Shown piece after piece: positions 1 through 64,000 of a stretch of DNA of 64,000 nt. The notes beneath the pieces are model-generated. The model saw nothing but the letters and a program-made list of their open reading frames with translations. It did not search any database and was not told the DNA's origin. Each line of letters begins with the position of its first letter. Within the stretch, counting starts at the first letter, position 1. A program made the translations under genes and the position numbers. This DNA comes from Pseudomonas sp. StFLB209 (GTDB taxonomy: Bacteria; Pseudomonadota; Gammaproteobacteria; Pseudomonadales; Pseudomonadaceae): positions 3,613,001-3,677,000 of the forward strand of contig NZ_AP014637.1 in assembly GCF_000829415.1 (NCBI RefSeq). Reading direction: 5' to 3'.

Positions 1-1
1 C

Positions 2-247
2 TTTCCGGTGCTGAGCCTGGCGCCGGAGCAGCTTTCGCGTTATCGCCTGCGGCGTTCAAAGCGTGAAGACCATTTTTGTACGGCCGAAGTCGCCGCATTG
101 TGTTTGGAGCTGGCCGGGGATGTCGAGGCGAGCCATGTGCTGGATGCCTGGCTGGATGTTTTCACTGCCCACTATCTGGGTGCCAAGTTCCAGCGGCCAA
201 TTGATCCTGACGATGCGGCGCACAGTCTGGTGAAAGGCTTTCGGTAA
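2..247 (+). CDS. Hypothetical protein, C-terminal fragment
   Basis: The frame is already open at the left edge, so the start lies outside the window and only the last 81 codons are visible. The visible part is soluble and helix-rich, with a cluster of basic residues near its start and no cysteine motif or membrane segment. I do not recognise the family. It lies 199 bp upstream of the response-regulator gene on the same strand. The reading frame is supported mainly by length and by Pseudomonas-like GC-rich third positions. Confidence 0.5.
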   Translation, partial: FPVLSLAPEQLSRYRLRRSKREDHFCTAEVAALCLELAGDVEASHVLDAWLDVFTAHYLGAKFQRPIDPDDAAHSLVKGFR

Positions 248-446
248 TATATAAGCGTGCATCAAGAGGCTAATTGCCATCTTCTGGCGGGTATCTCGCT
301 TGACCCGCACCGGATGGCTGGGCATTCTTGGCGCCGCCCTGAGGCTTGATTTTCCGGGCGTGGTTCGCTGGGGCAATGGAGAGTGGCCGGCATCTCCCGG
401 ATGCCTTGTTGAGTACCCGTACTCACTATAAGAACAGGATCAGACC

Positions 447-1094
447 ATGACCTACGATATCTTGATCGCCGATGATCACCCGCTGTTTCGCAGTGCCTTG
501 CATCAGGCCCTGAGCCTGGGGCTTGGCCCTGAGGTGAGACTGGTCGAGGCCGAGAGCATCGCGCAGATCGAGGCGCATCTGCAAGGCAAGACCGACTGGG
601 ATCTGGTTCTGCTGGATCTGAACATGCCGGGCGCCTATGGCTTTTCCGGTCTGGTATTGCTGCGTGGGCAATATCCGCAGATTCCGGTGGTGATGGTCTC
701 GGCTCAGGAAGAGGCCGCGATTGTCGTACGTTCCCGTGAGTTCGGTGCCAGTGGTTTCATTCCCAAGTCGAGTCCTCTGCAGACGATCCAGCAGGCAGTG
801 CGTGCCGTGCTTGACGGCGATACCTGGTGGCCGCCGCAGGCCGATGAGCCGGTCAGTGTCTCGGCTGAAGCCAAGGCCGCCAGCGCCGGTCTGGCCAGCC
901 TGACACCCCAGCAGTTTCGGGTTTTGACCATGGTTTGTGAGGGGCTGCTCAACAAGCAGATCGCCTTCGAACTCAATGTATCGGAAGCAACCATCAAGGC
1001 CCATGTGACCGCCATCTTCCGTAAGCTCGGTGTGCGTACCCGCACCCAGGCGGCGCTGTTGCTGCAACAGCTGGAATCAATTGCGGCGCACTGA
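447..1094 (+). CDS. erdR: LuxR-family response regulator, ErdR type
   Basis: A two-domain transcription factor of 215 residues. The receiver domain (about 1-125) shows the paired acidic residues in ADDHPLF near residue 9 and the phospho-acceptor Asp in LDLNMPG near residue 55. The C-terminal LuxR helix-turn-helix (about 150-210) contains LTPQQFRVL and NVSEATIKAHV. In Pseudomonas the family member ErdR takes part in ethanol and acetate utilisation control; that assignment rests on overall similarity and on the dgkA neighbour, which matches PA3604-PA3603 and PP_1635-PP_1636. No sensor kinase gene is adjacent, so its phosphodonor is not shown here. Confidence 0.85.
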   Translation: MTYDILIADDHPLFRSALHQALSLGLGPEVRLVEAESIAQIEAHLQGKTDWDLVLLDLNMPGAYGFSGLVLLRGQYPQIPVVMVSAQEEAAIVVRSREFGASGFIPKSSPLQTIQQAVRAVLDGDTWWPPQADEPVSVSAEAKAASAGLASLTPQQFRVLTMVCEGLLNKQIAFELNVSEATIKAHVTAIFRKLGVRTRTQAALLLQQLESIAAH

Positions 1095-1169
1095 TCGCAC
1101 CACAGGTTCACGTTTTTTTGACTGAGCCTCGCTTAGCTTCCCTCATCCTTTCTGCATGGCAGTTTTTGT

Positions 1170-1538
1170 ATGTTGTCGCCTTTCAAGGGCCAGACCGGCC
1201 TTAAACGTGTTCTCAATGCTGCGGGCTATTCATTCGATGGTCTTAGCGCAGCCTTCAAGGGCGAAGCCGCTTTTCGTCAACTGGTCTTGCTCAATGTGCT
1301 GTTGATTCCGCTGGCATTCTTGCTTGATGTCAGTCGTGGCGAGCGGGCGCTGCTGATTGCTGTGTGCTTGCTGGCGCTGATTGTCGAATTGCTCAACTCG
1401 GCGGTGGAAGCGGCGATTGACCGTATCTCTCTGGATCTGCATCCGTTGTCCAAGAACGCCAAGGACATGGGCAGCGCCGCGCAACTGGTAGCCCTGAGCA
1501 TGATCGCCGCAGTATGGATGGTGGTGTTGCTCGGCTGA
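1170..1538 (+). CDS. dgkA: Diacylglycerol kinase
   Basis: A small integral membrane kinase of 122 residues, the usual length of the prokaryotic family. It phosphorylates diacylglycerol released by membrane-derived oligosaccharide synthesis to phosphatidic acid and so returns it to phospholipid synthesis at the inner membrane. Three hydrophobic segments are visible (about 34-50, 58-75 and 100-121). The family signature sits between the second and third: ELLNSAVEAAIDR followed by HPLSKNAKDMGSAA. It lies 75 bp after erdR on the same strand. Confidence 0.93.
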   Translation: MLSPFKGQTGLKRVLNAAGYSFDGLSAAFKGEAAFRQLVLLNVLLIPLAFLLDVSRGERALLIAVCLLALIVELLNSAVEAAIDRISLDLHPLSKNAKDMGSAAQLVALSMIAAVWMVVLLG

Positions 1539-1544
1539 AGCCTT

Positions 1545-2477
1545 TTAGTCTTGATAAAGGCTTGGCAACACAATCTGGTCGCTGCGCTGGACACCGGCGG
1601 TGAACGCGCGGCACAGCTCAAGAAACTCGCGCATGGCCGAGGTCTGGTATTTCTGTTTGTGCCAGATGAAATAGAACTGCCTGGACAGATCCAGCTCTGG
1701 AGTGTCCAGCGCCACCAGGCTGCCGCGCCGAAACGCATCGCGCAGTGCCAGCCTGGAAATGCAACCAATCCCCAGCCCTGATTCAACTGCGCGTTTGATG
1801 GCCTCGGTGTGCTCCAGTTCCAGACGCACGTTAAGACCGTTACGATGATGACGCATGGCCTGGTCGAAAGTCAGGCGAGTACCTGAACCCTGTTCGCGCA
1901 GAATCCATGCTTCACGGGTCAGCTCTTCCAGGTTCGCCCGGCCTTGTCGGGCCAGTGGGTGTTGTGGGGCGCAGAACACCACCAGTTCATCCTCGACCCA
2001 GGACTGCACTTCAATGTCCGGATGGCTGCAGTCGCCTTCAATCAGGCCCAGATCAATTTCATAATGGGCCACCTGCTGTACAACATGCGCGGTGTTCTGC
2101 ACATGCAGCTTGACCTGGCTTTCCGGGTGGCGCTGCATGAAGCCGCCGATCAATAGGGTCGCCAGATAATTGCCGATGGTCAGCGTGGCACCCACCGCCA
2201 GCGAACCGAAGCCGGATTTACCGTTGAGCAGGTCTTCGATTTCCTTGGCCTGGTCGAGCAGGGCCACAGCCTGCGGCAGCAACTGGCGCCCAGTCGCGTT
2301 AAGGCTCAGGCGCTTGCCGGCACGGTCAAACAACTGGCAGCTCGACTGGCGCTCCAGTTCGGTAATCGAAGTGCTGGCCGCTGACTGCGACAGCGACAGC
2401 ATGACCGCAGCTTTGGACACGCTTTCCTGCTGCGCGACGGCGACGAAGACTTGAAGCTGGCGGAGAGTAAATCGCAT
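1545..2477 (-). CDS. finR: LysR-type regulator, FinR
   Basis: A LysR-type regulator of 310 residues: winged helix-turn-helix at the N terminus (MRFTLRQLQVFVAVAQQESV, then LSLSQSAASTSITELE) and a co-inducer binding domain from about residue 90. I place the start at 2477 rather than at the upstream Met at 2552, because the protein then begins exactly with the LysR HTH. It is divergent from fpr with 123 bp between the start codons. In P. putida FinR activates the fpr gene under superoxide stress; the same divergent pair is seen here, so the same role is inferred. Confidence 0.88.
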   Translation of the reverse strand: MRFTLRQLQVFVAVAQQESVSKAAVMLSLSQSAASTSITELERQSSCQLFDRAGKRLSLNATGRQLLPQAVALLDQAKEIEDLLNGKSGFGSLAVGATLTIGNYLATLLIGGFMQRHPESQVKLHVQNTAHVVQQVAHYEIDLGLIEGDCSHPDIEVQSWVEDELVVFCAPQHPLARQGRANLEELTREAWILREQGSGTRLTFDQAMRHHRNGLNVRLELEHTEAIKRAVESGLGIGCISRLALRDAFRRGSLVALDTPELDLSRQFYFIWHKQKYQTSAMREFLELCRAFTAGVQRSDQIVLPSLYQD

Positions 2478-2600
2478 ATCTATATAACCGATAACCCATA
2501 TCTTGATAATCCAGTTAACAGATATTGTGTCTGCCACTAGAATGGCGCGCAATAGTGCCTGTGCTGGCGTGGATGATTTTTTTCAGGAGTTTTCCCGTAC

Positions 2601-3380
2601 ATGAGTAACATGTATCACGAGCGTGTCCTCAGTGTTCATCATTGGAACGACACCCTCTTCAGCTTCAAGTGCACCCGGGACCCAGGTCTGCGTTTCGAGA
2701 ACGGTCAATTCGTCATGATCGGTCTGCAGCAGCCCACCGGGCGTCCGCTGATGCGTGCCTACTCTGTCGCCAGCCCGAACTGGGAAGAGCATCTGGAATT
2801 TTTCAGCATCAAGGTGCCGGACGGCCCGCTGACATCGCAGCTGCAGCACCTCAAGGAAGGCGACGAGATCCTGATCAGCAAAAAGCCTACCGGTACCCTG
2901 GTCCTCGACGACCTGCTGCCGGGCAAGCATCTGTACCTGCTGAGCACCGGCACTGGCCTGGCGCCATTCATGAGCGTCATCCAGGATCCGGAAACCTACG
3001 AGCGCTTCGACAAGGTCATTCTGGTGCACGGCGTGCGTTGGGTCAGCGAAGTGGCTTACCACGAGTTCATCACCGAAATCCTGCCACAGAACGAGTTCTT
3101 CGGTGAGGCGGTGCGTGAAAAACTGATCTACTACCCGACCGTGACCCGCGAGCCTTATCATAATCAGGGCCGTCTGACCGACCTGATGCGCAGTGGCAAA
3201 CTGTTCGAAGACATCGGCCTGCCGCCGATCAATCCACAGGACGACCGTGCCATGCTGTGCGGCAGCCCGAGCATGCTGGATGAAACCAGCGAAGTGCTCG
3301 ACAGCTTCGGCCTGAAAGTTTCGCCGCGCATGCGCGAGCCGGGCGACTACCTGATCGAGCGTGCTTTCGTCGAGAAGTAA
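2601..3380 (+). CDS. fpr: Ferredoxin/flavodoxin-NADP+ reductase
   Basis: An FAD enzyme of 259 residues, the usual bacterial length. It exchanges electrons between NADPH and ferredoxin or flavodoxin and supports iron-sulphur repair and oxidative-stress defence. The FAD-binding beta-barrel shows RAYSVASP near residue 53 and SIKVPDGPLTS. The NADP-binding half shows STGTGLAPFMS near residue 115, LVHGVRW, and MLCGSPSML near residue 217. It is divergently arranged with finR and ends in a strong hairpin terminator. Confidence 0.96.
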   Translation: MSNMYHERVLSVHHWNDTLFSFKCTRDPGLRFENGQFVMIGLQQPTGRPLMRAYSVASPNWEEHLEFFSIKVPDGPLTSQLQHLKEGDEILISKKPTGTLVLDDLLPGKHLYLLSTGTGLAPFMSVIQDPETYERFDKVILVHGVRWVSEVAYHEFITEILPQNEFFGEAVREKLIYYPTVTREPYHNQGRLTDLMRSGKLFEDIGLPPINPQDDRAMLCGSPSMLDETSEVLDSFGLKVSPRMREPGDYLIERAFVEK

Positions 3381-3392
3381 GCCCTGCGTAAT

Positions 3393-3428
3393 AAAAAACC
3401 GCCGTTTCGTCAGAACCGGCGGTTTTTT
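3393..3428 (+). terminator. Rho-independent terminator of fpr
   Basis: A 12-bp inverted repeat (AAAAAACCGCCG paired with CGGCGGTTTTTT) with an intervening loop of 12 nt. Its T tract on the plus strand serves fpr, and the A tract gives a T tract on the other strand for the convergent tsaA gene, so it is probably bidirectional. Confidence 0.9.
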
Positions 3429-3440
3429 TGTGCCTGTTCG

Positions 3441-4136
3441 TCAGGCTGAAAGCACAACCTCAAGCACCCGAATGACCCCGGCCTGCGGGTAGTGCCAACG
3501 TACATCCAGATCCCAGAACTGTGCGCCGTAGCGGCGTTCTGGGGACGGGGTCTGATAGGCCGGCTTCGGATCCTGCGCCAGGCATTGTTCGATCAATTCC
3601 ACCAGCGGCTCTGCCAGCCGTTGAGCGTGCTCATGGGCCTGTTGCAAGGCATCGTCCTGCCATAGCACCGCAATCAACGAGGGCGCGGCGCTGGCCATGC
3701 CATTGTGAGCGTCGGGGATGCTGTCGGCGTAAGGCACATAGGGTTTGATATCCAGCACCGGTGTACCGTCGAGCAGGTCAATGCCCGACAGCCACAGGCG
3801 GCCGGGTTCGACCTTGTCCAGGCGCACCACCGACTGGCCGATGCCGTTGGGCCGGTGGGTCGCCCGGGTGGCGAACACCCCCATGCTCTGGTTGCCGCCC
3901 AGGCGTGGTGGCCTGACCTTCAGCCGCGGCGTTTGTTCCAGCGCCTGATGGAAGACGAACAGCAGCCAGACATGGCTGATCTGCTCCAGCCCCTGCACGG
4001 CATCGCCCTGATCGAAGGGCGGTAGCAGCTCCAGAACCCCCCGCGCCGCCGGCGCCAATTGTGGCTGACGGGGGATGGCGAACTTCTCCTTGAAACAGGA
4101 GCGGACGATACCGACCGGTGAAACCTGATAACTCAT
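3441..4136 (-). CDS. tsaA: tRNA (N6-threonylcarbamoyladenosine37-N6)-methyltransferase TrmO/TsaA
   Basis: A protein of 231 residues in the TsaA/YaeB/TrmO family, which uses S-adenosylmethionine to methylate N6 of t6A37 in certain threonine tRNAs. The family beta-barrel is visible: PVGIVRSCFKEKF at the N terminus, the LEQISHVWLLFVFH segment near residue 50, and ATHRPNGIGQSVV near residue 92. The start ATG overlaps the stop of the upstream DUF1456 gene by 4 bp, so the two are translationally coupled. Confidence 0.9.
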   Translation of the reverse strand: MSYQVSPVGIVRSCFKEKFAIPRQPQLAPAARGVLELLPPFDQGDAVQGLEQISHVWLLFVFHQALEQTPRLKVRPPRLGGNQSMGVFATRATHRPNGIGQSVVRLDKVEPGRLWLSGIDLLDGTPVLDIKPYVPYADSIPDAHNGMASAAPSLIAVLWQDDALQQAHEHAQRLAEPLVELIEQCLAQDPKPAYQTPSPERRYGAQFWDLDVRWHYPQAGVIRVLEVVLSA

Positions 4137-4603
4137 GGCTGAGCAGGGCGCAGGCGCTGGGCGAGACCTTTGAGGAAGTTGCGCAGCAACTGATCACCGC
4201 ACTCGCGATAGTTGTTGTGGCCGACCTTGCGAAACAACGCGCTGAGTTCCGGCTTGGAGACCGGGAAGCCGGTGGCATCGAGAATCGCGTGCAGGTCTTC
4301 TTCCTTGAGTTCGAACGCCACCCGCAGTTTTTTCAGCACCAGATTATTGGTGACCGGCAGCTCGATGGGCGGCGCCAGCCGGCTTTGGTCCTTGCCGCGT
4401 TTGTAATAGACCAGGCCATCGAGAAAGTGCGCCATGACCGTGTCCGGGCAGCGGACAAAGCCTTCTTCCTCTTCGCGCTTGATCCAGCCGGCCACTTCGG
4501 CGCGGGTTACGGTCTGGTCGGCCAGTTTCAGAATCTCGACGATCTTGTTGTCGCCGGCCGCCAGGATGTAGCGCACGCTGCGCAGGATATCGTTGTTAAG
4601 CAT
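4133..4603 (-). CDS. YehS-like DUF1456 family protein
   Basis: A soluble protein of 156 residues made of two DUF1456 repeats. The first begins LRSVRYILAAGDNKIVEILKL and the second begins VLKKLRVAFELKEEDLHAIL; each carries the small helical SKPELSALFRK or TRAEVAGWIKRE motif. The biochemical function of the family is unknown. It sits between an rRNA pseudouridine synthase and a tRNA methyltransferase, and its last codons overlap tsaA by 4 bp, which suggests a shared transcript. Confidence 0.85.
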   Translation of the reverse strand: MLNNDILRSVRYILAAGDNKIVEILKLADQTVTRAEVAGWIKREEEEGFVRCPDTVMAHFLDGLVYYKRGKDQSRLAPPIELPVTNNLVLKKLRVAFELKEEDLHAILDATGFPVSKPELSALFRKVGHNNYRECGDQLLRNFLKGLAQRLRPAQP

Positions 4604-4627
4604 GGTGAAAGGTCCAGTGAAGCGATT

Positions 4628-5341
4628 TCAGAATTTTTCCCGGCTACTCAGGTAGCGCCATTGTCCTTCAGGCAGCTTGCCCATTGACACGGTGCCAATG
4701 CGCAGCCGGCGTAAGCTGACAATCTGCACGCCGACTGCCGCGCACAGTTGCGCGACGAGATCCGGTTGCGGGTTTTTCATGGCCAGGCGCAGGCGATTTT
4801 CGCTTTGCCAGCTAGCCTTGACGGCAGGCAGTTCCTTACCTTTCCAGGTGACACCATGGTTCAGGCGGTTGAGGCCGTGAGCGACCATCTCGCCGCTGAC
4901 CTGGACAAGATATTCCTGCTCGATCTTGCTGCGATCGTCGGTCAGCTTGCGCAGGGTTTTCCAGTCCTGGCTGAACACCACCAGGCCGCTGGCGTTGTCC
5001 TGCAGAGTGGAAATGGCCTTCTGGCGCAGAAAGTGCCCCTTGAGCACGCGTTTACCGAAGCTCAGTTCATTGCACAAGGTGCCCGGTGTGATCGACTGCA
5101 GCGCAGCGTCAAGGCTCATGCCTGCCGGTTTGTGCAGGATCAGGGTCACGGGATCCGGGGCGGTGGCCTTGGCATCGGCGTTCAGTTCGACCTTCTGCTG
5201 GGCGGTGACCTTCAATTGCGGCTCTTCGATCACCTCGCCGTCGACAGTCACCCAGCCGCCTTCGATGTAAAGCTCGGCCTCCCGGCGCGAACAGCCGGTC
5301 AGCTCGATAAGGCGTTTGGAGAGGCGTATAGGGTCTGACAT
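4628..5341 (-). CDS. rRNA pseudouridine synthase (RsuA/RluB/E/F family)
   Basis: A protein of 237 residues with an N-terminal S4 RNA-binding domain (RLSKRLIELTGCSRREAELYI, about 5-60) followed by the pseudouridine synthase domain (LILHKPAGMS). The catalytic Asp lies in STLQDNASGLVVFS near residue 115, in the place of the usual RLDxxTxGL motif. Here the Arg before the Leu is replaced and Asn-Ala-Ser follows, an atypical form of the motif. It modifies a uridine in ribosomal RNA; which one cannot be told from the sequence. It lies 24 bp upstream of the DUF1456 gene on the same strand. Confidence 0.85.
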   Translation of the reverse strand: MSDPIRLSKRLIELTGCSRREAELYIEGGWVTVDGEVIEEPQLKVTAQQKVELNADAKATAPDPVTLILHKPAGMSLDAALQSITPGTLCNELSFGKRVLKGHFLRQKAISTLQDNASGLVVFSQDWKTLRKLTDDRSKIEQEYLVQVSGEMVAHGLNRLNHGVTWKGKELPAVKASWQSENRLRLAMKNPQPDLVAQLCAAVGVQIVSLRRLRIGTVSMGKLPEGQWRYLSSREKF

Positions 5342-5410
5342 TGCTGGTAACCGTTGAAAGAGGTGAATGGCGCAATTGTACGCTGGCTGGCACGCCTGAA
5401 CGTACGGATA

Positions 5411-5851
5411 TCAGCCGCGGCGTGCCAGTGTCATGCGCAACATGGGGTAGGGCTGGCCGAGGCCATCGACGGCTGTACGGCCGCTGATCTTGAAGCCTTG
5501 TTTCTGGTAGAACCCCAAGGCCTTGGGATTCTGTTCGTTGACGTCCAGTTCACGGATACCGAAGTGTTCGATAGCGTGGGCCAGCAGTTGTCGCCCCAGA
5601 CCCTGGCCGCGATAGTCGGCCGCGATGAACAGCATTTGCAGCTTGCCGCCGCTGACGCCGGCAAACCCGTTGATCAACTCGCCGTCACGGGTACAAAACA
5701 GGCTTACCGAATCGAGGTACTGTTCGAACAGCAGCTTCCTCAGCCGGATGATGTAGTGTTCGGGCAGAAACAGGTGAGTGGCACGCACCGAGCCTTCCCA
5801 GACATCGAGCAGGCGCGGATAGTCGTTTTTCTCGGGGATGTAGAAATCCAT
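5411..5851 (-). CDS. GNAT-family N-acetyltransferase
   Basis: A protein of 146 residues with the GNAT fold. The acetyl-CoA binding motif is FIAADYRGQGLGRQLLAHA, followed by LDVNEQNPKALGFYQKQGFK. It resembles the YjaB group; the substrate is unknown. I chose the start at 5851 because AAGGA lies about 8 nt upstream. The longer frame from 5896 would overlap the rimO terminator hairpin. Confidence 0.85.
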   Translation of the reverse strand: MDFYIPEKNDYPRLLDVWEGSVRATHLFLPEHYIIRLRKLLFEQYLDSVSLFCTRDGELINGFAGVSGGKLQMLFIAADYRGQGLGRQLLAHAIEHFGIRELDVNEQNPKALGFYQKQGFKISGRTAVDGLGQPYPMLRMTLARRG

Positions 5852-5883
5852 CTCGCAATCCTTCAACCAGTTGCCGAAAATGA

Positions 5884-5906
5884 AAAGCCCTGCCAATGGC
5901 AGGGCT
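5884..5906 (-). terminator. Rho-independent terminator after rimO
   Basis: The arms AGCCCTGCCA and TGGCAGGGCT form a near-perfect palindrome followed on the minus strand by TTTTCA. It lies 20 bp downstream of the rimO stop codon and upstream of the acetyltransferase start. Confidence 0.85.
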
Positions 5907-5925
5907 CGAAAGCACGCCAGGCGGC

Positions 5926-7260
5926 TTACAGCACTTCAGCCCACAGGTCGTATTCGTCTGCGTCAGTGACCCGGCAGATGATCTTGTCGCCAGGTTTGAC
6001 CGGGCTGTCGTCTTCCAGACCAATGTAGACGTTGCCGTCGATTTCCGGGGCATCGAAGAAGCAGCGGCCGACTGCGCCGCGCTCGTCGACTTCGTCGATC
6101 AATACTTCGATTTCCTTGCCAATCTTCATCTGCAGGCGTGCCGCGCTGATTGCCTGCTGGTGAGCCATGAAGCGATCCCAGCGTTCCTGTTTGACGTCAT
6201 CGGGGACTTCAGGCACGTCCAGGTCATTGGCCGGTGCGCCTTCTACCGGCGAGTACTGGAAGCAGCCGACGCGGTCGAGCTGGGCTTCGGTCAGCCAGTC
6301 GAGCAGGTACTGGAAGTCCTCCTCGGTCTCGCCCGGGAAGCCGACAATAAAGGTCGAGCGGATGATCAGCTCCGGACACTGTTCGCGCCAGTTCTTGATC
6401 CGCGCCAGGGTCTTGTCTTCAAAGGCCGGGCGCTTCATCAACTTGAGTACTTTCGGGCTGGCGTGCTGGAACGGGATATCCAGGTACGGCAGGATCTTGC
6501 CGGCGGCCATCAGCGGGATCAGCTCATCGACGTGCGGGTATGGGTAAACATAGTGCAGGCGAACCCATACGCCCAGAGTGCTCAGGGCCTGGCACAGTTC
6601 GGTCATGCGAGTCTTGACCGGCTGGCCGTTCCAGAAGCCGGTACGATACTTGACGTCCACGCCATAAGCGCTGGTGTCCTGAGAGATGACCAGCAGTTCC
6701 TTGACGCCCGCCTTGACCAAACGCTGCGCTTCGTCCAGTACATCACCCACCGGGCGGCTGACCAGCTTGCCGCGCATCGACGGGATGATGCAGAAGCTGC
6801 AGCTGTGGTTGCAGCCTTCGGAAATCTTCAGGTACGCATAGTGGCGCGGGGTGAGCTTGATGCCTTGCGGTGGCACCAGGTCGATCAGCGGGTTGTGCTC
6901 GTGATTGGGCGGCACCACCTCGTGAACGGCGGTAACCACTTGCTCGTACTGCTGGGGACCGGTGACCGACAGCACGCTCGGGTGCACATTGCGGATCACG
7001 TTCTCGTCGACGCCCATGCAGCCGGTCACGATCACCTTGCCATTCTCGGCAATCGCCTCGCCGATCACTTCCAGCGACTCAGCCTTGGCCGAGTCGATGA
7101 AGCCACAGGTGTTGACCACCACCACATCGGCATCCTGATAGGTCGGCACGACTTCGTAACCTTCCATGCGCAATTGGGTCAGGATGCGTTCGGAGTCTAC
7201 AAGCGCCTTTGGGCACCCTAACGATATCATTCCTACACGTGGGGCCTTCGCTGTCATCAT
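5926..7260 (-). CDS. rimO: Ribosomal protein uS12 Asp methylthiotransferase RimO
   Basis: A radical-SAM enzyme of 444 residues that adds a methylthio group to a conserved Asp of ribosomal protein S12. The MTTase domain carries Cys16, Cys52 and Cys81 for one 4Fe-4S cluster. The radical-SAM motif CNHSCSFC supplies Cys150, Cys154 and Cys157 for the second. A TRAM domain closes the protein ([14 protein letters not shown] onward). The start has two tandem ATG codons and only a weak GAGG 11-14 nt upstream. The prophage begins within about 30 bp of the start codon, so the natural upstream region of this gene has probably been displaced. Confidence 0.96.
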
Positions 7261-7292
7261 AATAGGGTGATCCTCATCAGGGCTTTTTTCTA

Positions 7293-8909
7293 ATGGCTAA
7301 AAACGGCGCGCGAGTATACAGCTATTTGCGCTTTTCTGACCCACGTCAAAGCACAGGCAGTAGTGCCGATCGTCAGTTGCAGTATGCCCAGCGGTGGGCA
7401 GCTGAGAAGAACCTGGTTCTTGATGCTTCCCTTTCGATGCGCGACGAGGGGTTATCGGCTTACCACCAGCGGCATGTTACCCAGGGCGCCCTGGGCGTGT
7501 TTCTCAGAGCGATCGAGGACGGCCGCATCGCAAGTGGATCTGTTCTCATCGTGGAAGGCCTGGACCGGTTAAGTCGTGCAGAGCCGATTCAAGCGCAAGC
7601 GCAACTGGCGCAGATCATCAACGCCGGCATCACTGTAGTGACTGCAAGTGACGGTCGTGAGTACAACCGGGCCAGTCTCAAGGCCCAGCCAATGGACCTG
7701 GTCTATTCGCTCCTGGTCATGATCCGGGCGCATGAAGAATCGGACACAAAGAGCAAGCGCGTGAAGGCGGCGATCCGTCGGCAGTGTGAGGGCTGGCAGA
7801 ACGGAACATTCCGAGGGCAGATCCGGAACGGCACTGATCCTATCTGGTTGACCTGGACAGGAAGTGAATGGCAGTTCGTACCGGAGCGGGTCGCGGCCGT
7901 CAAACGAGCGCTACAGCTGTATCAGGAGGGCAATGGTGCAGTACGAATTGTCAGGGCACTGCACGACGAAGGCCTGGTGTATATGAAGAAAGGCGCAACG
8001 ACGTTACAGATCTACCGCCTGATTCGACTGCAGGCTCTGCGAGGTGCCAAGACGCTCACTATCGACGAAGAACAGTTTGTTCTAGAGGGCTACTACCCAC
8101 GGTTGTTATCGGAGTCAGAATGGGCAGATCTGCAGCAACTGACGGGTGAGCGTTTTCGACGTCGCGGTCATGGTGAAATCCCTGGCATCGTGACGGGGAT
8201 GGGAATCACATATTGCGGCTATTGCGGTACGGTCCTGCTTGGGCAAAACATCATGGGGCGGCCACGCAAAGCTGATGGGTTGGTTGCCGATGGCCACCGC
8301 CGCCTTCACTGTCTTGAGTACAGCCGAGATGCGGGTTGTCCTGCCAGCGGCTCTATCAGTGTCGTGCCAATCGAGCGTGCCTTGCTCAGTTACTGCTCTG
8401 ACCAGATCAACCTGCAGCGTCTCCTGCAGGAGGGCGACGGCGGTCAGGGTGTGCGGCAACAAATCGTGTTGGCCAAGGCCAAGATCGAGAAAATCACCGC
8501 GCAGCTGGACAAAATCACCGATGCGCTGCTGGCCGACGATGACGCCCCGCCTGTGGCTTTCATTCGCAAGGCTCGTGAGCTTGAAGCTCAGCAGGCAGAA
8601 CTCAAGACTGAGATCACACGCCTCGATGGCGAGCTGATAAAGGTTGCCAGGGCCGCGCAACCGGCGAAGGCTGAGCTGTGGTCTGAGTTAGCCGAGCGCG
8701 CTCTGCAGCAAGACACTGATGCGCGGGAGAAGGTGCGTCAGTTGGTAATGGATACGTTTCAACGAATCGTCATCTACATGCGCGGGATCGGATCAAGTGA
8801 CAGAAAGTCGTCGGTGATCGACGTACAGCTGATCTCCCGCACTGGGCAGAACCGCGTTCTGCAGATCAATCGGCGCAGTGGTGCCTGGGTGGCCAGCGAA
8901 GACTGGTGA
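7293..8909 (+). CDS. Large serine recombinase (phage integrase)
   Basis: A protein of 538 residues. The N-terminal resolvase domain shows [11 protein letters not shown] with the catalytic Ser at residue 15, then [13 protein letters not shown]. The central recombinase domain (about 165-290) is followed by a zinc-ribbon with YCGYCG and a later Cys pair. A coiled-coil stretch (about 390-455) leads into the C terminus. Large serine recombinases integrate phages by cutting both att sites with a 2-bp stagger and need a partner directionality factor to excise. The gene lies directly beside the left junction, 32 bp from rimO, as expected for an integrase. Most P2-related phages use a tyrosine integrase instead. 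Confidence 0.92.
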
Positions 8910-8963
8910 CTTCAAACGGCCATTTCAAATGATGGCTTCTTGATACCGTTAGTCGGATATATA

Positions 8964-8979
8964 CTGTTCGTCCATACAG
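8964..8979 (+). promoter_or_regulatory. LexA box
   Basis: CTGT-N8-ACAG (CTGTTCGTCCATACAG), a full match to the invariant bases of the gammaproteobacterial LexA operator. It lies 17 bp before the start of the DUF1654 gene and overlaps a possible -10 element (TATACT at 8960-8965). Confidence 0.7.
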
Positions 8980-8996
8980 TCATGCAAGGAGCTTTC

Positions 8997-9251
8997 ATGT
9001 TGCAGTGTGTTCCAACTGGCAGTGCTACCGACGGGTTCACCTCCTACGAAAACCTGCTTCGTAGGGTCAATCGACAGCTCAATGTCGCCTCTCAAGCTCA
9101 TCGACACACAGTCATCGCCCGACAACCTGATGAATGTATTGGCGATTGGGAGGCGTTCCTGGAACAGCTCGATCTGGAGGACAGTGTGGAGGTTACCCGG
9201 ATAGGGCGCAGCGCAGCGCGACTGCAATGGACAAATCGCCATCCCGGTTGA
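8997..9251 (+). CDS. DUF1654-like small protein, probably SOS-induced
   Basis: A protein of 84 residues that resembles the Pseudomonas DUF1654 family: TSYENLLRRVNRQLN, then TVIARQPDECIGDWEAFLEQL, then VEVTRIGRSAARLQW. The start at 8997 has AAGGAG 6 nt upstream; the frame extends further up but without a ribosome site. The family function is unknown. The LexA box just upstream suggests induction by DNA damage together with the prophage, which makes it a candidate for an early or excision-related role. Confidence 0.65.
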   Translation: MLQCVPTGSATDGFTSYENLLRRVNRQLNVASQAHRHTVIARQPDECIGDWEAFLEQLDLEDSVEVTRIGRSAARLQWTNRHPG

Positions 9252-9314
9252 TGAGCCTAAGGTTAATCTTAAATATTAGCCGCAGGCATTGATTAAATGT
9301 TTGCCTTAGGCTAA
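9252..9314 (+). promoter_or_regulatory. Three CI-type operators upstream of the 9370 operon
   Basis: Three copies of a 15-bp imperfect palindrome with consensus TTAGCCTNAGGCTAA lie at 9252-9266, 9276-9290 and 9300-9314. The third is nearly perfect (TTTGCCTTAGGCTAA). The same motif recurs around the cI and cro starts, so these are inferred binding sites of the prophage repressor. Confidence 0.75.
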
Positions 9315-9317
9315 CTT
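9289..9317 (+). promoter_or_regulatory. Candidate CI-repressed promoter of the 9370 operon
   Basis: TTGATT at 9289-9294, a 17-bp spacer, then TAACTT at 9312-9317. The third operator covers the spacer and the start of the -10 element. The layout is the same as at the cro promoter (12628-12656). Confidence 0.6.
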
Positions 9318-9369
9318 CTCTCCGTCGATCCGGCAGCGCTTGCTGTCCGGATTTATATGGAGATAACCG

Positions 9370-9945
9370 ATGCATGTCGTAAACCTGTCAACTGAAGTCC
9401 GCTCCCACCTGGCTAGGCAGCTTGCCTATAGCCAGAGCACAGGCACGGGCTTTCTCTGCGCTTATCTGTTGTCCACTCCGGACAAGACCGTATCCGATGT
9501 CGCCACGTTGATGGTTTTTCCAGGAGCGTCCGACACGTTAGTCATGGCCTATCTGTTCGGAGATCAGAGCAGCACTACCCTGCCAAGTAGAGCGCTGACG
9601 CCAGAGCAGATAGGCGAGCTGCTGAACCAGCAGGCTAATTCTGCGCCAGACCGCGCCAACTACCCGACAGAGCTGCAGGTACACAACGACGTGGTTTCTT
9701 CATTGCGTTTGGCGATCAAGCTGAAGGAAGGCGCGTTTCTGCTGCCTACTGGAGGGAAGGCGGATCTGCACCTGATGCTTGAGAGAACTCAGCCACTGGG
9801 CGACCGATCGACGTTTCGCTACGTACTGAACGGTGCAAGCAAGACCATGGCGGCGCTGTTGCCGGTGAATGAAGGGGTCGCCCTACAGCTATTGGTTGCA
9901 GTCGCCGCCGACATAGTTGGCGCACCAGGCGGCGACCGCTCATGA
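9370..9945 (+). CDS. Hypothetical prophage protein, first gene of a CI-controlled operon
   Basis: A soluble protein of 191 residues that I do not recognise. It has no signal peptide or membrane segment. The C-terminal part (RYVLNGASKTMAALLPVNEGVALQLLVAVAADIVG) looks like a helical bundle. It is preceded by three repressor operators and overlaps the next gene by 4 bp, so it leads an operon that should be silent in the lysogen and expressed on induction. Confidence 0.6.
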   Translation: MHVVNLSTEVRSHLARQLAYSQSTGTGFLCAYLLSTPDKTVSDVATLMVFPGASDTLVMAYLFGDQSSTTLPSRALTPEQIGELLNQQANSAPDRANYPTELQVHNDVVSSLRLAIKLKEGAFLLPTGGKADLHLMLERTQPLGDRSTFRYVLNGASKTMAALLPVNEGVALQLLVAVAADIVGAPGGDRS

Positions 9946-10175
9946 GCACAACTCACCAACTCTTGTTGATCGCCGCAATGGTTGTCACTCAAGGCGTGGC
10001 CATGGGCCTGCCCTACTGGATGGGGCGGTTGGCAGGGCAAGCCATCAGGGACGCCCTCCAGGAGAAGATCGACCTTCTGCAAGGTGAACTGCAAGCGGCC
10101 AATGAGCGCGGCTTGCTGCTGTGCGTGCGCAGCACAACTTATCAGGCTCAAGACAATGGAGGGAACCATGTGTAA
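9942..10175 (+). CDS. Hypothetical small membrane-anchored protein
   Basis: A protein of 77 residues with an N-terminal hydrophobic segment (HQLLLIAAMVVTQGVAMGLPYW, about 5-26) followed by an amphipathic helical stretch (IRDALQEKIDLLQGELQAAN) that could form a coiled coil. The family is not recognised. It overlaps the upstream gene by 4 bp and the downstream membrane-protein gene by 8 bp, which suggests coupled translation and possibly a shared membrane complex. Confidence 0.55.
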   Translation: MSTTHQLLLIAAMVVTQGVAMGLPYWMGRLAGQAIRDALQEKIDLLQGELQAANERGLLLCVRSTTYQAQDNGGNHV

Positions 10176-11166
10176 CTACCTGACAGATCACCGAGTTCGG
10201 ATGTTGCTCGCAGGCATTGCTATCGCGTTGTCCAGCGTCACGGCCTTGTCGGTCGGCATGGCCATGACCTCCTTGATTCAAGACCCGCTCCTGGGCTTCG
10301 TCTTTGCTTCGGCTGCAGTCTTGCTTGACCTGTTCAAGTATCTGGCTTGGCCGATCGCGTTGGGCCTGCTGGCCAATCAGAAACGTGTATACGCAGGGTT
10401 GATGATCGTCGCAGCACTGATCCTGGGATCAGTATCTGCGTGGGCAACCTATGATCGGCTGCTGTCCTCGATCATGAGTGGGCAGGCGAAACACGCCGTT
10501 GCTCAGCAGCGGATCGCCGATTTGCAAGATTTGCGATCTGCTGCATTACGTCAGTTGGCCACCTTTGAGGATGAAGCGCGCTCGATCGGCCTGCAGGCTC
10601 AGCAGCTTCGTGAGCGTGGGATTATCACCAAGGCTCAAGACCTTGAAGCGAGCGCATCGGCACGCATCGATGCGCAACGTGCCCAGGTCCACCAACGGCT
10701 GGAGGTCATTACGCACGACATCGGCCAACTGCAAACCCAGACGCTCAGCATCGTGCAGTTGCCCGTTCTTGTGGTCGTCTTGCTGTGCTCTGGGTTTGCG
10801 ATAGCGCTTGAGGCCGTGCCGGCGTTGATCGGTTCAGCGTTGAGGGTGGGTGTTATCGGAACAATTACTGAGCCTGTAGTCGCAGCAACAGTCGAAGAAC
10901 CTTCGACAACGCTTGCTGTTGCTCCAGCAACGCCGGCAACCACGTCAGTAATCAGCCAGCAACAGGATCTGTTCGGGGCCGCTGATGGTGATCTGATGCA
11001 GCGACTGCTGGAAAACCTCAAGGTAACCGCTTCTGGGTCACCAGTGCGCGTGCGGGAGTTCGCAGCAACGCTGAGGATTGGTAACAAACGGCTCATGAAG
11101 TTATTTCAATCCGCTATCGATCTTGGTGCGCTGCGCAAGACGAAAGCCGGCTACGTAGTTGCTTGA
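10168..11166 (+). CDS. Membrane protein with coiled coil and C-terminal winged-helix-like domain
   Basis: A protein of 332 residues starting at 10168, with GGAGGG upstream. Three membrane segments lie at about 13-35, 42-70 and 73-94. A long charged alpha-helical stretch (about 105-190) follows, then a fourth membrane segment (about 194-220). A low-complexity Val/Ala/Thr linker (about 228-262) leads to a compact domain resembling a winged helix (VREFAATLRIGNKRLMKLFQ, then LGALRKTKAGYVV). I do not recognise the family. The design suggests a membrane-tethered sensor or DNA-tethering protein; that is inference only. Confidence 0.6.
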   Translation: MCNYLTDHRVRMLLAGIAIALSSVTALSVGMAMTSLIQDPLLGFVFASAAVLLDLFKYLAWPIALGLLANQKRVYAGLMIVAALILGSVSAWATYDRLLSSIMSGQAKHAVAQQRIADLQDLRSAALRQLATFEDEARSIGLQAQQLRERGIITKAQDLEASASARIDAQRAQVHQRLEVITHDIGQLQTQTLSIVQLPVLVVVLLCSGFAIALEAVPALIGSALRVGVIGTITEPVVAATVEEPSTTLAVAPATPATTSVISQQQDLFGAADGDLMQRLLENLKVTASGSPVRVREFAATLRIGNKRLMKLFQSAIDLGALRKTKAGYVVA

Positions 11167-11180
11167 GGGTTGAGGCTGCT

Positions 11181-11489
11181 ATGAAAACTAAGAATGAAGT
11201 TAAACAACAGGGTACATCCATGATCGGTATTCCAGAAACCGGCACGTTAAAGCACAGCTGTGTCAGTGCCAATGTAAACAGTGGTTTCCAGCTCACGACT
11301 ATTGATGGGCGCCAGGCAAGGCTGGCGGTCGTTGATGAGTACGGCAATATTGTCGATGTGGGTGATGCTGTTGCCAAAGAAGTATGGAATGTATCTGTAA
11401 AAGTTTATAAAAATTTCCAAATCGGACAAGGCCACATCGTGGTGCATAGCGCACCACCAGGCACACCTCAACAAGGACAGAACAAATGA
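11181..11489 (+). CDS. Hypothetical prophage protein
   Basis: A protein of 102 residues, beta-rich in the central part (FQLTTIDGRQARLAVVDEYGN), without membrane segments. The start at 11181 has GAGG 8 nt upstream; an internal Met at 11220 is an alternative. The local base composition is lower in GC than the neighbours, which hints at separate acquisition. It overlaps the Arc-like gene by 4 bp. Small unrecognised genes close to a serine integrase include the directionality factors, so that role is a possibility but is not shown. Confidence 0.5.
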   Translation: MKTKNEVKQQGTSMIGIPETGTLKHSCVSANVNSGFQLTTIDGRQARLAVVDEYGNIVDVGDAVAKEVWNVSVKVYKNFQIGQGHIVVHSAPPGTPQQGQNK

Positions 11490-11791
11490 GCAACGACGCC
11501 TACAACTCCCGGACTGCTGACAAATTCGTTCTCAGGTTGCCAGAAGGCATGAGGTCGAGAGTGAATGTTGAAGCGACCGATACTCATGTAAGCATGAACA
11601 CCTACATGATCCAGTCTATCGCCATGCGCCTGGAAAAGGAGGCGCGCTTGGACATGCTCATCAAGCTTTTGGAGAACGCATTGGCCAAGGAAAGCGTGAA
11701 AGAGCTGAAGCTTGATCTGGCATTCAGTGGTGTGCCGGGCAAGCCTGAAGACCTCAGGTCCCTCCTGGCCGGCCCGATCTCGCTAGCCTGA
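11486..11791 (+). CDS. Arc-family ribbon-helix-helix DNA-binding protein
   Basis: A protein of 101 residues. The N-terminal 50 match the Arc/Mnt ribbon-helix-helix pattern: ADKFVLRLPEGMRSRVNVEA forms strand and first helix, then VSMNTYMIQSIAMRLEKEA forms the second helix. Proteins of this type bind DNA as dimers through the beta ribbon and often repress phage early genes. The C-terminal half is helical. It ends the CI-controlled operon and faces the cI gene tail to tail. Confidence 0.75.
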   Translation: MSNDAYNSRTADKFVLRLPEGMRSRVNVEATDTHVSMNTYMIQSIAMRLEKEARLDMLIKLLENALAKESVKELKLDLAFSGVPGKPEDLRSLLAGPISLA

Positions 11792-11833
11792 CTTGATACC
11801 GCATGGCCGATCAGGAGACTGCCACCGGTTGGC

Positions 11834-12538
11834 CTACATGCCGGTGATCTTTGCGTCGATCGCTCGGCCTATGATCTGCCAATTTTCATCAAGCGCGACA
11901 GTTTGGTAATCCTTGTTCAGCGGAACCAAGTAGCCGATGCCTGCGTCAAGGTCGTACTTTTTGAACGTGCTCTCACCGGTAACCAGGTTGCGAGCGATAT
12001 AAAATTTCCCGCTCAACAGATCGAAGCCCTCAGGTTGCACCAAGATTGGTGTGCCCTCCGGGAAGCTCGGGTGGCTGTCCGAGGTCATCGACCTTCCTTT
12101 AACCTTCAGCCAATACCCATTAGGCCCAGCATTTTCGTATGAGCTGAGCCATTCGTCTGAGATGCCGACCGGATAGCAACCGGAGGACTCGATACCCTCT
12201 CCAGCAGCAACCCAAGTGATAAGCGGGTAATCCCTTGCTTGTCGTTTGGGTTGAACCATGGGGCTGGTGTTAGACAAGCCTTCAATTTCTGCCGCTAAGC
12301 GCGGGCTGAAACTTTCGACAGGCTCACCCAGCATTCTCGCCAAAACTGAGGCGAAGCGCGCATTCAGTGCGTTGATACCACTCAGGTAGTGATTCACTGA
12401 TACCGGGGTTATGCCAGCGGCATCAGCAATCTTCCTCTGATTGAGCTTGAGAGCGTTCTTCTTCGATAGATAGAGCGCCTTGGCAGCGTTTGCCTCAGCC
12501 ATTAACTCTGGGGGGAGTGGTTTTTTTGTGTATGCCAT
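11834..12538 (-). CDS. cI: CI-type phage repressor with S24 autoprotease domain
   Basis: A protein of 234 residues. The N-terminal HTH spans about 32-75 (LNQRKIADAAGITPVSVNHYLSG). The S24 peptidase domain has the nucleophile Ser150 in KGRSM and the Lys dyad partner near 193 in ESTFKKYD. An Ala112-Gly113 bond in WVAAGEG is the expected self-cleavage site. RecA-stimulated cleavage would therefore induce the prophage on DNA damage. I chose ATG 12538 over the in-frame TTG at 12544: a TATAAT -10 box at 12545-12550 puts the transcription start on this ATG, so the mRNA would be leaderless, as for lambda cI. Confidence 0.92.
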   Translation of the reverse strand: MAYTKKPLPPELMAEANAAKALYLSKKNALKLNQRKIADAAGITPVSVNHYLSGINALNARFASVLARMLGEPVESFSPRLAAEIEGLSNTSPMVQPKRQARDYPLITWVAAGEGIESSGCYPVGISDEWLSSYENAGPNGYWLKVKGRSMTSDSHPSFPEGTPILVQPEGFDLLSGKFYIARNLVTGESTFKKYDLDAGIGYLVPLNKDYQTVALDENWQIIGRAIDAKITGM

Positions 12539-12544
12539 CAACAA

Positions 12545-12656
12545 ATTATAAGCCGTTGGCTAATTGAAAGGGATGAGCCTGAGGGTGGCAAATCATGAGA
12601 TTTTCATAAGCCTTAGGCATATAAAGCTTGTTTATGTGTATGCCTGAGGCTAATAT
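12545..12656. promoter_or_regulatory. cI/cro divergent operator-promoter region
   Basis: Operators of the TTAGCCTNAGGCTAA type lie at 12549-12563, 12574-12588 (weak), 12607-12621 and 12639-12653. The cro promoter is TTGTTT at 12628-12633, 17 bp, TAATAT at 12651-12656, overlapped by the last operator. The cI promoter has TATAAT at 12545-12550 on the minus strand and no good -35, overlapped by the first operator. A weak -35 is what one expects of a promoter that needs activation by bound CI. Confidence 0.75.
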
Positions 12657-12691
12657 TCGCCCATTCATAGGCCCAGGATGGGGGTAATGGT

Positions 12692-12922
12692 GTGGAAACA
12701 ATCTCGTTGAGTGACTTCGTCAGGAAGATCGGGCAAGCCCGAGTTGCTCGCGCGCTCGGCGTGAAACCGGCGTCAATCGCCAAGGCTCTGAAAACCAAGA
12801 GAAACATCCAGGTAATGGTTGAGGAGGATGGCTCGTGTGCCGCACAGGAGATCCGCCCATTTCCATCAAATATCCATGATCTGCAAGCCGCGCAGCAGCC
12901 TATCGACGCGGTTTCCGTATGA
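12692..12922 (+). CDS. cro: Cro-like repressor
   Basis: A protein of 76 residues with the lambda Cro layout: ISLSDFVRKIGQARVARALG, then VKPASIAKALKTKRNIQV, then a strand ending in AQEIRPFPS. Cro competes with CI for the shared operators and commits the phage to lytic growth. The start is GTG. It lies directly downstream of the operator region and overlaps the next gene by 4 bp. Confidence 0.82.
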   Translation: METISLSDFVRKIGQARVARALGVKPASIAKALKTKRNIQVMVEEDGSCAAQEIRPFPSNIHDLQAAQQPIDAVSV

Positions 12923-13548
12923 CTACGTCTGGTTCCGGACAGGCGCTCACGTCCCGCGACCAGGTGCTGGTGGCCCACGCCGCCGGCATGATCGCCAGAA
13001 CTGGATTCAGCCAGGACGGATTTGCCAAAAGCCTGAGCCAGAACCTGCATCGCATGGCGCCGGAAAAGGCCAGCAGCAAAGACGTACCGGACTTTGATCG
13101 TCTCTCCCTGGGCGACTGCACCACGTTCATGAGAGCGTCGGCCACTTGGTCACGTCGCCTATGCCGCTGGTTAAGCGGTGAGGTCGACCTGCCATGCTGG
13201 ATCGAGGAAGCTTGGGTTCAGTCGCTTACTGGCGAGTTCCAGGAGCACTGTCTGAACGAGCTGGCCAGTCGGCACGGCCTCACCGGTGCGCGTGAGTTGG
13301 ACAGCGACGACAACGCCCTGGGCGAGTTTGGCCAACTGGTGACAAAGCTGGGCCAGACCATCCAGATCGGCAGTGAGATCCTGGCGGACGGCCGCATTGA
13401 TGCCGGCGACCTGGCCAAGCTGCCGGAGTTCGTTGATCAGCTTCGTGCTGTCGAAGCCCGCTGCAGCGGCTTACGGTCGCACGCAGAAGAAGTCCTCGAG
13501 CAGCAGACAATGCCGGCGCCGCCGCCGGCGCTTCACCAGGTGAACTAG
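12919..13548 (+). CDS. Hypothetical early phage protein downstream of cro
   Basis: A protein of 209 residues. The middle (ASATWSRRLCRWLSGEVDLPCWIEEAWVQSLTG) has the look of the CII-like or phage regulatory proteins found after cro in Pseudomonas phages. The C-terminal half is helical with a Pro-rich tail. I cannot assign the family firmly. Its position in the rightward early operon, between cro and the replication gene, fits a lysis-lysogeny or early regulator. Confidence 0.55.
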   Translation: MTTSGSGQALTSRDQVLVAHAAGMIARTGFSQDGFAKSLSQNLHRMAPEKASSKDVPDFDRLSLGDCTTFMRASATWSRRLCRWLSGEVDLPCWIEEAWVQSLTGEFQEHCLNELASRHGLTGARELDSDDNALGEFGQLVTKLGQTIQIGSEILADGRIDAGDLAKLPEFVDQLRAVEARCSGLRSHAEEVLEQQTMPAPPPALHQVN

Positions 13549-13553
13549 CGCAC

Positions 13554-14444
13554 GTGAGTTCCCTGGATAAGGATGTCCCCCCGCGAAACAGTAAGGCCGG
13601 CCCCAAAAAGGGTCGGCCTGCTGCTATCGACAAGAAACTGCCGCACTCAGGCCTCTACGCGCCGACCAGGCCGGCGCGGTATCGCGAGAAACGCTATCTG
13701 ACCGAAGAGCAGCGGCGAGTCCCGCTCATACGCACGGCGTTCAAGCGCCTGAGCGAGATCGACAAACTTCGTGGCCAATACCTTCGGGAGTTGGACACAG
13801 TCCATGGCGGCCGTCGTACACGCTCTGAAAAGTTTGTCACGTTGGCCAAAGCGGCTGAGCAGATCCTTGTGCGTCTTGACCTGGCCACGGGGGTATTGGG
13901 ATGGCTCGACGTTGATAAGATGCAGTATTGCCTCAGCACACAGTGTAACGTCGCCGAAGACTCTGACATTGCGCCGTCGGTGTTCTGTCGTCTGTTGCAC
14001 ACAATGGAGCGGGCAGACTACGTGTACCTGCGCTCCGAGAGGGTACGCCTGGAGGAAAAGGACGAGAATGGACTGCATATGGTGCGTACCCGCATGCTGG
14101 TGCGGTTCACCGAGAAGTTCTTTGCAGATCTGGGTGTTCGGTATCTGTGGTTTCGCGCAAAGAAGGCTGCGAGAAAGAAGCGAGAGCAGCAGCTCCTTCA
14201 GATTAGCGGCGCAATAATCGCACGTCAAGAGCGAGCCTCGATCGAGGAACTTAGGCGACAAGAGTCCCGAATGAACTGGGAGCGCAGCCAGGCGCGCCAG
14301 GCGGGGCATGGCGAACTGGAGGCGTCCAACGCTAGCCTCGGCGGGCCAGAGCCGCCCAGGGAGCCTGACAGAGGCCCAGTTAAGCCCGACGAGCTGCTGG
14401 CCAACGTCATGGCCAAGTACGGCAAGACCCCCCCTTCGAAATAA
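13554..14444 (+). CDS. RepA-like replication initiator (IncFII family resemblance)
   Basis: A basic protein of 296 residues. The segment SDIAPSVFCRLLHTMERADYV followed by TRMLVRFTEKFFADLGV and a run of basic residues (RAKKAARKKREQQLL) resembles the winged-helix core of plasmid IncFII RepA initiators. The C-terminal tail is Pro-rich and disordered. The start is GTG. In P2-like phages this place is held by the rolling-circle protein gpA; no gpA gene is present, so replication probably starts by RepA-type initiation. The family call is my recognition from pattern and is moderate. Confidence 0.5.
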   Translation: MSSLDKDVPPRNSKAGPKKGRPAAIDKKLPHSGLYAPTRPARYREKRYLTEEQRRVPLIRTAFKRLSEIDKLRGQYLRELDTVHGGRRTRSEKFVTLAKAAEQILVRLDLATGVLGWLDVDKMQYCLSTQCNVAEDSDIAPSVFCRLLHTMERADYVYLRSERVRLEEKDENGLHMVRTRMLVRFTEKFFADLGVRYLWFRAKKAARKKREQQLLQISGAIIARQERASIEELRRQESRMNWERSQARQAGHGELEASNASLGGPEPPREPDRGPVKPDELLANVMAKYGKTPPSK

Positions 14445-15096
14445 TCGCGGCTCCCGCGAGGCCTGGTCACGCCTGGCCGGCCAAAAAACTCACCATCCCC
14501 TGACTTCTACAGCCGGCGTACAGGCAAATTGCCACGCGGCCGCCTATTCTCGCCCACAGTTTCCTGCCGACGCCGGCGCCTGGCCCGGGCATCCAGGTGC
14601 CTGAAGTATTAAATGGAATTTTAAGGTCCACTCAGTAACCCCTTCGGGTATAGAAAGAGATTTTCGAGGTGTCCACACCCTCCCATGCTTGGTACCAATT
14701 AGGCCTTCGTCCCAAGGGACTCAGTTCGCTGCGCTCAGCTTTTTATGACCATCGCGGGCACGCGCCCGCACGGCGGCAGGGCAGTGCCCTGCACCCAAGC
14801 TGGCCACCCTCCACGCTGTGGCGGGGTGCCAGCGGGCAGAGGCAGAGTAATTGGGCGCGGCTTGGCGCCGGGGAAATTTTCCGTCCAGCGCTCGCGGGCG
14901 GGCACCGGCGGGGCCGCGGGCATTTCTGGGTGCGTGGTTGGCGGGCGACCGGCCGCTGCGCGGGTTCCGCCGCGCAGGGGGCAATGCTTTCAGTTGAGAT
15001 TTGTGCGGCGGCTCATATGCCTGCGGGGCAGGCATTGGCGTGGCGGACTGGCGATCGGGGAGGGCAGTGGTATCGCAGGGAGGTTGCGACTTTGTT
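14445..15096. other. 652-bp non-coding, palindrome-rich stretch; candidate ori and/or cos region
   Basis: No credible gene. Near 14605-14665 there is an AT-rich patch (TATTAAATGGAATTTTAA) within GC-rich DNA. Palindromes include GCAGGGCAGTGCCCTGC (about 14774-14790) and ATGCCTGCGGGGCAGGCAT (about 15017-15035). At 15037-15046 GGCGTGGCGG resembles the first bases of P2-family cohesive ends. The stretch follows the RepA-like gene, where IncFII-type plasmids keep their origin, and lies on the portal side where P2 keeps cos. Both roles are inference. Confidence 0.35.
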
Positions 15097-15357
15097 TCAG
15101 GCGCTTGGCTGCTTACTCAATTGGGCAAGCAACTGAGCTTGTTCCGCTGCCGGCATATCACGGAAGTGATCGAGCAGTAGGGTATCCAGTGTCCGGACAG
15201 GCTCATTCAGTGAGTGCGAGAACTCCAGGTGTGACACCCATCGGTGGCCACACTCCGGGTCCAGGCAGGAACAGTACAGTTTGGAAAACTCATCAGTCAG
15301 CCTTCTGGGCGTATCGATCTTGCCTTTGCCCTTGCAAACCTTGCAGTAGACGCGCAT
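15097..15357 (-). CDS. Ogr/Delta-like zinc-finger late-gene activator
   Basis: A protein of 86 residues with the Ogr metal-binding arrangement: YCKVCKGKGKIDTPRR, then YCSCLDPECGHRWV, giving CxxC and a second Cys cluster about 22 residues later. Ogr-family proteins bind upstream of phage late promoters and contact RNA polymerase to switch on head and tail genes. It lies 78 bp downstream of the portal gene on the same strand. Confidence 0.8.
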   Translation of the reverse strand: MRVYCKVCKGKGKIDTPRRLTDEFSKLYCSCLDPECGHRWVSHLEFSHSLNEPVRTLDTLLLDHFRDMPAAEQAQLLAQLSKQPSA

Positions 15358-15435
15358 TAAACCCCTCCATGATCCTTTTTTTGCATGGCATCATTTTGCC
15401 ACAATTTGACGATTTTTGCCTGTAAGTCTGGCTTT

Positions 15436-16479
15436 TTATACAGTGTTTCCGGTTGTTTCCGGCGGCTCCCGCCAGGCAAATCGACGGTCTTCGCGCAGCA
15501 CCGCATTGGCCTGATTGAACAACTGGCAGATGGGCCGGATCTCGTTCTCTGTGTACACCCGATCAATCTTCTCGATGTCACCGAAACCGCCGCTGTTCTC
15601 CGGGATGATTCCGGCCAGGGCTGGGTTCATACGCCAAGCAGCGATGATGTCGTTACGAGTGATGTTCTTGACCTTCTCCAACTCGTCCTTGGCCTGGAAG
15701 TCACCCACCGGGATGATCTGAATGGCTTTCTCAGCGCCGCCCGGGATGTTCACGAACATGCTGCGGAAATTGCCCACGCCCTTGCTGGCGGACATTTGCT
15801 CCTGCAGCGCTTGTTCGTCTTCTTCGGACAGGTTCGGGTCGTTGGTGTAGAAGATGTACCCGGCATGTGCGCCGTTGTTGTAGTAGCGTCGACGGAACAA
15901 GGTCGCGGCCTCGTTCAGCAGCAGCGCCTGCAGGCCGCCCAGGTACTCGGGCACGCCGTAGACGTTCTGCTCTACGTCGTAGTTGAAGACATGGACGATT
16001 TCGTCCTGATCAAACTCTTCCTCCTTGCCATCTGCGAACAACTGGACAAAACCGCCACCGACCTTGACCCGCATGTTTATCGCAGGGAGTTGCTGCAGCG
16101 CGATGGTTTCGCCCCACATGTTGGGTACCCGGTAGAAGTAGCTTTCGCCGAACACCATGAAATCCAGGCCTGCGCACCCCATCGTCATCTCAGACATTCC
16201 TGCGGAAGGGATCAACTCACGCAGCAGCATGTTGCGCTTGAAGCCGGGTATTGCGCCGTGATGCGCGTTGGCCCTGAGCAGCTTGGCCAAGCCGATCTTG
16301 GACACTGGCGGTGTGTATAGGCGACCGTCGTGAGTGGCGGTGACGCCCATGTACTGCCCGATCCGGTCCTGCAGCACGGGTTCTGCTGCGCCGAACGTGA
16401 ACGTCCGCATCGGTTGTTGAATTGCGGGCGGCTGCGCGGTTGCCGCCGGCACCTGGGGCTGTCTTTTGCGTTTTGGCAT
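15436..16479 (-). CDS. Portal protein (P2 gpQ family)
   Basis: A protein of 347 residues, the usual size of the gpQ portal. It forms the dodecameric ring at the capsid vertex through which DNA enters and leaves. Seen in the sequence: MRTFTFGAAEPVLQDR at the N terminus, the LAKLLRANAHHGAIPGFKRNML region, FVQLFADGKEEEFDQDEIVHVF, and IIPVGDFQAKDELEKVKNIT. I start at 16479 (MPKRKRQ), a basic N terminus like that of P2 gpQ, rather than at 16533. It overlaps the terminase frame by about 260 bp. Confidence 0.9.
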   Translation of the reverse strand: MPKRKRQPQVPAATAQPPAIQQPMRTFTFGAAEPVLQDRIGQYMGVTATHDGRLYTPPVSKIGLAKLLRANAHHGAIPGFKRNMLLRELIPSAGMSEMTMGCAGLDFMVFGESYFYRVPNMWGETIALQQLPAINMRVKVGGGFVQLFADGKEEEFDQDEIVHVFNYDVEQNVYGVPEYLGGLQALLLNEAATLFRRRYYNNGAHAGYIFYTNDPNLSEEDEQALQEQMSASKGVGNFRSMFVNIPGGAEKAIQIIPVGDFQAKDELEKVKNITRNDIIAAWRMNPALAGIIPENSGGFGDIEKIDRVYTENEIRPICQLFNQANAVLREDRRFAWREPPETTGNTV

Positions 16480-18292
16480 TGTGGGACTGTCCAGTGATTG
16501 CGTACTTGCTGCTGCGCCGGCGACCACCGACATTCAGCGGTTCATGGTGCAGCGCGTGCATGATCGACCACGCCACGTCGGCATGGCCGGCCGCGTCGGT
16601 GCGCGATGCGCTGTAAGTGACCTGGCCGCTGCCAGTCGTGCCGCGCTTGATGCTGAGGAAGGCCTGGGAAATGTCGTTCATGCCGGCGTCCCAAACGATG
16701 CGGCCCTTCTGGATCGTGTCCTGGGCCTTCAGCACAAGGATGTTTTTGGTTTCCAGGCTGTAGTGAATCGACATCACGCGGGGATAGAACGAGCGCACCA
16801 GGTCGAACACCCCGTAGCCGATTCCGGTGGTATCGATGCCGATGTGTTGGACGTTGAAGCGGCCAACGAGCTTCTCGATCTGCTCGGCCTGATACGTGAA
16901 CGACTGGCCACGCCAGGAGTATTTTTCCAGGATCCGGAACTTGCCGCCCTGTTCCAGGGGCGGTGCCACCACCACGCATGAGGCATCGTCGCGGGTCCGG
17001 CTCGGGTCGTAGCCGATCCAGACGGGACTGTTGCCAAAAGGCCGGTCAGACTCTGGGTCGTAGTCGGTCCATAGCGACGAGTCGGAGTAGCAGCGCTCCA
17101 GATCCTTGAGCGTGAACGCGCCCTGGGTGCTGTCGATGAATTTGCACATGAACAGCTGATCGAATGCATCGTCGTCGTACTCCAGCTGCAGCTGCTCCAG
17201 GTTGAACAGTTGGCAGCCGCCGGCGATGGCGTCGAGGATCGTGATTGTCTTGCGCCATTGCCCGTCCGGACAAAGTGCGCCGGCCTGGTAGGCGCTCTCC
17301 GCTGGCCACTCCTTGCCAGCGCTGGCTTTCTTGCGCTTCTTGCTGTTGCGAAACGACTCGCCGGTCCAGAACGGATAGGCAGGATGGGATACCGCGCTGG
17401 GTGTGCTGAAGTAGGTTTTACGCCACTTGTGGTGGGTGGCCATGGCCGACGCTACTTTGTTCAGCTTCTGGAAATCGCGGATCCAGAAGTATTCATCGAC
17501 ATAGACGTGCCCGTTGTAGCCCTGGGCGCTGCTGCTGTTCGTGCTCATGAACTGCAGCTTTGCGCCGTTGCTGAGAATGATCGGGTCGCCGGTCAGCTCG
17601 ATGTCGAACCATTCTTTGGCGAAACCGATGATGTAGCTGCGGAAAATCTCGGACTGGGCGCGGCTGGCGGACAGGAACACCTGGTTATCGCCGGTCAACA
17701 CGGCGTCCATGAACGCTTCGCCTGCAAAGTAGTACGTGGCACCCACTTGGCGGGATTTGAGGATGTTCCGGATCCGGGCTGTCAGCGGATTCTGTTTCGC
17801 CGCGAACAGCTCCTTTTGGTACCCGAACATCTTGGAGATGAACTTGTCCAGAAAGTCGACTTCGGTCAGGTGATCGATGTCGTTCTTGGTCTTTTTCTCC
17901 CGCTTTTTTCCTTCGCGCTCGCGCCGTGGCTTGCGGCCGCTGTCACCCCGCTGACGGTCATCCGGTTGCGCTGAGTCGGCCTCTTGGGCATACGCAAGCG
18001 TCGGCTTAGTCACTTGCTTTTGCAGTCGCTCGCGCAGCGTGGTTAGGCGCTCCAGCTCGCTCAGCTCGTCTTTTGTAAGAGTGCCGGCCTTATCAAGCAG
18101 CAGAGTGATCCGCCGACTGCAGGCGGTCAGCGGCTCCTCATTCGACAGCATGTCCTCCCACTTACCCTGTTGGATCCAGTGATAAACGATGCGGATATGA
18201 GGCAGGCCCAGTTGCGCCTGTATTTCCTTCGCTTTGTAGCGACGGAGGTACATGCGTTTTGCGGCTTCTCGGACTTCGATTGAATATTGCAT
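16217..18292 (-). CDS. Terminase large subunit, ATPase (P2 gpP family)
   Basis: A protein of 691 residues. An N-terminal HTH (AKEIQAQLGLPHIRIVYHWIQQGKW) is followed by the ATPase with the terminase P-loop-like segment LKSRQVGATYYFAGEA and the Walker B-type YVDEYFWI. The nuclease domain follows, with WIGYDPSRTRDDASCVVV and HIGIDTTGIGYGV. It packages DNA into proheads with gpM. The family is usually about 590 residues. Here the frame stays open for about 90 codons into the portal gene, and that tail (rich in Arg, Ala and Thr) looks unlike coding sequence. See the findings. Confidence 0.9.
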   Translation of the reverse strand: MQYSIEVREAAKRMYLRRYKAKEIQAQLGLPHIRIVYHWIQQGKWEDMLSNEEPLTACSRRITLLLDKAGTLTKDELSELERLTTLRERLQKQVTKPTLAYAQEADSAQPDDRQRGDSGRKPRREREGKKREKKTKNDIDHLTEVDFLDKFISKMFGYQKELFAAKQNPLTARIRNILKSRQVGATYYFAGEAFMDAVLTGDNQVFLSASRAQSEIFRSYIIGFAKEWFDIELTGDPIILSNGAKLQFMSTNSSSAQGYNGHVYVDEYFWIRDFQKLNKVASAMATHHKWRKTYFSTPSAVSHPAYPFWTGESFRNSKKRKKASAGKEWPAESAYQAGALCPDGQWRKTITILDAIAGGCQLFNLEQLQLEYDDDAFDQLFMCKFIDSTQGAFTLKDLERCYSDSSLWTDYDPESDRPFGNSPVWIGYDPSRTRDDASCVVVAPPLEQGGKFRILEKYSWRGQSFTYQAEQIEKLVGRFNVQHIGIDTTGIGYGVFDLVRSFYPRVMSIHYSLETKNILVLKAQDTIQKGRIVWDAGMNDISQAFLSIKRGTTGSGQVTYSASRTDAAGHADVAWSIMHALHHEPLNVGGRRRSSKYAITGQSHNAKTQKTAPGAGGNRAAARNSTTDADVHVRRSRTRAAGPDRAVHGRHRHSRRSPIHTASVQDRLGQAAQGQRASRRNTRLQAQHAAA

Positions 18293-18372
18293 GGGCCGCA
18301 GTCTATGCGGCGAAAAAACGGAAAACGTGCTGAAAAAATCCGCTTTTGTCTGCGATCGCTCAATAACGGATT

Positions 18373-18391
18373 AACACGGATCTCAAGTGTT
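18373..18391. promoter_or_regulatory. Dyad in the divergent late-promoter region
   Basis: AACAC-N9-GTGTT lies in the 163-bp gap between the terminase and scaffold start codons, where P2-like phages have two Ogr-dependent late promoters. It is the only clear dyad in the gap. I could not match it to the P2 TGT-N12-ACA pattern, so its role is uncertain. Confidence 0.3.
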
Positions 18392-18455
18392 TGTTGGTGC
18401 GCTGGAGGCTCCCTATGGTGACGCCTCAATCAACCGATGAGCGCAGTTCCTACTC

Positions 18456-19388
18456 ATGCCCCGATCCCTCGTCTCACCCTGGAAACGTGTTGCAGTCAGC
18501 GGTCCGACCGTCGACGGCCGCGAGATATTTCCCCAGGAGTTGATCGACCTCGCTGAGACGTACAACCCGTCGTTCTACACCGCGTCGATCTGGCTTGAGC
18601 ATGAGCGTGGGTTCGGCACCTTCGGCACGGTCTACGCGCTGCGCCTGGCAGAAGACACCTCTGATTTGCAGCCCGGCGAGGTCGCCCTGGAAGCCCGCTT
18701 GAAGCCCAACGACAAGCTGCTGCAGCTCAACGATCTGGGCGAAAAGCTGTTCACCAGCATCGAGATCCGCCCGAACTTCCGTAAGACAGGTCGCAACTAC
18801 TTGGGCGGTCTGGCCGTGACCGATGAGCCGGCCAGCGTGGGCACCCAGGAACTGTACTTCACCGCCCGGCGCGAACTAGGCGCCGAGCGCCTCATGACCG
18901 CACCTCGGCTAAGCCCCGGCATTCCTCTGGACTTTAACGACATGAGCGCAACCGCTGACGAATCCAACTTGTTCGGTGCTTTGGCCCGCTTCTTCAAGCG
19001 CTTCGCCGAGCAGGAAACCGCACCATCGACCGACAACCCTACCGAGAAAACCCCAATGGATGAAGTAACAGCCAAGGCAGCCCAAGGCCTGGTGGAACAA
19101 CTGCTGGTCGTAGCGGCCGGTATTCAGGCTCTTGTCGATGCCTCCGCACCGACCGAACCTGAAGCTGACGCGGATGCTGTCAGCGATGTGAAGGCGGCCG
19201 TAGACACTATCGTGGCCGCTGCCCAGGAAGAAAAGCAGTTGAGCCGCCGTCAGAACTCCGGCAACCAGGCAGTGCTGGCTGGCCAGGCCCGCATTGAAAA
19301 GATGTTCCAGGCGCTTCTGGACACTCCGAAGGGTCGCCAGTTCGCACGCACCACCGGCGACGCTGACAAGAAAAAGCGGGTGCTCTGA
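18456..19388 (+). CDS. Capsid scaffolding protein/protease (P2 gpO family)
   Basis: A protein of 310 residues that guides prohead assembly and then cleaves the capsid and itself. The N-terminal serine protease domain has candidate triad residues Asp20 (TVDGREIF), His49 (WLEHERG) and Ser101 (LFTSIEIRPNF), matching the order and spacing known for gpO. A charged, Ala-rich helical scaffold region follows (about 190-300). It is the first gene of the rightward late operon, 2 bp before the capsid gene. Confidence 0.92.
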   Translation: MPRSLVSPWKRVAVSGPTVDGREIFPQELIDLAETYNPSFYTASIWLEHERGFGTFGTVYALRLAEDTSDLQPGEVALEARLKPNDKLLQLNDLGEKLFTSIEIRPNFRKTGRNYLGGLAVTDEPASVGTQELYFTARRELGAERLMTAPRLSPGIPLDFNDMSATADESNLFGALARFFKRFAEQETAPSTDNPTEKTPMDEVTAKAAQGLVEQLLVVAAGIQALVDASAPTEPEADADAVSDVKAAVDTIVAAAQEEKQLSRRQNSGNQAVLAGQARIEKMFQALLDTPKGRQFARTTGDADKKKRVL

Positions 19389-19389
19389 C

Positions 19390-20418
19390 ATGGGCCATCC
19401 TCTGAGTAATTACGGCACGAAGATGTTCGCCGAACTGCAGATGGCCATCGCCGAGACCTACGGTGTCGAGACGGCTTCGCGCATGTTCAATGTCGAGCCA
19501 TCCGTTGCCCAGGAACTGAACGATGCGATCACCCACCAGGCGGACTTCCTGGAGCGGATCAACATCGTCATGGTCACCGAGATCAAGGGCCAGAAGGTCT
19601 TTCTCGGTACCAATGGCCCAGTGACCGGCCGCACCAACGTCAAGACCACTGACCGCGAAGCCGTCGATGTGTCTTCGCTGGACGATGACACTTACGAGCT
19701 GTCGCCTACCGAGTCCGATGTCAGCCTGTCCTACGCGAAAATCGACGCCTGGGCGAAGTTCCCGGAGTTCCACGCGAAGTATTCGGCAGCGGTGCAGCGC
19801 CAGATCGCGCTCGACCGCATCATGGTCGGTTTCCACGGCACGCACGCAGCTCAACAGACTGACCGCATTCAGTACCCGATGCTGCAGGACGTGAACAAGG
19901 GTTGGCTGCAGCAGTTGCGCGAGAAAGCCCCGGCTCAGGTCATGAGTTCGGGCAAGGTGGCCGGCAAGGTCACCATGGGCGCCGGTGGCGACTACGCCAA
20001 CCTCGACGCCCTGGTGCATGACGCCAAGCAACTGGTCGACGAGCGCCTGCGCGATGCCGGCGATCTGATTGCGATCATCGGTTCGGATTTGCTCGCAGCC
20101 GACAAGGCCAAGCTGTACGCGAAGCAAGGCAGCACCCCTACCGAGAAAGAGCGCATCGAGTCGGCCCAGGTGATCGCCACCTACGGCGGCCTGCCATCGT
20201 TCAGCGTGCCTTACTTCCCGGCCAACGCGGTGAAGGTCACCAGCTTCGACAATCTGTCGATCTACGTCCAGGACAGCAGCTGGCGTAAGCAGACTGTCGA
20301 TAATCCGAAGCGCAGCCGCGTCGAGGATTACAACAGCCGCAATGAAGGCTACGTCATCGAGCAGCTGGAAAAAGCCGGTCTGATCGAGAACGTCGAAGTC
20401 CTCGAGGATGCAGCGTGA
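19390..20418 (+). CDS. Major capsid protein (P2 gpN family)
   Basis: A protein of 342 residues with features of the gpN family: VEPSVAQELNDAITHQADFLERIN, then MVTEIKGQKVFLG, NGPVTGRTNV, and IALDRIMVGFHGTHAA. The first tens of residues are expected to be removed by the scaffold protease. The start at 19390 follows the scaffold stop directly and its end overlaps the small terminase gene by 4 bp. Confidence 0.95.
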   Translation: MGHPLSNYGTKMFAELQMAIAETYGVETASRMFNVEPSVAQELNDAITHQADFLERINIVMVTEIKGQKVFLGTNGPVTGRTNVKTTDREAVDVSSLDDDTYELSPTESDVSLSYAKIDAWAKFPEFHAKYSAAVQRQIALDRIMVGFHGTHAAQQTDRIQYPMLQDVNKGWLQQLREKAPAQVMSSGKVAGKVTMGAGGDYANLDALVHDAKQLVDERLRDAGDLIAIIGSDLLAADKAKLYAKQGSTPTEKERIESAQVIATYGGLPSFSVPYFPANAVKVTSFDNLSIYVQDSSWRKQTVDNPKRSRVEDYNSRNEGYVIEQLEKAGLIENVEVLEDAA

Positions 20419-21239
20419 GCCTGGCCTTGGCGCACAAGCGCCGCGTTCTCGCCCAAGGCCAAGCCGTAGCCGCTGCCGCCAGTGCACCACCGGCACCGTA
20501 CTCGGCGGACACGGCGATGGCCAGCCCCGCCAATGCCAAGAAACACCTGGTTCTGATGGAACAGAGCCTGGCGGTGGATCTGGAGCGCATCAGCAACATC
20601 GACAGCCGCGAGCAGCGTCAGTCGCTCAAGCGTGACGAGCTGCTGCCCAAGTACCTGGAGTACGTGCAGCGCTACCGCGACTCAGGCCTGAACTTTGCCA
20701 ATGCGGTCGTGGTGTACGTGATGATCTGGCTGTTCGATACACGCCAGTTCACCAAGGGGCTTGAGCTGGCCGACTTTGCCATGAGCCAGGGCCAGGCGCT
20801 GCCTGAACGCTTCAACCGCAACATTCAGACGTTCGTTGCGGACGAGGTGATCGAGTGGGCCGAGGCTGAGCACAAGGCCGGCCGCAGCCCGGAACCCTAC
20901 GTCTCCAACTTGCTGCATCGCGTCGATGGCGAATGGCAGTTGTTCGAACGGATTCCGGCTCGCTACCACAAGCTGCTGGGGATTCTGGCCATGGACCGCA
21001 AGGACTGGTCTGCCGCGATCGTGCATTTCGAACGGGCCGAAAGCCTGTACGAAAAAATCAGCGTCAGCACTCGCCTGGAGGGCTGCCGCAAGGCCTTGGC
21101 CAAGGTGATTGCTGCCGGCGGCCAGGCAACTGCAACCGTAGCCATGCGCCTGGATGAGGTCCTGCGGGAATCCGCTGAGCCTGATCCCGGCTACGACGCC
21201 GGCGACTCTGGCGACAACGACACCAGCAGCACCGATTAA
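20415..21239 (+). CDS. Terminase small subunit/endonuclease (P2 gpM family)
   Basis: A protein of 274 residues. The core of the family is visible: LVLMEQSLAVDLERISNIDSR, then KRDELLPKYLEYVQRYRDSG, then VYVMIWLFDTRQFTKGLELADFAM. It works with the large subunit to cut cos. The C terminus is a low-complexity acidic tail (DPGYDAGDSGDNDTSSTD). The gene lies between capsid and head completion, as in P2. Confidence 0.9.
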   Translation: MSLALAHKRRVLAQGQAVAAAASAPPAPYSADTAMASPANAKKHLVLMEQSLAVDLERISNIDSREQRQSLKRDELLPKYLEYVQRYRDSGLNFANAVVVYVMIWLFDTRQFTKGLELADFAMSQGQALPERFNRNIQTFVADEVIEWAEAEHKAGRSPEPYVSNLLHRVDGEWQLFERIPARYHKLLGILAMDRKDWSAAIVHFERAESLYEKISVSTRLEGCRKALAKVIAAGGQATATVAMRLDEVLRESAEPDPGYDAGDSGDNDTSSTD

Positions 21240-21339
21240 CCGACTTCCCCCCGCAGGGAGCTGCGCACGGATAGACCTGGTCATTTATGACCTTCCGTCT
21301 ACACCGACGCCGCAACCTGCCCCTATTTGAGTGATCTGG

Positions 21340-21804
21340 ATGGGCTTTTCCGGCACAGCAGCAGCGATCGCACCACCGCAGCAGATCGAGAACGATGGGT
21401 TCTGGCCCAATCTCGACCTCAGCGAATTCCAGCGTATCCATCGTCTGCCTGGCAACCTGGCTGTCGACCTGCAGGTCACTGAACTGAAACTGGCCAGGGG
21501 TGCTGTCAACACCGACCTGGCCAAGCTTAAAGCGCGCTGGCAGGCCAGTGGAGTGTCAAACGTTGAATCCGCAGACACCACGATCCTGCCAGAGCGCACC
21601 TATCAAGTGGACCTGTACAAACAGGCCGTCTACTACCGTGCAAAGGCCAAGCTGCTGCCACAGTTCGCCACGACCACACGCCGCGAAACGGCGGAAAACA
21701 CTGGCAAGGAAGCCCCGGAAAGCACTGAAACGCTCTTGAAGTTCAGCCAAGAGGTTATCCGTGCGCTGCAGGGTCGTAGCCGCATCACGGCGGCGCTGCT
21801 ATGA
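21340..21804 (+). CDS. Head completion/stabilisation protein (P2 gpL family)
   Basis: A protein of 154 residues. The gpL pattern is visible: NDGFWPNLDLSEFQRIHRLP near the N terminus, AVDLQVTELKLARGAVN, then a central YQVDLYKQAVYYRAKAKLLP. It closes the head after packaging and prepares the neck for the tail. I prefer ATG 21340 over the in-frame GTG at 21331. It overlaps the next gene by 4 bp. Confidence 0.82.
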   Translation: MGFSGTAAAIAPPQQIENDGFWPNLDLSEFQRIHRLPGNLAVDLQVTELKLARGAVNTDLAKLKARWQASGVSNVESADTTILPERTYQVDLYKQAVYYRAKAKLLPQFATTTRRETAENTGKEAPESTETLLKFSQEVIRALQGRSRITAALL

Positions 21805-22295
21805 GCCAGGTGAAGATCGCTTACCTCGAAATCTCCGGCCGCATGACCGGCAAAACCGAGCGCCTGGCTGAGATGGCCAGCGAGCTGGCTGCCCAGGGCC
21901 GCACTGTAATTTTCGTCGTCTGGTCACCACGCGCAGTGCTGGACCTGGGCTGTCGTCACCCCGGCCTGCTTGTCATCGCCGATGGCCAACCGTTGCCTGC
22001 AGGCGTCGATCCGGAAACGGCTGTGTGGTTTTACGACGAGTTCGATTACCTGAAGTCTGCAGTTGTTCGCCCAGGTGCGTACTACTCGACCACTCCGCGC
22101 TACCTACGGGTTGCTGGGGAGCCAGCGGCGGACAAGGACGTGTTGCTGCAACTGCTGGAAGCGAACGGCTACCGGTACGACCGGTACGTCATGCCTCCTT
22201 ACATCAGTAGTGATGGCCAGTTTTACCGTGAGCACCGTCTGAACAGGACACCCGAGCAGTTCCGCATGCACATGTTCGGGGAGTTCCTGTCGTGA
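21801..22295 (+). CDS. Small P-loop-like protein in the head-tail operon
   Basis: A protein of 164 residues not known to me from P2. It starts with a strand and a P-loop-like motif, SGRMTGKTERL (Gly17-Lys18-Thr19), in the GRxTGKT form seen in terminase-like ATPases. A Walker B-like strand follows, VWFYDEFD (Asp79-Glu80). It overlaps gpL by 4 bp on one side and gpR by 4 bp on the other, so it is an integral part of the late operon. A role in DNA packaging or neck assembly is a guess. Confidence 0.6.
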   Translation: MSQVKIAYLEISGRMTGKTERLAEMASELAAQGRTVIFVVWSPRAVLDLGCRHPGLLVIADGQPLPAGVDPETAVWFYDEFDYLKSAVVRPGAYYSTTPRYLRVAGEPAADKDVLLQLLEANGYRYDRYVMPPYISSDGQFYREHRLNRTPEQFRMHMFGEFLS

Positions 22296-22735
22296 ACAAG
22301 CTGCGGTTCCTGACCGATTACCTGAAATCGTTCAACTTCGTGCTGCCCGAGCAGTTCGATAGCTGGGTATCGGATGCTACCCAAGAACTGGTGTGGAAGC
22401 CCGACGAGAACGGCATGTTCATGGGCGACATGAGCTACACCGCGCATTTCAGCATGGACGACTACAGCGGCCATCCGGCGCGGTTGATGGCCCTGCTGGG
22501 TAGCTGGCTGGAAACCCACGACGACCGTGACGGCATGGATGATCCGGTTTTTGCGATCGACGTCACCGACCTGGCTCAGAACCTTTCTGATGTGACCATC
22601 AGTATCAAGTTCGTCGAGGCTCAGTACCTGACCGAAGATCCAGACGGCGAGGTGCCGGCATTCGGCAAGCGCTGGTCGATCAAGCCATACGATCTGTGGG
22701 TCGCAGAGCAAGGCGAGGTCGTCCGCAATGGCTGA
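22292..22735 (+). CDS. Tail completion protein (P2 gpR family)
   Basis: A protein of 147 residues. It has the gpR pattern of an N-terminal YLKSFNFVLPEQFDSWVSDA segment and a beta-rich middle, and ends with KRWSIKPYDLWVAEQGEVVRNG. gpR acts with gpS to finish the head-proximal end of the tail. It overlaps both neighbours (4 and 8 bp). Confidence 0.8.
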   Translation: MNKLRFLTDYLKSFNFVLPEQFDSWVSDATQELVWKPDENGMFMGDMSYTAHFSMDDYSGHPARLMALLGSWLETHDDRDGMDDPVFAIDVTDLAQNLSDVTISIKFVEAQYLTEDPDGEVPAFGKRWSIKPYDLWVAEQGEVVRNG

Positions 22736-23405
22736 TGCCTTCAACCTCGACATTCGCGGGATGCTCGAAGCCCAGGATCTGCTTGAGCTGCTGTCGCTAC
22801 CGCCACAGAAACGCCGGCGTTTGATGAATAACGTCAGCAAGCGCGTGCGCTCGCTGAGCCGGCAGCGGGTCCGTGACCAGCAGAATCTGGACGGCACCCC
22901 CTTTGCGCCCCGTAAGGACACCACCGGCAAGGGCAAAAAGAAGATGGAGACCGGCCTGGGCAAGCTGCTCGATGTCGTGCGCCTGACTGATACCGAGGCG
23001 GAACTCGGCTGGAAGAACCGGCTGACGCGCTGGGTCGCCAGTCAGCAGCACCACGGCGCGACCGAGCGGGTCACCGCGCAGCAGATGCGCAAGCTGACCG
23101 AGGTTCCCCCCGGGACGGCAGCCACTGAAAAGCAGGCCAAGCGCCTGCGGCAGCTTGGCTACAAGGTCCGTTTGCCTGGCAAGAAGACCGAAACCCGCCC
23201 AAGCGTGGCCTGGATTCAGCAGCACATGGAGTACCCGAAGGCGGGTCTGCTGATTCGCGTTCTCGACGCCGAGCGCAAGGCCTCAACGGGCGCGCAGAGC
23301 TGGGACATCAAGCTCCCATCCCGCCAGTTTCTGGGCGCGAGCGAGGCCGAAACCAAGGCCTTGGTCAACCTGGTGCTGCGCCAAATCATCACCGCACCCG
23401 TTTAG
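22728..23405 (+). CDS. Tail completion/virion morphogenesis protein (P2 gpS family)
   Basis: A basic protein of 225 residues, longer than P2 gpS. The family features are VSKRVRSLSRQRVRDQQNLDGTPFAPRK near residue 35 and the C-terminal LPSRQFLGASEAETKALVNLVLRQI. A central basic insertion carries ERVTAQQMRKLTEVPPGTAA. It is expected at the tail terminus. It begins within the end of gpR. Confidence 0.85.
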   Translation: MADAFNLDIRGMLEAQDLLELLSLPPQKRRRLMNNVSKRVRSLSRQRVRDQQNLDGTPFAPRKDTTGKGKKKMETGLGKLLDVVRLTDTEAELGWKNRLTRWVASQQHHGATERVTAQQMRKLTEVPPGTAATEKQAKRLRQLGYKVRLPGKKTETRPSVAWIQQHMEYPKAGLLIRVLDAERKASTGAQSWDIKLPSRQFLGASEAETKALVNLVLRQIITAPV

Positions 23406-23417
23406 TTAGAGGCTTAC

Positions 23418-24536
23418 ATGGCACTCGGCAAAGCTACAGTCAATAACCTCAATCTCGGGCAGGGTTCTGTCACCGAAGTTGAACGCTACTTCCTGTTCAT
23501 CGGCCCTGGTGCCAAGAACATCGGCCAGATCCTGGCCCTCAACACTGAAAGCGACTTGGACGCCCAGCTGGGCGTGCCTGCCAGCGATCTGAAAACGCAG
23601 ATCAGCACCGCCCGCGACAACGGCGGCGAGCGCTGGTCCTGCCTGGCAGCGCCGATCGCGGCCGATGGCGATTGGTTGGCAGCATTCACCTATGCCCAGC
23701 AGCATGGCTACGACGTTGAAGGGGTGGTCATCACCAAACCGGTGACCACCGCCGACGAGCTGTCGGCCATGAACACCGCAGCCAACAACGTGCAGAGCAC
23801 CTACGGACGCCGCGTCTTCGTGCTTGCGGCCACTGCCGGCATCGTCAGTGCGGAACAGACGTGGGCCGAGTACCAGGTCCAGCAGGTTGGCCTGGTCAAC
23901 AGCCTGGTCGCGGATCGCGTTGTGGCCGTTCCGCAGTTGCACGGCAATGACCAAGGTGTGCTTGCCGGCCGGCTGGCCAACGCGGCCGTCAGCATCGCTG
24001 ATACCCCGATGCGGGTAGCGACCGGCGCGGTGCTGAGCCTGGGGCCGACCCCGAAAGACAAGGACGGCATCCCGCTGCAGTCGGCCACCCGCGCTGTGCT
24101 TGATGCTGCACGTCTGTCGGTGACCCAGACCTATCCCGGCTATCCAGGCGTGTACTGGGCTGATGCCAACCTGCTGGCAGCACCGGGCGCCGATGTCCAG
24201 GTGATCGAGTACCTGCGCGTCTTGGACAAGGCCGCGCGCCGCGTTCGCGTGCTGCTGATCCAGCGTGTCGGTGATCGCCGGCTGAACAGCTCGGCAAACA
24301 GCATGGAAGTGAACCGCACCGCGCTGATGAAGCCCCTGCGCGCCATGGCCAAGTCCACGACCGTGGGAGCCAACGTGTTCCCTGGCGAGATCGAGGCGCC
24401 TGGCAAGGATTCCATCGTTCTGTCCTGGACAAGTAAAACCGCCGTGGTCGCGTACCTGACCCTGCGGCCTCTCAACTGCCCGAAAGACATCACCGCCAAC
24501 CTGGCGCTGGACCTTTCGACCAACACTGCGGAGTAA
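23418..24536 (+). CDS. Contractile tail sheath protein (DUF2586 type)
   Basis: A protein of 372 residues. The start MALGKATVNNLNLGQGSVTEVER and the later SVTQTYPGYPGVYWADANLLAAPGADVQVIEYLRV are typical of the DUF2586 sheath of HP1-like phages. Sheath subunits surround the tail tube and contract on infection. It is directly followed by the tube gene, a pairing that supports the assignment. Confidence 0.88.
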   Translation: MALGKATVNNLNLGQGSVTEVERYFLFIGPGAKNIGQILALNTESDLDAQLGVPASDLKTQISTARDNGGERWSCLAAPIAADGDWLAAFTYAQQHGYDVEGVVITKPVTTADELSAMNTAANNVQSTYGRRVFVLAATAGIVSAEQTWAEYQVQQVGLVNSLVADRVVAVPQLHGNDQGVLAGRLANAAVSIADTPMRVATGAVLSLGPTPKDKDGIPLQSATRAVLDAARLSVTQTYPGYPGVYWADANLLAAPGADVQVIEYLRVLDKAARRVRVLLIQRVGDRRLNSSANSMEVNRTALMKPLRAMAKSTTVGANVFPGEIEAPGKDSIVLSWTSKTAVVAYLTLRPLNCPKDITANLALDLSTNTAE

Positions 24537-24539
24537 CCC

Positions 24540-24995
24540 ATGGCAGGACGTATTGGTGGCAAGAACTTCGACGTGAACCTGGGCGATATGAAGGTTCACG
24601 TTGAAGCCGCGACGCTGGATATCACAGACAACACCGCCGTGGCCCAGAGCCGTGGTGTGCCCAATGGCCATGTGGACGGCGACGTGTCGGCCAGCGGCGA
24701 GATGGAACTCGATCTGACCAACTTCAAACTGCTCAAGGAGCAAGCGAGCACCGCCGGCAGCTTCCGAGGACTGGAGCCGTTTGACATCGTGTTCTTCGCC
24801 AAAGCCGGTGAGGACGAAATCAAGTACGAGGCCTTCGGCTGCAAGATTCGTTTGTCCAGCCTGCTGAGTATTGATCCGAAGGGCGGTGCGAAGTCGACGG
24901 TGAAGGTGCAGTACGACGTTACCAGTCCGGACTTTGTGCATATCGATGGCGTGCCGTACCTGGATCCCGTCGAAATCGAAGGCCTGATTGAATGA
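24540..24995 (+). CDS. Tail tube protein (DUF2597 type)
   Basis: A protein of 151 residues beginning MAGRIGGKNFDVNLGDMKVHVE, followed by a beta-rich body. It matches the DUF2597 phage proteins found after the sheath in HP1-like phages and should form the inner tail tube. It starts 3 bp after the sheath stop and overlaps the next gene by 4 bp. Confidence 0.82.
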   Translation: MAGRIGGKNFDVNLGDMKVHVEAATLDITDNTAVAQSRGVPNGHVDGDVSASGEMELDLTNFKLLKEQASTAGSFRGLEPFDIVFFAKAGEDEIKYEAFGCKIRLSSLLSIDPKGGAKSTVKVQYDVTSPDFVHIDGVPYLDPVEIEGLIE

Positions 24996-25201
24996 CCTGT
25001 CCGTTCGATCAGGCCCAGGCATTCGATCAGCACATGCGTGACCTGGAGATCGCAGCGGCGCTGGCGGGTCCTCGACCGAGCGGCCCAAGCCTCACCCATT
25101 GCAAGGACTGCGACTGTGAGATCCCCGAGGCGCGCCGCGCTTTGGGTGGCATCACCCGCTGTGTGCCTTGCCAAACACTCACCGAGAAAGGACGCCGCTG
25201 A
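24992..25201 (+). CDS. TraR/DksA-type zinc-finger protein
   Basis: A protein of 69 residues with a four-cysteine finger: HCKDCDCEIPEARR, then ITRCVPCQ, giving CxxC-x17-CxxC as in the C-terminal part of DksA and TraR. Such short phage homologues can bind the secondary channel of RNA polymerase and change promoter choice. The N-terminal part is a short helix with an acidic stretch. It lies between tail tube and lysis genes. Confidence 0.8.
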   Translation: MTCPFDQAQAFDQHMRDLEIAAALAGPRPSGPSLTHCKDCDCEIPEARRALGGITRCVPCQTLTEKGRR

Positions 25202-25503
25202 TGACCGGATCCGTAGCCAATGATCCAGTTCGTGAACTGGAGCGTGACATGGCAGTCATGAAGCACCGCCTGGTGGCCATGGAAAAACGCCAGGAATCGG
25301 TGCCGACCCGCGTCACCAAGCTGGAGCAGCAGTTCGAGCACATGTCTGGCCAGCTCTCGGAACTCAACAAAGGCCAACAGGAACTGACCGGAGTTGTCGC
25401 CGGCATCGGCAAGAAGATCACCTGGGCACTGGCCATTGCCAGCACCCTGTGGGCGATCCTGCAGATGGTCGGGCCAACCCTGCTGCGGGCGGTGTTCCCA
25501 TGA
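25201..25503 (+). CDS. Holin-like or membrane protein of the lysis cassette
   Basis: A protein of 100 residues: a long N-terminal amphipathic coiled coil (about 10-65) and one C-terminal membrane segment (KITWALAIASTLWAILQMVGPTLL, about 74-97). The start ATG at 25201 abuts the stop of the finger protein. Position directly before the endolysin supports a holin role, but the single membrane helix and coiled coil are unlike P2 gpY, so the call is tentative. Confidence 0.6.
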   Translation: MTGSVANDPVRELERDMAVMKHRLVAMEKRQESVPTRVTKLEQQFEHMSGQLSELNKGQQELTGVVAGIGKKITWALAIASTLWAILQMVGPTLLRAVFP

Positions 25504-26033
25504 GCCTGCGCAAGAAGATCCTCACCGGTGCCTTGGGCCTGGTGCTGGGCAGCGGCACGCTGATGGGGTTCCTGGGCAAGTGGGAAGGTGAAGGCCAGAA
25601 CCACGTGTATGCCGACAAGTTGGCACGAGGGCTGCCGACCGTCTGCAAAGGCGTAACCAAACACAGCAGCCCGTACCCCGTAATCGTCGGCGACTACTGG
25701 TCACCTGAGCGTTGCGCGGAAGTCGAGGAATTGGTCGTGCAAAAAGGGCAGTTGGCCCTGGCCGACTGCCTGACCAATGAAGCAATCAGCCAGAACACCT
25801 TCGACGCCCTGAGCAGCCATTCCCATAACTTCGGCTCAGCTGCGACGTGCGCGAGCCGTGCCTTGGTCCTGATCAACGCCGGCCGGATCCGCGAGGGCTG
25901 CAGGGCGATCGCCTGGGCCTCGGATGGCAAGACGCCGGTGTGGGCCTACGTGACCACCGCCCAGGGCGAGAAGCAATTCGTCCAAGGGCTGCACAACCGC
26001 CGGCTAGATGAAATGGGGCTTTGCCTGAAATGA
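25500..26033 (+). CDS. Endolysin (phage lysozyme, GH24), probably SAR type
   Basis: A protein of 177 residues. The weakly hydrophobic, Gly/Ala-rich N terminus (ILTGALGLVLGSGTLMGFLG, about 7-26) looks like a signal-anchor-release segment. The lysozyme domain follows, with a candidate catalytic Glu29 or Glu31 in KWEGEG, then NVYADKLARGLPT-like sequence and the later AISQNTFDALSSHSHNFGSA. It cleaves peptidoglycan. Start and stop overlap the neighbours by 4 bp each. Confidence 0.88.
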   Translation: MSLRKKILTGALGLVLGSGTLMGFLGKWEGEGQNHVYADKLARGLPTVCKGVTKHSSPYPVIVGDYWSPERCAEVEELVVQKGQLALADCLTNEAISQNTFDALSSHSHNFGSAATCASRALVLINAGRIREGCRAIAWASDGKTPVWAYVTTAQGEKQFVQGLHNRRLDEMGLCLK

Positions 26034-26527
26034 CCATCAGCCTGCGCTACATCCTGATCTTCCTGTTCGTGGGCTTCGTGGTGGCTTTCAACTGCTACCT
26101 GGACAGCCAGCTGAACGCCACCCGCGCGCAACTGAGCGATGCCTGGGACGAACTGGCGACCGCTAACCAAGATCTGGAAAACGCCCGCGAAGCCGCCCGC
26201 CTGACCGGCGAAATGCTTGAGGCGCGCAACCAGGTCGACACCGAACGTACCGAGGCCCTGAACGATGCACTCACCAAGAACCTGGCTCTGCAGCGCGCTG
26301 TTGCTGACGGCCGTCGCCGGCTGCTCATCCAAGCCACCTGCAGCGTGCCCCACGCCGCAGATCCCGGCGCCGCCGGCCTGGCTGATGCAGGAACCGCCGA
26401 ACTCACTGCAGACGCTCGATCGGATTATTTCACCCTCCGAAACGAGCTTGCCCGCGCCCGGGAAATGATCCTGGGCCTGCAGGACTACATCCGCCGCGTC
26501 GTGCTGCGCACGCCGGCACAACCCTGA
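26030..26527 (+). CDS. Rz-like inner-membrane spanin
   Basis: A protein of 165 residues: one N-terminal membrane helix (YILIFLFVGFVVAFNCYL, about 6-23) and a long periplasmic coiled coil (about 25-100). It is the inner-membrane half of a two-component spanin that fuses inner and outer membranes at the end of lysis. The start at 26030 overlaps the endolysin stop. The Rz1 gene is nested in another frame. Confidence 0.85.
   Translation: MTISLRYILIFLFVGFVVAFNCYLDSQLNATRAQLSDAWDELATANQDLENAREAARLTGEMLEARNQVDTERTEALNDALTKNLALQRAVADGRRRLLIQATCSVPHAADPGAAGLADAGTAELTADARSDYFTLRNELARAREMILGLQDYIRRVVLRTPAQP
26265..26468 (+). CDS. Rz1-like outer-membrane spanin lipoprotein, nested in Rz
   Basis: A 67-residue frame lying wholly inside the Rz gene in another frame. 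It has a lipoprotein signal with lipobox LTAVAGC (Cys20), then a Pro-rich mature part (KPPAACPTPQIPAPPAW), the classic Rz1 composition. It should be lipidated and sit in the outer membrane, facing Rz. Confidence 0.8.
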   Translation: MHSPRTWLCSALLLTAVAGCSSKPPAACPTPQIPAPPAWLMQEPPNSLQTLDRIISPSETSLPAPGK

Positions 26528-26549
26528 AACACACCCTACGGAAAGCACC

Positions 26550-26840
26550 ATGAGCGAAGTTAACCGCGAAATCACCCTTGAAGTCGGTACCGAAGAGTTC
26601 ACCTTTTCCATGACCCCGATGGACGTGACCAAGTACTACAACGCGACCACGCCGAACAACAAGATCGCGCCGGCGCACAACCTGCTGATGAACACCATCA
26701 AGCAGGAGCAGAAAGCTCGACTCAAGCCGCTCCTGGTCAACCCGATCGGCGCGATGCAGATCGCCAGTGCGCTGCTTGAGGACTACTCGCCTGACGTTGA
26801 AGTCATCGTAAAAAAGCCCTCGACCACGCCGAAGGACTGA
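26550..26840 (+). CDS. Tail assembly chaperone, unshifted product (gpE-like)
   Basis: A protein of 96 residues: MSEVNREITLEVGTEEFTFSM, a soluble body with TTPNNKIAPAHNLLMNTI, and a short tail. It lies immediately before the tape measure gene, the conserved place of tail chaperones, which coat the tape measure protein during tail assembly. A slippery site near its end gives a longer product. Confidence 0.82.
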   Translation: MSEVNREITLEVGTEEFTFSMTPMDVTKYYNATTPNNKIAPAHNLLMNTIKQEQKARLKPLLVNPIGAMQIASALLEDYSPDVEVIVKKPSTTPKD

Positions 26841-27004
26841 AGGACGACGGGCTGGGCCAGTTAATGGCCCTGCAACTGCGCTGGCTGCCAGGGATGGTGG
26901 CCACCACTGACACCCTGGGCACGGCCAAATGGCTTGAAGACGAATATTGGCGACGGATGGGAATCGCGGTCGCCGAAGGCATTGCCCAAGCATTCAAAGG
27001 ATAA
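26550..27004 (+). CDS. Tail assembly chaperone, -1 frameshift product (gpE-E' type)
   Basis: The heptamer A AAA AAG at 26810-26816 is in the correct phase (codons GTA-AAA-AAG). A -1 slip leads into an open frame running from 26816 to the TAA at 27002-27004. It adds 62 residues (LDHAEGLKDDGLGQLM onward) and ends 6 bp before the tape measure start. The total is about 151 residues, close to P2 gpE+E'. The frame has no start codon of its own near its beginning, so frameshifting is the simplest explanation. Confidence 0.8.
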
Positions 27005-27010
27005 GCAACC

Positions 27011-29053
27011 TTGGCTGATACCTCATCCCGCCTGGCTTTCATCCTGTCACTGACTGACAAGATCACTGCGCCCTTGGGCAAAGTGAAAGCCAGCATCACC
27101 GACTTGGCCGACCAAGGGCAGCAGAGCATCGTCAAGATGGGTGCTGGCTTCGCCGGCATGGTCGGTGCCGGGATGGCTATCACCGAATCGCTGCAGCCGG
27201 CGCTGGAGGTCAACCGGGCATTGGGAGATGTGCGCGCCCTGGGCGTGGCTGAGGACGCCTTGTCATCGCTCAACAGCAAAGCCTTGGAGTTTTCCGTCGA
27301 TTACGCGGCCAGCGCCGCTGAGTTCGTGGCATCTTCGCGTGCGATCGACGGGGCGATCAAAGGGCTGGTCGGCGGTCAGTTGGCCGCCATCACCAATTCC
27401 AGCAACCTGCTGGCCAAGGTCACCAAGGCTGACGCGGAAACTGCAGGCGCTTACATCGGCTCGATGTATAACCTCTTCAAAACCGAAGCCGACAAGATGG
27501 GCAAGGTCGAATGGGTCGAGCAGCTGACCGGGCAGACGGCTCTGGCCGTGAAGCTGTTCCGCACGGACGGCGCGCAGCTCAAGGACGCATTCAAGGAAGT
27601 CGGAGCAATCGCCACGACTGCCGGCATCAGCGTGGCCGAGCAAATGGCGGTCATTGGCACCCTGAGCAGCACAATGGAAGGCGGTGATGCCGGAGGCCGG
27701 TACAAAGCCTTTTTCGAGAACATCGGCGCAGCCGCCGAGAAGACCGGTCTGAAACTCACCGACGCCACGGGCAAAACCCTGCCGATGATCCAGATCCTGG
27801 ACAAGCTGCAGGGCAAGTTTGGCGACCTGACCACGGCGGCCGCCGGCACCAAGCTGACCGAGGCATTCGGTGGTGAAGGTGCCCAGGTAATCGCCGCCCT
27901 GGCCAAGGACAGTGACAGGCTGCGCAACGGCCTGGAGCAGATCGGTAAGGTCCGAGGGCTGGAGAACGCCGAGGCGATGGCCAAGGCGATGGTGGATCCG
28001 TGGCAGCAGTTCGGCGCCGCCGTTCAAGCGCTGCGCATCGCTTTCGGGCAGTCGTTGATCCCAATGCTGACGCCGCTGATGGATCGCCTGGTTGGCATTG
28101 CCAAGACCCTGACCCGCTGGACCCAGCTGTTCCCGAACATCACCCGGGTGCTGGGTATCACCGTGCTGGCTGTCTTTGGCCTGGTCGCGGCGATGTCCGC
28201 CCTGACCCTGGTCGTCGGGATCGGCAAGCTGGCCTGGCTGGGCATGGTCACCGTCTGGAACATCTTGACCTGGACCGGCTTCCGCTCGATCGCCATGTTC
28301 GTGGTGCATGCCGCTGTGTTTGCTGCCCAGGTCGTGGCCATGACCGCGTTCTACACGGTCATGGGCGTGGCCCGCGCCGGGATGCTGCTGTTCCAGGGTG
28401 CGATGTGGCTGGTCAACGCGGCCATGCTGGCCAACCCGGTCGGCTTGATCATTGCCGGCATCGTCGCCCTGGGCGTGGTTGTCGCGGCCGCCGTCATCTA
28501 TTGGGATGAGTGGACCGGCGCCCTGATGAACACCGCGGCGTTTCAGTGGATCGCGGGCCAGCTCGACGCGCTGTCGGCCTGGTTCGGCACGATCGGCGGC
28601 TGGACCGGCCTGGCCAGCGCGGCATGGGACGGGATCGTGGCCATCTTCCGCGATGCCATCAACGGCCTGGTTGCCATGCTCAACAAGATCCCGGGCGTCG
28701 AGATCGATGCCGTGTTCGGTGACATGCCTAAAGCCCCTGAGATCCCTGGCATTTCCGCGCCGCTGGTGACCACGCCTGCAGCCGCGCAGTTGGTCACCAC
28801 TCCAGATCTGGGCGAACAGGCCGAGCAGACCCGCAAGCGCATGAGCGCCGCAGTGGGCAGCGTGTCGCCCCAGCGCGCCGAGTCCGTGCCCCAAGGCGGC
28901 TTGCTGCGCCAGATCCAGACCAACAACAACGCGACCAACACCAGCGCGCAGCCTGCGAAATCCGGCGTGCACGTTGAAAACTTGAACCTGACCAACACCA
29001 AACCAATGACCAACCTGGAGCTGGAAAACATGATCGGCATGGCGGTGGGCTGA
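27011..29053 (+). CDS. Tail tape measure protein
   Basis: A protein of 680 residues whose length sets tail length. The start is TTG with AAGGA about 10 nt upstream. The first 370 residues are helical with a conserved phage tape-measure core (ATTAGISVAEQMAVIGTL, YKAFFENIGAAAEK). Several hydrophobic segments follow (about 378-500), which may insert into the host membrane at DNA entry. The C terminus is low in hydrophobicity and Asn/Thr-rich. At 680 residues it is shorter than P2 gpT (about 815). Confidence 0.92.
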   Translation: MADTSSRLAFILSLTDKITAPLGKVKASITDLADQGQQSIVKMGAGFAGMVGAGMAITESLQPALEVNRALGDVRALGVAEDALSSLNSKALEFSVDYAASAAEFVASSRAIDGAIKGLVGGQLAAITNSSNLLAKVTKADAETAGAYIGSMYNLFKTEADKMGKVEWVEQLTGQTALAVKLFRTDGAQLKDAFKEVGAIATTAGISVAEQMAVIGTLSSTMEGGDAGGRYKAFFENIGAAAEKTGLKLTDATGKTLPMIQILDKLQGKFGDLTTAAAGTKLTEAFGGEGAQVIAALAKDSDRLRNGLEQIGKVRGLENAEAMAKAMVDPWQQFGAAVQALRIAFGQSLIPMLTPLMDRLVGIAKTLTRWTQLFPNITRVLGITVLAVFGLVAAMSALTLVVGIGKLAWLGMVTVWNILTWTGFRSIAMFVVHAAVFAAQVVAMTAFYTVMGVARAGMLLFQGAMWLVNAAMLANPVGLIIAGIVALGVVVAAAVIYWDEWTGALMNTAAFQWIAGQLDALSAWFGTIGGWTGLASAAWDGIVAIFRDAINGLVAMLNKIPGVEIDAVFGDMPKAPEIPGISAPLVTTPAAAQLVTTPDLGEQAEQTRKRMSAAVGSVSPQRAESVPQGGLLRQIQTNNNATNTSAQPAKSGVHVENLNLTNTKPMTNLELENMIGMAVG

Positions 29054-29376
29054 TGAGCGACTTTGTAGATCTGCTGATCGTCGAAAACGACTTCGCCCTG
29101 GATCTGGCCCGCCAGCCGGAACAGGTCACTGACCGTGCGTGTATCGCGCAGGACATCGGTCACATGATCCGAGAGTCCGGGTTGCTGGTGACCCTGCTGG
29201 GCGAGCGCAACACCCTGCGGCAGCGCGACTGCATTCAGCAGTTGGAGCTGCTGGTGGAGAACGACGTGCGGCTGGTACCGGGCACGGCCCGGATCATCAA
29301 GCAGGATCTGGGCAAGTACCTGGTTACGGCCAAGACCCTGCAGTTCGGTGATGTGGGGGTGACCTTTGGCCGTTGA
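29053..29376 (+). CDS. DUF2590-type phage protein
   Basis: A protein of 107 residues with the DUF2590 pattern: FVDLLIVENDFALD, then RACIAQDIGHMIRESGLLVTLLGER, ending LGKYLVTAKTLQFGDV. In related phages it precedes the baseplate J gene and resembles the gpW/gp25-like wedge in size and place; the function is inferred from that. It overlaps the tape measure by 1 bp and gpJ by 11 bp. Confidence 0.75.
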   Translation: MSDFVDLLIVENDFALDLARQPEQVTDRACIAQDIGHMIRESGLLVTLLGERNTLRQRDCIQQLELLVENDVRLVPGTARIIKQDLGKYLVTAKTLQFGDVGVTFGR

Positions 29377-30538
29377 CTTCAAGCAGGCACTGGCTGATTC
29401 GGGTATCCCAACGACCGAGGCAGGCCTGCGCGCTGCCTGGGAAGCCGAGGTTATTGCCCAGGGCAGCCAACTGTCGAACACGTCGGCTTACTCGCCGTTC
29501 TGGCGGGTCATCAGCGCGTTGGTCACCAAGCCGCTGCTGTGGCTGCTGACGTTTGTCAGCGATACGGTGTTGCCGAACTTCTTCGTCAAGACCGCCGGCG
29601 GCGCCTGGCTCGACATGCTGGCCTGGGCGGTCGACGTGGAGCGCAAAGGTGCCGGCCGCGCGGTGGGGCAGATCCTGTTCACCCGGGCTGACAGCACCGG
29701 CACGCTGCAGGTGCCGATCGGCACGGTCATTCAGTCGGCCTCGATCAACGGCACGGTGTATCAACTGGTGACCACGGCCCTGGGCGTATTCCAAGCCGGT
29801 CAGTCACAACTACAAATTCCGGCTATCGCGGCTCAGGCCGGTGCCGGCTACAACCTGGCGCCGGGTTACTACGCGGTTTTGCCGACGCCAATCGCCGGCA
29901 TCGTTGCAGTTACCAACGCGGCCGACTGGCTGACCACACCCGGCCTCGACGACGAGCTGGACGACGAACTGCGGCTGCGCGTGCGCAACCAGTTCAGCGC
30001 TGTGAACCAGTGGCACACCGATAGCGTGTACAGGGCGATCCTGAGCAACTTCAAGGGCGTGTCGGTCAACGGTGTGTATTTCCAGCACGGCGCGCCACGT
30101 GGCCCGGGCACGGCCAACGCCTTTGTGCTGTTTGACCAGGGCGTGCCGGCGGCGAGCTACATCGAGCAGATGAACGCCCAGGTCACGATCGAGGGCAACC
30201 ATGGCCACGGCGACGACCTGCTGGTCCAGGTCATGCCGGAAACCCAGCACGACATCAGCCTGCAGATCTGGCCGCGATTGACGCTCAATGCGGACGAGCG
30301 CCAGGCGCTGCTGGCCAGCGTTGAGCAGTTCGTGCGTACCGCCTTCCGCGAAACCGCCGGCACCGGCTACGTCCTGACTCTGACGCTGCCGCAGTCGCGG
30401 TTTTCTTTCAGCCGCCTGGGCGAAGAGCTGCACCAGCAGTTCCCAGGTCTTGAGTCGCTCCGCTTTGAGAACACCGACATCGTGTCGCAGTTGAACATCC
30501 CCCGGATCCGCAACCTGCAGGTGGCCATCGGTGATTAA
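29366..30538 (+). CDS. Baseplate J-like protein
   Basis: A protein of 390 residues of the baseplate J/gp47 family. Seen: the GAWLDMLAWAVDVERKGAGRA segment, AGAGYNLAPG, then TTPGLDDELDDELRLRVRNQF, and a C-terminal LNIPRIRNLQVAIGD. It forms part of the baseplate wedge that holds the fibres. The start is TTG inside the end of the DUF2590 gene. Confidence 0.92.
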   Translation: MAVDFKQALADSGIPTTEAGLRAAWEAEVIAQGSQLSNTSAYSPFWRVISALVTKPLLWLLTFVSDTVLPNFFVKTAGGAWLDMLAWAVDVERKGAGRAVGQILFTRADSTGTLQVPIGTVIQSASINGTVYQLVTTALGVFQAGQSQLQIPAIAAQAGAGYNLAPGYYAVLPTPIAGIVAVTNAADWLTTPGLDDELDDELRLRVRNQFSAVNQWHTDSVYRAILSNFKGVSVNGVYFQHGAPRGPGTANAFVLFDQGVPAASYIEQMNAQVTIEGNHGHGDDLLVQVMPETQHDISLQIWPRLTLNADERQALLASVEQFVRTAFRETAGTGYVLTLTLPQSRFSFSRLGEELHQQFPGLESLRFENTDIVSQLNIPRIRNLQVAIGD

Positions 30539-31130
30539 GCTCGAACTCCCGTTCTGGCTCGATGGAGCCGAGGCCACAAAGCTCAAGGCCGCCGCACAGG
30601 CTTGGTGGGACCGGGCCGAGGCCTGGATGACCTGGCCGCTGCTGCAGCTCGATCCGGAAACCTGCCATGTGCAGATCCTGGACCTGCTGGCCTGGCAGCG
30701 CGACATCAGCCGGTTCCGTGGCGAACCGCTGAGCCTGTACCGCCTGCGCGTGAAATACGCCTTTGCCAATGCCAAGGACGCCGGTTCAACGATCGGTTTC
30801 AAGCGGATTTTCCAGCGTTTGGGCATCGGTGACGTGCAGATCCTGGAGCGGCAGCACAACCGGGATTGGGACGTGGTGCAACTGCTGCTGAGCGACCAGC
30901 AGCTATCGGACTACCCGATGCTTTTGGACCTGATCGTCAATCAATACGGGCGCACCTGCCGGCGTTACGAACTGGTCGGTACTACGCATGTCGTGCTGCA
31001 GCTCGATGCGTACGACGTGGCCAGCGACCACATGACGATCACCGCTCGATTCGACGACACAGACACCGTGGGGGTCGCGTTGCTGGCCCACCAGCTTGAC
31101 CACGACCACATGACCCTCATTACTCAGTAA
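30531..31130 (+). CDS. Tail protein I-like baseplate protein
   Basis: A protein of 199 residues of the P2 gpI kind: ILDLLAWQRDISRFRGEPLSLYRLRVKYAF is its most typical segment. It links baseplate J to the tail fibre. The start is GTG, overlapping gpJ by 8 bp, and it ends 10 bp before the fibre gene. Confidence 0.85.
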   Translation: MIKLELPFWLDGAEATKLKAAAQAWWDRAEAWMTWPLLQLDPETCHVQILDLLAWQRDISRFRGEPLSLYRLRVKYAFANAKDAGSTIGFKRIFQRLGIGDVQILERQHNRDWDVVQLLLSDQQLSDYPMLLDLIVNQYGRTCRRYELVGTTHVVLQLDAYDVASDHMTITARFDDTDTVGVALLAHQLDHDHMTLITQ

Positions 31131-31140
31131 GGAAACACCC

Positions 31141-33402
31141 ATGGGTGCAAGCATTACCCTGGCCGGCGAGAGCCTTTTTGCGCAGAAACAAGCGGCCAAA
31201 CAGACCGTCGACGTGACCCGGTTCATCCTGGCCAATGTGCCGGGCCTGGACACCTCAAAGCCCGTTGACCGGGCCGCAGGCCTGCCGGCCGCCGAGCAGA
31301 TCGTGCACAGCGAAGACGTTCAGCACTTCGGCTACCTGGACGCGAACCGGGTCGTCTACAGCCTGCTGATGACCAGCGAGCTGGGCGACTTCGATTTCAA
31401 CTGGATCGGTCTGCAGACGACCGAAGGCACGTTGCTGATCGTGGCCTATGTGCCGCTGCTGCAGAAGCGCCGCGAGATCCCGCCGCTGCAGGCCGGCAAC
31501 AACCTGACCCGCAACATCGTGCTGGAGTACAACGGCGCCCAGGCGCTGACCGGCATCACCGTGCCGGCGAAGACCTGGCAGTTTGATTACTCGGTGCTGT
31601 TCGCCCGGGTTAACGACCGCCTGGCTGTGATCGAAACCAAGCTGGAAAAGAAGCTGGATCTGGACAACTGGACGCCGCCGGCGTTGGTCAACCTGGACGG
31701 CCCCAACCTGGTCTACCCGGGCAGCAACAACACGTACAAGATCACTGACTACAGTATCGGCGCCACGTGGGCCGTGCGCACCAGTCTGGGCACTCTGGCC
31801 CGCAGTGGCGACACCATCACGCTCACCATCCCATCCGGCGCCGCTGCCGGTGTTGTCACGCTGACCGTGACCCGTGACGGTGTCGATGTGCCGTTCAAGG
31901 TCGCGCTGGGAGCGCCTGCGATCGCGGCGCCGGTGATCACCTCACCGGCGAACAACGCGGCAAACGTAGGGTTTGAACCGACGTTCGCGCTATCGGCATT
32001 CACCGTCTACCCGACCGGCTACGACACGCACAAGCAAACCCGCCTGCAGGTCGCACGCGATGCCGCGTTCACTGACCTGGTGCTGGATGAAACCGTGGCC
32101 ACGGATCTGGTCAACATTGCCCTGGCGCGATTCAGCAAACGCCTGGATCCGTCGAAGCGCTATTACACGCGGGGGCTGTTCGTGGGCCAGACGCTGCAAT
32201 CGGCGTGGTCAACGGTGGTGACGTTCAACACGGCATCGGTGTACATCCGCCGGCCGACGATCACCAGTCCGCTGGACGGGGCAGTCAAGGTCAGCCCCTC
32301 GGGCAAGCTGACGAGCGACGCCTTCAGCGTTTATGGGGGCAGTGACACCCATGCGTCCAGCCGCCTGCAGTTGTCCCTGAAAGCCGACTTTTCGACGATT
32401 CTGTACGACTCAGGGTTCAGCACCACGCAGTTGGTGTCGTTCCAGCCGCCCAACGCGCTGCCGTTTGCCACGCTGGTTTATGGCCGCCTCAAGCACAAGG
32501 GCGCGACCCTGGGCGAGTCCGAATGGTCCGCCGTCGTGTCGTTCACCACCAGCGACATTTTGAAAGGCGTGTATACCTTCCTGAACGCCGGCGCGACGGC
32601 GAGGTCTTTCGCCGCAAGTGCCGTTTGTAATGGCCAGCTCTATGTGTACGGCGGGTCGAACGGCGGCTACCCCACTGACTTCTGGCGCTACACCCCAGCG
32701 ACCAATCAATGGGCGCAACTGGTCGGTGAGCAAACAGGTGCAGCACGTAGCGGTGCCACGATGGTTGAGTTTGAGGGCAAGCTGTACCTGTTCGGGGGTG
32801 GTGGCGACACGTCCCCGACCTGGGTAAAAACCCTTCGGGTCTACGACCCGGTAGCAGGTACCTGGACGTCCAAGGCGAACGCGCCCTCAGAGCGAATCAG
32901 TCATTCGGCAGTGGTAATCGGACGAAAGATGTACGTCTGGGGCGGCATCCAATACTACAACTACGGTCCTGCCGCACTGTGGGTCTACGAGTTCGACACC
33001 GACAAATGGGTAACCATCGGTGAGCGGCCAGCGCTGAACTACAACGGCATCGATGCAGTGGCGTGCGTCGGCAAAATGTATGTCTACGAAAACGGTTTTT
33101 TCAAGGCATTTAATCCGGCTGACAACACCTGGGCCGCGCTGACGGCACTGCCGACCAGACGGGTCTACGGCCGGCTTTCCGAGGTCGACGGCAAGATTTA
33201 CCACTACGGCGGTATGACAGACAACAACACGGTTATCGCCGAACTGTGGGTGTATGACCCGCCAACAGACAAGTGGGAACAACTGCCGTCTGGTGGCGGC
33301 GTTCGCCGTAGCCAATCCCAGAACGTCATCAATGGCGAAATCTACGCCTTTGCCGGGCAATCCGGTGCCGGCTTCCTCAACTCCTTTGTCAAAATCGCGT
33401 AG
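31141..33402 (+). CDS. Tail fibre with C-terminal kelch beta-propeller
   Basis: A protein of 753 residues. The N-terminal about 165 residues match the tail-collar fibre attachment domain of P2-like phages (MGASITLAGESLFAQKQAAK, GDFDFNWIGLQT). Ig- or fibronectin-like beta modules follow (about 170-470). From about 475 to the end there are six kelch-type repeats, each with a hydrophobic strand, Gly-Gly, and a spaced Tyr and Trp: LYVYGGSN, LYLFGGGG, MYVWGGIQ, MYVYENGF, IYHYGGMT and IYAFAGQS. The fourth has lost the Gly pair. The propeller is probably the receptor-binding tip. Confidence 0.85.
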   Translation: MGASITLAGESLFAQKQAAKQTVDVTRFILANVPGLDTSKPVDRAAGLPAAEQIVHSEDVQHFGYLDANRVVYSLLMTSELGDFDFNWIGLQTTEGTLLIVAYVPLLQKRREIPPLQAGNNLTRNIVLEYNGAQALTGITVPAKTWQFDYSVLFARVNDRLAVIETKLEKKLDLDNWTPPALVNLDGPNLVYPGSNNTYKITDYSIGATWAVRTSLGTLARSGDTITLTIPSGAAAGVVTLTVTRDGVDVPFKVALGAPAIAAPVITSPANNAANVGFEPTFALSAFTVYPTGYDTHKQTRLQVARDAAFTDLVLDETVATDLVNIALARFSKRLDPSKRYYTRGLFVGQTLQSAWSTVVTFNTASVYIRRPTITSPLDGAVKVSPSGKLTSDAFSVYGGSDTHASSRLQLSLKADFSTILYDSGFSTTQLVSFQPPNALPFATLVYGRLKHKGATLGESEWSAVVSFTTSDILKGVYTFLNAGATARSFAASAVCNGQLYVYGGSNGGYPTDFWRYTPATNQWAQLVGEQTGAARSGATMVEFEGKLYLFGGGGDTSPTWVKTLRVYDPVAGTWTSKANAPSERISHSAVVIGRKMYVWGGIQYYNYGPAALWVYEFDTDKWVTIGERPALNYNGIDAVACVGKMYVYENGFFKAFNPADNTWAALTALPTRRVYGRLSEVDGKIYHYGGMTDNNTVIAELWVYDPPTDKWEQLPSGGGVRRSQSQNVINGEIYAFAGQSGAGFLNSFVKIA

Positions 33403-33409
33403 GTGACTC

Positions 33410-33916
33410 ATGTACCAGGTCCAATCGTTTGCTGACGGCCAGGCGCTGATCATCAACACAGAACAGATGTACGAAAGCTATTGGCTTGCCGACTCTGCCG
33501 AGGCGGCCGAGGCGCTTGCTGTCGGCCTCAATCAACCCGATCTGCAGGCCGAGCTGGCCAGCCACCGCTTCACGTTCGAAACCACCGGACTGACGCTTGC
33601 AAACGGGTTGCAGATCCTCACTGACCGCGAGAGTCAAGCACAACTCGGGAATGCGTACACCACGCTCAAACACGGGCTGATCCCTGATACTGACTGGAAA
33701 GCGGTCAACGGCTGGCAGGTCGTGACCCTGGCCGAGATCGAGCCGATCGCAAAGTCGATGGCCGCGCATGTGCGCGGATGCTTCCGGGGTGAACGCGCCG
33801 TGTCTGAACTGATCAACGCGGCGAAAACCCTCGATGACATTCGGGCGATCAATATCGCTGAGCAGTTCTTCGCGCATTACCAGGTGGCGTACGACGAAGT
33901 GATGGTGCCGGCATGA
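33410..33916 (+). CDS. Tail fibre-associated protein (DUF4376-like)
   Basis: A protein of 168 residues directly after the fibre gene, the usual position of a fibre assembly chaperone. The middle (TDRESQAQLGNAYTTLKHGLIPDTDWKAVNGWQVVTLAEIE) matches the DUF4376 pattern found in fibre-linked phage proteins. It overlaps the next gene by 4 bp. Confidence 0.72.
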   Translation: MYQVQSFADGQALIINTEQMYESYWLADSAEAAEALAVGLNQPDLQAELASHRFTFETTGLTLANGLQILTDRESQAQLGNAYTTLKHGLIPDTDWKAVNGWQVVTLAEIEPIAKSMAAHVRGCFRGERAVSELINAAKTLDDIRAINIAEQFFAHYQVAYDEVMVPA

Positions 33917-34839
33917 CCTGGGCACCGGTGACGCTGCAGTGGCCAACCGAGGCCACGAGCTGGATGGATGACATCGCCCAGGGCCAGGAGCTGGCCGCTG
34001 CGCAGCTTGCCGGTGCCAGCGAGCGTTTGGGTCAACTGCAGGCGCTGGCCAGCACGGATTTGAGTACGATCGGCGCCGCTGTCCAGGGCGTGATCGGCAC
34101 CGGCCGGGCAGCGCTCGATGCGCAGTTTGGGGAGGTGCCGCAGTGTATTGTCGTGACACCGTTCCAGTCCGGAGTCGGTGAAGGCAAAGGCTATCAGCGT
34201 TACCTTTCGGCCCCGAACGTGCTGCAGCGTCTGGCAGACAAGCTGCAGGACGGCAGCGACCCGCAGCGCCCGGCCGGCGAGCAATACGCCCTGGTGCTGC
34301 TGTTTCTGGGCACGCGCTATGACGGCTTGGCCAGCACGTTGTCCACCTTCAATGCGCTGATGCCGATACCGGATCTGCAGCGAGCCGAGCGCCGGGCCGG
34401 GCAGATCTTCCGCCTCGAGGCCGAAAAGTGGGAACTGCCCACTGCCGGCGCGCTGCCGCGTTGGTCAGCGCTGCCCCTGGAGCGCTGCACCGTGCTGAAA
34501 GCCGCCAGCCAGGCGATGACCAGCCAGATCGCACAACTGGAAAGCTACGCGGCCGACAGCTCACCGCTCAGCGACTTGGCCCAACTGGCGCAGCGCAAGG
34601 CGCAGCAGACCCTGGAGCACAGCCAGACGCTGACTGACCTGCAGGATCTGCTCGCCAATGGGTCGCCAGACGCCTCGATGCAAGCGCGCCTGGTCGGCCC
34701 GGGTGATCCTGCCGAGTTGCGCCGGCAGATCCTGGAAGGCGCAGACGCCCCGGGGCATGAGTGGGCCTTGTCGTCGGGCCTCATGCTGGTGGGGTCATTG
34801 CCGGGTCTGGGCTTCGTGCGGGAACTGGTGGGCCTATGA
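33913..34839 (+). CDS. Hypothetical phage tail/baseplate protein
   Basis: A protein of 308 residues, helical and Ala/Gln/Leu-rich. I do not recognise the family. The helical repeats and the place between fibre assembly and spike genes suggest a baseplate-associated structural protein. It overlaps both neighbours by 4 bp. Confidence 0.6.
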   Translation: MTWAPVTLQWPTEATSWMDDIAQGQELAAAQLAGASERLGQLQALASTDLSTIGAAVQGVIGTGRAALDAQFGEVPQCIVVTPFQSGVGEGKGYQRYLSAPNVLQRLADKLQDGSDPQRPAGEQYALVLLFLGTRYDGLASTLSTFNALMPIPDLQRAERRAGQIFRLEAEKWELPTAGALPRWSALPLERCTVLKAASQAMTSQIAQLESYAADSSPLSDLAQLAQRKAQQTLEHSQTLTDLQDLLANGSPDASMQARLVGPGDPAELRRQILEGADAPGHEWALSSGLMLVGSLPGLGFVRELVGL

Positions 34840-35387
34840 CGATCCTGCTCAACGGCACACAGATAGTCGGCAACCGGATGAAGCTCACCGGCAGTTTGAA
34901 GATCGAGGCGGCCGACATGTCCGGGCAGACCAGCGCGACCGACAAGTCCGAAAAGGGCTTCAAGCCGAAGACGCTCACCGTGGCCATGACCATCCCGTTC
35001 AAAAAGGTTGAGGATCTGCAGACACTCATGCGCCTGGCCGAAGGTACCGAAGGCGGTGGCCAGCAGACGACATACCGGATCGTCAACGATACGGCCCAAG
35101 CAATGGGGATCCGTCAGGTCACGTTTACCGAGGGTGTAAGCGCCCGGGAGGACGACACGCTGCAGCAGTGGATCATTCAGTTCACCCTGACTGAAAAGCT
35201 GTCGAACCCTGAGAAAAAGGAGCAGCGCCGCGCCGGCAACGACGTGGCCAGCCAGTCCGCACCAGGTGACGGCGTTGCTGGCAGCAATAGGTCTGCCGCC
35301 TCAGGCCAAGACGATGCACCGCAGGAGCTGACCGGGTTTGAAGCGGTTCTGAAGAAAGTCGACAACTACCTGGGGGGCAAAGCATGA
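34836..35387 (+). CDS. Hypothetical baseplate-complex protein
   Basis: A protein of 183 residues: a beta-rich domain (about 1-130) with MTILLNGTQIVGNRMKLTG, then IKQ-free strands up to FTLTEKL, and a disordered Ser/Gln/Gly-rich linker leading to a short helix (LTGFEAVLKKVDNYL). Similar proteins occur in Pseudomonas phages near the tail hub, but I cannot name the family. I chose start 34836 because ATGA overlaps the previous stop. Confidence 0.55.
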   Translation: MTILLNGTQIVGNRMKLTGSLKIEAADMSGQTSATDKSEKGFKPKTLTVAMTIPFKKVEDLQTLMRLAEGTEGGGQQTTYRIVNDTAQAMGIRQVTFTEGVSAREDDTLQQWIIQFTLTEKLSNPEKKEQRRAGNDVASQSAPGDGVAGSNRSAASGQDDAPQELTGFEAVLKKVDNYLGGKA

Positions 35388-36079
35388 AGCTGCACCAGGT
35401 ACTGACGATTGGCGGCGCCGTCCAAGCTCTGGTTCAGGACGACGTGCGTCTGGACCTGAAAAGCCCAGGGCGGGCCACGTTCACCGTCCAGGCCAGCGCC
35501 GCGAAGCCTGGCCAACTGGTCACGTTCGACATCGGCTACAACGACGCGACCCTGCAGCGGCACTTCATCGGCTACGTGGAGCGCAGCACCGCGGCGAATG
35601 GCCGGGAGCAGGTGGTGTACTGCCGCGAGCTGGCCGCAGTGCTGACCCAACCGCTGCCGATGAACCTGCGCCATGTCGACCTGCGCGCCGTGCTGGCCGA
35701 CATCAGCAGCAAGACCGGCCTCAAGTTTCGGGTACCGGACCAGGACTACACCCGGGTAAAGGCGCCGTTCTTCTACAGCCTGGCCGCCGGCACCTTGGCC
35801 ATGGACAGCCTGGCCCGGGTTTTCGGCATCGACGATCTGATCTGGCAGCAGCAGGGTGACGGGGAAATATTCGTCGGCTCTTGGGCCGACAGCTTTTTTG
35901 GCGCACGCGAGCCGCTGCAACTGCCGGTCAACCTGTTCGACGGGTACCAGGGCAACCAGAGCGCGATGATTTCAGCACTGCCAGGCCTGCGGCCGGGCGT
36001 GACAATTAACCAGGGCGAGCGCATCACCAGTGTTGCGCTGGCCGGCACACAGATGGCCATCAAATGGACGACGCAATAA
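35384..36079 (+). CDS. Hypothetical tail hub-like protein
   Basis: A protein of 231 residues, beta-rich. FDIGYNDATLQRHFIGYVERS followed by VVYCRELAAVLTQPLPMNLRHVDLRAVL resembles the opening domain of gpD/gp27-type tail hub proteins. At 231 residues it is much shorter than P2 gpD (about 387). Its place before the spike gene, which it overlaps by 16 bp, fits a hub. Tentative. Confidence 0.5.
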   Translation: MKLHQVLTIGGAVQALVQDDVRLDLKSPGRATFTVQASAAKPGQLVTFDIGYNDATLQRHFIGYVERSTAANGREQVVYCRELAAVLTQPLPMNLRHVDLRAVLADISSKTGLKFRVPDQDYTRVKAPFFYSLAAGTLAMDSLARVFGIDDLIWQQQGDGEIFVGSWADSFFGAREPLQLPVNLFDGYQGNQSAMISALPGLRPGVTINQGERITSVALAGTQMAIKWTTQ

Positions 36080-37035
36080 AGCGCAGCGTAGAGCGCCTTT
36101 TCCCTGAACTCACCGGCGGTTACCACCTGCCGCGCTTTGGCCGCGTGGTTGCGGTACCGGACGCCCCGGCCGACGCTGGGCTATGCGATGACTTCCGCCC
36201 GCGCTACGGCGTCGACATCGAGGTCTTGGGTCAGGACGGCGAGCCAGATCCGGCGCTGCCGATCCTTGCCGGCGTGCCGCTGCCGTTGCCTTCGGGCGGC
36301 GAGGAAATGGGCATGTTCGCGTTTCCCCAGGAGGGCACCCGGGTTGTCGTGTGCTTCGCGTATGGCTCGCCCAGCCATCCTTATATCCAGTCGGTCCTGC
36401 CGCATGGCCTGAGCCTGCCCAAGGTGCCCAACGGCGACCAGCTCTGGCAGCACAGTGACGGCGTGCAGCAGCGGGTCACGGCGGACGGCGACTGGCTGCG
36501 ACAGACTGACGGCAAGATCCGCGACCAGGCGATCACCCGGGAAGTCGAGGCGCTGGGCAACAGCGAGCAGTACCAGAGCCACGTCCAGGACGTGAAGCAC
36601 CATTCCACCGAGACGGTAGGGGGGATCAAGAAGGTCGAGGCCCTGGGCGCGCTCAAGCTGGCCAGCGGCGGGACCGCGAGCCTGGCCGCCCTGGACGACA
36701 TGCACCAGGCCACCGGGCGCGATTACAACCTGGTCGTGGGCAAGAAGCACAACACAGCCGTCCAGGGCGATATGTCGGAGCGGATCGCAGGCCTGCGCGA
36801 GAGCATCACCCAGGGCAGCCAGCGCCTGGTTGCGCCGAAGAACCATATCGGGTCGGGCAACGTGAATTTGTTCCAGGTGGTGGTCGACCTGCTCGATCTG
36901 GTGCAAGAGATGAACACGCAGATCGCGGCCCATACGCACCCTCAGTCGCCGCCACCGAACAATGCGGCTGCTTTCACTGCAGCGGCGGCGAAGGCGGGCG
37001 GGCTGTCCGCATTGTTGGGGGCTGTGACGCTTTAG
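36064..37035 (+). CDS. Baseplate spike protein (gpV/gp45-like)
   Basis: A protein of 323 residues. The N-terminal OB-like domain (YHLPRFGRVVAVPDAP, then GEEMGMFAFPQEGTRVVVCFAYG) matches spike assembly proteins. A repetitive beta stretch follows (about 130-250) with VEALGNSEQ and VEALGALKL, then a C-terminal segment holding AAHTHPQSPPPNN. This should form the membrane-piercing needle under the hub. It is the last gene of the late operon and is followed by a strong terminator. Confidence 0.82.
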   Translation: MDDAIKRSVERLFPELTGGYHLPRFGRVVAVPDAPADAGLCDDFRPRYGVDIEVLGQDGEPDPALPILAGVPLPLPSGGEEMGMFAFPQEGTRVVVCFAYGSPSHPYIQSVLPHGLSLPKVPNGDQLWQHSDGVQQRVTADGDWLRQTDGKIRDQAITREVEALGNSEQYQSHVQDVKHHSTETVGGIKKVEALGALKLASGGTASLAALDDMHQATGRDYNLVVGKKHNTAVQGDMSERIAGLRESITQGSQRLVAPKNHIGSGNVNLFQVVVDLLDLVQEMNTQIAAHTHPQSPPPNNAAAFTAAAAKAGGLSALLGAVTL

Positions 37036-37048
37036 GGAGCACAGAATG

Positions 37049-37078
37049 AAAAAGGCCCGCATCAATGCGGGCCTTTTC
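37049..37078. terminator. Bidirectional terminator between late operon and repeat RNA
   Basis: AAAAGGCCCGCAT at 37050-37062 pairs with ATGCGGGCCTTTT at 37065-37077. A T tract is present in both directions (TTTTCTTT on plus, TTTTT on minus), so it ends both the late operon and the minus-strand repeat transcript. Confidence 0.92.
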
Positions 37079-37085
37079 TTTAACG

Positions 37086-37241
37086 CTGCCTATTCGGCAG
37101 TGGACAGATTGGCTATGAATAGCTTTTTCTGAGCTGCCTATTCGGCAGTGGGTACAGCTTCGGTAGAGCTATTTACTGAGCTGCCTATTCGGCAGTTGGG
37201 CTTAGAAAGCCACAATCTTTTCTGAGCTGCCTATTCGGCAG
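37086..37241 (-). repeat. Four I-F CRISPR-like repeat units at 46-48 bp period
   Basis: The 15-bp palindromic core lies at 37227-37241, 37181-37195, 37134-37148 and 37086-37100 (in minus-strand order), all four identical. The 8-nt handle is kept in the first three and degenerate in the last (CGTTAAAG), as final CRISPR repeats often are. The five bases before the core (canonical GTTCA) are TCTGC, CCCAA, ACCCA and GTCCA. Gaps from handle to next core are 23, 24 and 25 nt, against 37 in a standard I-F array. Confidence 0.85.
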
Positions 37242-37250
37242 GCAGAAGAC

Positions 37251-37279
37251 TTTATAGCCTGCGGTTCAGTGTGAGGCAA
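37251..37279 (-). promoter_or_regulatory. Promoter of the repeat RNA
   Basis: On the minus strand: TTGCCT (37274-37279), a 17-bp spacer, TATAAA (37251-37256). The -35 sits in the last codons of the helix-turn-helix gene. The predicted start, 7 nt after the -10, falls within a few bases of the first repeat hairpin. Confidence 0.6.
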
Positions 37280-37961
37280 CCCCCACACGCTGAATATCCA
37301 GACGGTCTAGCAGTAGATGCCACATTGCGAAGCTGATCGACTGGCGGCTGGACGTGTCCTCAGAGGCCATGTATTTGCGGAAGTTCTGAGGGGTAACACC
37401 CACCAGTGCGGCAGCTTCAGCTCCCGACACTCCGGTGAAAGAACCCTGGCCGACAACGTACCGGATCTCCCAGCGCGATGGAGCACGCCATGCGCTTGGA
37501 TCGGTTGTAGTCACCTCATCTGGCAGAACACCCACCATCCAGGCATTGCGTGGAGCCTTGTGCTTAGCGCTGATCTCCAGCAGACCGCCCAAGGTTACTG
37601 CCTTGGAGCGTAGGCGGTTCTTGCTACGAAGCCACAGATCAGATCGATCATCAATAAGTCCGGCGGTCAGGCCCACGTCACCTACGACCTGCAGGCAAGC
37701 CAGAACTTCATCCGTTTCGAAGTCGATTACTTCCACGACTTCCGGCTCGTGCTGCAGCTGCAGATCACGTTTAAACGCCGCGAGCTCGTCAGCGAACAAT
37801 TCCAGGACATCAGGCTTGGTACTGGTTGAGGAAGTAGGGGCTGTCTTTTCCGCCAGGAATGTCTCATCGAACTCAACGTGCCAGCGGGTATGGGGTTTGC
37901 CAGCGATTTTCGGGCCTTTCTCCGGGTAGAACGAAAAGGGGCCGGATGCGAATGCTTGCAT
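37266..37961 (-). CDS. Prophage protein with C-terminal helix-turn-helix, upstream of the repeat RNA
   Basis: A protein of 231 residues. The first 170 are mixed alpha/beta with an acidic middle and are not recognised. The C-terminal about 55 residues (SGAEAAALVGVTPQNFRKYMASE, then SISFAMWHLLLDRL) look like an XRE/Cro-type helix-turn-helix. The start at 37961 has GGAG about 9 nt upstream. Its promoter holds a perfect palindrome between -35 and -10 (38022-38040), which suggests autoregulation. The repeat RNA begins right after its stop codon, so the two may form one regulated locus. It could be an Aca-like regulator, but the length is far above known Aca proteins. Confidence 0.6.
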   Translation of the reverse strand: MQAFASGPFSFYPEKGPKIAGKPHTRWHVEFDETFLAEKTAPTSSTSTKPDVLELFADELAAFKRDLQLQHEPEVVEVIDFETDEVLACLQVVGDVGLTAGLIDDRSDLWLRSKNRLRSKAVTLGGLLEISAKHKAPRNAWMVGVLPDEVTTTDPSAWRAPSRWEIRYVVGQGSFTGVSGAEAAALVGVTPQNFRKYMASEDTSSRQSISFAMWHLLLDRLDIQRVGVASH

Positions 37962-38014
37962 GGTGTCATCTCCAAGAGGTACAGCGCTGGCGGGATGCCG
38001 TGCTGATGGAGATA

Positions 38015-38043
38015 ACTATATATAGCGCGATTCGCGCTATCAA
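38015..38043 (-). promoter_or_regulatory. Promoter with embedded palindromic operator
   Basis: On the minus strand: TTGATA (38038-38043), 17-bp spacer, TATAGT (38015-38020). The perfect palindrome ATAGCGCGA-T-TCGCGCTAT at 38022-38040 lies between the two elements and overlaps the end of the -35. A repressor bound there would exclude RNA polymerase. The downstream helix-turn-helix protein is the obvious candidate. Confidence 0.65.
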
Positions 38044-38419
38044 GAGATTTTCAGGAAAAATCAGCAAAAATCTCATCGGCAAAAAAAATCTCGAAGGAAA
38101 ATCACTTATCCCCCTCCCGCCGACGGGCTTTGTGTCCCAAAAAAGTGCAAACCCTTGGTGTGGTGCAATCAATGCTCCAGGCCACGCCGTCTGTGGGCTT
38201 GCGCAGGGCAGAGGCCATTGCACACAGTGTCAAGTTTTGCAGAAAAATGTCACGGGTTTGCACAGCGGGCTGTAGGCCGTCCACGGCGACCGATCTGGCG
38301 AAAGGCCCGGCCCGCCTGGACGAAAAATTGGAAAACTGGCGAAAGGTGCGGTTTTCAAAATCTGCACAGGTCCAAAACATTTGGTGACAGTGCTGTGTGG
38401 GCCAAGGACGCATTACGGG
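38044..38419. other. Non-coding or uncertain stretch
   Basis: No gene I can support. It has an AT-rich start and a 10-bp inverted repeat (GTGCAAACCC at 38145-38154, GGGTTTGCAC at 38254-38263) about 100 bp apart. Two overlapping frames of 85 and 172 codons are open here, but their sequences are rich in Arg, Trp and Cys and show no domain until the methylase remnant begins. Confidence 0.4.
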
Positions 38420-38673
38420 TCGAGAGCCGCAGGGAGCAAGGGCTGGCGGCTATTTCGGGACGCTCGTCGCTTTGCATTGCCTCACACAAGCTTGGAAGGG
38501 TGATGGTCGGCATCAACGACCACCCGGACATCCGTGAAGTGTTCCAAGGCTTTCACATCAAGGAGCTGGACATCGGGTACACAATGACAAACCAGCGGAT
38601 CGGGAAGTCCGAGGTTGTGGGGGAGCTGGTGGTCATGAATTGGCAGCCGAGCTTGATGGGGATGCTGTTCTGA
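38420..38673 (+). pseudogene. Remnant of a phage DNA adenine methyltransferase
   Basis: The last part of an open frame reads LGRVMVGINDHPDIREVFQGFHIKEL... and then VGELVVMNW, which matches the C-terminal end of D12-class (Dam-type) adenine methyltransferases of phages. The SAM-binding FxGxG and catalytic DPPY motifs are absent; the frame upstream is unrelated sequence. It is therefore a 3' fragment left after deletion and is not expected to be active. Confidence 0.6.
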
Positions 38674-38716
38674 TCGCCGAGGCAAATTCGCCTGGTTCCG
38701 GGGGACTAGAAACGGA

Positions 38717-38738
38717 TAGGGCGCACAAGTGCGCCCTA
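38717..38738. terminator. Terminator-like hairpin
   Basis: A perfect 10-bp inverted repeat (TAGGGCGCAC-AA-GTGCGCCCTA) without a clear T tract. It lies 44 bp after the methylase remnant. The following 80 bp hold three short direct repeats of CCAATTT (38817-38846). Confidence 0.5.
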
Positions 38739-38851
38739 GAATTCCGGTGATACTACTATTCGTGAAACCTAAAATCATTTACTCCATTAAGGAAATTTAC
38801 CCAATGTCGCCGAGTAACCCAATTTTTCCAATTTCCCCAATTTCCCTTTTG

Positions 38852-39253
38852 TTAGATTGAGAGTTCGTGCAGTGCTGCGCTTGCGAGAAAACCGGAACGG
38901 GACGCGTATCGGCTGTCTTGCTTCACTCGTTCGTCAATGCGGCTGAGAAGCTTCTCAGGTAACGTTGCATTAAATCGAACGGCTTTACCAGAGTAGGGGG
39001 TTACGTCGAACTCTACGACTGCCCAAATGCCGCCTTGATACTCAGGGTTTGTAATGTGGCTTTCGATAGATGCGGCCTCAGGAAGTTCTTCGTCATCCTC
39101 GACCAAACCTTCGAAATGTAGCGCTAACGCTTCCCGTACGTTGTCCAGTGCCTCCTCGAAGGTGGCTCCAGCGCTGAAACATCTTGGGACGTCAGGAATT
39201 GTCACGCCAAAATCTGTATTGCTGTCTTTGTGTAAAACTACTGGAAATTTCAT
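38852..39253 (-). CDS. hicB: HicB-family antitoxin
   Basis: A protein of 133 residues. The N-terminal partial RNase H fold shows FPVVLHKDSNTDFGVTIPDVPRCFSAGATFEEAL near 3-36. The C-terminal ribbon-helix-helix is FNATLPEKLLSRIDERV, then SRYASRSGFLASAALHEL. It neutralises HicA and represses the hicA promoter. The gap to hicA (106 bp) is larger than usual, so hicB may have its own promoter. Confidence 0.88.
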   Translation of the reverse strand: MKFPVVLHKDSNTDFGVTIPDVPRCFSAGATFEEALDNVREALALHFEGLVEDDEELPEAASIESHITNPEYQGGIWAVVEFDVTPYSGKAVRFNATLPEKLLSRIDERVKQDSRYASRSGFLASAALHELSI

Positions 39254-39359
39254 AATGTATTCGTACCTCCAGAACCTATTCGTAGTATCCCGGAATTCTC
39301 AATCATTCCCTCTGTAGGTTGATGGTTTCTGTAATCCGCGAAGCTTTGGGTGAAGCCGG

Positions 39360-39542
39360 TCATTTCAGACCGGCTTGTTTTAGGATGTTGTTGATAGTGC
39401 CAATAGGGATGTCGGAATTTGGGTGTGCAATCGTGACCCGCCCCTTTTTGGTAGGATGTTTGTACTGATGATGGCTACCTTTAGTAGCCACCAGATACCA
39501 ACCATCCTCCTCGATCAGCTTCATCATATCCCGGCTTCGCAT
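39360..39542 (-). CDS. hicA: HicA-family mRNA interferase toxin
   Basis: A protein of 60 residues, the typical size. It has the double-stranded-RNA-binding-like fold with the catalytic His in KGSHHQYKHP (His24 by position) and PIGTINNILKQAGL at the end. It cleaves mRNA independent of the ribosome. I chose the start at 39542 because AGGAGG lies 4 nt upstream; the longer frame to 39614 would run through the operator palindrome. Confidence 0.88.
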   Translation of the reverse strand: MRSRDMMKLIEEDGWYLVATKGSHHQYKHPTKKGRVTIAHPNSDIPIGTINNILKQAGLK

Positions 39543-39571
39543 AGGTCCTCCTGTTCTCAGCCGTTGATGGT

Positions 39572-39616
39572 GTGTACTGTACACATTGGTTTTTGTTTTG
39601 TACACACAGTACACAC
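39572..39616 (-). promoter_or_regulatory. Candidate HicB operator upstream of hicA
   Basis: GTGTAC-T-GTACAC is a perfect palindrome at 39572-39584. A second, related site near 39600-39616 holds the same GTGTACTGT half on the minus strand. Both lie 30-75 bp upstream of hicA, where HicB-type autoregulation sites are found. Confidence 0.55.
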
Positions 39617-39623
39617 AAAAACT

Positions 39624-39965
39624 TCAGGATTTTTGTGCAAGCCGCTTTGCTTCTGCCTCCCGAACACCGAGTTCATACCTTTCGTACATCATCTGCGTGC
39701 TTCGCAGCTTGTTATCGAGCTGAGACGTCTGCAGATGCAGGCTGGAAATCGTGGTTCCCGCTTGCCTCAACTCAACGCGCAGCTTGTCGCGCTCCGCCGT
39801 TGCAATCGACAGCATGTCTATCAGCTTTGCCTGGTTCTGACGGTAGCGATCGAGATCTACGCGCAGAAGATCATTTTCAGTTTCGATCAGGTCGCAATGA
39901 TGTCTCAGCATTTCCTCTTGGGTGGGAGTGCCGAGCCATTCTTCGGCAGCAAAGTCGATGTTCAT
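39624..39965 (-). CDS. Hypothetical coiled-coil protein with a LexA box
   Basis: A protein of 113 residues that is almost entirely a charged coiled coil (about 18-110; ENDLLRVDLDRYRQNQAKLIDML, ATAERDKLRVELRQAG). No family is recognised. AGAGG lies about 8 nt before the start at 39965. A LexA box (39981-39996) overlaps the expected promoter, so the gene is probably induced by DNA damage. It lies upstream of hicA on the same strand. Confidence 0.6.
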   Translation of the reverse strand: MNIDFAAEEWLGTPTQEEMLRHHCDLIETENDLLRVDLDRYRQNQAKLIDMLSIATAERDKLRVELRQAGTTISSLHLQTSQLDNKLRSTQMMYERYELGVREAEAKRLAQKS

Positions 39966-39980
39966 GGTGAAGCCTCTTTA

Positions 39981-39996
39981 CTGTTTGGATGTACAG
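39981..39996 (-). promoter_or_regulatory. LexA box
   Basis: CTGT-TTGGATGT-ACAG, a full match to the CTGT-N8-ACAG core, 15 bp upstream of the coiled-coil gene. Confidence 0.65.
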
Positions 39997-40159
39997 TAAT
40001 TCATGGCAAGGCAAGTTGATAGGGCTGGGCGATATGTGGCTATCATCGGGCTATCTCTCGTGGCATTCTCACCTGTGAGATTAGCTCATTCGTGCTCCAT
40101 CATTTCGCACAGCAGGGCAACCCAGCTCGTGGCTTGTGCGCAACCAGGAAGGTAGAGAA

Positions 40160-40618
40160 ATGTCGAATATTGAACGGCTCGTGCAAAAGCTCAAAGACTA
40201 CGATGACGCCAAGCAAAAGGCTTTGGTTAAAGCCAGGATTTTAGTGTCGGCAGCTCAGAGGGAGACCGAGCTCTTTGTAGACCACGCATTCGGCTCTTTG
40301 AACCAAGCCAAAGCTACAGGTCTATTAGAACTGAAGCGTCCAATTTCCGCGCAAACTGTGGATGTTCACGGGCATCAGCTTCCAGCACATTTCCACGGGC
40401 TTCAGGTCCATGCTGCGGGTCAAACTCTAACGCTTGCTCCACACGCTGAGCCTGAGGACACGTCGGTGCCGGTCAGATTTTCAATCAAGGGGTCCCATGA
40501 CGACCAGCGCGTAATTCAGCGTCTCGGTGGCCAGTGGAAGATATCCCGACCTGACTCCCACGAACACGAGCTGGTGGACGATGAAGTGATTGTTGGCTTG
40601 GTGTTGGAATTGCTTTGA
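40160..40618 (+). CDS. Hypothetical prophage protein
   Basis: A protein of 152 residues: a helical N-terminal third (IERLVQKLKDYDDAKQKALVKARILVSAA) and a His-rich, beta-like remainder. The family is not recognised. I chose start 40160 for the AAGG site about 9 nt upstream. The upstream region holds a short palindrome (TCTCAC-CT-GTGAGA at 40067-40080). It is followed by a terminator and is the last gene I can place in the prophage. Confidence 0.55.
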   Translation: MSNIERLVQKLKDYDDAKQKALVKARILVSAAQRETELFVDHAFGSLNQAKATGLLELKRPISAQTVDVHGHQLPAHFHGLQVHAAGQTLTLAPHAEPEDTSVPVRFSIKGSHDDQRVIQRLGGQWKISRPDSHEHELVDDEVIVGLVLELL

Positions 40619-40658
40619 GGATATCGCTTGGACCGAGAAGAGCTATTTCGATGACAGG

Positions 40659-40684
40659 AGCCCGCTTAAAAAGTGGGCTTTTGC
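40659..40684 (+). terminator. Rho-independent terminator
   Basis: AGCCCGCTT pairs with AAGTGGGCT (one G-T pair) followed by TTTT. It ends the transcript of the 152-residue protein. Confidence 0.8.
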
Positions 40685-41087
40685 ATTTCTGAGCCTCGAA
40701 ACATGCTCAAGGGCCCGAAAACAATGGATCGGAAGCGAATCTAAAAAAGTATAGAGAGACTATCATTGGGGCAGCCGAGACTTACGAATCCGACTTTGGG
40801 AGCGGATGCGGGGGTATTAGTGGTGGACATGGCAAACCTCGGTGTAATGGTGGGCCTCGTCGCACAGCGCGGGCACCGACTGGGCGCTGGGTGCGCCTCT
40901 GGTCAAAAAGTGCGCAATTCTAGCGATCACGCGGCGTCATGACCAGTGGTTAGAAGAGAAATAAGACGAGTGCTGCGCTATGCTTCGCGCCGTTGCGCAC
41001 GGCGAATGTCAATAAACCGTGCAAACTCAATTGTTTCCTGTTGTTAATTCTGTTTTGGATCTCAGGTTCCGGCTTCGGGAGTGTTCG
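40685..41087. other. Right junction region and kup upstream region
   Basis: No gene. The right attachment site should lie here, and the displaced natural upstream region of rimO with it. A short inverted repeat (GCGCCGTTGCGCACGGCG, about 40987-41004) precedes kup. I see no riboswitch or clear promoter. Confidence 0.4.
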
Positions 41088-42983
41088 ATGAGTCATGCAA
41101 GTAGTCAGGCCGGAACAGGAAGTGCCGCCAAGCCCTTGAGTCTGCTGGTCGCGGCGGTCGGGGTGGTGTACGGGGATATCGGTACCAGTCCGTTGTACAC
41201 GCTCAAGGAAGTGTTTCAGGGGGGGTATGGGGTGGAGGTCACCCATGATGCGATTCTCGGCGTCTTGTCGTTGATCTTCTGGTCGCTGATCTGGGTCGTG
41301 TCGTTCAAGTACATGGTGTTTGTGCTGCGTGCCGATAACCAGGGTGAGGGCGGGATCATGGCCCTGACCGCGCTGGCGCGGCGGGCTACGACGCAGTACC
41401 CGCGCTTGCAGATGGTGATGATTGCCTTTGGCCTGTTCGGTGCAGCGCTGTTCTATGGCGACAGCATGATCACCCCGGCGGTGTCGGTGCTGTCGGCCAT
41501 GGAGGGGCTGGAACTGGCCTTCGAGGGGCTGGAGCGCTGGATCGTGCCCATGGCGCTGGTGGTGCTGGTGGGGCTGTTCCTGATCCAGAAACACGGTACG
41601 GCGCGAATCGGGGTGCTGTTCGGGCCGGTGATGGTGACCTGGTTTCTGGTGCTGGCGGCACTGGGCATCTATGGCATCGTGCATACGCCCGAGGTGCTCA
41701 AGGCGGTTAACCCGGTCTGGGCGGTGCGGTTCTTTATCGTCCATCCTGGCATCGGCGTGGCGATTCTGGGCGCTGTGGTGCTGGCGCTGACCGGTGCCGA
41801 GGCGTTGTATGCCGACATGGGCCACTTTGGCCGCAAGCCGATTTCCCGGGCCTGGTTCATCCTGGTGCTGCCGGCGCTGCTGCTTAACTATTTCGGTCAA
41901 GGCGCATTGGTGCTGGAACACCCTGAAGCAGTGCGCAACCCCTTCTATCTGCTGGCACCGGGCTGGGCGCTGTTGCCGCTGATCGCGCTCTCGACCCTGG
42001 CGACCATCATTGCTTCCCAAGCGGTGATTTCCGGGGCCTTCTCCATGACCCTGCAGGCCATTCAGCTCGGGTACATCCCGCGCATGTTCATTCAACACAC
42101 CTCCAGTGACGCCCAAGGGCAGATCTACATCGGTGCGGTGAACTGGGCGCTGATGGTCGGCGTGATCCTGCTGGTGTTGGGGTTTGAGTCGTCCGGCGCG
42201 CTGGCCTCGGCCTACGGTGTGGCGGTGACCGGAACCATGCTGTGCACCACGTTCCTGGTGGCGGCAGTGATGCTGCTGCTGTGGAAGTGGCCGCCGCTGT
42301 TGGCGGTGCCGCTACTCGTCGGCCTGTTGCTGGTCGACGGTCTGTTTTTTGCTGCCAACGTGCCGAAGATCGTCCAGGGCGGCGCCTTCCCGGTGCTGGC
42401 CGGTGCGGTACTGTTCATCCTGATGACCACCTGGAAGCGCGGCCGGCAGTTGTTGTCCGAGCGCATTGACGAGGCGGGTCTGCCGCTGCCGATCTTTATC
42501 GGCAGTATTCGTGTGCAACCGCCACACCGGGTACAGGGTACGGCGGTATTCCTGACCGCGCGCTCTGATGCTGTGCCGCATGCGTTGCTGCATAACATGC
42601 TGCACAACCAGGTGCTGCACGAACAGGTGGTGTTACTGACAGTCGTCTATGAAGATCGTCCGCGAGTACCGGCCAGTGAGCGTTTCGAAGTTGAAGCTTA
42701 TGGTGAGGGTTTCTATCGGGTGATCCTGCACTTTGGCTTCATTGACGAACCGGACGTGCCTCAGGCCCTGGCTCTGTGTCATCTTGAGGATCTGGACTTC
42801 AGCCCGATGCGCACCACCTATTTCCTGAGTCGGGAGACCGTGATCCCCTCGAAAATTGTCGGCATGGCCCGTTGGCGCGAAGCGCTGTTCGCCTTCATGC
42901 TCAAGAATGCCAACGGCAACCTGCGGTTCTTCAAGTTGCCATACAACCGGGTGATCGAACTCGGGACCCAGGTCGAAATCTAG
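41088..42983 (+). CDS. kup: Low-affinity potassium transporter Kup
   Basis: A protein of 631 residues and about 12 membrane segments of the Kup/HAK/KUP family, a proton-coupled K+ importer. The signature [17 protein letters not shown] lies near residue 27, and [15 protein letters not shown] near residue 230. A soluble C-terminal domain follows the last membrane segment (from about 450). I chose ATG 41088 because the frame further upstream lacks hydrophobic or conserved sequence. It ends in a bidirectional terminator. Confidence 0.96.
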
Positions 42984-42988
42984 ACCGC

Positions 42989-43027
42989 AAAAAAGCCCCG
43001 CGACCGGAAGGTGGCGGGGCTTTTTTT
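42989..43027. terminator. Bidirectional terminator between kup and the hydrolase gene
   Basis: AAAAAAGCCCCGC at 42989-43001 pairs with GCGGGGCTTTTTT at 43014-43026, with T tracts on both strands. It serves the convergent transcripts. Confidence 0.92.
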
Positions 43028-43041
43028 ACCAAGCTGGCGGC

Positions 43042-44379
43042 TTATTGAGCGTTCGCAGGCACCTTGCCTTGCCACTGATCGATTTTGCGCATCAGTCGCT
43101 TGGCCAGTGCCGGATAGTTCTCATCAAAGTGATGCCCGCCCGGCAGTTCCAGCACCTCGCCGACGATGCTGGTATCGGTGCAGCCGCTGTCCTTCTTCTC
43201 CTCGGCACCGTAGACACACAGCACTTTGGCTGCCGGCAATTTGGCAACCTCCGGTCCGGTCCTGGCCTCGGTGCCGGCATTACCCAGCCAGCCATCGACG
43301 TGAATCTCGAAGTTGCCACTGCGCGCCAGGGCCAGCAGGATCATGCCATCGACGCGCTCCTGATCTTCCGGTGCCATGCGGTTATACGCCGCTGGCAACA
43401 CGTCGGCGCCAAATGAATAGCCCGCCAGGATAAAGCGCTTGGCGCCCCATTTCTGCCGGTAGTGATTCATCAGTTCGGTCAGGTCTGTGGCGATCTGTTC
43501 CGGTGACTTGCGCTCCCAGAAGTAGCGCAGCACATCGATGCCCACCACCGGGTAACCGACCTTGGCCATATCACCAGCGATAACCTTGTCCAGATCGCGC
43601 CAGCCGCCGTCACCGGACAGGAACAGGGTCACGGTATCGCTGCTCTGGCTGGCTGGTACCTCAACGGTGGGCACGCCCAGGCCGCCGGCGTCATTTTCAC
43701 CAAGCAGGGCATGACGCAGCTCGGTATTGAGCACTTGGCTCAGGGGGATGTCGTAGTCGCTGATGCTGGTCTCGGCATTGGGCTGGTCGCGTACAAACGC
43801 CGCACTCGGGTCATCCGGGGCGTCGTTGAAGGCTGCCAGCCATTTGCCATGCGGGGCTTTTTGCGGCAGTGGCTCGTCGCAGATCTGCGGCGGGATGTCG
43901 CCTTCTTCAAGTTCCGGTGGCGGATTGGAGACATGCTGCAGGGCAAAGCCCACCGAAATTGCCTGGGCCTTGTCGTCGGTCTGGGCAGCCAGCCAGCGCC
44001 AGGCCAGGGTGGCACCGTGGCCGATGCCCCCGACGACGGTGGCCGGGCCGTCCAGTTTCTGCAAAGCGTTACTGAACACCTGGCTTTGCAGCACACAGTC
44101 ATCGGCAGGCAGTTCTACCTGAATGATGCTGGCGGCGGCGTCAGTGCCCAGTGCCTGCAGTTGCTTGTCGCTGAGTTTGTCTTTGCTGTTGACTGCCAGA
44201 GCAATGCGGGCCTTGACCCGGCTGGCCGGGGTTACCAGGGTGATAGCCGAGCCATCCTCAAGAGAGGCGTGCTCGACGGTGGCCGGTGTAGCGGGGCGGT
44301 GCCAGAACCATGTACCCAATGCGGCAAGCAGAACCAGCGCCAGTATTATCAGTACATAGCGTAATACACGTCGAATCAT
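43042..44379 (-). CDS. VirJ/AcvB-type hydrolase, probable aminoacyl-phosphatidylglycerol hydrolase
   Basis: A protein of 445 residues with an N-terminal membrane anchor (VLIILALVLLAALGTWFW, about 9-26) and a periplasmic alpha/beta hydrolase of the VirJ/AcvB type. Visible motifs: LFLSGDGGWRD (253-262), the nucleophile elbow GYSFG with Ser322, and a C-terminal GGHHFD with His416. It is the homologue of P. aeruginosa PA0919, which removes alanine from alanyl-phosphatidylglycerol. Its start overlaps the stop of mprF, so synthesis and hydrolysis of the aminoacyl lipid are coupled. Confidence 0.88.
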   Translation of the reverse strand: MIRRVLRYVLIILALVLLAALGTWFWHRPATPATVEHASLEDGSAITLVTPASRVKARIALAVNSKDKLSDKQLQALGTDAAASIIQVELPADDCVLQSQVFSNALQKLDGPATVVGGIGHGATLAWRWLAAQTDDKAQAISVGFALQHVSNPPPELEEGDIPPQICDEPLPQKAPHGKWLAAFNDAPDDPSAAFVRDQPNAETSISDYDIPLSQVLNTELRHALLGENDAGGLGVPTVEVPASQSSDTVTLFLSGDGGWRDLDKVIAGDMAKVGYPVVGIDVLRYFWERKSPEQIATDLTELMNHYRQKWGAKRFILAGYSFGADVLPAAYNRMAPEDQERVDGMILLALARSGNFEIHVDGWLGNAGTEARTGPEVAKLPAAKVLCVYGAEEKKDSGCTDTSIVGEVLELPGGHHFDENYPALAKRLMRKIDQWQGKVPANAQ

Positions 44380-47024
44380 CAGCGTTTCACCAATCCAGTC
44401 AGGCCGCCTGCAATCAGGGCGGCGGTGTCTGCCAGGGCCACCAGCGGATCGAGTCCGGCCGGTACGGCCATGTAGCGCGGTTCCCAGTCAGGCTGGAATT
44501 TGTCCTTGAAGCGGCGTAGCCCCTGAAAGTTGTACAGCTGTTCGCCACGACGAAACACCATCGAACCCAGGCGTTGAGTCAGCGGCGCGCCGCGCCTTGG
44601 TTGCAGGCCCGACAATGGCACCATGCCCAGGCTGAAGCGGGCATAGCCTTCGGCTTTATAGTGCTGGATCAGGCCGATCATCATGAACTCCATGGTGGAC
44701 TTCGGTGCGTCGGGGTGGGCGCGCATCAGATCAAGGCTGGACAGCTCCAGGCTGGAAGTCTCCAGCAAGTTGGCGAAGGCCACCGGCTTGCCTTGAAAGC
44801 GGATGATGGCGATGCGGAAATACTGCAGGTACTCGGGGGTGAAGCGTCCGAGCGAGAAGCCTTTTTCGCGCACATTCTTGCCGCTGAGCCAGGCATCGGA
44901 AATCACTTTGAGCTCGTCCAGCGGAGCCTGCCCGCGTTCGTGGATCTCCAGGGTCAGGCCGTCACGGCTGCCGCGGTTCCAGGTATAACGCAGGTCTTTC
45001 ATCTCCTTGCCCTTGGCGTCGATGTCAAAGCGCCGCAAATCAACCCGTGCTTCTTCACCGAGCTTGATCGCGGTCAGGCCAATATCCATGTAGTAGGGCA
45101 GGTTTTCGGCGCGAACCTGATAGAACACTGGCCTTGCGTGGTGTACGTCGCACAGGTCGCGGAACTGCCAGATCATTTCGGCGCGCTGCTGGGCCGGGCC
45201 GATCGGGTCATACAAGGCCACCAGGCTGCGCCCGCGATGCGAATACATCAGGAAGGCGTTGTTGTCCGGGTGGAACAGAATGGCTTTGTCGCCGGTCAGC
45301 GCCAGGCCGCCGTCGGGCTGGTTGGAGGCCTTGAGGATCGCGGCGGCTTTGTCCAGTTCCTGGGCGTCAGGCAGTTTGATGCCGGGGCGGGCGGTGCGCA
45401 GTAGCCAGGTCAGGGACACCACCAGCAGCAATACCGCGCTGCCCAGCGCCGAGCGCAGGCCGCGCGGGGCGTCGGCGTCCAGGGTGAACTGCCACCACAA
45501 TTGATGGCTATAAGGCACGTCCTGGTAGGCAAACAGCAGCAGCCAGATCGACGCACCTACTACGCAGGTACTGGCAATCACATACAGCGGAGAAAACGGC
45601 AGTTCCAGCAAGCGGCTGGGACGGTAGAACGAGCGCCGGAAAGCGATCAACAGCACGGCGGTCAGCAGCAGCAGACTGGCTTCTTCCCAGTCAAAGCCCT
45701 TGAGCATCGACAGCACTGCACCTGTCACCAGCAGGATCACGGTGAGCATCCACGCCGCTGACAGGCGCCGCCGCAGTCCTTGGGCCAACAGCAGGCAGAG
45801 CACGCCGATCAGGCTGGCACCAAAGTGAGAGGCATTGATCAGGCGATGCGGAATCATGAACCCGACATTTTCCAGGCGGGTGTCGATCTCTGGGGTGGCA
45901 CCGGAGAATAGCAATACGACCCCAGAGAGAAACACCAGCAATGCCAGGACCGGTGCGCCCAGCCCGGAGGCAACCCGCAGCGCCTGTTGGGCAAACAGCA
46001 GGCGCTTGGCTTCGGTGAACAGCAGCGTCAGGCACGCCAGCAGCAGTGGCAGGACCACGTAGATCAAGCGATAGAGCAGCAGGGCGGCGGCCAGTGGTGC
46101 GGCGCCCAGTTCATTGGCGAACGCCGCCAGCAGGACGGCTTCGAACACTCCGACGCCGCCTGGTACATGGCTGAGCACGCCAGCCGCCAGGGCCAGCAGA
46201 TAAACCAGAATGAACGCGCCCAAGGGCGGTGACTGTGGCAGGAGCAGGTACAGCACCAATGCTGCTGCAACGACGTCCAGTGCGGTAATCACCAGTTGAG
46301 CCAGGGTCAGGCGCAGGTCTGGCAGACGTAGCGAGCGCCGCCCGGCGCGCACCAGCAGCACGTGGGGCACGTCTTGTTCCGGCAGGCGCCGACGATAGAC
46401 CGCGATAGCCAGGATCAGGCTGCCAGCCAGTACCGCGATGGCCACACTGGCCAGCACGTCGACGGGCAGCTTCAACGCCAGCGATGCGCCAGACAGGTTA
46501 CTCAGTGTCGCAATGGCGGCCAGTGGCGGCAGTGCGCAACCCAGCGACAGGCTGGCGAACACGGTCATGCGGGCAATTTCGATGGCGCCGATACCATGGC
46601 GTGAATACAGGCGGTAACGCACCGAGCCGCCGGATAGCATCGACAGGCCAACCGCGTTGCCAATCGCGAATGAGGTGAAACCACCCAGCAAGAGGGTGCG
46701 GGTTGGCAGGTTGACGCCCGCGTACCGGCTGGCTGAGAGTTCATAGCCCATGAGAATCACGTAGCCGATGATCGCTGCCAGCAGAGCGCCGCCCAGCGCC
46801 GGGAGCGGGACGGCGTACAGTGCGTCGCGCAGGGCAAAGAAATCCATTTCGATCAACATGTGCCGGCAGGCGATCAAAGCCATGCCAAACAGCACCAGCA
46901 TGACTGCCAGCCCTATGGGCTGGCGATACTTGCTCAGGCGCTCCAGCCATTGCAGGCGCACAGGTTGTATCGGTTGGGTCGCCGTAACGGCTTCGAGGGG
47001 CTCTGACGGATGATCGCGCATCAT
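44379..47024 (-). CDS. mprF: Phosphatidylglycerol aminoacyltransferase MprF
   Basis: A protein of 881 residues, full length for MprF. The N-terminal flippase part has many membrane segments (to about 530). The C-terminal cytosolic GNAT-like synthase (about 540-881) shows LFHPDNNAFLMYSHRGRSLVALYDP and FMMIGLIQHYKAEGYARFSLGMVPLS. It moves an amino acid (alanine in P. aeruginosa) from tRNA to phosphatidylglycerol and so lowers the membrane's negative charge. A tandem ATG-ATG start follows AGGA. Confidence 0.95.
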   Translation of the reverse strand: MMRDHPSEPLEAVTATQPIQPVRLQWLERLSKYRQPIGLAVMLVLFGMALIACRHMLIEMDFFALRDALYAVPLPALGGALLAAIIGYVILMGYELSASRYAGVNLPTRTLLLGGFTSFAIGNAVGLSMLSGGSVRYRLYSRHGIGAIEIARMTVFASLSLGCALPPLAAIATLSNLSGASLALKLPVDVLASVAIAVLAGSLILAIAVYRRRLPEQDVPHVLLVRAGRRSLRLPDLRLTLAQLVITALDVVAAALVLYLLLPQSPPLGAFILVYLLALAAGVLSHVPGGVGVFEAVLLAAFANELGAAPLAAALLLYRLIYVVLPLLLACLTLLFTEAKRLLFAQQALRVASGLGAPVLALLVFLSGVVLLFSGATPEIDTRLENVGFMIPHRLINASHFGASLIGVLCLLLAQGLRRRLSAAWMLTVILLVTGAVLSMLKGFDWEEASLLLLTAVLLIAFRRSFYRPSRLLELPFSPLYVIASTCVVGASIWLLLFAYQDVPYSHQLWWQFTLDADAPRGLRSALGSAVLLLVVSLTWLLRTARPGIKLPDAQELDKAAAILKASNQPDGGLALTGDKAILFHPDNNAFLMYSHRGRSLVALYDPIGPAQQRAEMIWQFRDLCDVHHARPVFYQVRAENLPYYMDIGLTAIKLGEEARVDLRRFDIDAKGKEMKDLRYTWNRGSRDGLTLEIHERGQAPLDELKVISDAWLSGKNVREKGFSLGRFTPEYLQYFRIAIIRFQGKPVAFANLLETSSLELSSLDLMRAHPDAPKSTMEFMMIGLIQHYKAEGYARFSLGMVPLSGLQPRRGAPLTQRLGSMVFRRGEQLYNFQGLRRFKDKFQPDWEPRYMAVPAGLDPLVALADTAALIAGGLTGLVKR

Positions 47025-47418
47025 TCACTTCCTGGAGTGCGCGCGACAGGATTGAGGTCTACAACCAAGTTACCGATCCCTACGCAAAAGTATGTCGAGA
47101 TGTTAGCGCGTCAGCGACTGGCGAGCGACTGGCCAATGGAGCAGGGCGCAACTGTTCAGCAGCGATTCAGACTGGCTCTTTATCACAATGATCGCAAGAC
47201 GATGAGTGGGCGCGTGCCATTACTGATAGCCGGTTGAGATCGTTGCATTTTGAGACTAGTCATAAAGGTGTCGGCAGGGCAGCAAAAAACTGGTGTTGCC
47301 GACACATCCGGTTACGGGGAAGGATAATAGGGGGTTCCTGGCAGTCAGGCTAAAGAGTTTTTTATCAACGACTTGCGTGAATGCTTCAGGTGGCTGGAAA
47401 AGCTTTCGTGCAGACGCA
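47025..47418. other. Upstream region of mprF; no gene seen
   Basis: About 390 bp with no credible coding frame. It holds the promoter region of mprF and is AT-richer than its surroundings. I see no further structure. Confidence 0.5.
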
Positions 47419-47450
47419 AAAAAGGCCACTTTTTCAAGTGGCCTTTTCTG
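47419..47450 (-). terminator. Terminator of initiator tRNA copy 1
   Basis: AAAAGGCCACTT pairs with AAGTGGCCTTTT around a TTTC loop. The same hairpin follows each of the three tRNA copies. Confidence 0.9.
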
Positions 47451-47456
47451 TGTATC

Positions 47457-47533
<77 letters not shown>

Positions 47534-47546
47534 TCTGTGAGGCGGC

Positions 47547-47574
47547 ATTGTACGGATTAATAAGTTTGTGTCAA
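47547..47574 (-). promoter_or_regulatory. Promoter of tRNA-fMet copy 1
   Basis: TTGACA (47569-47574), 16-bp spacer, TACAAT (47547-47552). Confidence 0.8.
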
Positions 47575-47628
47575 GCGTGAAGTGAAAATAACAGGTTGTA
47601 AGCAGTGGCGCAGATAAAAACGGTGCAC

Positions 47629-47662
47629 AAAAAAAGGCCACTTTTTCAAGTGGCCTTTTTCG
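47629..47662 (-). terminator. Terminator of initiator tRNA copy 2
   Basis: The same hairpin as after copy 1, with an A-rich left arm (AAAAAGGCCACTT) and the T tract on the minus strand. Confidence 0.88.
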
Positions 47663-47668
47663 TGTATC

Positions 47669-47745
<77 letters not shown>

Positions 47746-47758
47746 TCTGAGGTTGCGC

Positions 47759-47786
47759 ATTCTACAGATAAAAAAGAGTGTGTCAA
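47759..47786 (-). promoter_or_regulatory. Promoter of tRNA-fMet copy 2
   Basis: TTGACA (47781-47786), 16-bp spacer, TAGAAT (47759-47764). Confidence 0.8.
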
Positions 47787-47851
47787 TAAAATAGTCGAAG
47801 AAGTAGGGATATGTCTTTGAAAGACAATGCTGTTCAGATAAACGCTGCGGA

Positions 47852-47955
47852 CCGGGTGGGAGCAAGCTCTGCTCGCGAAGAGGCCAGTAAGATCACAGCA
47901 TATGCAGTGACTTTGCTGGCCTCTTCGCGACCAAGGTCGCTCCCACCGGGGGCAT
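47852..47955. repeat. Pair of inverted REP elements (Pseudomonas type)
   Basis: GGGTGGGAGCAAGCTCTGCT followed by CGCGAAGAGGCC, and further on the reverse complement form GGCCTCTTCGCGACC with GGTCGCTCCCACC. These are the common intergenic REPs of fluorescens-group pseudomonads, here as an inverted pair between tRNA copies 2 and 3. Confidence 0.88.
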
Positions 47956-47999
47956 AAAGCGCCTGATCGAACAGTATTGCTTTTAAAAATAAAGCAACA

Positions 48000-48030
48000 A
48001 AAAAGGCCACTTTTTCAAGTGGCCTTTTCG
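48000..48030 (-). terminator. Terminator of initiator tRNA copy 3
   Basis: The same AAAAGGCCACTT / AAGTGGCCTTTT hairpin as after copies 1 and 2. Confidence 0.88.
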
Positions 48031-48036
48031 TATATC

Positions 48037-48113
<77 letters not shown>

Positions 48114-48126
48114 CCTGTGGATGGAG

Positions 48127-48154
48127 AGTCTACAGAATGATAATTTTCTGTCAA
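48127..48154 (-). promoter_or_regulatory. Promoter of tRNA-fMet copy 3
   Basis: TTGACA (48149-48154), 16-bp spacer, TAGACT (48127-48132). Confidence 0.75.
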
Positions 48155-48337
48155 GCGCATAATTCAAAAAAATGCTTTTTCTTCAATCAGTTAGTGATCG
48201 TTTGTCTGACCGGCGGCGGGTTTGGTCAGTCGGTTGACTCAGATCAGCCGACTTTTTAAGTGCCTTCCCGTGTTCAGGCGTGTCAGCTGCGCAGGGTGAT
48301 GCGATACTGCCCATCTGAAGTTCACTGATCGCAGGAC

Positions 48338-49393
48338 ATGGCGCAGCGTAAGATCATCCATATCGACTGTGACTGCTTTTACGCAGCCATCGAGATGCGC
48401 GACAACCCGAAGCTTGCGGGTATTCCGTTGGCGGTGGGAGGCTCTGCGGATCGGCGCGGGGTGATTGCGACTTGTAATTACGAGGCGCGAGCTTTCGGTG
48501 TGCGCTCAGCTATGTCTTCCCACCATGCGTTAAAGCTTTGCCCGGATCTGACCATCGTCAAACCGCGTATGGATGCTTATAAAGAAGCATCCCGGGAAAT
48601 TCATACGATCTTTCGCGAATATACCGACCTGATCGAGCCGCTCTCGCTGGATGAGGCCTATCTGGATGTCTCCGGGTCCAGTCGCTTCGCCGGCAGTGCG
48701 ACGCGCATTGCCCAGGACATTCGCCGTCGGGTCTCCAGCCAATTGCATATCACGGTCTCGGCCGGGGTAGCGCCCAACAAGTTCCTGGCCAAGATTGCCA
48801 GTGACTGGAAAAAGCCCAACGGGATATTTGTCATTACCCCTGAGCTGGTCGAGGAGTTTGTCACTGGTTTGCCGGTCAGCAAGCTGCATGGTGTCGGCAA
48901 GGTGACCGCCGACAAGTTGGGGCGTCTGGGGATTGTCAGTTGTGCGGACCTGGCCGGCTGGCAGAAGCTGGCGCTGGTTCGTGAGTTCGGCAGCTTTGGC
49001 GAGCGGTTGTGGAATCTGGCGCGGGGCATCGACGAGCGGCCGGTGCAGAATGACAGTCGGCGCCAGTCGGTCAGCGTCGAAAACACCTACGACACCGATT
49101 TGCCTGATCTGGCCAGTTGTGTCGCAAAACTGCCCGAGCTGATGGAGTCGCTGGAGAAGCGTTTGGCACGCCTGGATAGCCATTACCGGCCCGGCAAACC
49201 GTTCGTGAAGGTCAAGTTTCATGATTTCGCCCAGACCACCCTGGAGCAGGCGGGGGCGGGAAGGGATCTGGCCAGTTATCAGCAGTTGCTGAGTCAGGCA
49301 TTTGCCCGGGGCGACAGGCCGGTCCGGTTGCTCGGAATAGGTGTGCGCCTGCAGGATCTGCGTGGCGCACATGAGCAGCTTGAGCTTTTCTAG
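48338..49393 (+). CDS. dinB: DNA polymerase IV
   Basis: A Y-family translesion polymerase of 351 residues. The metal-binding residues are visible: Asp10 in HIDCDCFYAAIE and Asp105-Glu106 in SLDEAYLDVSG. The steric-gate region follows Asp12. The thumb helix-hairpin-helix is KLHGVGKVTADKLGRLG. The C-terminal LGIGVRLQDL and final QLELF resemble the usual clamp-binding tail. I see no full LexA box in the 75 bp upstream. Confidence 0.96.
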   Translation: MAQRKIIHIDCDCFYAAIEMRDNPKLAGIPLAVGGSADRRGVIATCNYEARAFGVRSAMSSHHALKLCPDLTIVKPRMDAYKEASREIHTIFREYTDLIEPLSLDEAYLDVSGSSRFAGSATRIAQDIRRRVSSQLHITVSAGVAPNKFLAKIASDWKKPNGIFVITPELVEEFVTGLPVSKLHGVGKVTADKLGRLGIVSCADLAGWQKLALVREFGSFGERLWNLARGIDERPVQNDSRRQSVSVENTYDTDLPDLASCVAKLPELMESLEKRLARLDSHYRPGKPFVKVKFHDFAQTTLEQAGAGRDLASYQQLLSQAFARGDRPVRLLGIGVRLQDLRGAHEQLELF

Positions 49394-49396
49394 CGC

Positions 49397-50353
49397 TTAT
49401 TCCTCTGCCGCAGTCGGTGCAACCAGGCGACCTGCATCTTTTGCCAGTGACTTGATCAGTTCGTTCTGCAGTTCCTGGTCATTGCGGGTCAGTTCCAGCA
49501 GGCTCTGTTCGAGTTCGCTGGCCTGTTCGTCCAGACCCAGTTCGGCCAGCCGCTTGACCCTGTGAACCCACTGGCTGACTTCGTCATCTTCCAGATCGTC
49601 GTAGATCAAGCCGTGAGCTTCAAGCAGCTTGCCACGCAGATTTCGGCTGACAGGCAGGCTGTCGCTGGCACGGGCATTGTCCTGCTCATCTTCCACGCTG
49701 ATGTACAGGCGGGTGACCTGACGCAAGTCCTGCTCGGCGAACGGGCTGTCGAGCAGGTTCAGGCGCAGCACGCCATTGCGGTCTGTGCTCAGCTCATGGG
49801 TGGTGGCGCCGGCCTTGATCAGGACCGGGTGTTCATTCCATGGCAGTGTCGAATTTTCGATGCGTTTGTCTTGCTGGACTTCGTCAATGCTGGCCAGGTT
49901 TTGCTCGGCGCGCCCGTGAGACGGGGCATTCATGAACGGGTTCAGACCCGCCACGCCGTAGTTGATCCAGTCGTGGGTGACGCTGTCGGGCAGGTTGCCA
50001 AGGGCAAAAATATTCACCACGTTGGCGCCTGCGCCGGCTACTACCGCAACCGCGCCAAGCGGAATCTCGTAGATTTCGCGCCAGGGTTGATAGGGTGTGT
50101 AGCGGTCGTAATGGCGGGTCACTTCATATTCGGTGACTTCAAACGACTTGTGTTCGTGAATGCGGATGCGACGCTGCGGCAGTTCCAGGGTCTTGGGCTC
50201 GCCGATGTCGATTTGCAGGGTGTGTTCGAGGAGTTTGCGCTCGACGCGTTCTTCGTGCTCGCTGCGTTGTGACAGCTGATTGGCACAACCGCTGACAAGC
50301 AGGGTGCCACACAGGGCGGCGCTGCCGAGGCTCAGGGGGCTTCGCTTGAACAT
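49397..50353 (-). CDS. Conserved lipoprotein of unknown function
   Basis: A protein of 318 residues with a lipoprotein signal (SAALCGTLLVSGC, lipobox LVSGC, Cys23). The mature part has a short hydrophobic stretch (IPLGAVAVVAGAGANVVNIFALG), a mixed domain, and a helical Leu/Glu-rich C terminus. It corresponds to the uncharacterised PA0955 next to proS. I chose start 50353 because the signal peptide then begins properly (MFKRS). Confidence 0.8.
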   Translation of the reverse strand: MFKRSPLSLGSAALCGTLLVSGCANQLSQRSEHEERVERKLLEHTLQIDIGEPKTLELPQRRIRIHEHKSFEVTEYEVTRHYDRYTPYQPWREIYEIPLGAVAVVAGAGANVVNIFALGNLPDSVTHDWINYGVAGLNPFMNAPSHGRAEQNLASIDEVQQDKRIENSTLPWNEHPVLIKAGATTHELSTDRNGVLRLNLLDSPFAEQDLRQVTRLYISVEDEQDNARASDSLPVSRNLRGKLLEAHGLIYDDLEDDEVSQWVHRVKRLAELGLDEQASELEQSLLELTRNDQELQNELIKSLAKDAGRLVAPTAAEE

Positions 50354-50390
50354 GAGGTCTCTGGGTAGGTTGGGCGCACAAGAACTGAAA

Positions 50391-50419
50391 CGGCGCACCC
50401 GCAGGTTGCGGGTGCGCCG
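50391..50419 (-). terminator. Hairpin downstream of proS
   Basis: CGGCGCACCCGCA pairs with TGCGGGTGCGCCG, followed on the minus strand by TTTCAGTTCTT. Probably the proS terminator, with a weak T tract. Confidence 0.7.
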
Positions 50420-50424
50420 CTGAA

Positions 50425-52140
50425 TCAGCGCTTGATGCGAGCCTGAATGAACGACAGCACGTCGGCCAGGGCCAGTGCTTGTGGTTGCGACTCGGTCCGG
50501 CTCTTGTACTCGATGTTGCCTTCGGCCAGGCTGCGGTCGCTGACCACGATGCGGTGCGGAATGCCGATCAGTTCCATATCGGCGAACTTGATGCCTGGGC
50601 TGGTCTTCTTGTCGCGGTCGTCGAGCAGAACCTCGAAGCCTGCGGCAGTCAGGTCGGCATACAGCTTGTCAGTGGCTTCGCGGACGGCATCGGTTTCATA
50701 GCGCAAGGGAACCAGCGCGATATGGAACGGGGTCAGGGTGTCGTTCCAGATAATGCCGTTCTCGTCGTTGTTCTGCTCGATGGCGGCCGCCACCACGCGA
50801 GAAACACCGATGCCGTAGCAACCCATGGTCAGGTCGATCGGCTTGCCATTCTCACCCAGCACCTGGCATTTCATGGCTTCGCTGTACTTGGTGCCGAGCT
50901 GGAAGATATGGCCGACTTCGATCCCGCGCTTGATTTCCAGTACACCATTGCCGTCGGGGCTTGGGTCGCCGCTGACCACGTTGCGCAGGTCGGCAACCTG
51001 AGGTACGGGCAGATCACGTTCCCAGTTGACGCCAAAGTAGTGCTTGTCGTCGATGTTGGCGCCGACGCCAAAGTCGCTCATCAGCTCGACCGAACGATCG
51101 ATGATGCACGGCAGTGGCAGGTTCAGCGGGCCGAGCGAGCCGGCGCCGGCGCCGATGGCGTCACGCAGTTCGGCTTCAGTGGCCATGGTCAATGGGCTGG
51201 CAACCTGTTCAAGCTTGGCGGCCTTGATTTCGTTGAGTTCGTGGTCGCCGCGGATGATCAGCGCGATCAGCTTGCCTTCTTCGGCTGCGCGCACGACCAG
51301 GGTCTTGACGGTCTTTTCAATCGGCAGGTTGAAGCCTTCGACCAGTTGCGCAATGGTCTTGGCGTTCGGGGTGTCGATCAGGCGCAGCTCTTCGGTCGGC
51401 GCAGGGCGGCTCTTTTCTTGCGGCAGTGCTTCGGCTTTTTCGATGTTGGCCGCATAGTCGGAGCCGTTGCTGAAAACGATGTCGTCTTCACCGGAATCGG
51501 CCAGCACATGGAACTCGTGGGAGCCTGCGCCGCCAATGGAGCCGTTGTCGGCTTCCACCGGACGGAATTTCAGGCCCAGGCGGGTGAATACATTGGTGTA
51601 GGCCTGATGCATGCGATCGTAGGTCTGCTGCAGCGAAGCCTGGTCGGCGTGGAACGAGTAGGCGTCTTTCATGACGAACTCGCGGCCGCGCATCAGGCCG
51701 AAGCGCGGACGAATCTCGTCGCGGAATTTGGTCTGGATCTGGTACATGTTGATCGGCAGCTGCTTATAGCTGTTGAGCTCGTTGCGGGCCAGATCGGTAA
51801 TCACTTCTTCGTGGGTTGGGCCCAGGCAGAAGTCGCGTGCATGGCGGTCGACCAGGCGCATCAGCTCGGGACCGTACTGCTCCCAGCGACCGGACTCTTG
51901 CCACAGTTCGGCAGGCTGGATGCCAGGCATCAGGATTTCCAGGGCGCCGGCGGCGTCCATTTCTTCACGCACGATCGCCTCGACCTTGCGCAGTACGCGC
52001 AGGCCCATCGGCAGCCAGGTGTAGAGGCCCGAAGCCAGTTTGCGAATCATGCCGGCACGCAGCAGCAGCTGATGGCTGACCACGACCGCATCGGAAGGGG
52101 TTTCTTTCTGTGTGGCGAGCAAAAATTGACTGGTGCGCAT
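50425..52140 (-). CDS. proS: Prolyl-tRNA synthetase
   Basis: A protein of 571 residues, the bacterial class II type with the editing insertion. It begins [38 protein letters not shown]. Motif 2 is [12 protein letters not shown], then [26 protein letters not shown]. The editing domain spans about 220-405. Motif 3 lies in [18 protein letters not shown]. It charges proline tRNA and clears mischarged Ala-tRNA-Pro. Confidence 0.97.
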
Positions 52141-52257
52141 GATTAGCCGTTATCGGTTGCTTGGGACTGAAAATGACTCGGCATTGTACGGCCACAGGCG
52201 TGTCGAGTACAGGCTATGGCCGGGGAGGTGCCCTTCAGTGCAAAGGCTATATAAAGA

Positions 52258-52281
52258 AGAAGCCCGGCAATCGCCGGGCTT
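52258..52281 (-). terminator. Terminator of oprD
   Basis: AGCCCGGC-AATC-GCCGGGCT with TTCTTCTTT following on the minus strand, 28 bp after the oprD stop. Confidence 0.88.
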
Positions 52282-52308
52282 CCAGTGCTACACGGTGCAG
52301 GATTCTGG

Positions 52309-53631
52309 TTACAGAATCGAGATCGGGTAGTCGACGATCAGGCGGAACTCGTTAACATCACCTTCGCCCTGGTCAGCATTGGCGCGGTGCCATGCTTGAC
52401 GGATACGGAACGACAGATCCTTGGCCGGGCCGGACTGCAGTACGTATTTGGCTTCGAAGTTGGTTTCGTGGTGTTTGCCGTCTGCGCCGTAATAGCCGTA
52501 AGGGCCATTGGTTGGAGCGTTGCTGCCGTCGATGTCCCAGCCTTTGATGTAGCGGGTCATGAAGCTCAGGCCTGGAACCCCGTAAGGTGCCATGTTCAGA
52601 TCGTAGCGGATCTGGGCAGATTTCTCGTTCGGGCCGTTGAAGTCGGAGTACTGGATCGAGTTGTTGAGGAAGATCGAGTCGCCGCCACGGTTGTTGTTGC
52701 CGGTGCCGATGTAGTCGAACGGTGTGTCACCGTTGATTTTCTGCAGGGCTACAGTCAGGGTGTGAGCTGCCATGAACGAGTAAGCGACCGAGCCGGAGAA
52801 GGCCGTGTTGCTGATCGAGCCGGCCTTGGCCGAGCCTTCGTCAACGGTGCGATACAGGTTGGCGTCGAATGCCAAGGACTGATCGCCGCCCAGTGGCAGG
52901 GCGTAGTTCACGTTGGCGTAGTACTGGTTCCAGATGTCTTCAAGCTTGGCGCCGTACAGGGCTACACCGAGGTTGTCGGTAATCGAGTACTTGCCGCCGA
53001 CGAAATCGGCAGATTTGGCGCTCACGCCAGCGTAGTTGGCGAAGATTTCGCCGCTACGGTTGGTTTCATCCTGGCTGGTGGTCGAAGTGAAGTGACCGGC
53101 TTCCAGATCCAGGCCCTTGATTTCGCTGCTTTGCAGGCTGATACCGGTGGCGGTCTGTGGCAGCAGGCGAGAGCCGCCAACTGCGAATACCGGGCTGCTA
53201 GGCTGCATGTCGCCGATTTTCAGCTCGGTTTTGGAAATGCGGAATTTGGCGGCGGCACCGGCTTTGCCGAAGCTGTCGGAGTTGCGGCCTTGACTGTCGG
53301 TCTGCAGGTTGCCGGAGCCGGAGTACTTGTCGCTGCCGTCGAGGTTGAAGCCGAGGTAACCAAAGGCGTCAACACCGACACCGACAGTGCCTTGAGTGTA
53401 GCCGGAGTTGTAGATACCCCAGAAACCCTGAGTCCAGTCTTTGTCGTCAACTGCGCCAGCTTTCTTGTCGCGGTTGTAGTAGTAGTTGCGTGCTTTCAGG
53501 TTCAGCGAACTGCCTTCAACGAAGCCCTTGGCTTCGGCTTGGTCGCTGACAAACGGCGCAGCCGATGCCAGTTGGGTGCTGGCTGCCGCCGCAACGGCCA
53601 GTGCGATTGCGCTCCACTTCATCACTCTCAT
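52309..53631 (-). CDS. oprD: OprD-family outer membrane porin
   Basis: A protein of 440 residues with a 24-residue signal peptide (ALAVAAAASTQLASA, cut before APF). The mature part has an 18-strand porin pattern of alternating hydrophobic residues, beginning GFVEGSSLNLKARNYYYNRD and ending in the terminal aromatic-type strand FRLIVDYPISIL. OprD is the channel for basic amino acids and small peptides, and for carbapenems in P. aeruginosa. Its place between proS and the HIT gene matches PA0958, so I use oprD, although the substrate range is not shown. Confidence 0.88.
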   Translation of the reverse strand: MRVMKWSAIALAVAAAASTQLASAAPFVSDQAEAKGFVEGSSLNLKARNYYYNRDKKAGAVDDKDWTQGFWGIYNSGYTQGTVGVGVDAFGYLGFNLDGSDKYSGSGNLQTDSQGRNSDSFGKAGAAAKFRISKTELKIGDMQPSSPVFAVGGSRLLPQTATGISLQSSEIKGLDLEAGHFTSTTSQDETNRSGEIFANYAGVSAKSADFVGGKYSITDNLGVALYGAKLEDIWNQYYANVNYALPLGGDQSLAFDANLYRTVDEGSAKAGSISNTAFSGSVAYSFMAAHTLTVALQKINGDTPFDYIGTGNNNRGGDSIFLNNSIQYSDFNGPNEKSAQIRYDLNMAPYGVPGLSFMTRYIKGWDIDGSNAPTNGPYGYYGADGKHHETNFEAKYVLQSGPAKDLSFRIRQAWHRANADQGEGDVNEFRLIVDYPISIL

Positions 53632-54336
53632 CGTGATTGCTCCTTTGGTTTAGAAGTTTTCGCTGCCCCATCTGTATTTTTTTTAGGGGCGGCTCTTTCT
53701 TGTTATGCCGGCTATTTTTGGTTTGTGCCGGTCAGGGTGCAAATGCTGTATACGTCAATGTCGTCGAAAAGGATACGTATGTCGCTTAAAATGTCGCTTT
53801 TTTACAAGAACTTTATTTTCTCTATTTTGTCTTGAGCAAGATGCTTGCCAAGTACAGGGTGCCGCCGGCTGAGCTCAAAATTGGCGTGCGAGTGTTAAAG
53901 CAACAAGCGTGCTCAAACTCCCAGAAAATGAAAAAAATTTGTGAAAATCACAGGTTTTACATTCTGACTTGTTAATAAATTCTTGTTTATTAAGGAAAAA
54001 ATCCATTTTTTAGCGGTGGCCTCGTCATTCTTGCTTGCCGCTGCCCATCCGGCCAGGCGTGACAAAAAGTGTTACCGGACGCCGCCGGTTCTGGGAAGAT
54101 CCTGGTATTGAGGTATGCCAGATACACATTCTTGATTCGTTTTGGTGCGTTTGCATGTGCGAGTGTCAGAATCTGGTTCATCGTGCTGAAGACGCGGCGA
54201 GCGGTCCTTTGACTGACTCGACAGCTTAGCCGGGGCTGGCGTTTCTGCACGCCGGGTTGAGAGCGAGCCGGTCGTGTCGGGTTTTTGTTATCCTGCCAGC
54301 CTTGTGTGATGTTTTTGTTCTCCCGTCAGGAGTCGT
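53632..54336. other. 705-bp AT-rich stretch between oprD and the HIT gene; no gene seen
   Basis: It holds the oprD upstream region. The stretch 53880-54010 is strongly AT-rich, with GTTAATAAATTCTTGTTTAT and similar. An 86-codon frame on the minus strand is rich in Arg and His and has no ribosome site, so I do not accept it. I see no terminator or repeat. Confidence 0.45.
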
Positions 54337-54768
54337 ATGGTGTTCGCTCTGGATTCACGTTTGCAGCAAGACACTCTGCCATTGGGGGATTTTCCTCTAT
54401 GCCGCTTGCTGCTTAGCAACGATGCTCGCTATCCCTGGTTTATTCTGGTGCCGCGTCGCGCAGGTATCAGCGAGGTTTTTGAACTCGATGCCGATGACCA
54501 GGCGCAGTTATGGCGGGAAACCACCGCTCTGGCGGCCATCCTTAAAGATACCTTCAATGCCGACAAGCTTAACGTTGCCACTTTGGGTAACGTCGTCAGC
54601 CAGTTACATATGCATGTGATCGTGCGCAAGCGCGATGATGGGGCGTGGCCTGCTCCGGTATGGGGCAAGCTGACGGCGCTGCCTTATGAGCCAAGGCAGG
54701 TTGCTGCACTGATTGAGCGTCTGCGGCCTGTGCTGCCAGAGGATTTCAGGCTGGAGTCGAGCGTATGA
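54337..54768 (+). CDS. HIT domain protein
   Basis: A protein of 143 residues of the histidine-triad superfamily. The C-terminal motif is QLHMHVIVR (a His-x-His-x triad form) near residue 90, after a typical [16 protein letters not shown] strand. Family members hydrolyse nucleotide phosphoramidates or similar. It overlaps slyX by 4 bp, as in PA0959-PA0960. Confidence 0.85.
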
Positions 54769-54971
54769 GCCTTGAGGCGCGGATCACCGAGCTTGAGAGC
54801 AGGCTGGCATTTCAGGACGATACTATTCAGGCGCTCAATGATGAGCTGGTAGGCCAGCAGCGAATCGTGGAACGTTTGCAGCAGCAGTTTTTGCTGCTCG
54901 CCAGGCGCCAGGAAGAAATGAGCCATCGGGTCGATGGTCTGGATGATGAGGCTCCACCGCCTCATTACTAA
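54765..54971 (+). CDS. slyX: SlyX protein
   Basis: A protein of 68 residues: a coiled coil ([27 protein letters not shown] onward) ending in the typical short tail APPPHY. It forms a small coiled-coil oligomer of unknown role. It is followed directly by a strong terminator. Confidence 0.9.
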
Positions 54972-54974
54972 ATG

Positions 54975-55003
54975 AAAAAAGCCGCGTATCACGCGGCTTT
55001 TTT
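54975..55003. terminator. Bidirectional terminator after slyX
   Basis: AAAAAAGCCGCGT-ATC-ACGCGGCTTTTTT. It serves slyX and the convergent cold-shock gene. Confidence 0.92.
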
Positions 55004-55017
55004 CATGTTGCCAGGTA

Positions 55018-55623
55018 TTAGCGGCGTGGCGCGGCAGCTACCACATCTTCTGCCTGCAGGCCCTTGTCACGATTCATGACCGAGAACTCTACACGCTGGC
55101 CTTCGACCAGGACGCGGTGACCTTCTCCGCGAATCGCACGGAAGTGGACGAAGATGTCATCGCCTGAGTCTCTGGAAATAAAACCGAAGCCCTTTGAAGA
55201 GTTGAACCACTTCACCGTGCCGGTATCGCGCTGGCCAAGTTCATGGCTTTGCGGCACCGGTGTGGGGGAGCGCTTGTGCAGGGTGGTGCCCAGATGCAGG
55301 ATGATCGCGCAAAAGGTGATTGCCAGCCCGAGCACGACGGCGGGCTGACCGGCGACGCTTGGCAGTGGCACCAGCAAGACCAGGATCTGGGCGACGACTG
55401 CCAGGACCAGCAGAATGCTGGCCAGGGTTTGCAGGCTGCGGCGCGGGCCCTTTTTCCAGTGGGGAATGACCGGTGCGATCAACAGATTGAGCAGGCCGAA
55501 GAATGCCAGGTACAACGCATCGGGCTGTGGCAGGTAGGACAATAATGCTTCATTGCGCAGGCTGGGTATGAGTGACAGCAGCAAGGCTGCTGTTCCCGTT
55601 ACCAGGTGGACGATTTTCAACAT
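55018..55623 (-). CDS. Membrane protein with C-terminal cold-shock domain
   Basis: A protein of 201 residues. Four membrane segments lie in the first 115 residues (about 3-20, 35-52, 64-86 and 92-112). A linker leads to a complete cold-shock domain (about 133-198) with [18 protein letters not shown] and DIFVHFRAI, the two RNA-binding motifs. It would place an RNA- or single-strand-DNA-binding domain at the inner membrane. The same architecture is found at PA0961. Confidence 0.88.
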
Positions 55624-55923
55624 GTCAAAAAACTCACATCAGGATGGATCACGAGGAAATAGCGGGTAACGCCCGGTACGCTTCAAAAATAAGGAAGGCG
55701 TGATACACGGGCTGTGTATTTAACAGCAAAGCCTTGACCTACTCAAATCAGTGCTCAGGTGAGCCGGTTGCCGTTGGTCCGGTGGAACCCTTGTGCGGTT
55801 GCAGTGTTCTCAGGGCCGCGGCGTATCAAGGTTTTCTATGGTCTCGATAGGGCTGCTTCGCAGGGCATCTCTTGCTAAAGTAATGCCTGTTGAATTTTCA
55901 TCGTCGCTAAAAGGATATGCAGC

Positions 55924-56397
55924 ATGGCAATCGATATCGGCATCAGTGAAGAGGATCGCAAGTCGATCGTTGACGGACTTTCCCATCTGTTGGCGGATAC
56001 TTATGTGTTGTACCTCAAGACGCACAACTTTCACTGGAACGTCAGCGGGCCAATGTTTCGCACGCTGCACCTGATGTTCGAAGAGCAATACAACGAACTG
56101 GCCCTGGCAGTGGACTCCATCGCTGAGCGTATTCGTGCGCTTGGTTTTCCGGCGCCGGGCACCTACTCGACCTACGCGCGTCTGTCTTCCATCAAGGAAG
56201 AAGAGGGTGTGCCGCATGCCGAGGACATGATCCGCAGCCTGGTTCAGGGGCAAGAGGCCGTGGTCCGCACTGCGCGGAGCATTTTTCCGCTGCTCGACAA
56301 GGTCAGTGATGAGCCGACCGCAGACCTGCTGACCCAGCGTATGCAGGTGCATGAAAAGACAGCATGGATGCTGCGCTCGATGCTCGAAACCCGCTGA
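55924..56397 (+). CDS. dps: Dps-family DNA-protection/ferritin-like protein
   Basis: A protein of 157 residues. The ferroxidase residues are present: [37 protein letters not shown], with His and Asp/Glu in the Dps pattern. Dps dodecamers oxidise and store iron with peroxide and protect DNA in starvation. The N terminus lacks a long Lys-rich tail, so DNA binding may be weak. A hairpin (GTGAGTGGC / GCCACTCAC at 56406-56431) follows and may be a terminator. Confidence 0.93.
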
Positions 56398-56664
56398 GTT
56401 CTCCGGTGAGTGGCGCTTCGGTGCCACTCACTGACAGAATCCCTGGGGGTTTCTATATATATTTATTACCCGCTCCGTTAGTTGTTGCTGTAAGCGCGGT
56501 TGAATTGACTATTCCTCGCGTTGTAGTGGTTATGTCCTACATGGTTTGCTTGCCAGACCTGCTGGATAAGCGTTCTCGTTTCGGGCTTTATAGCGAGGCA
56601 TTTGTTTATTTTTAAATGTTTCTCTCAGGTTCGTTTAGATGCTTGTTCAGAGGTGATGATTATC

Positions 56665-56994
56665 ATGGTTCGAGATGTTGAACGTGAGGTCGGTGAGCCA
56701 GGAGGCTTGGGTGCGGTGTCCGAAGATCCCTTTATAGAAGGGTTCAGCATGGCGCTGGCCCAGCCCCATTCCAAGTCGGTCAGGCTCAATGGCCTGGCGA
56801 CTTGCCTGCGGCTTGAAAATGTCTACTGGAATGTCCTGTCGACGATTGCTCGGTCGAACAACTGTTCAATCAATGCCGTGCTGTCGAATATCGATCGGGA
56901 GGTTCATCTGCGTTACGGTGGGGTCAAGAATTTCAGTGGTCTGATTCGGGTCGTGTGCGTAGCCCATCTGCTCAAGGCGCAAGTCCGGCTTTGA
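56665..56994 (+). CDS. Ribbon-helix-helix domain protein
   Basis: A protein of 109 residues. The C-terminal half (KSVRLNGLATCLRLENVYWNVLSTIARSNNCSINAVLSNIDREVHLRYG) matches the RHH_4 pattern of small DNA-binding proteins. The N terminus is acidic. I chose ATG 56665, which has AGAGG 11 nt upstream; ATG 56656 would be too close to it. The target is unknown. Confidence 0.72.
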   Translation: MVRDVEREVGEPGGLGAVSEDPFIEGFSMALAQPHSKSVRLNGLATCLRLENVYWNVLSTIARSNNCSINAVLSNIDREVHLRYGGVKNFSGLIRVVCVAHLLKAQVRL

Positions 56995-57016
56995 GTATCC
57001 CTGGCTCTCTATTCTG

Positions 57017-57045
57017 CGGGGCTGCCTTCGGGCAGCCCCGTTCTG
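57017..57045 (+). terminator. Rho-independent terminator
   Basis: CGGGGCTGCC-TTCG-GGCAGCCCCG followed by TTCTGCT, 22 bp after the ribbon-helix-helix gene. Confidence 0.82.
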
Positions 57046-57238
57046 CTGTCCGTAATTCGCGGGGCGTGCGGCTGCAACGCTGCGATTAACTCTATATACT
57101 GCCCCGTCTGCCACTGGCACGCCTGCGCGTGGGCGGATCCGCTTGAACTGCACGTCCAGGCTCTTGCACTATTGGGTCCACGCCAGGGAGGACGAAGCCT
57201 CCACTGAATTTCGAATTACGGGAAGTGAATACACCATC

Positions 57239-59014
57239 ATGATGCGCAGCCACTATTGCGGCCAACTGAACGAGAGTCTGGAAGGTCAGGAAGTTACCCT
57301 TTGCGGATGGGTCCATCGTCGTCGTGACCACGGGGGAGTGATCTTCCTCGATATCCGTGACCGTGAAGGTATGGCCCAAGTGGTCTTCGATCCTGATCGC
57401 GCCGAGACCTTCGCCGCAGCCGACCGGGTCCGCAGCGAGTTCGTCGTCAAGATCGTTGGCAAGGTGCGCGCCCGCCCGGCCGGTGCTGCCAACACCAATA
57501 TCGCTTCCGGCGCCATTGAAATCCTTGGCTATGAGCTGGAAGTGCTGAACGAGTCGGAAACGCCGCCGTTCCCGCTCAACGAATTCTCCGATGTCGGTGA
57601 AGAGACCCGCCTGCGGTATCGTTTCATCGACCTGCGTCGCCCGGAAATGGCAGAGAAGCTGCGGCTGCGCTCGCGCATCACCAGCAGCATCCGTCGTTAC
57701 CTGGACGACAACGGCTTCCTGGACGTCGAGACGCCGATCCTGACGCGCGCTACGCCGGAAGGTGCTCGCGACTACCTGGTGCCAAGCCGTACCCACCCCG
57801 GCAGTTTCTTCGCTCTGCCGCAGTCGCCACAGCTGTTCAAGCAACTGCTGATGGTGGCGGGCTTTGATCGTTACTACCAGATCGCCAAGTGCTTCCGCGA
57901 TGAAGACCTGCGTGCCGATCGTCAGCCTGAATTCACCCAGATCGACATCGAAACCAGCTTTTTGAACGAAGAAGACATCATTGGTCTGACCGAGACAATG
58001 GTTCGTCAACTGTTCAAGGAAGTGCTGGGCGTCGAGTTCGGCGAGTTCCCGCACATGCCTTTCGAAGAGGCCATGCGCCGTTACGGTTCGGACAAGCCTG
58101 ACTTGCGCATTCCGCTGGAACTGGTCGACGTTGCCGATCAGCTCAATGCGGTCGACTTCAAGGTGTTCAGCGGTCCGGCCAACGATCCGAAAGGGCGTGT
58201 TGCCGCGCTGCGCGTTCCGGGTGCGGCGAACATGCCGCGTAGCCAGATCGATGATTACACCAAGTTCGTCGGTATCTACGGCGCCAAGGGGCTGGCTTAC
58301 ATCAAGGTCAACGAGCGCGCCAAGGGTGTCGAGGGGCTGCAGTCGCCGATCGTCAAGTTCATTCCTGAAGCTAACCTCAATGTGATCCTTGATCGTGTGG
58401 GCGCGGTCGATGGCGATATCGTGTTCTTCGGTGCCGACAAGTTCAAGGTTGTCAGCGAAGCTCTTGGCGCGCTGCGGATCAAGCTTGGTAACGATCTGAA
58501 TCTGCACACCTGTGAATGGGCGCCGATGTGGGTTGTCGACTTCCCGATGTTCGAAGAGAACGATGACGGTTCGTTCTCGGCGCTGCATCACCCGTTCACG
58601 GCGCCAAAGTGCAGCCCTGAAGAGCTGGAAGCCAATCCGGGTGCCGCGTTGTCGCGTGCCTACGACATGGTGCTCAACGGTACTGAGCTCGGTGGTGGTT
58701 CCATTCGTATTCACCGCAAGGAAATGCAACAGGCGGTATTCCGTTTGCTGGGCATTGCCGAAGACGAGCAGCAAGAGAAGTTCGGCTTCCTGCTTGATGC
58801 ACTGAAGTACGGTGCTCCACCGCACGGTGGTCTGGCCTTCGGTCTGGATCGCCTGGTGATGCTGATGACCGGCGCCCAGTCCATCCGTGAAGTCATCGCG
58901 TTCCCGAAAACCCAGAGTGCTGCAGACGTCATGACCCAGGCTCCGGGTGTGGTGGATGCCAAAGCCCTGCGTGAGCTGCACATCCGCCTGCGCGAGCAAC
59001 AGAAAGCCGAATAA
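57239..59014 (+). CDS. aspS: Aspartyl-tRNA synthetase
   Basis: A protein of 591 residues of the bacterial class II type. The N-terminal OB-fold anticodon domain ([19 protein letters not shown]) is followed by the catalytic core ([20 protein letters not shown] as motif 2 and [14 protein letters not shown] as motif 3) with the GAD insertion domain between. In Pseudomonas the enzyme is non-discriminating and also forms Asp-tRNA-Asn for the amidotransferase route; that is inferred from the family. I chose ATG 57239 (tandem ATGs) over the upstream frame start. Confidence 0.97.
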
Positions 59015-59133
59015 GGCAGTGCAGGGCGTTTGATCGCGCCTTGCAGTTTGCGCCAAGGTCATGCAATTGCGCCTTTCGCCCGCCTTGTGTGGGCGAGAGG
59101 CGATCGTGTTTCTGAGAGATACCGGAGCAATAA

Positions 59134-59880
59134 ATGGCAGGTCATTCCAAGTGGGCGAATATCAAGCACCGCAAAGAGCGTCAGGATGCCAAAAAAGGCA
59201 AGATCTTCACCAAGTGGATTCGTGAGCTGACTGTCGCTGCCCGTGCCGGTGGCGGCGACCCGGCTTCCAACCCACGTTTGCGCCTGGCGCTGGACAAGGC
59301 TCTGGGTGCCAACATGACTCGCGACACCATTGATCGCGCCGTGGCACGTGGTGTCGGCGCCGTCGATGGTGATGATGTAGTCGAACTGAGCTACGAAGGC
59401 TATGGTCCTGGCGGTGTGGCGATCATGGTCGAGGCCATGACCGATAACCGCAACCGTACCGCTGCTGCAGTGCGCCATGCTTTCAGCAAATGTGGCGGCA
59501 ATCTGGGCACGGACGGCTCGGTTGCGTACCTGTTTGATAGAAAGGGGCAGATTTCTTTCGCTGCCGGTGTCGAAGAAGATGCCCTGATGGAAGCGGCGAT
59601 GGAGGCCGATGCTGACGACGTGGTCAGTAATCCTGATGGCTCTTTCGATGTGTTTACTTCTTTTGCCGGTTTCTATGCGGTGCGTAATGCGCTGGAGGCT
59701 GCTGGCTTCAAGGGTAGTGATGCGGAAATCGTGCTGTTGCCAAGCACCAGTGCGGTGCTGGACCTGGACAATGCACAGAAGGTTCTCAAGCTGATCGACA
59801 TGCTTGAAGACCTCGACGACGTGCAGAACGTCTATTCGAACGCGGAAATCCCTGACGAGATCATGGAACAGCTCGGCTGA
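59134..59880 (+). CDS. pmpR: YebC/PmpR-family regulator
   Basis: A protein of 248 residues. It begins with the family signature [23 protein letters not shown] and contains [14 protein letters not shown]. In P. aeruginosa PmpR represses the quinolone-signal receptor gene pqsR; other members help ribosomes at polyproline stretches. It heads the pmpR-ruvC block as in PA0964-PA0965. Confidence 0.93.
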
Positions 59881-59990
59881 TCCTGATAACACCAGAGCGC
59901 CGAAGGCGCGCAGTGACGGCTCCGGCCGCGCTGTGCACCTTCGGTTTCTGTTTTATGCGGTATCGATAGCGTGATCGGACAGCAAGCGTT

Positions 59991-60515
59991 ATGACTCTTA
60001 TTTTAGGTATCGACCCAGGCTCCCGGATTACCGGTTATGGCGTTGTGCGCGATACCGGCCGTGGTTGCATCTATGTGGCCTCCGGTTGCATCCGTACCGG
60101 TGAGGGGCAATTGCACGAGCGCCTGCAAATCGTCTATCGCGGTGTGCGAGAGGTGATTCGTACTTATGAGCCGGTCACCATGGGCATCGAGAAGGTGTTT
60201 ATGGCGCGCAATGCCGATTCTGCGCTCAAGCTGGGGCAGGCGCGCGGAGCGGCGATTGTGGCCGGTGCCGAAGAGAGCCTGGAAATTGCCGAGTACACGG
60301 CGACTCAGGTCAAGCAGGCAGTGGCGGGTACCGGCGGGGCTAACAAAGAACAGGTCATGATCATGGTCATGCATCTGCTCAAGTTGACCAGCAAGCCGCA
60401 GATTGACGCTTCCGATGCCTTGGCAATCGCCTTGTGTCATGCCCATACCCGTTCAAGCCTGATAGCTCATGGCCTGGGGGCTGCACGCAGTCGGGGCGGG
60501 CGCTTGCGGCTCTGA
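59991..60515 (+). CDS. ruvC: Holliday junction resolvase RuvC
   Basis: A protein of 174 residues. The catalytic Asp7 lies in [14 protein letters not shown]; further acidic residues are in MGIEKVF (Glu) and [12 protein letters not shown] (Asp pair). It cuts Holliday junctions after RuvAB branch migration. It is followed by ruvA and ruvB in the same direction. Confidence 0.97.
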
Positions 60516-60605
60516 TTGCAGCATTCGCTCGCATTTTTTCACTTGCCTGCGGCAAGCTTTATGTCCATTTTTCGCCTGGGCGACAGGCAATACAGGATTT
60601 GACAG

Positions 60606-61214
60606 GTGATAGGACGTTTACGCGGTGCCCTGATCGAGAAACAGCCTCCGCATCTGCTGCTGGATGTCAATGGTGTCGGCTACGAGCTGGAGGTGCCAAT
60701 GAGTACGCTTTATCGGCTGCCTCATGCCGGTGAGACCGTGACCTTGCACACTCATCTGGTGGTGCGTGAAGACGCGCACCTGCTGTATGGCTTTTTCGAA
60801 AAGCGCGAGCGTGAGCTGTTTCGCGAGCTTATACGGCTCAACGGTGTAGGCCCCAAGCTGGCCTTGGCGCTCATGTCGGGGCTGGATGTCGATGAGCTGG
60901 TGCGTTGTGTTCAGGCCCAGGACACTTCGGCACTGACCCGTATACCGGGGGTCGGCAAAAAAACCGCCGAGCGTCTGCTGGTCGAGCTCAAGGACCGCTT
61001 CAAGGCCTGGGAGGTCTTGCCGGGTGCCTTTACCCTGGTTTCCAATGGGCCCGAAGCGCTTGAGCCAGTGGCCAGTGCCGAGTCCGATGCGATGAGTGCG
61101 CTGATATCCCTGGGCTACAAACCTCAGGAAGCGAGCAAAGCCGTTTCCGCGATCAAGGAAAAGAATTTGAACAGTGCCGAACTCATTCGTCGTGCGTTGA
61201 AGGGGATGGCGTAA
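60606..61214 (+). CDS. ruvA: Holliday junction branch-migration protein RuvA
   Basis: A protein of 202 residues: N-terminal OB fold ([31 protein letters not shown]), central double helix-hairpin-helix ([15 protein letters not shown] and [18 protein letters not shown]) and the C-terminal RuvB-contacting domain ([19 protein letters not shown]). The start is GTG. It abuts ruvB directly. Confidence 0.97.
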
Positions 61215-62273
61215 GTGATAGAAGCCGATCGCCTGATAACTGCCAGCGGGGGGCGCGACCGGGACGAGCAGTTCGACCGCGCCATTCGCCCGCTGAGCCT
61301 GGCCGACTACATTGGCCAGCCCACCGTGCGCGAGCAGATGGAACTGTTCATTCAGGCCGCGCGAGGGCGCAGTGAGTCCCTCGACCACACCCTGATCTTC
61401 GGTCCGCCCGGCCTTGGCAAGACCACGCTGGCCAATATCATTGCTCAGGAGATGGCGGTCTCGATCAAGAGTACCTCCGGACCGGTGCTGGAGCGGCCTG
61501 GCGACCTGGCAGCGATCCTGACCAGCCTCGAACCTAACGATGTACTGTTTATCGACGAGATCCACCGGCTTTCGCCGATTGTCGAAGAAGTGCTGTATCC
61601 GGCGATGGAAGACTTCCAGCTCGACATCATGATTGGCGAGGGGCCGGCAGCCCGTTCGATCAAGCTGGACCTGCCGCCTTTCACCCTGGTTGGTGCCACC
61701 ACCCGTGCCGGCATGCTGACCAATCCACTGCGTGATCGCTTCGGAATCGTGCAGCGTCTGGAGTTCTACAACATTGCCGACCTGTCGACCATTGTCGCGC
61801 GCTCGGCCAATATCCTCGGGCTGGTCATCGAGCCTGAGGGCGCCTTTGAGATCGCCCGCCGGGCGCGCGGTACGCCGCGAATCGCCAACCGTCTGCTGCG
61901 CCGGGTACGCGATTTCGCGCAGGTGCGCGGCAATGGCCAGATCACTCGGCAGGCGGCGGACCAGGCCTTGAACCTGCTGGATGTCGATGAGCATGGTTTT
62001 GATCATCAGGACCGCCGCTTGCTGCTGGCCATGATTGAGAAATTCGACGGTGGTCCGGTGGGGGTCGACAGTCTCGCGGCCGCGATCAGTGAAGAGCGCC
62101 ATACCATTGAAGATGTACTTGAGCCCTACCTGATCCAGCAGGGGTATATCATGCGTACCCCTCGGGGCCGAGTCGTCACTCGCCATGCGTATTTGCATTT
62201 CGGGCTGAATATTCCGTCACGAATGGGCGAAATGCCAGCTACCGGGGAACCTGTAGATGATAATGCCGACTAA
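61215..62273 (+). CDS. ruvB: Holliday junction branch-migration ATPase RuvB
   Basis: A protein of 352 residues of the AAA+ family. Walker A is [14 protein letters not shown], Walker B is LFIDEIHRL, sensor 1 lies in LVGATTRAG, and the arginine finger lies in NPLRDRFG. The C-terminal winged helix contains [15 protein letters not shown] sequence. The start is GTG, directly after the ruvA stop. Confidence 0.97.
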
Positions 62274-62409
62274 TGGCTCTGGAGCGGCACTAGCCTGCGC
62301 TGCAAGCTGGTGGATTGCTGTTCTCGGGCAGGCGCCTTGCGTTAGCGGGCCAAACCTTGAAAAACAGTTGCTACATCCGATTGGCAACCCGAGGAGTAAG
62401 CACTAGAGT

Positions 62410-62889
62410 ATGCGCGCGCAAAACGGGGTTCAGTCGTTCGCACATCGCTGTCGCGTCTATTACGAAGACACCGATGCCGGCGGCGTCGTCTACTACGTCA
62501 ATTACCTGAAATTCATGGAACGGGCTCGCACCGAGCAGCTGCGGCAACTGGGGTTCAACCAGTCCACGCTGGCCGATGAGAACCTGTTGTTTGTCGTGCA
62601 TTCCAGTGAGGCGCGTTACCACAAGCCGGCGCGGCTGGACGACGAACTGTTGGTCACCGCGCAAGTTATCGAACTCAACCGCGCCAGCCTGCGTTTTCGC
62701 CAGCAGGTCACGCGAGTGGCCGATGCAACGCTGCTCTGCGAGGGGCAGTTCCTGGTGGCGTGTGTCAGCGCCGATAGTTTCAGACCCCGGGCCATTCCAG
62801 AAACGCTGCGTGCGGCTTTTGCCTTGCAGCACAGTGGCGCGGGCTTACCTTCAGATTCAGAGCAGGAGATAGAACGTGGAAGCTGCTAA
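62410..62889 (+). CDS. ybgC: Tol-Pal-associated acyl-CoA thioesterase YbgC
   Basis: A protein of 159 residues of the 4-hydroxybenzoyl-CoA thioesterase (hotdog) family. The motif [31 protein letters not shown] holds the catalytic Asp. It acts on short acyl-CoA or acyl-ACP at the inner membrane and is co-transcribed with tolQ, which it overlaps by 14 bp. Confidence 0.94.
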
Positions 62890-63574
62890 CGTCGTCGACC
62901 ATACCTCCATGTGGAGTTTGGTCAGCAATGCCAGCATTGTCGTGCAGTTGGTCATGCTGAGCCTGGTGGCTGCCTCGGTTGCCTCATGGGTAATGATATT
63001 TCAGCGCAGTAACATGATCAGGGCCGGCCGGCGTGCGCTGGAAAGTTTCGAGGAGCGGTTCTGGTCGGGCATCGATCTGTCCAAGCTGTATCGTCAGGCT
63101 GGCAGCAACCCTGATCCGGATTCGGGTGTGGAGCAGATCTTCCGTGCCGGCTTCAAGGAGTTCTCCCGGCTGCGTCAGCAACCGGGCGTTGACCCGGATG
63201 CGGTGATGGAAGGCGTAGCGCGTGCGATGCGCGTGGCCATTTCCCGCGAAGAAGAAAAGCTCGAAACCGGCCTGCCGTTTCTGGCAACCGTCGGCTCGAC
63301 CAGTCCTTATATTGGTCTGTTCGGTACTGTGTGGGGGATCATGAACTCCTTCCGGGGGCTGGCCACCGCCCAGCAAGCGACACTGGCCACCGTAGCGCCA
63401 GGTATTGCCGAGGCTCTGATTGCAACGGCCATCGGCCTGTTTGCAGCCATCCCGGCCGTTATGGCTTACAACCGTTTCGCCGCGCGCACCGAGACTCTGA
63501 TCGGCCGTTACTACACCTTTGCCGACGAGTTCCAGGCCATCCTGCACCGTAAAGTGCATACCAGCGAAGAGTGA
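62876..63574 (+). CDS. tolQ: Tol-Pal system protein TolQ
   Basis: A protein of 232 residues with three membrane segments (about 18-40, 135-160 and 175-195), of the MotA/TolQ/ExbB family. Conserved segments are [22 protein letters not shown] and [29 protein letters not shown]. With TolR it forms the proton-driven motor for outer-membrane constriction at division. The start is GTG with AGGAG upstream. Confidence 0.96.
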
Positions 63575-63588
63575 GCAGGTAATTCCCC

Positions 63589-64000
63589 ATGGCTTTGATC
63601 GCTCGAGATCGTCGCAACAAACGTCGGCCGGTCGCCGAAATGAACGTGGTGCCTTACATCGACGTGATGCTGGTACTGCTGGTCATTTTCATGGTCACCG
63701 CGCCCATGATCAACCAGGGCGTCAAGGTCGACCTGCCCAAGGTTTCCAGTGAGAGCCTGCCGCAGGACAACAACAACCAGGTCCTGACCATTTCAATCAA
63801 GGCTGACAAAACCTATTACTGGAATGTGGGCAGCGAGGTCGATACCGACAAGCAGATGGACAAGGCGATGACCTTGCCCCAGCTGACCAGTGCAGTGACC
63901 AAGATCATTGCGGCCGGGCGTGATGCCGGCAAGCAGACCCAGGTCTTTATCCGTGGTGACAAGGCGGTGGACTACGGTTCGGTCATGGTCACCATGGGTG
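63589..64000 (+). CDS. tolR: Tol-Pal system protein TolR (partial, runs off the window)
   Basis: 137 residues visible, C terminus missing. One N-terminal membrane segment with the conserved proton-path Asp25 in VPYIDVMLVLLVIFMV. The periplasmic domain begins with QGVKVDLPKVSSESL. It starts 14 bp after tolQ. Confidence 0.95.
   Translation, partial: MALIARDRRNKRRPVAEMNVVPYIDVMLVLLVIFMVTAPMINQGVKVDLPKVSSESLPQDNNNQVLTISIKADKTYYWNVGSEVDTDKQMDKAMTLPQLTSAVTKIIAAGRDAGKQTQVFIRGDKAVDYGSVMVTMG

Follow-up and report, generated by a model that had tools for sequence, protein, structure and literature searches.

A prophage in the 64-kb window (the whole stretch of DNA that was analysed) carries four tandem copies of a type I-F CRISPR repeat hairpin directly behind a full-length homologue of acrIF24 on the same strand. 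Judging from its sequence and its relatives, this unit probably encodes an RNA by which the prophage counters type I-F CRISPR systems, in partnership with the AcrIF24 protein made next to it. An RNA anti-CRISPR had already been proposed in a preliminary description of this DNA, in which the acrIF24 homologue was overlooked; that homologue, the recurrence of the pairing elsewhere and a self-targeting lysogen now lend the proposal support.

Anatomy of the four-repeat unit

The hairpin CTGCCGAATAGGCAG is present on the minus strand in four identical copies within positions 37086-37241 (Table 1), with hairpin-to-hairpin spacings of 46, 47 and 48 nt, and beyond these no copy was found in the window at up to 2 mismatches. 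Hairpins 1 to 3 are followed by handles of the form CTCAG(A/T)AA, namely CTCAGAAA, CTCAGTAA and CTCAGAAA, and after hairpin 4 the sequence is CGTTAAAG where a handle is expected, then a terminator-like inverted repeat. Four hairpins, three of them with a handle, is what had been described earlier, and exact matching confirmed it. A chance origin was ruled out because 100 shuffles of the window gave a mean of 0.17 hairpin matches and a maximum of 2, none reaching 4. Repeat plus handle is identical at 23/23 nt to the repeats of a 60-nt I-F array in the Pseudomonas genome G269 (C36:30302). This corrects the earlier statement that the type I-F repeat differs by one base in the hairpin and one in the handle, a difference that refers to the P. 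aeruginosa repeat.

Table 1. Coordinates in the window of the acrIF24 homologue, its predicted promoter and the parts of the repeat unit
Feature	Position	Strand	Basis
Predicted acrIF24 promoter TTGATA-17-TATAGT	38015..38043	-	palindrome ATAGCGCGAATCGCGCTAT between boxes
acrIF24 homologue, 231 aa, protein P0001	37266..37961	-	PDB 7xi1, E 1.4e-50, residues 1-231
Possible array promoter TTGCCT-17-TATAAA	37251..37279	-	read from sequence; start expected a few bases before hairpin 1
Hairpin 1, Cas6f-type stem-loop	37227..37241	-	exact CTGCCGAATAGGCAG
Handle 1, CTCAGAAA	37219..37226	-	sequence
Linker 1, 23 nt (~18-nt guide + CCCAA)	37196..37218	-	sequence
Hairpin 2	37181..37195	-	exact CTGCCGAATAGGCAG
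Handle 2, CTCAGTAA	37173..37180	-	sequence
Linker 2, 24 nt	37149..37172	-	sequence
Hairpin 3	37134..37148	-	exact CTGCCGAATAGGCAG
Handle 3, CTCAGAAA	37126..37133	-	sequence
Linker 3, 25 nt	37101..37125	-	sequence
Hairpin 4, without handle	37086..37100	-	exact CTGCCGAATAGGCAG
Terminator-like inverted repeat, 13-bp arms, 2-nt loop	37050..37077	-	perfect arms; 3' arm ends in T's

The promoter boxes described before the first hairpin are present and make a plausible array promoter. They agree with the consensus at 9 of 12 bases, but the scanner passed over them because the sixth -10 position is not T. The proposed -35 box overlaps the 3' end of the acrIF24 homologue and therefore read-through from that gene is also possible. 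The terminator also stands as a perfect inverted repeat, although it is likewise absent from the scanner's list. The fold prediction that the preliminary description had proposed found the region of the unit to be more stable than 200 of 200 shuffles (z -5.7), in good part because of the terminator.

The acrIF24 homologue and its operator

The product of the gene upstream of the unit is 44% identical to the AcrIF24-annotated protein of phage LESphi3. Pfam and PADLOC gave no model for the AcrIF24 proteins and NCBIfam gave nothing above cut-off for AcrIF24 or AcrIF1, so that absence from these collections says little. The published acrIF23-acrIF24 operator is TAGCTCGATCCGAGCTA and lies between the -35 and -10 boxes (PMC9001735); the palindrome ATAGCGCGAATCGCGCTAT in the window has the same layout and is likely, from its sequence and place, to be an AcrIF24 operator. 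The homologue and the predicted operator together thus resemble the acrIF23-acrIF24 operon (PMC9001735, PMC9638941), and in LESphi3 the published operator sequence, the AcrIF24-annotated gene and a two-repeat unit occur together. Term searches of PMC9001735 and PMC9638941 gave no mention of an RNA unit by acrIF24.

An alignment search with AcrIF24 gave 33 loci, 7 from genomes and 26 viral; the alignment had been built from unit-adjoining proteins, which biased the search to their part of the family. Of the 33 loci, 11 were inspected for palindromes of the AcrIF24 type, and 9 have them ahead of the acr gene or operon, the exceptions being L167, which has no palindrome, and L175, which has only an unrelated one. 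Directly before the array no such palindrome was found in any of the 11 loci or in the window; at L172 a palindrome with similar arms (AGCTCGG...CCGAGCT) lies about 319 nt before the array.

No more than 750 nt from acrIF24, 28 of the 33 loci have a short-spaced unit; with lineages defined by 70% protein identity this amounts to 14 of 18, and control tiles of the same loci had none (0/245). Three of the five misses, L170, L198 and L199, the last a partial protein match, have no hairpin; L192 has two hairpins with a degenerate handle and was scored as a miss, and at L171 the sequence ends 190 nt after acrIF24. At 9 loci the unit and acrIF24 are convergent, being encoded on opposite strands.

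Between acrIF24 and the array, eight loci (L167, L177, L182, L184, L185, L192, L193 and L194) have an ORF of about 60-125 aa. These ORFs lie in the first 400 nt past acrIF24, share motifs such as RADDVREYRRIA and represent a candidate new acr gene; two of them matched no Pfam family.

Short-spaced units form a class

The search against phages that had been proposed earlier was carried out with BLAST and returned two-repeat relatives with 46-47-nt spacing, all of them with a terminator-like repeat behind, in two phages (LESphi3 and IME307) and two plasmid records of P. aeruginosa. The LESphi3 unit is directly behind the AcrIF24-annotated gene, and the units of the plasmid records are upstream of an acrF1-annotated gene. 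A scan of viral contigs that required a handle after the first repeat gave 109 stretches, and a second scan for two I-F hairpins, with the handle not required, gave 118 stretches with 126 arrays and the same picture. The spacing of I-F repeats in viral contigs is bimodal: 442 of 501 intervals are 60 or 61 nt, 51 are 42-56 nt (mostly 46-49 nt) and 8 fall elsewhere, so that 85 arrays are long, 40 short and 1 mixed. The 60/61-nt class consists of ordinary arrays and is separate from the short-spaced units. The unit is thus one of a class and not a one-off. The preliminary description named, as a finding that would refute its reading, such repeats next to cas genes with 32-nt spacers that vary; what answers to this is the separate 60-nt class.

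Handle counts were taken from the second scan alone because the first had demanded a handle after the first repeat. Counting a handle as kept when at least 7 of its 8 bases matched, it was kept after 47/53 internal repeats of short arrays, 5/40 last repeats of short arrays and 52/85 last repeats of long arrays (Fisher p 3.6e-14 and 2.5e-7). Some of these loci are closely related to one another, the end of a locus may truncate a long array and, as arrays were called with the strict hairpin, the last repeat is sometimes just the last strict one, as in L059. After removal of near-identical arrays the handle was kept after 40 of 46 internal repeats versus 5 of 34 last ones (p 6.9e-11). The five short arrays that keep the last handle are L059, L013, L062, L065 and L119. 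Selection would produce this pattern if the handle counts solely where it forms the 5' end of a crRNA-like piece. It is not predicted if the unit is a multivalent version of RacrIF1, in which the hairpins would hold Cas6f and the RNA 5' of each cut would carry Cas7f, with Cas5f and Cas8f left free and no role for the handle. RacrIF1 itself does work like this, and it still inhibited substantially when its handle was altered (PMC10651486), but its products of 70-76 nt are longer than pieces of 46-48 nt, and we regard a RacrIF1-like mode of action as unlikely.

The pairing of the hairpin is also conserved. Sixty-five 15-mers were picked from the 33 AcrIF24 loci and the window solely by the handle that follows. 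With G-U counted as a pair, 53 of them are paired throughout the five-pair stem, and pairs 2-5 occur in alternative types. The 30 distinct 15-mers from the 33 loci make 117 of their 150 potential pairs, against a mean of 99 and a maximum of 114 in 2000 shuffles, a test that takes no account of relatedness among loci. These features bear on whether the unit is a decaying, functionless CRISPR array picked up by a phage. Its repeat is indeed that of a real Pseudomonas I-F array, but decay accounts neither for a separate spacing class, the pairing with acrIF24 in 14 of 18 lineages and stem covariation nor for the retention of internal handles, which makes it a very improbable origin.

The 67 non-redundant linkers fold at -2.7 kcal/mol versus -1.5 kcal/mol for mononucleotide shuffles, and 31% of them are below p = 0.1; with such a weak control this is suggestive of structure beyond chance. 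One linker sequence is common to 7 closely related P. aeruginosa mobile-element loci, in one of them with an inserted base.

If the linkers were true guides, the short crRNAs would steer the host Cascade to repress cas genes, as in the guide-type repression of cas genes by CreR, or to bind rival phages. The linker common to the 7 related loci fits this explanation, as does the finding that short guides bind DNA without cutting (PMC7296934). Against it, when 8 guides were compared with 11 Pseudomonas I-F loci, shuffles performed as well (7-59 of 60 reached the observed seed, the value of 7 coming from one guide), the three guides of the window had no match above control in their own genome at up to 3 mismatches, and the P. 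aeruginosa linker had 7 matches in viral contigs away from known units, none of them with a CC PAM. With no target above control or with a CC PAM in the cas loci, the own genome or the viral contigs, a guiding function was rejected as quite improbable.

Many short-spaced units are without an adjacent acrIF24; a match was present in 13 loci. At 10 of the 26 loci listed without a nearby acrIF24 match (L013, L021, L022, L033, L042, L062, L075, L095, L096 and L112) a small ORF begins 19-38 nt past the last hairpin, and these ORFs are candidate acr genes by association. At L068 and L073, about 200-300 nt from a unit with 53-nt spacing, there is a weak resemblance to AcrIF1 (47% over 38 aa, E 6e-5).

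Of the two subtypes tried, I-F and I-E, the short-spaced class is mostly I-F; short-spaced I-E units were found in 4 stretches of viral contigs. One of them (L226:2501-2665, plus strand) has four I-E-type repeats spaced 50, 49 and 50 nt with paired changes in the stem, and sits behind two small ORFs, one of which looks helix-turn-helix-like by eye only.

Two I-F-like hairpins at the normal 60-nt spacing were seen in a Zymomonas mobilis plasmid (L005:3001-3089) behind a gene with an AbiJ-type N-terminal domain, with no cas gene annotated in the 6-kb stretch. The Pseudomonas genomes G006, G079, G174, G345, G355 and G393 each have one I-F repeat pair spaced 60 nt.

Prophage, host and a self-targeting lysogen

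The prophage around the unit is contractile-tailed, with capsid scaffold, major head, tail sheath, tape measure and baseplate genes. The gene past the terminator is a baseplate gene and is convergent to the unit, which argues against a structured RNA unrelated to CRISPR, such as the RNA of a type III toxin-antitoxin system. Tandem RNA repeats of similar size do exist in such systems; here, only tRNAs match Rfam at the gathering threshold within the window, the unit shares its hairpin and handle with the I-F repeat and the partner is an anti-CRISPR homologue, and an RNA of that sort is barely credible.

Elsewhere in the window, a predicted tail fibre (31141-33402, plus strand) has Kelch repeats in its C-terminal half, a HicB-like antitoxin gene (38852-39253, minus strand) lies in the accessory region behind acrIF24, and three clustered tRNA genes on the minus strand (47460-47533, 47672-47745 and 48040-48113) have the same Rfam score.

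No Cas6f was found in the whole host genome (6.33 Mb, one contig), and a CRISPR-Cas system belonging to the host itself was rejected on this ground; Cas6f is present in 12 of 298 sampled genomes of the genus. When 763 distinct I-F spacers from all fetched loci were compared with the window, one from genome G331 (L165) matched positions 25800-25831 on the plus strand at 28 of 32 bases, with a CC PAM and no mismatch in the first 20 bases (25800-25819), and a second spacer of the same array matched at 25 of 32 about 80 bp away; the best match of the same 763 spacers reversed was 24. This stretch is a probable I-F protospacer, and phages of this kind therefore probably meet I-F immunity, though the present host lacks it.

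A lysogen with complete I-F genes was found in Pseudomonas indoloxydans (L168, contig C34 of G269). It has an AcrIF24 gene at C34 17887-18555, a two-repeat unit at 18661-18723 and full-length Cas1, Cas2/3, Cas8f, Cas5f, Cas7f and Cas6f genes, and one of its I-F arrays has the same repeat as the window unit. Fourteen of the 38 spacers read match C34 1-39999, the prophage region in which the AcrIF24 gene and the unit lie, at 24 or more positions. Of these 14, 11 reach at least 28 positions and 10 are accompanied by a CC PAM; in control stretches the matching spacers number 0/38 (23 kb), 1/38 (40 kb) and 0/38 (40 kb). The targets at 19.7-30 kb of C34 fall near the unit, across phage tail genes, and the best self-match is 31/32 with a CC PAM and a perfect seed. 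Such tolerated self-targeting, as read from the genome, implies that I-F inhibition is at work, and AcrIF24 alone could explain it.

Proposed mechanism

From these observations and from published work on Cascade we infer the following course of events. The unit would be transcribed as one RNA with four Cas6f sites, and in a I-F host Cas6f would bind each hairpin and cut at the hairpin-handle junction. Three crRNA mimics of 46, 47 and 48 nt would result, each with an 8-nt handle, a guide of about 18-20 nt and a 3' hairpin, and in general n repeats would give n-1 short-guide mimics. They would hold Cas6f and a shortened Cas7f backbone of about four subunits and, because they keep the handle, would hold Cas5f and Cas8f also. 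The resulting complexes would be too short to trigger Cas2/3, and real crRNAs would be outcompeted. The earlier idea that the RNA soaks up Cas6f or Cascade is kept as the best reading, refined to handle-bearing, short-guide crRNA mimics.

I-F1 Cascade is stable with spacers of at least 14 nt, the number of Cas7f subunits following L = 6N - 4; guides of 14, 20 and 26 nt assemble the complex without interference, and plasmid interference is already absent at 6 nt below the normal spacer length (PMC7296934). RacrIF1 captures Cas6f and Cas7f and not Cas5f or Cas8f, for want of a 5' handle, and a non-targeting crRNA by itself lowers interference (PMC10651486). Taken together, these findings lead to the expectation that the unit should yield decoys holding all subunits. 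AcrIF24 contacts Cas7.2f to Cas7.6f (PMC9001735) and would act later by covering these subunits in full complexes. A complex with about four Cas7f subunits would be without part of the AcrIF24 surface, hence the two inhibitors need not compete. The RNA may also stay on in the lysogen while AcrIF24 represses its own operon, because AcrIF24-type palindromes precede the acr gene or operon and not the arrays directly.

Several observations count against this reading. Units of 42, 48 and 54 nt would correspond to guides of about 14, 20 and 26 nt, and those of the window would be about 18, 19 and 20 nt, so that units of 46-47 nt (18-19-nt guides) fall off the steps of the Cas7f ruler. Some linkers fold into small hairpins that might hinder Cas7f loading. 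The window's host is without Cas6f, 5 of 33 AcrIF24 loci are without a unit by the scoring rule, and many units are away from acrIF24. Finally, a linker common to 7 loci is not required of pure decoys, though those loci are close relatives.

Comparison with known systems

The unit resembles Racr, and RacrIF1 in particular, in that a phage carries a host I-F repeat away from cas loci and close to acr genes, with a plausible promoter of its own (PMC10651486). The mimicry of a host repeat extends over all 23 nt and the hairpin pairing is conserved in relatives; the unit is in a mobile element and not beside cas genes, and it is near an acr gene, which is common for Racr and not required. By the survey rule a Racr is a solitary repeat with no other within 100 bp. 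RacrIF1 has one repeat where the unit has four at 46-48 nt, and crRNA-like pieces with a 5' handle are expected from the unit while the inhibitory RacrIF1 product is without one (PMC10651486). The unit would thus work like a Racr, yet it is not a solitary repeat unit. SRUFinder grouped full matches up to 100 bp apart as arrays, which were disregarded, and dropped candidates with similar flanks (PMC10651486), and we infer that its array rule removed the present class from the published survey.

The unit is not an ordinary type I-F array either, which has a period of 60 nt with 32-nt spacers and linked cas genes. Viral CRISPR mini-arrays likewise consist of few repeats and occur in viruses that have no cas genes, but they have full-length spacers that are mostly against related viruses (PMC11656645), unlike the window unit with its guides of about 18-20 nt and no target found. 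A further likeness is to I-F1 Cascade with truncated spacers, in which short guides assemble all subunits and give no interference (PMC7296934); that complex is a laboratory construct, whereas the phage units would exploit its effect in nature. Searches of open-licence papers turned up neither short-spaced tandem units nor an RNA by acrIF24, and either may have been noticed before.

Significance

We are somewhat inclined to a broader proposal, that phages encode a distinct class of RNA anti-CRISPRs, namely tandem mini-crRNA cassettes whose short-guide mimics, several per transcript, build complete but inert Cascades and thereby tie up every subunit. For I-F the usual partner would be AcrIF24, outside whose autorepression the cassette would lie; the class would have been removed from the survey by the solitary-repeat filter, and at least one I-E counterpart (L226) may exist. 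A survey filter can in this way hide RNA anti-CRISPRs, and a search signature of 42-56-nt spacing with a lost last handle may lead to more units and perhaps to new acr genes alongside. The short-guide design predicts a mechanism that differs from that of RacrIF1, and it would make a laboratory effect, in which short spacers assemble a complex that does not cut, a natural strategy. AcrIF24 has so far been studied as a stand-alone protein; if the RNA is active, the acrIF24 locus would be a two-part weapon of protein plus RNA.
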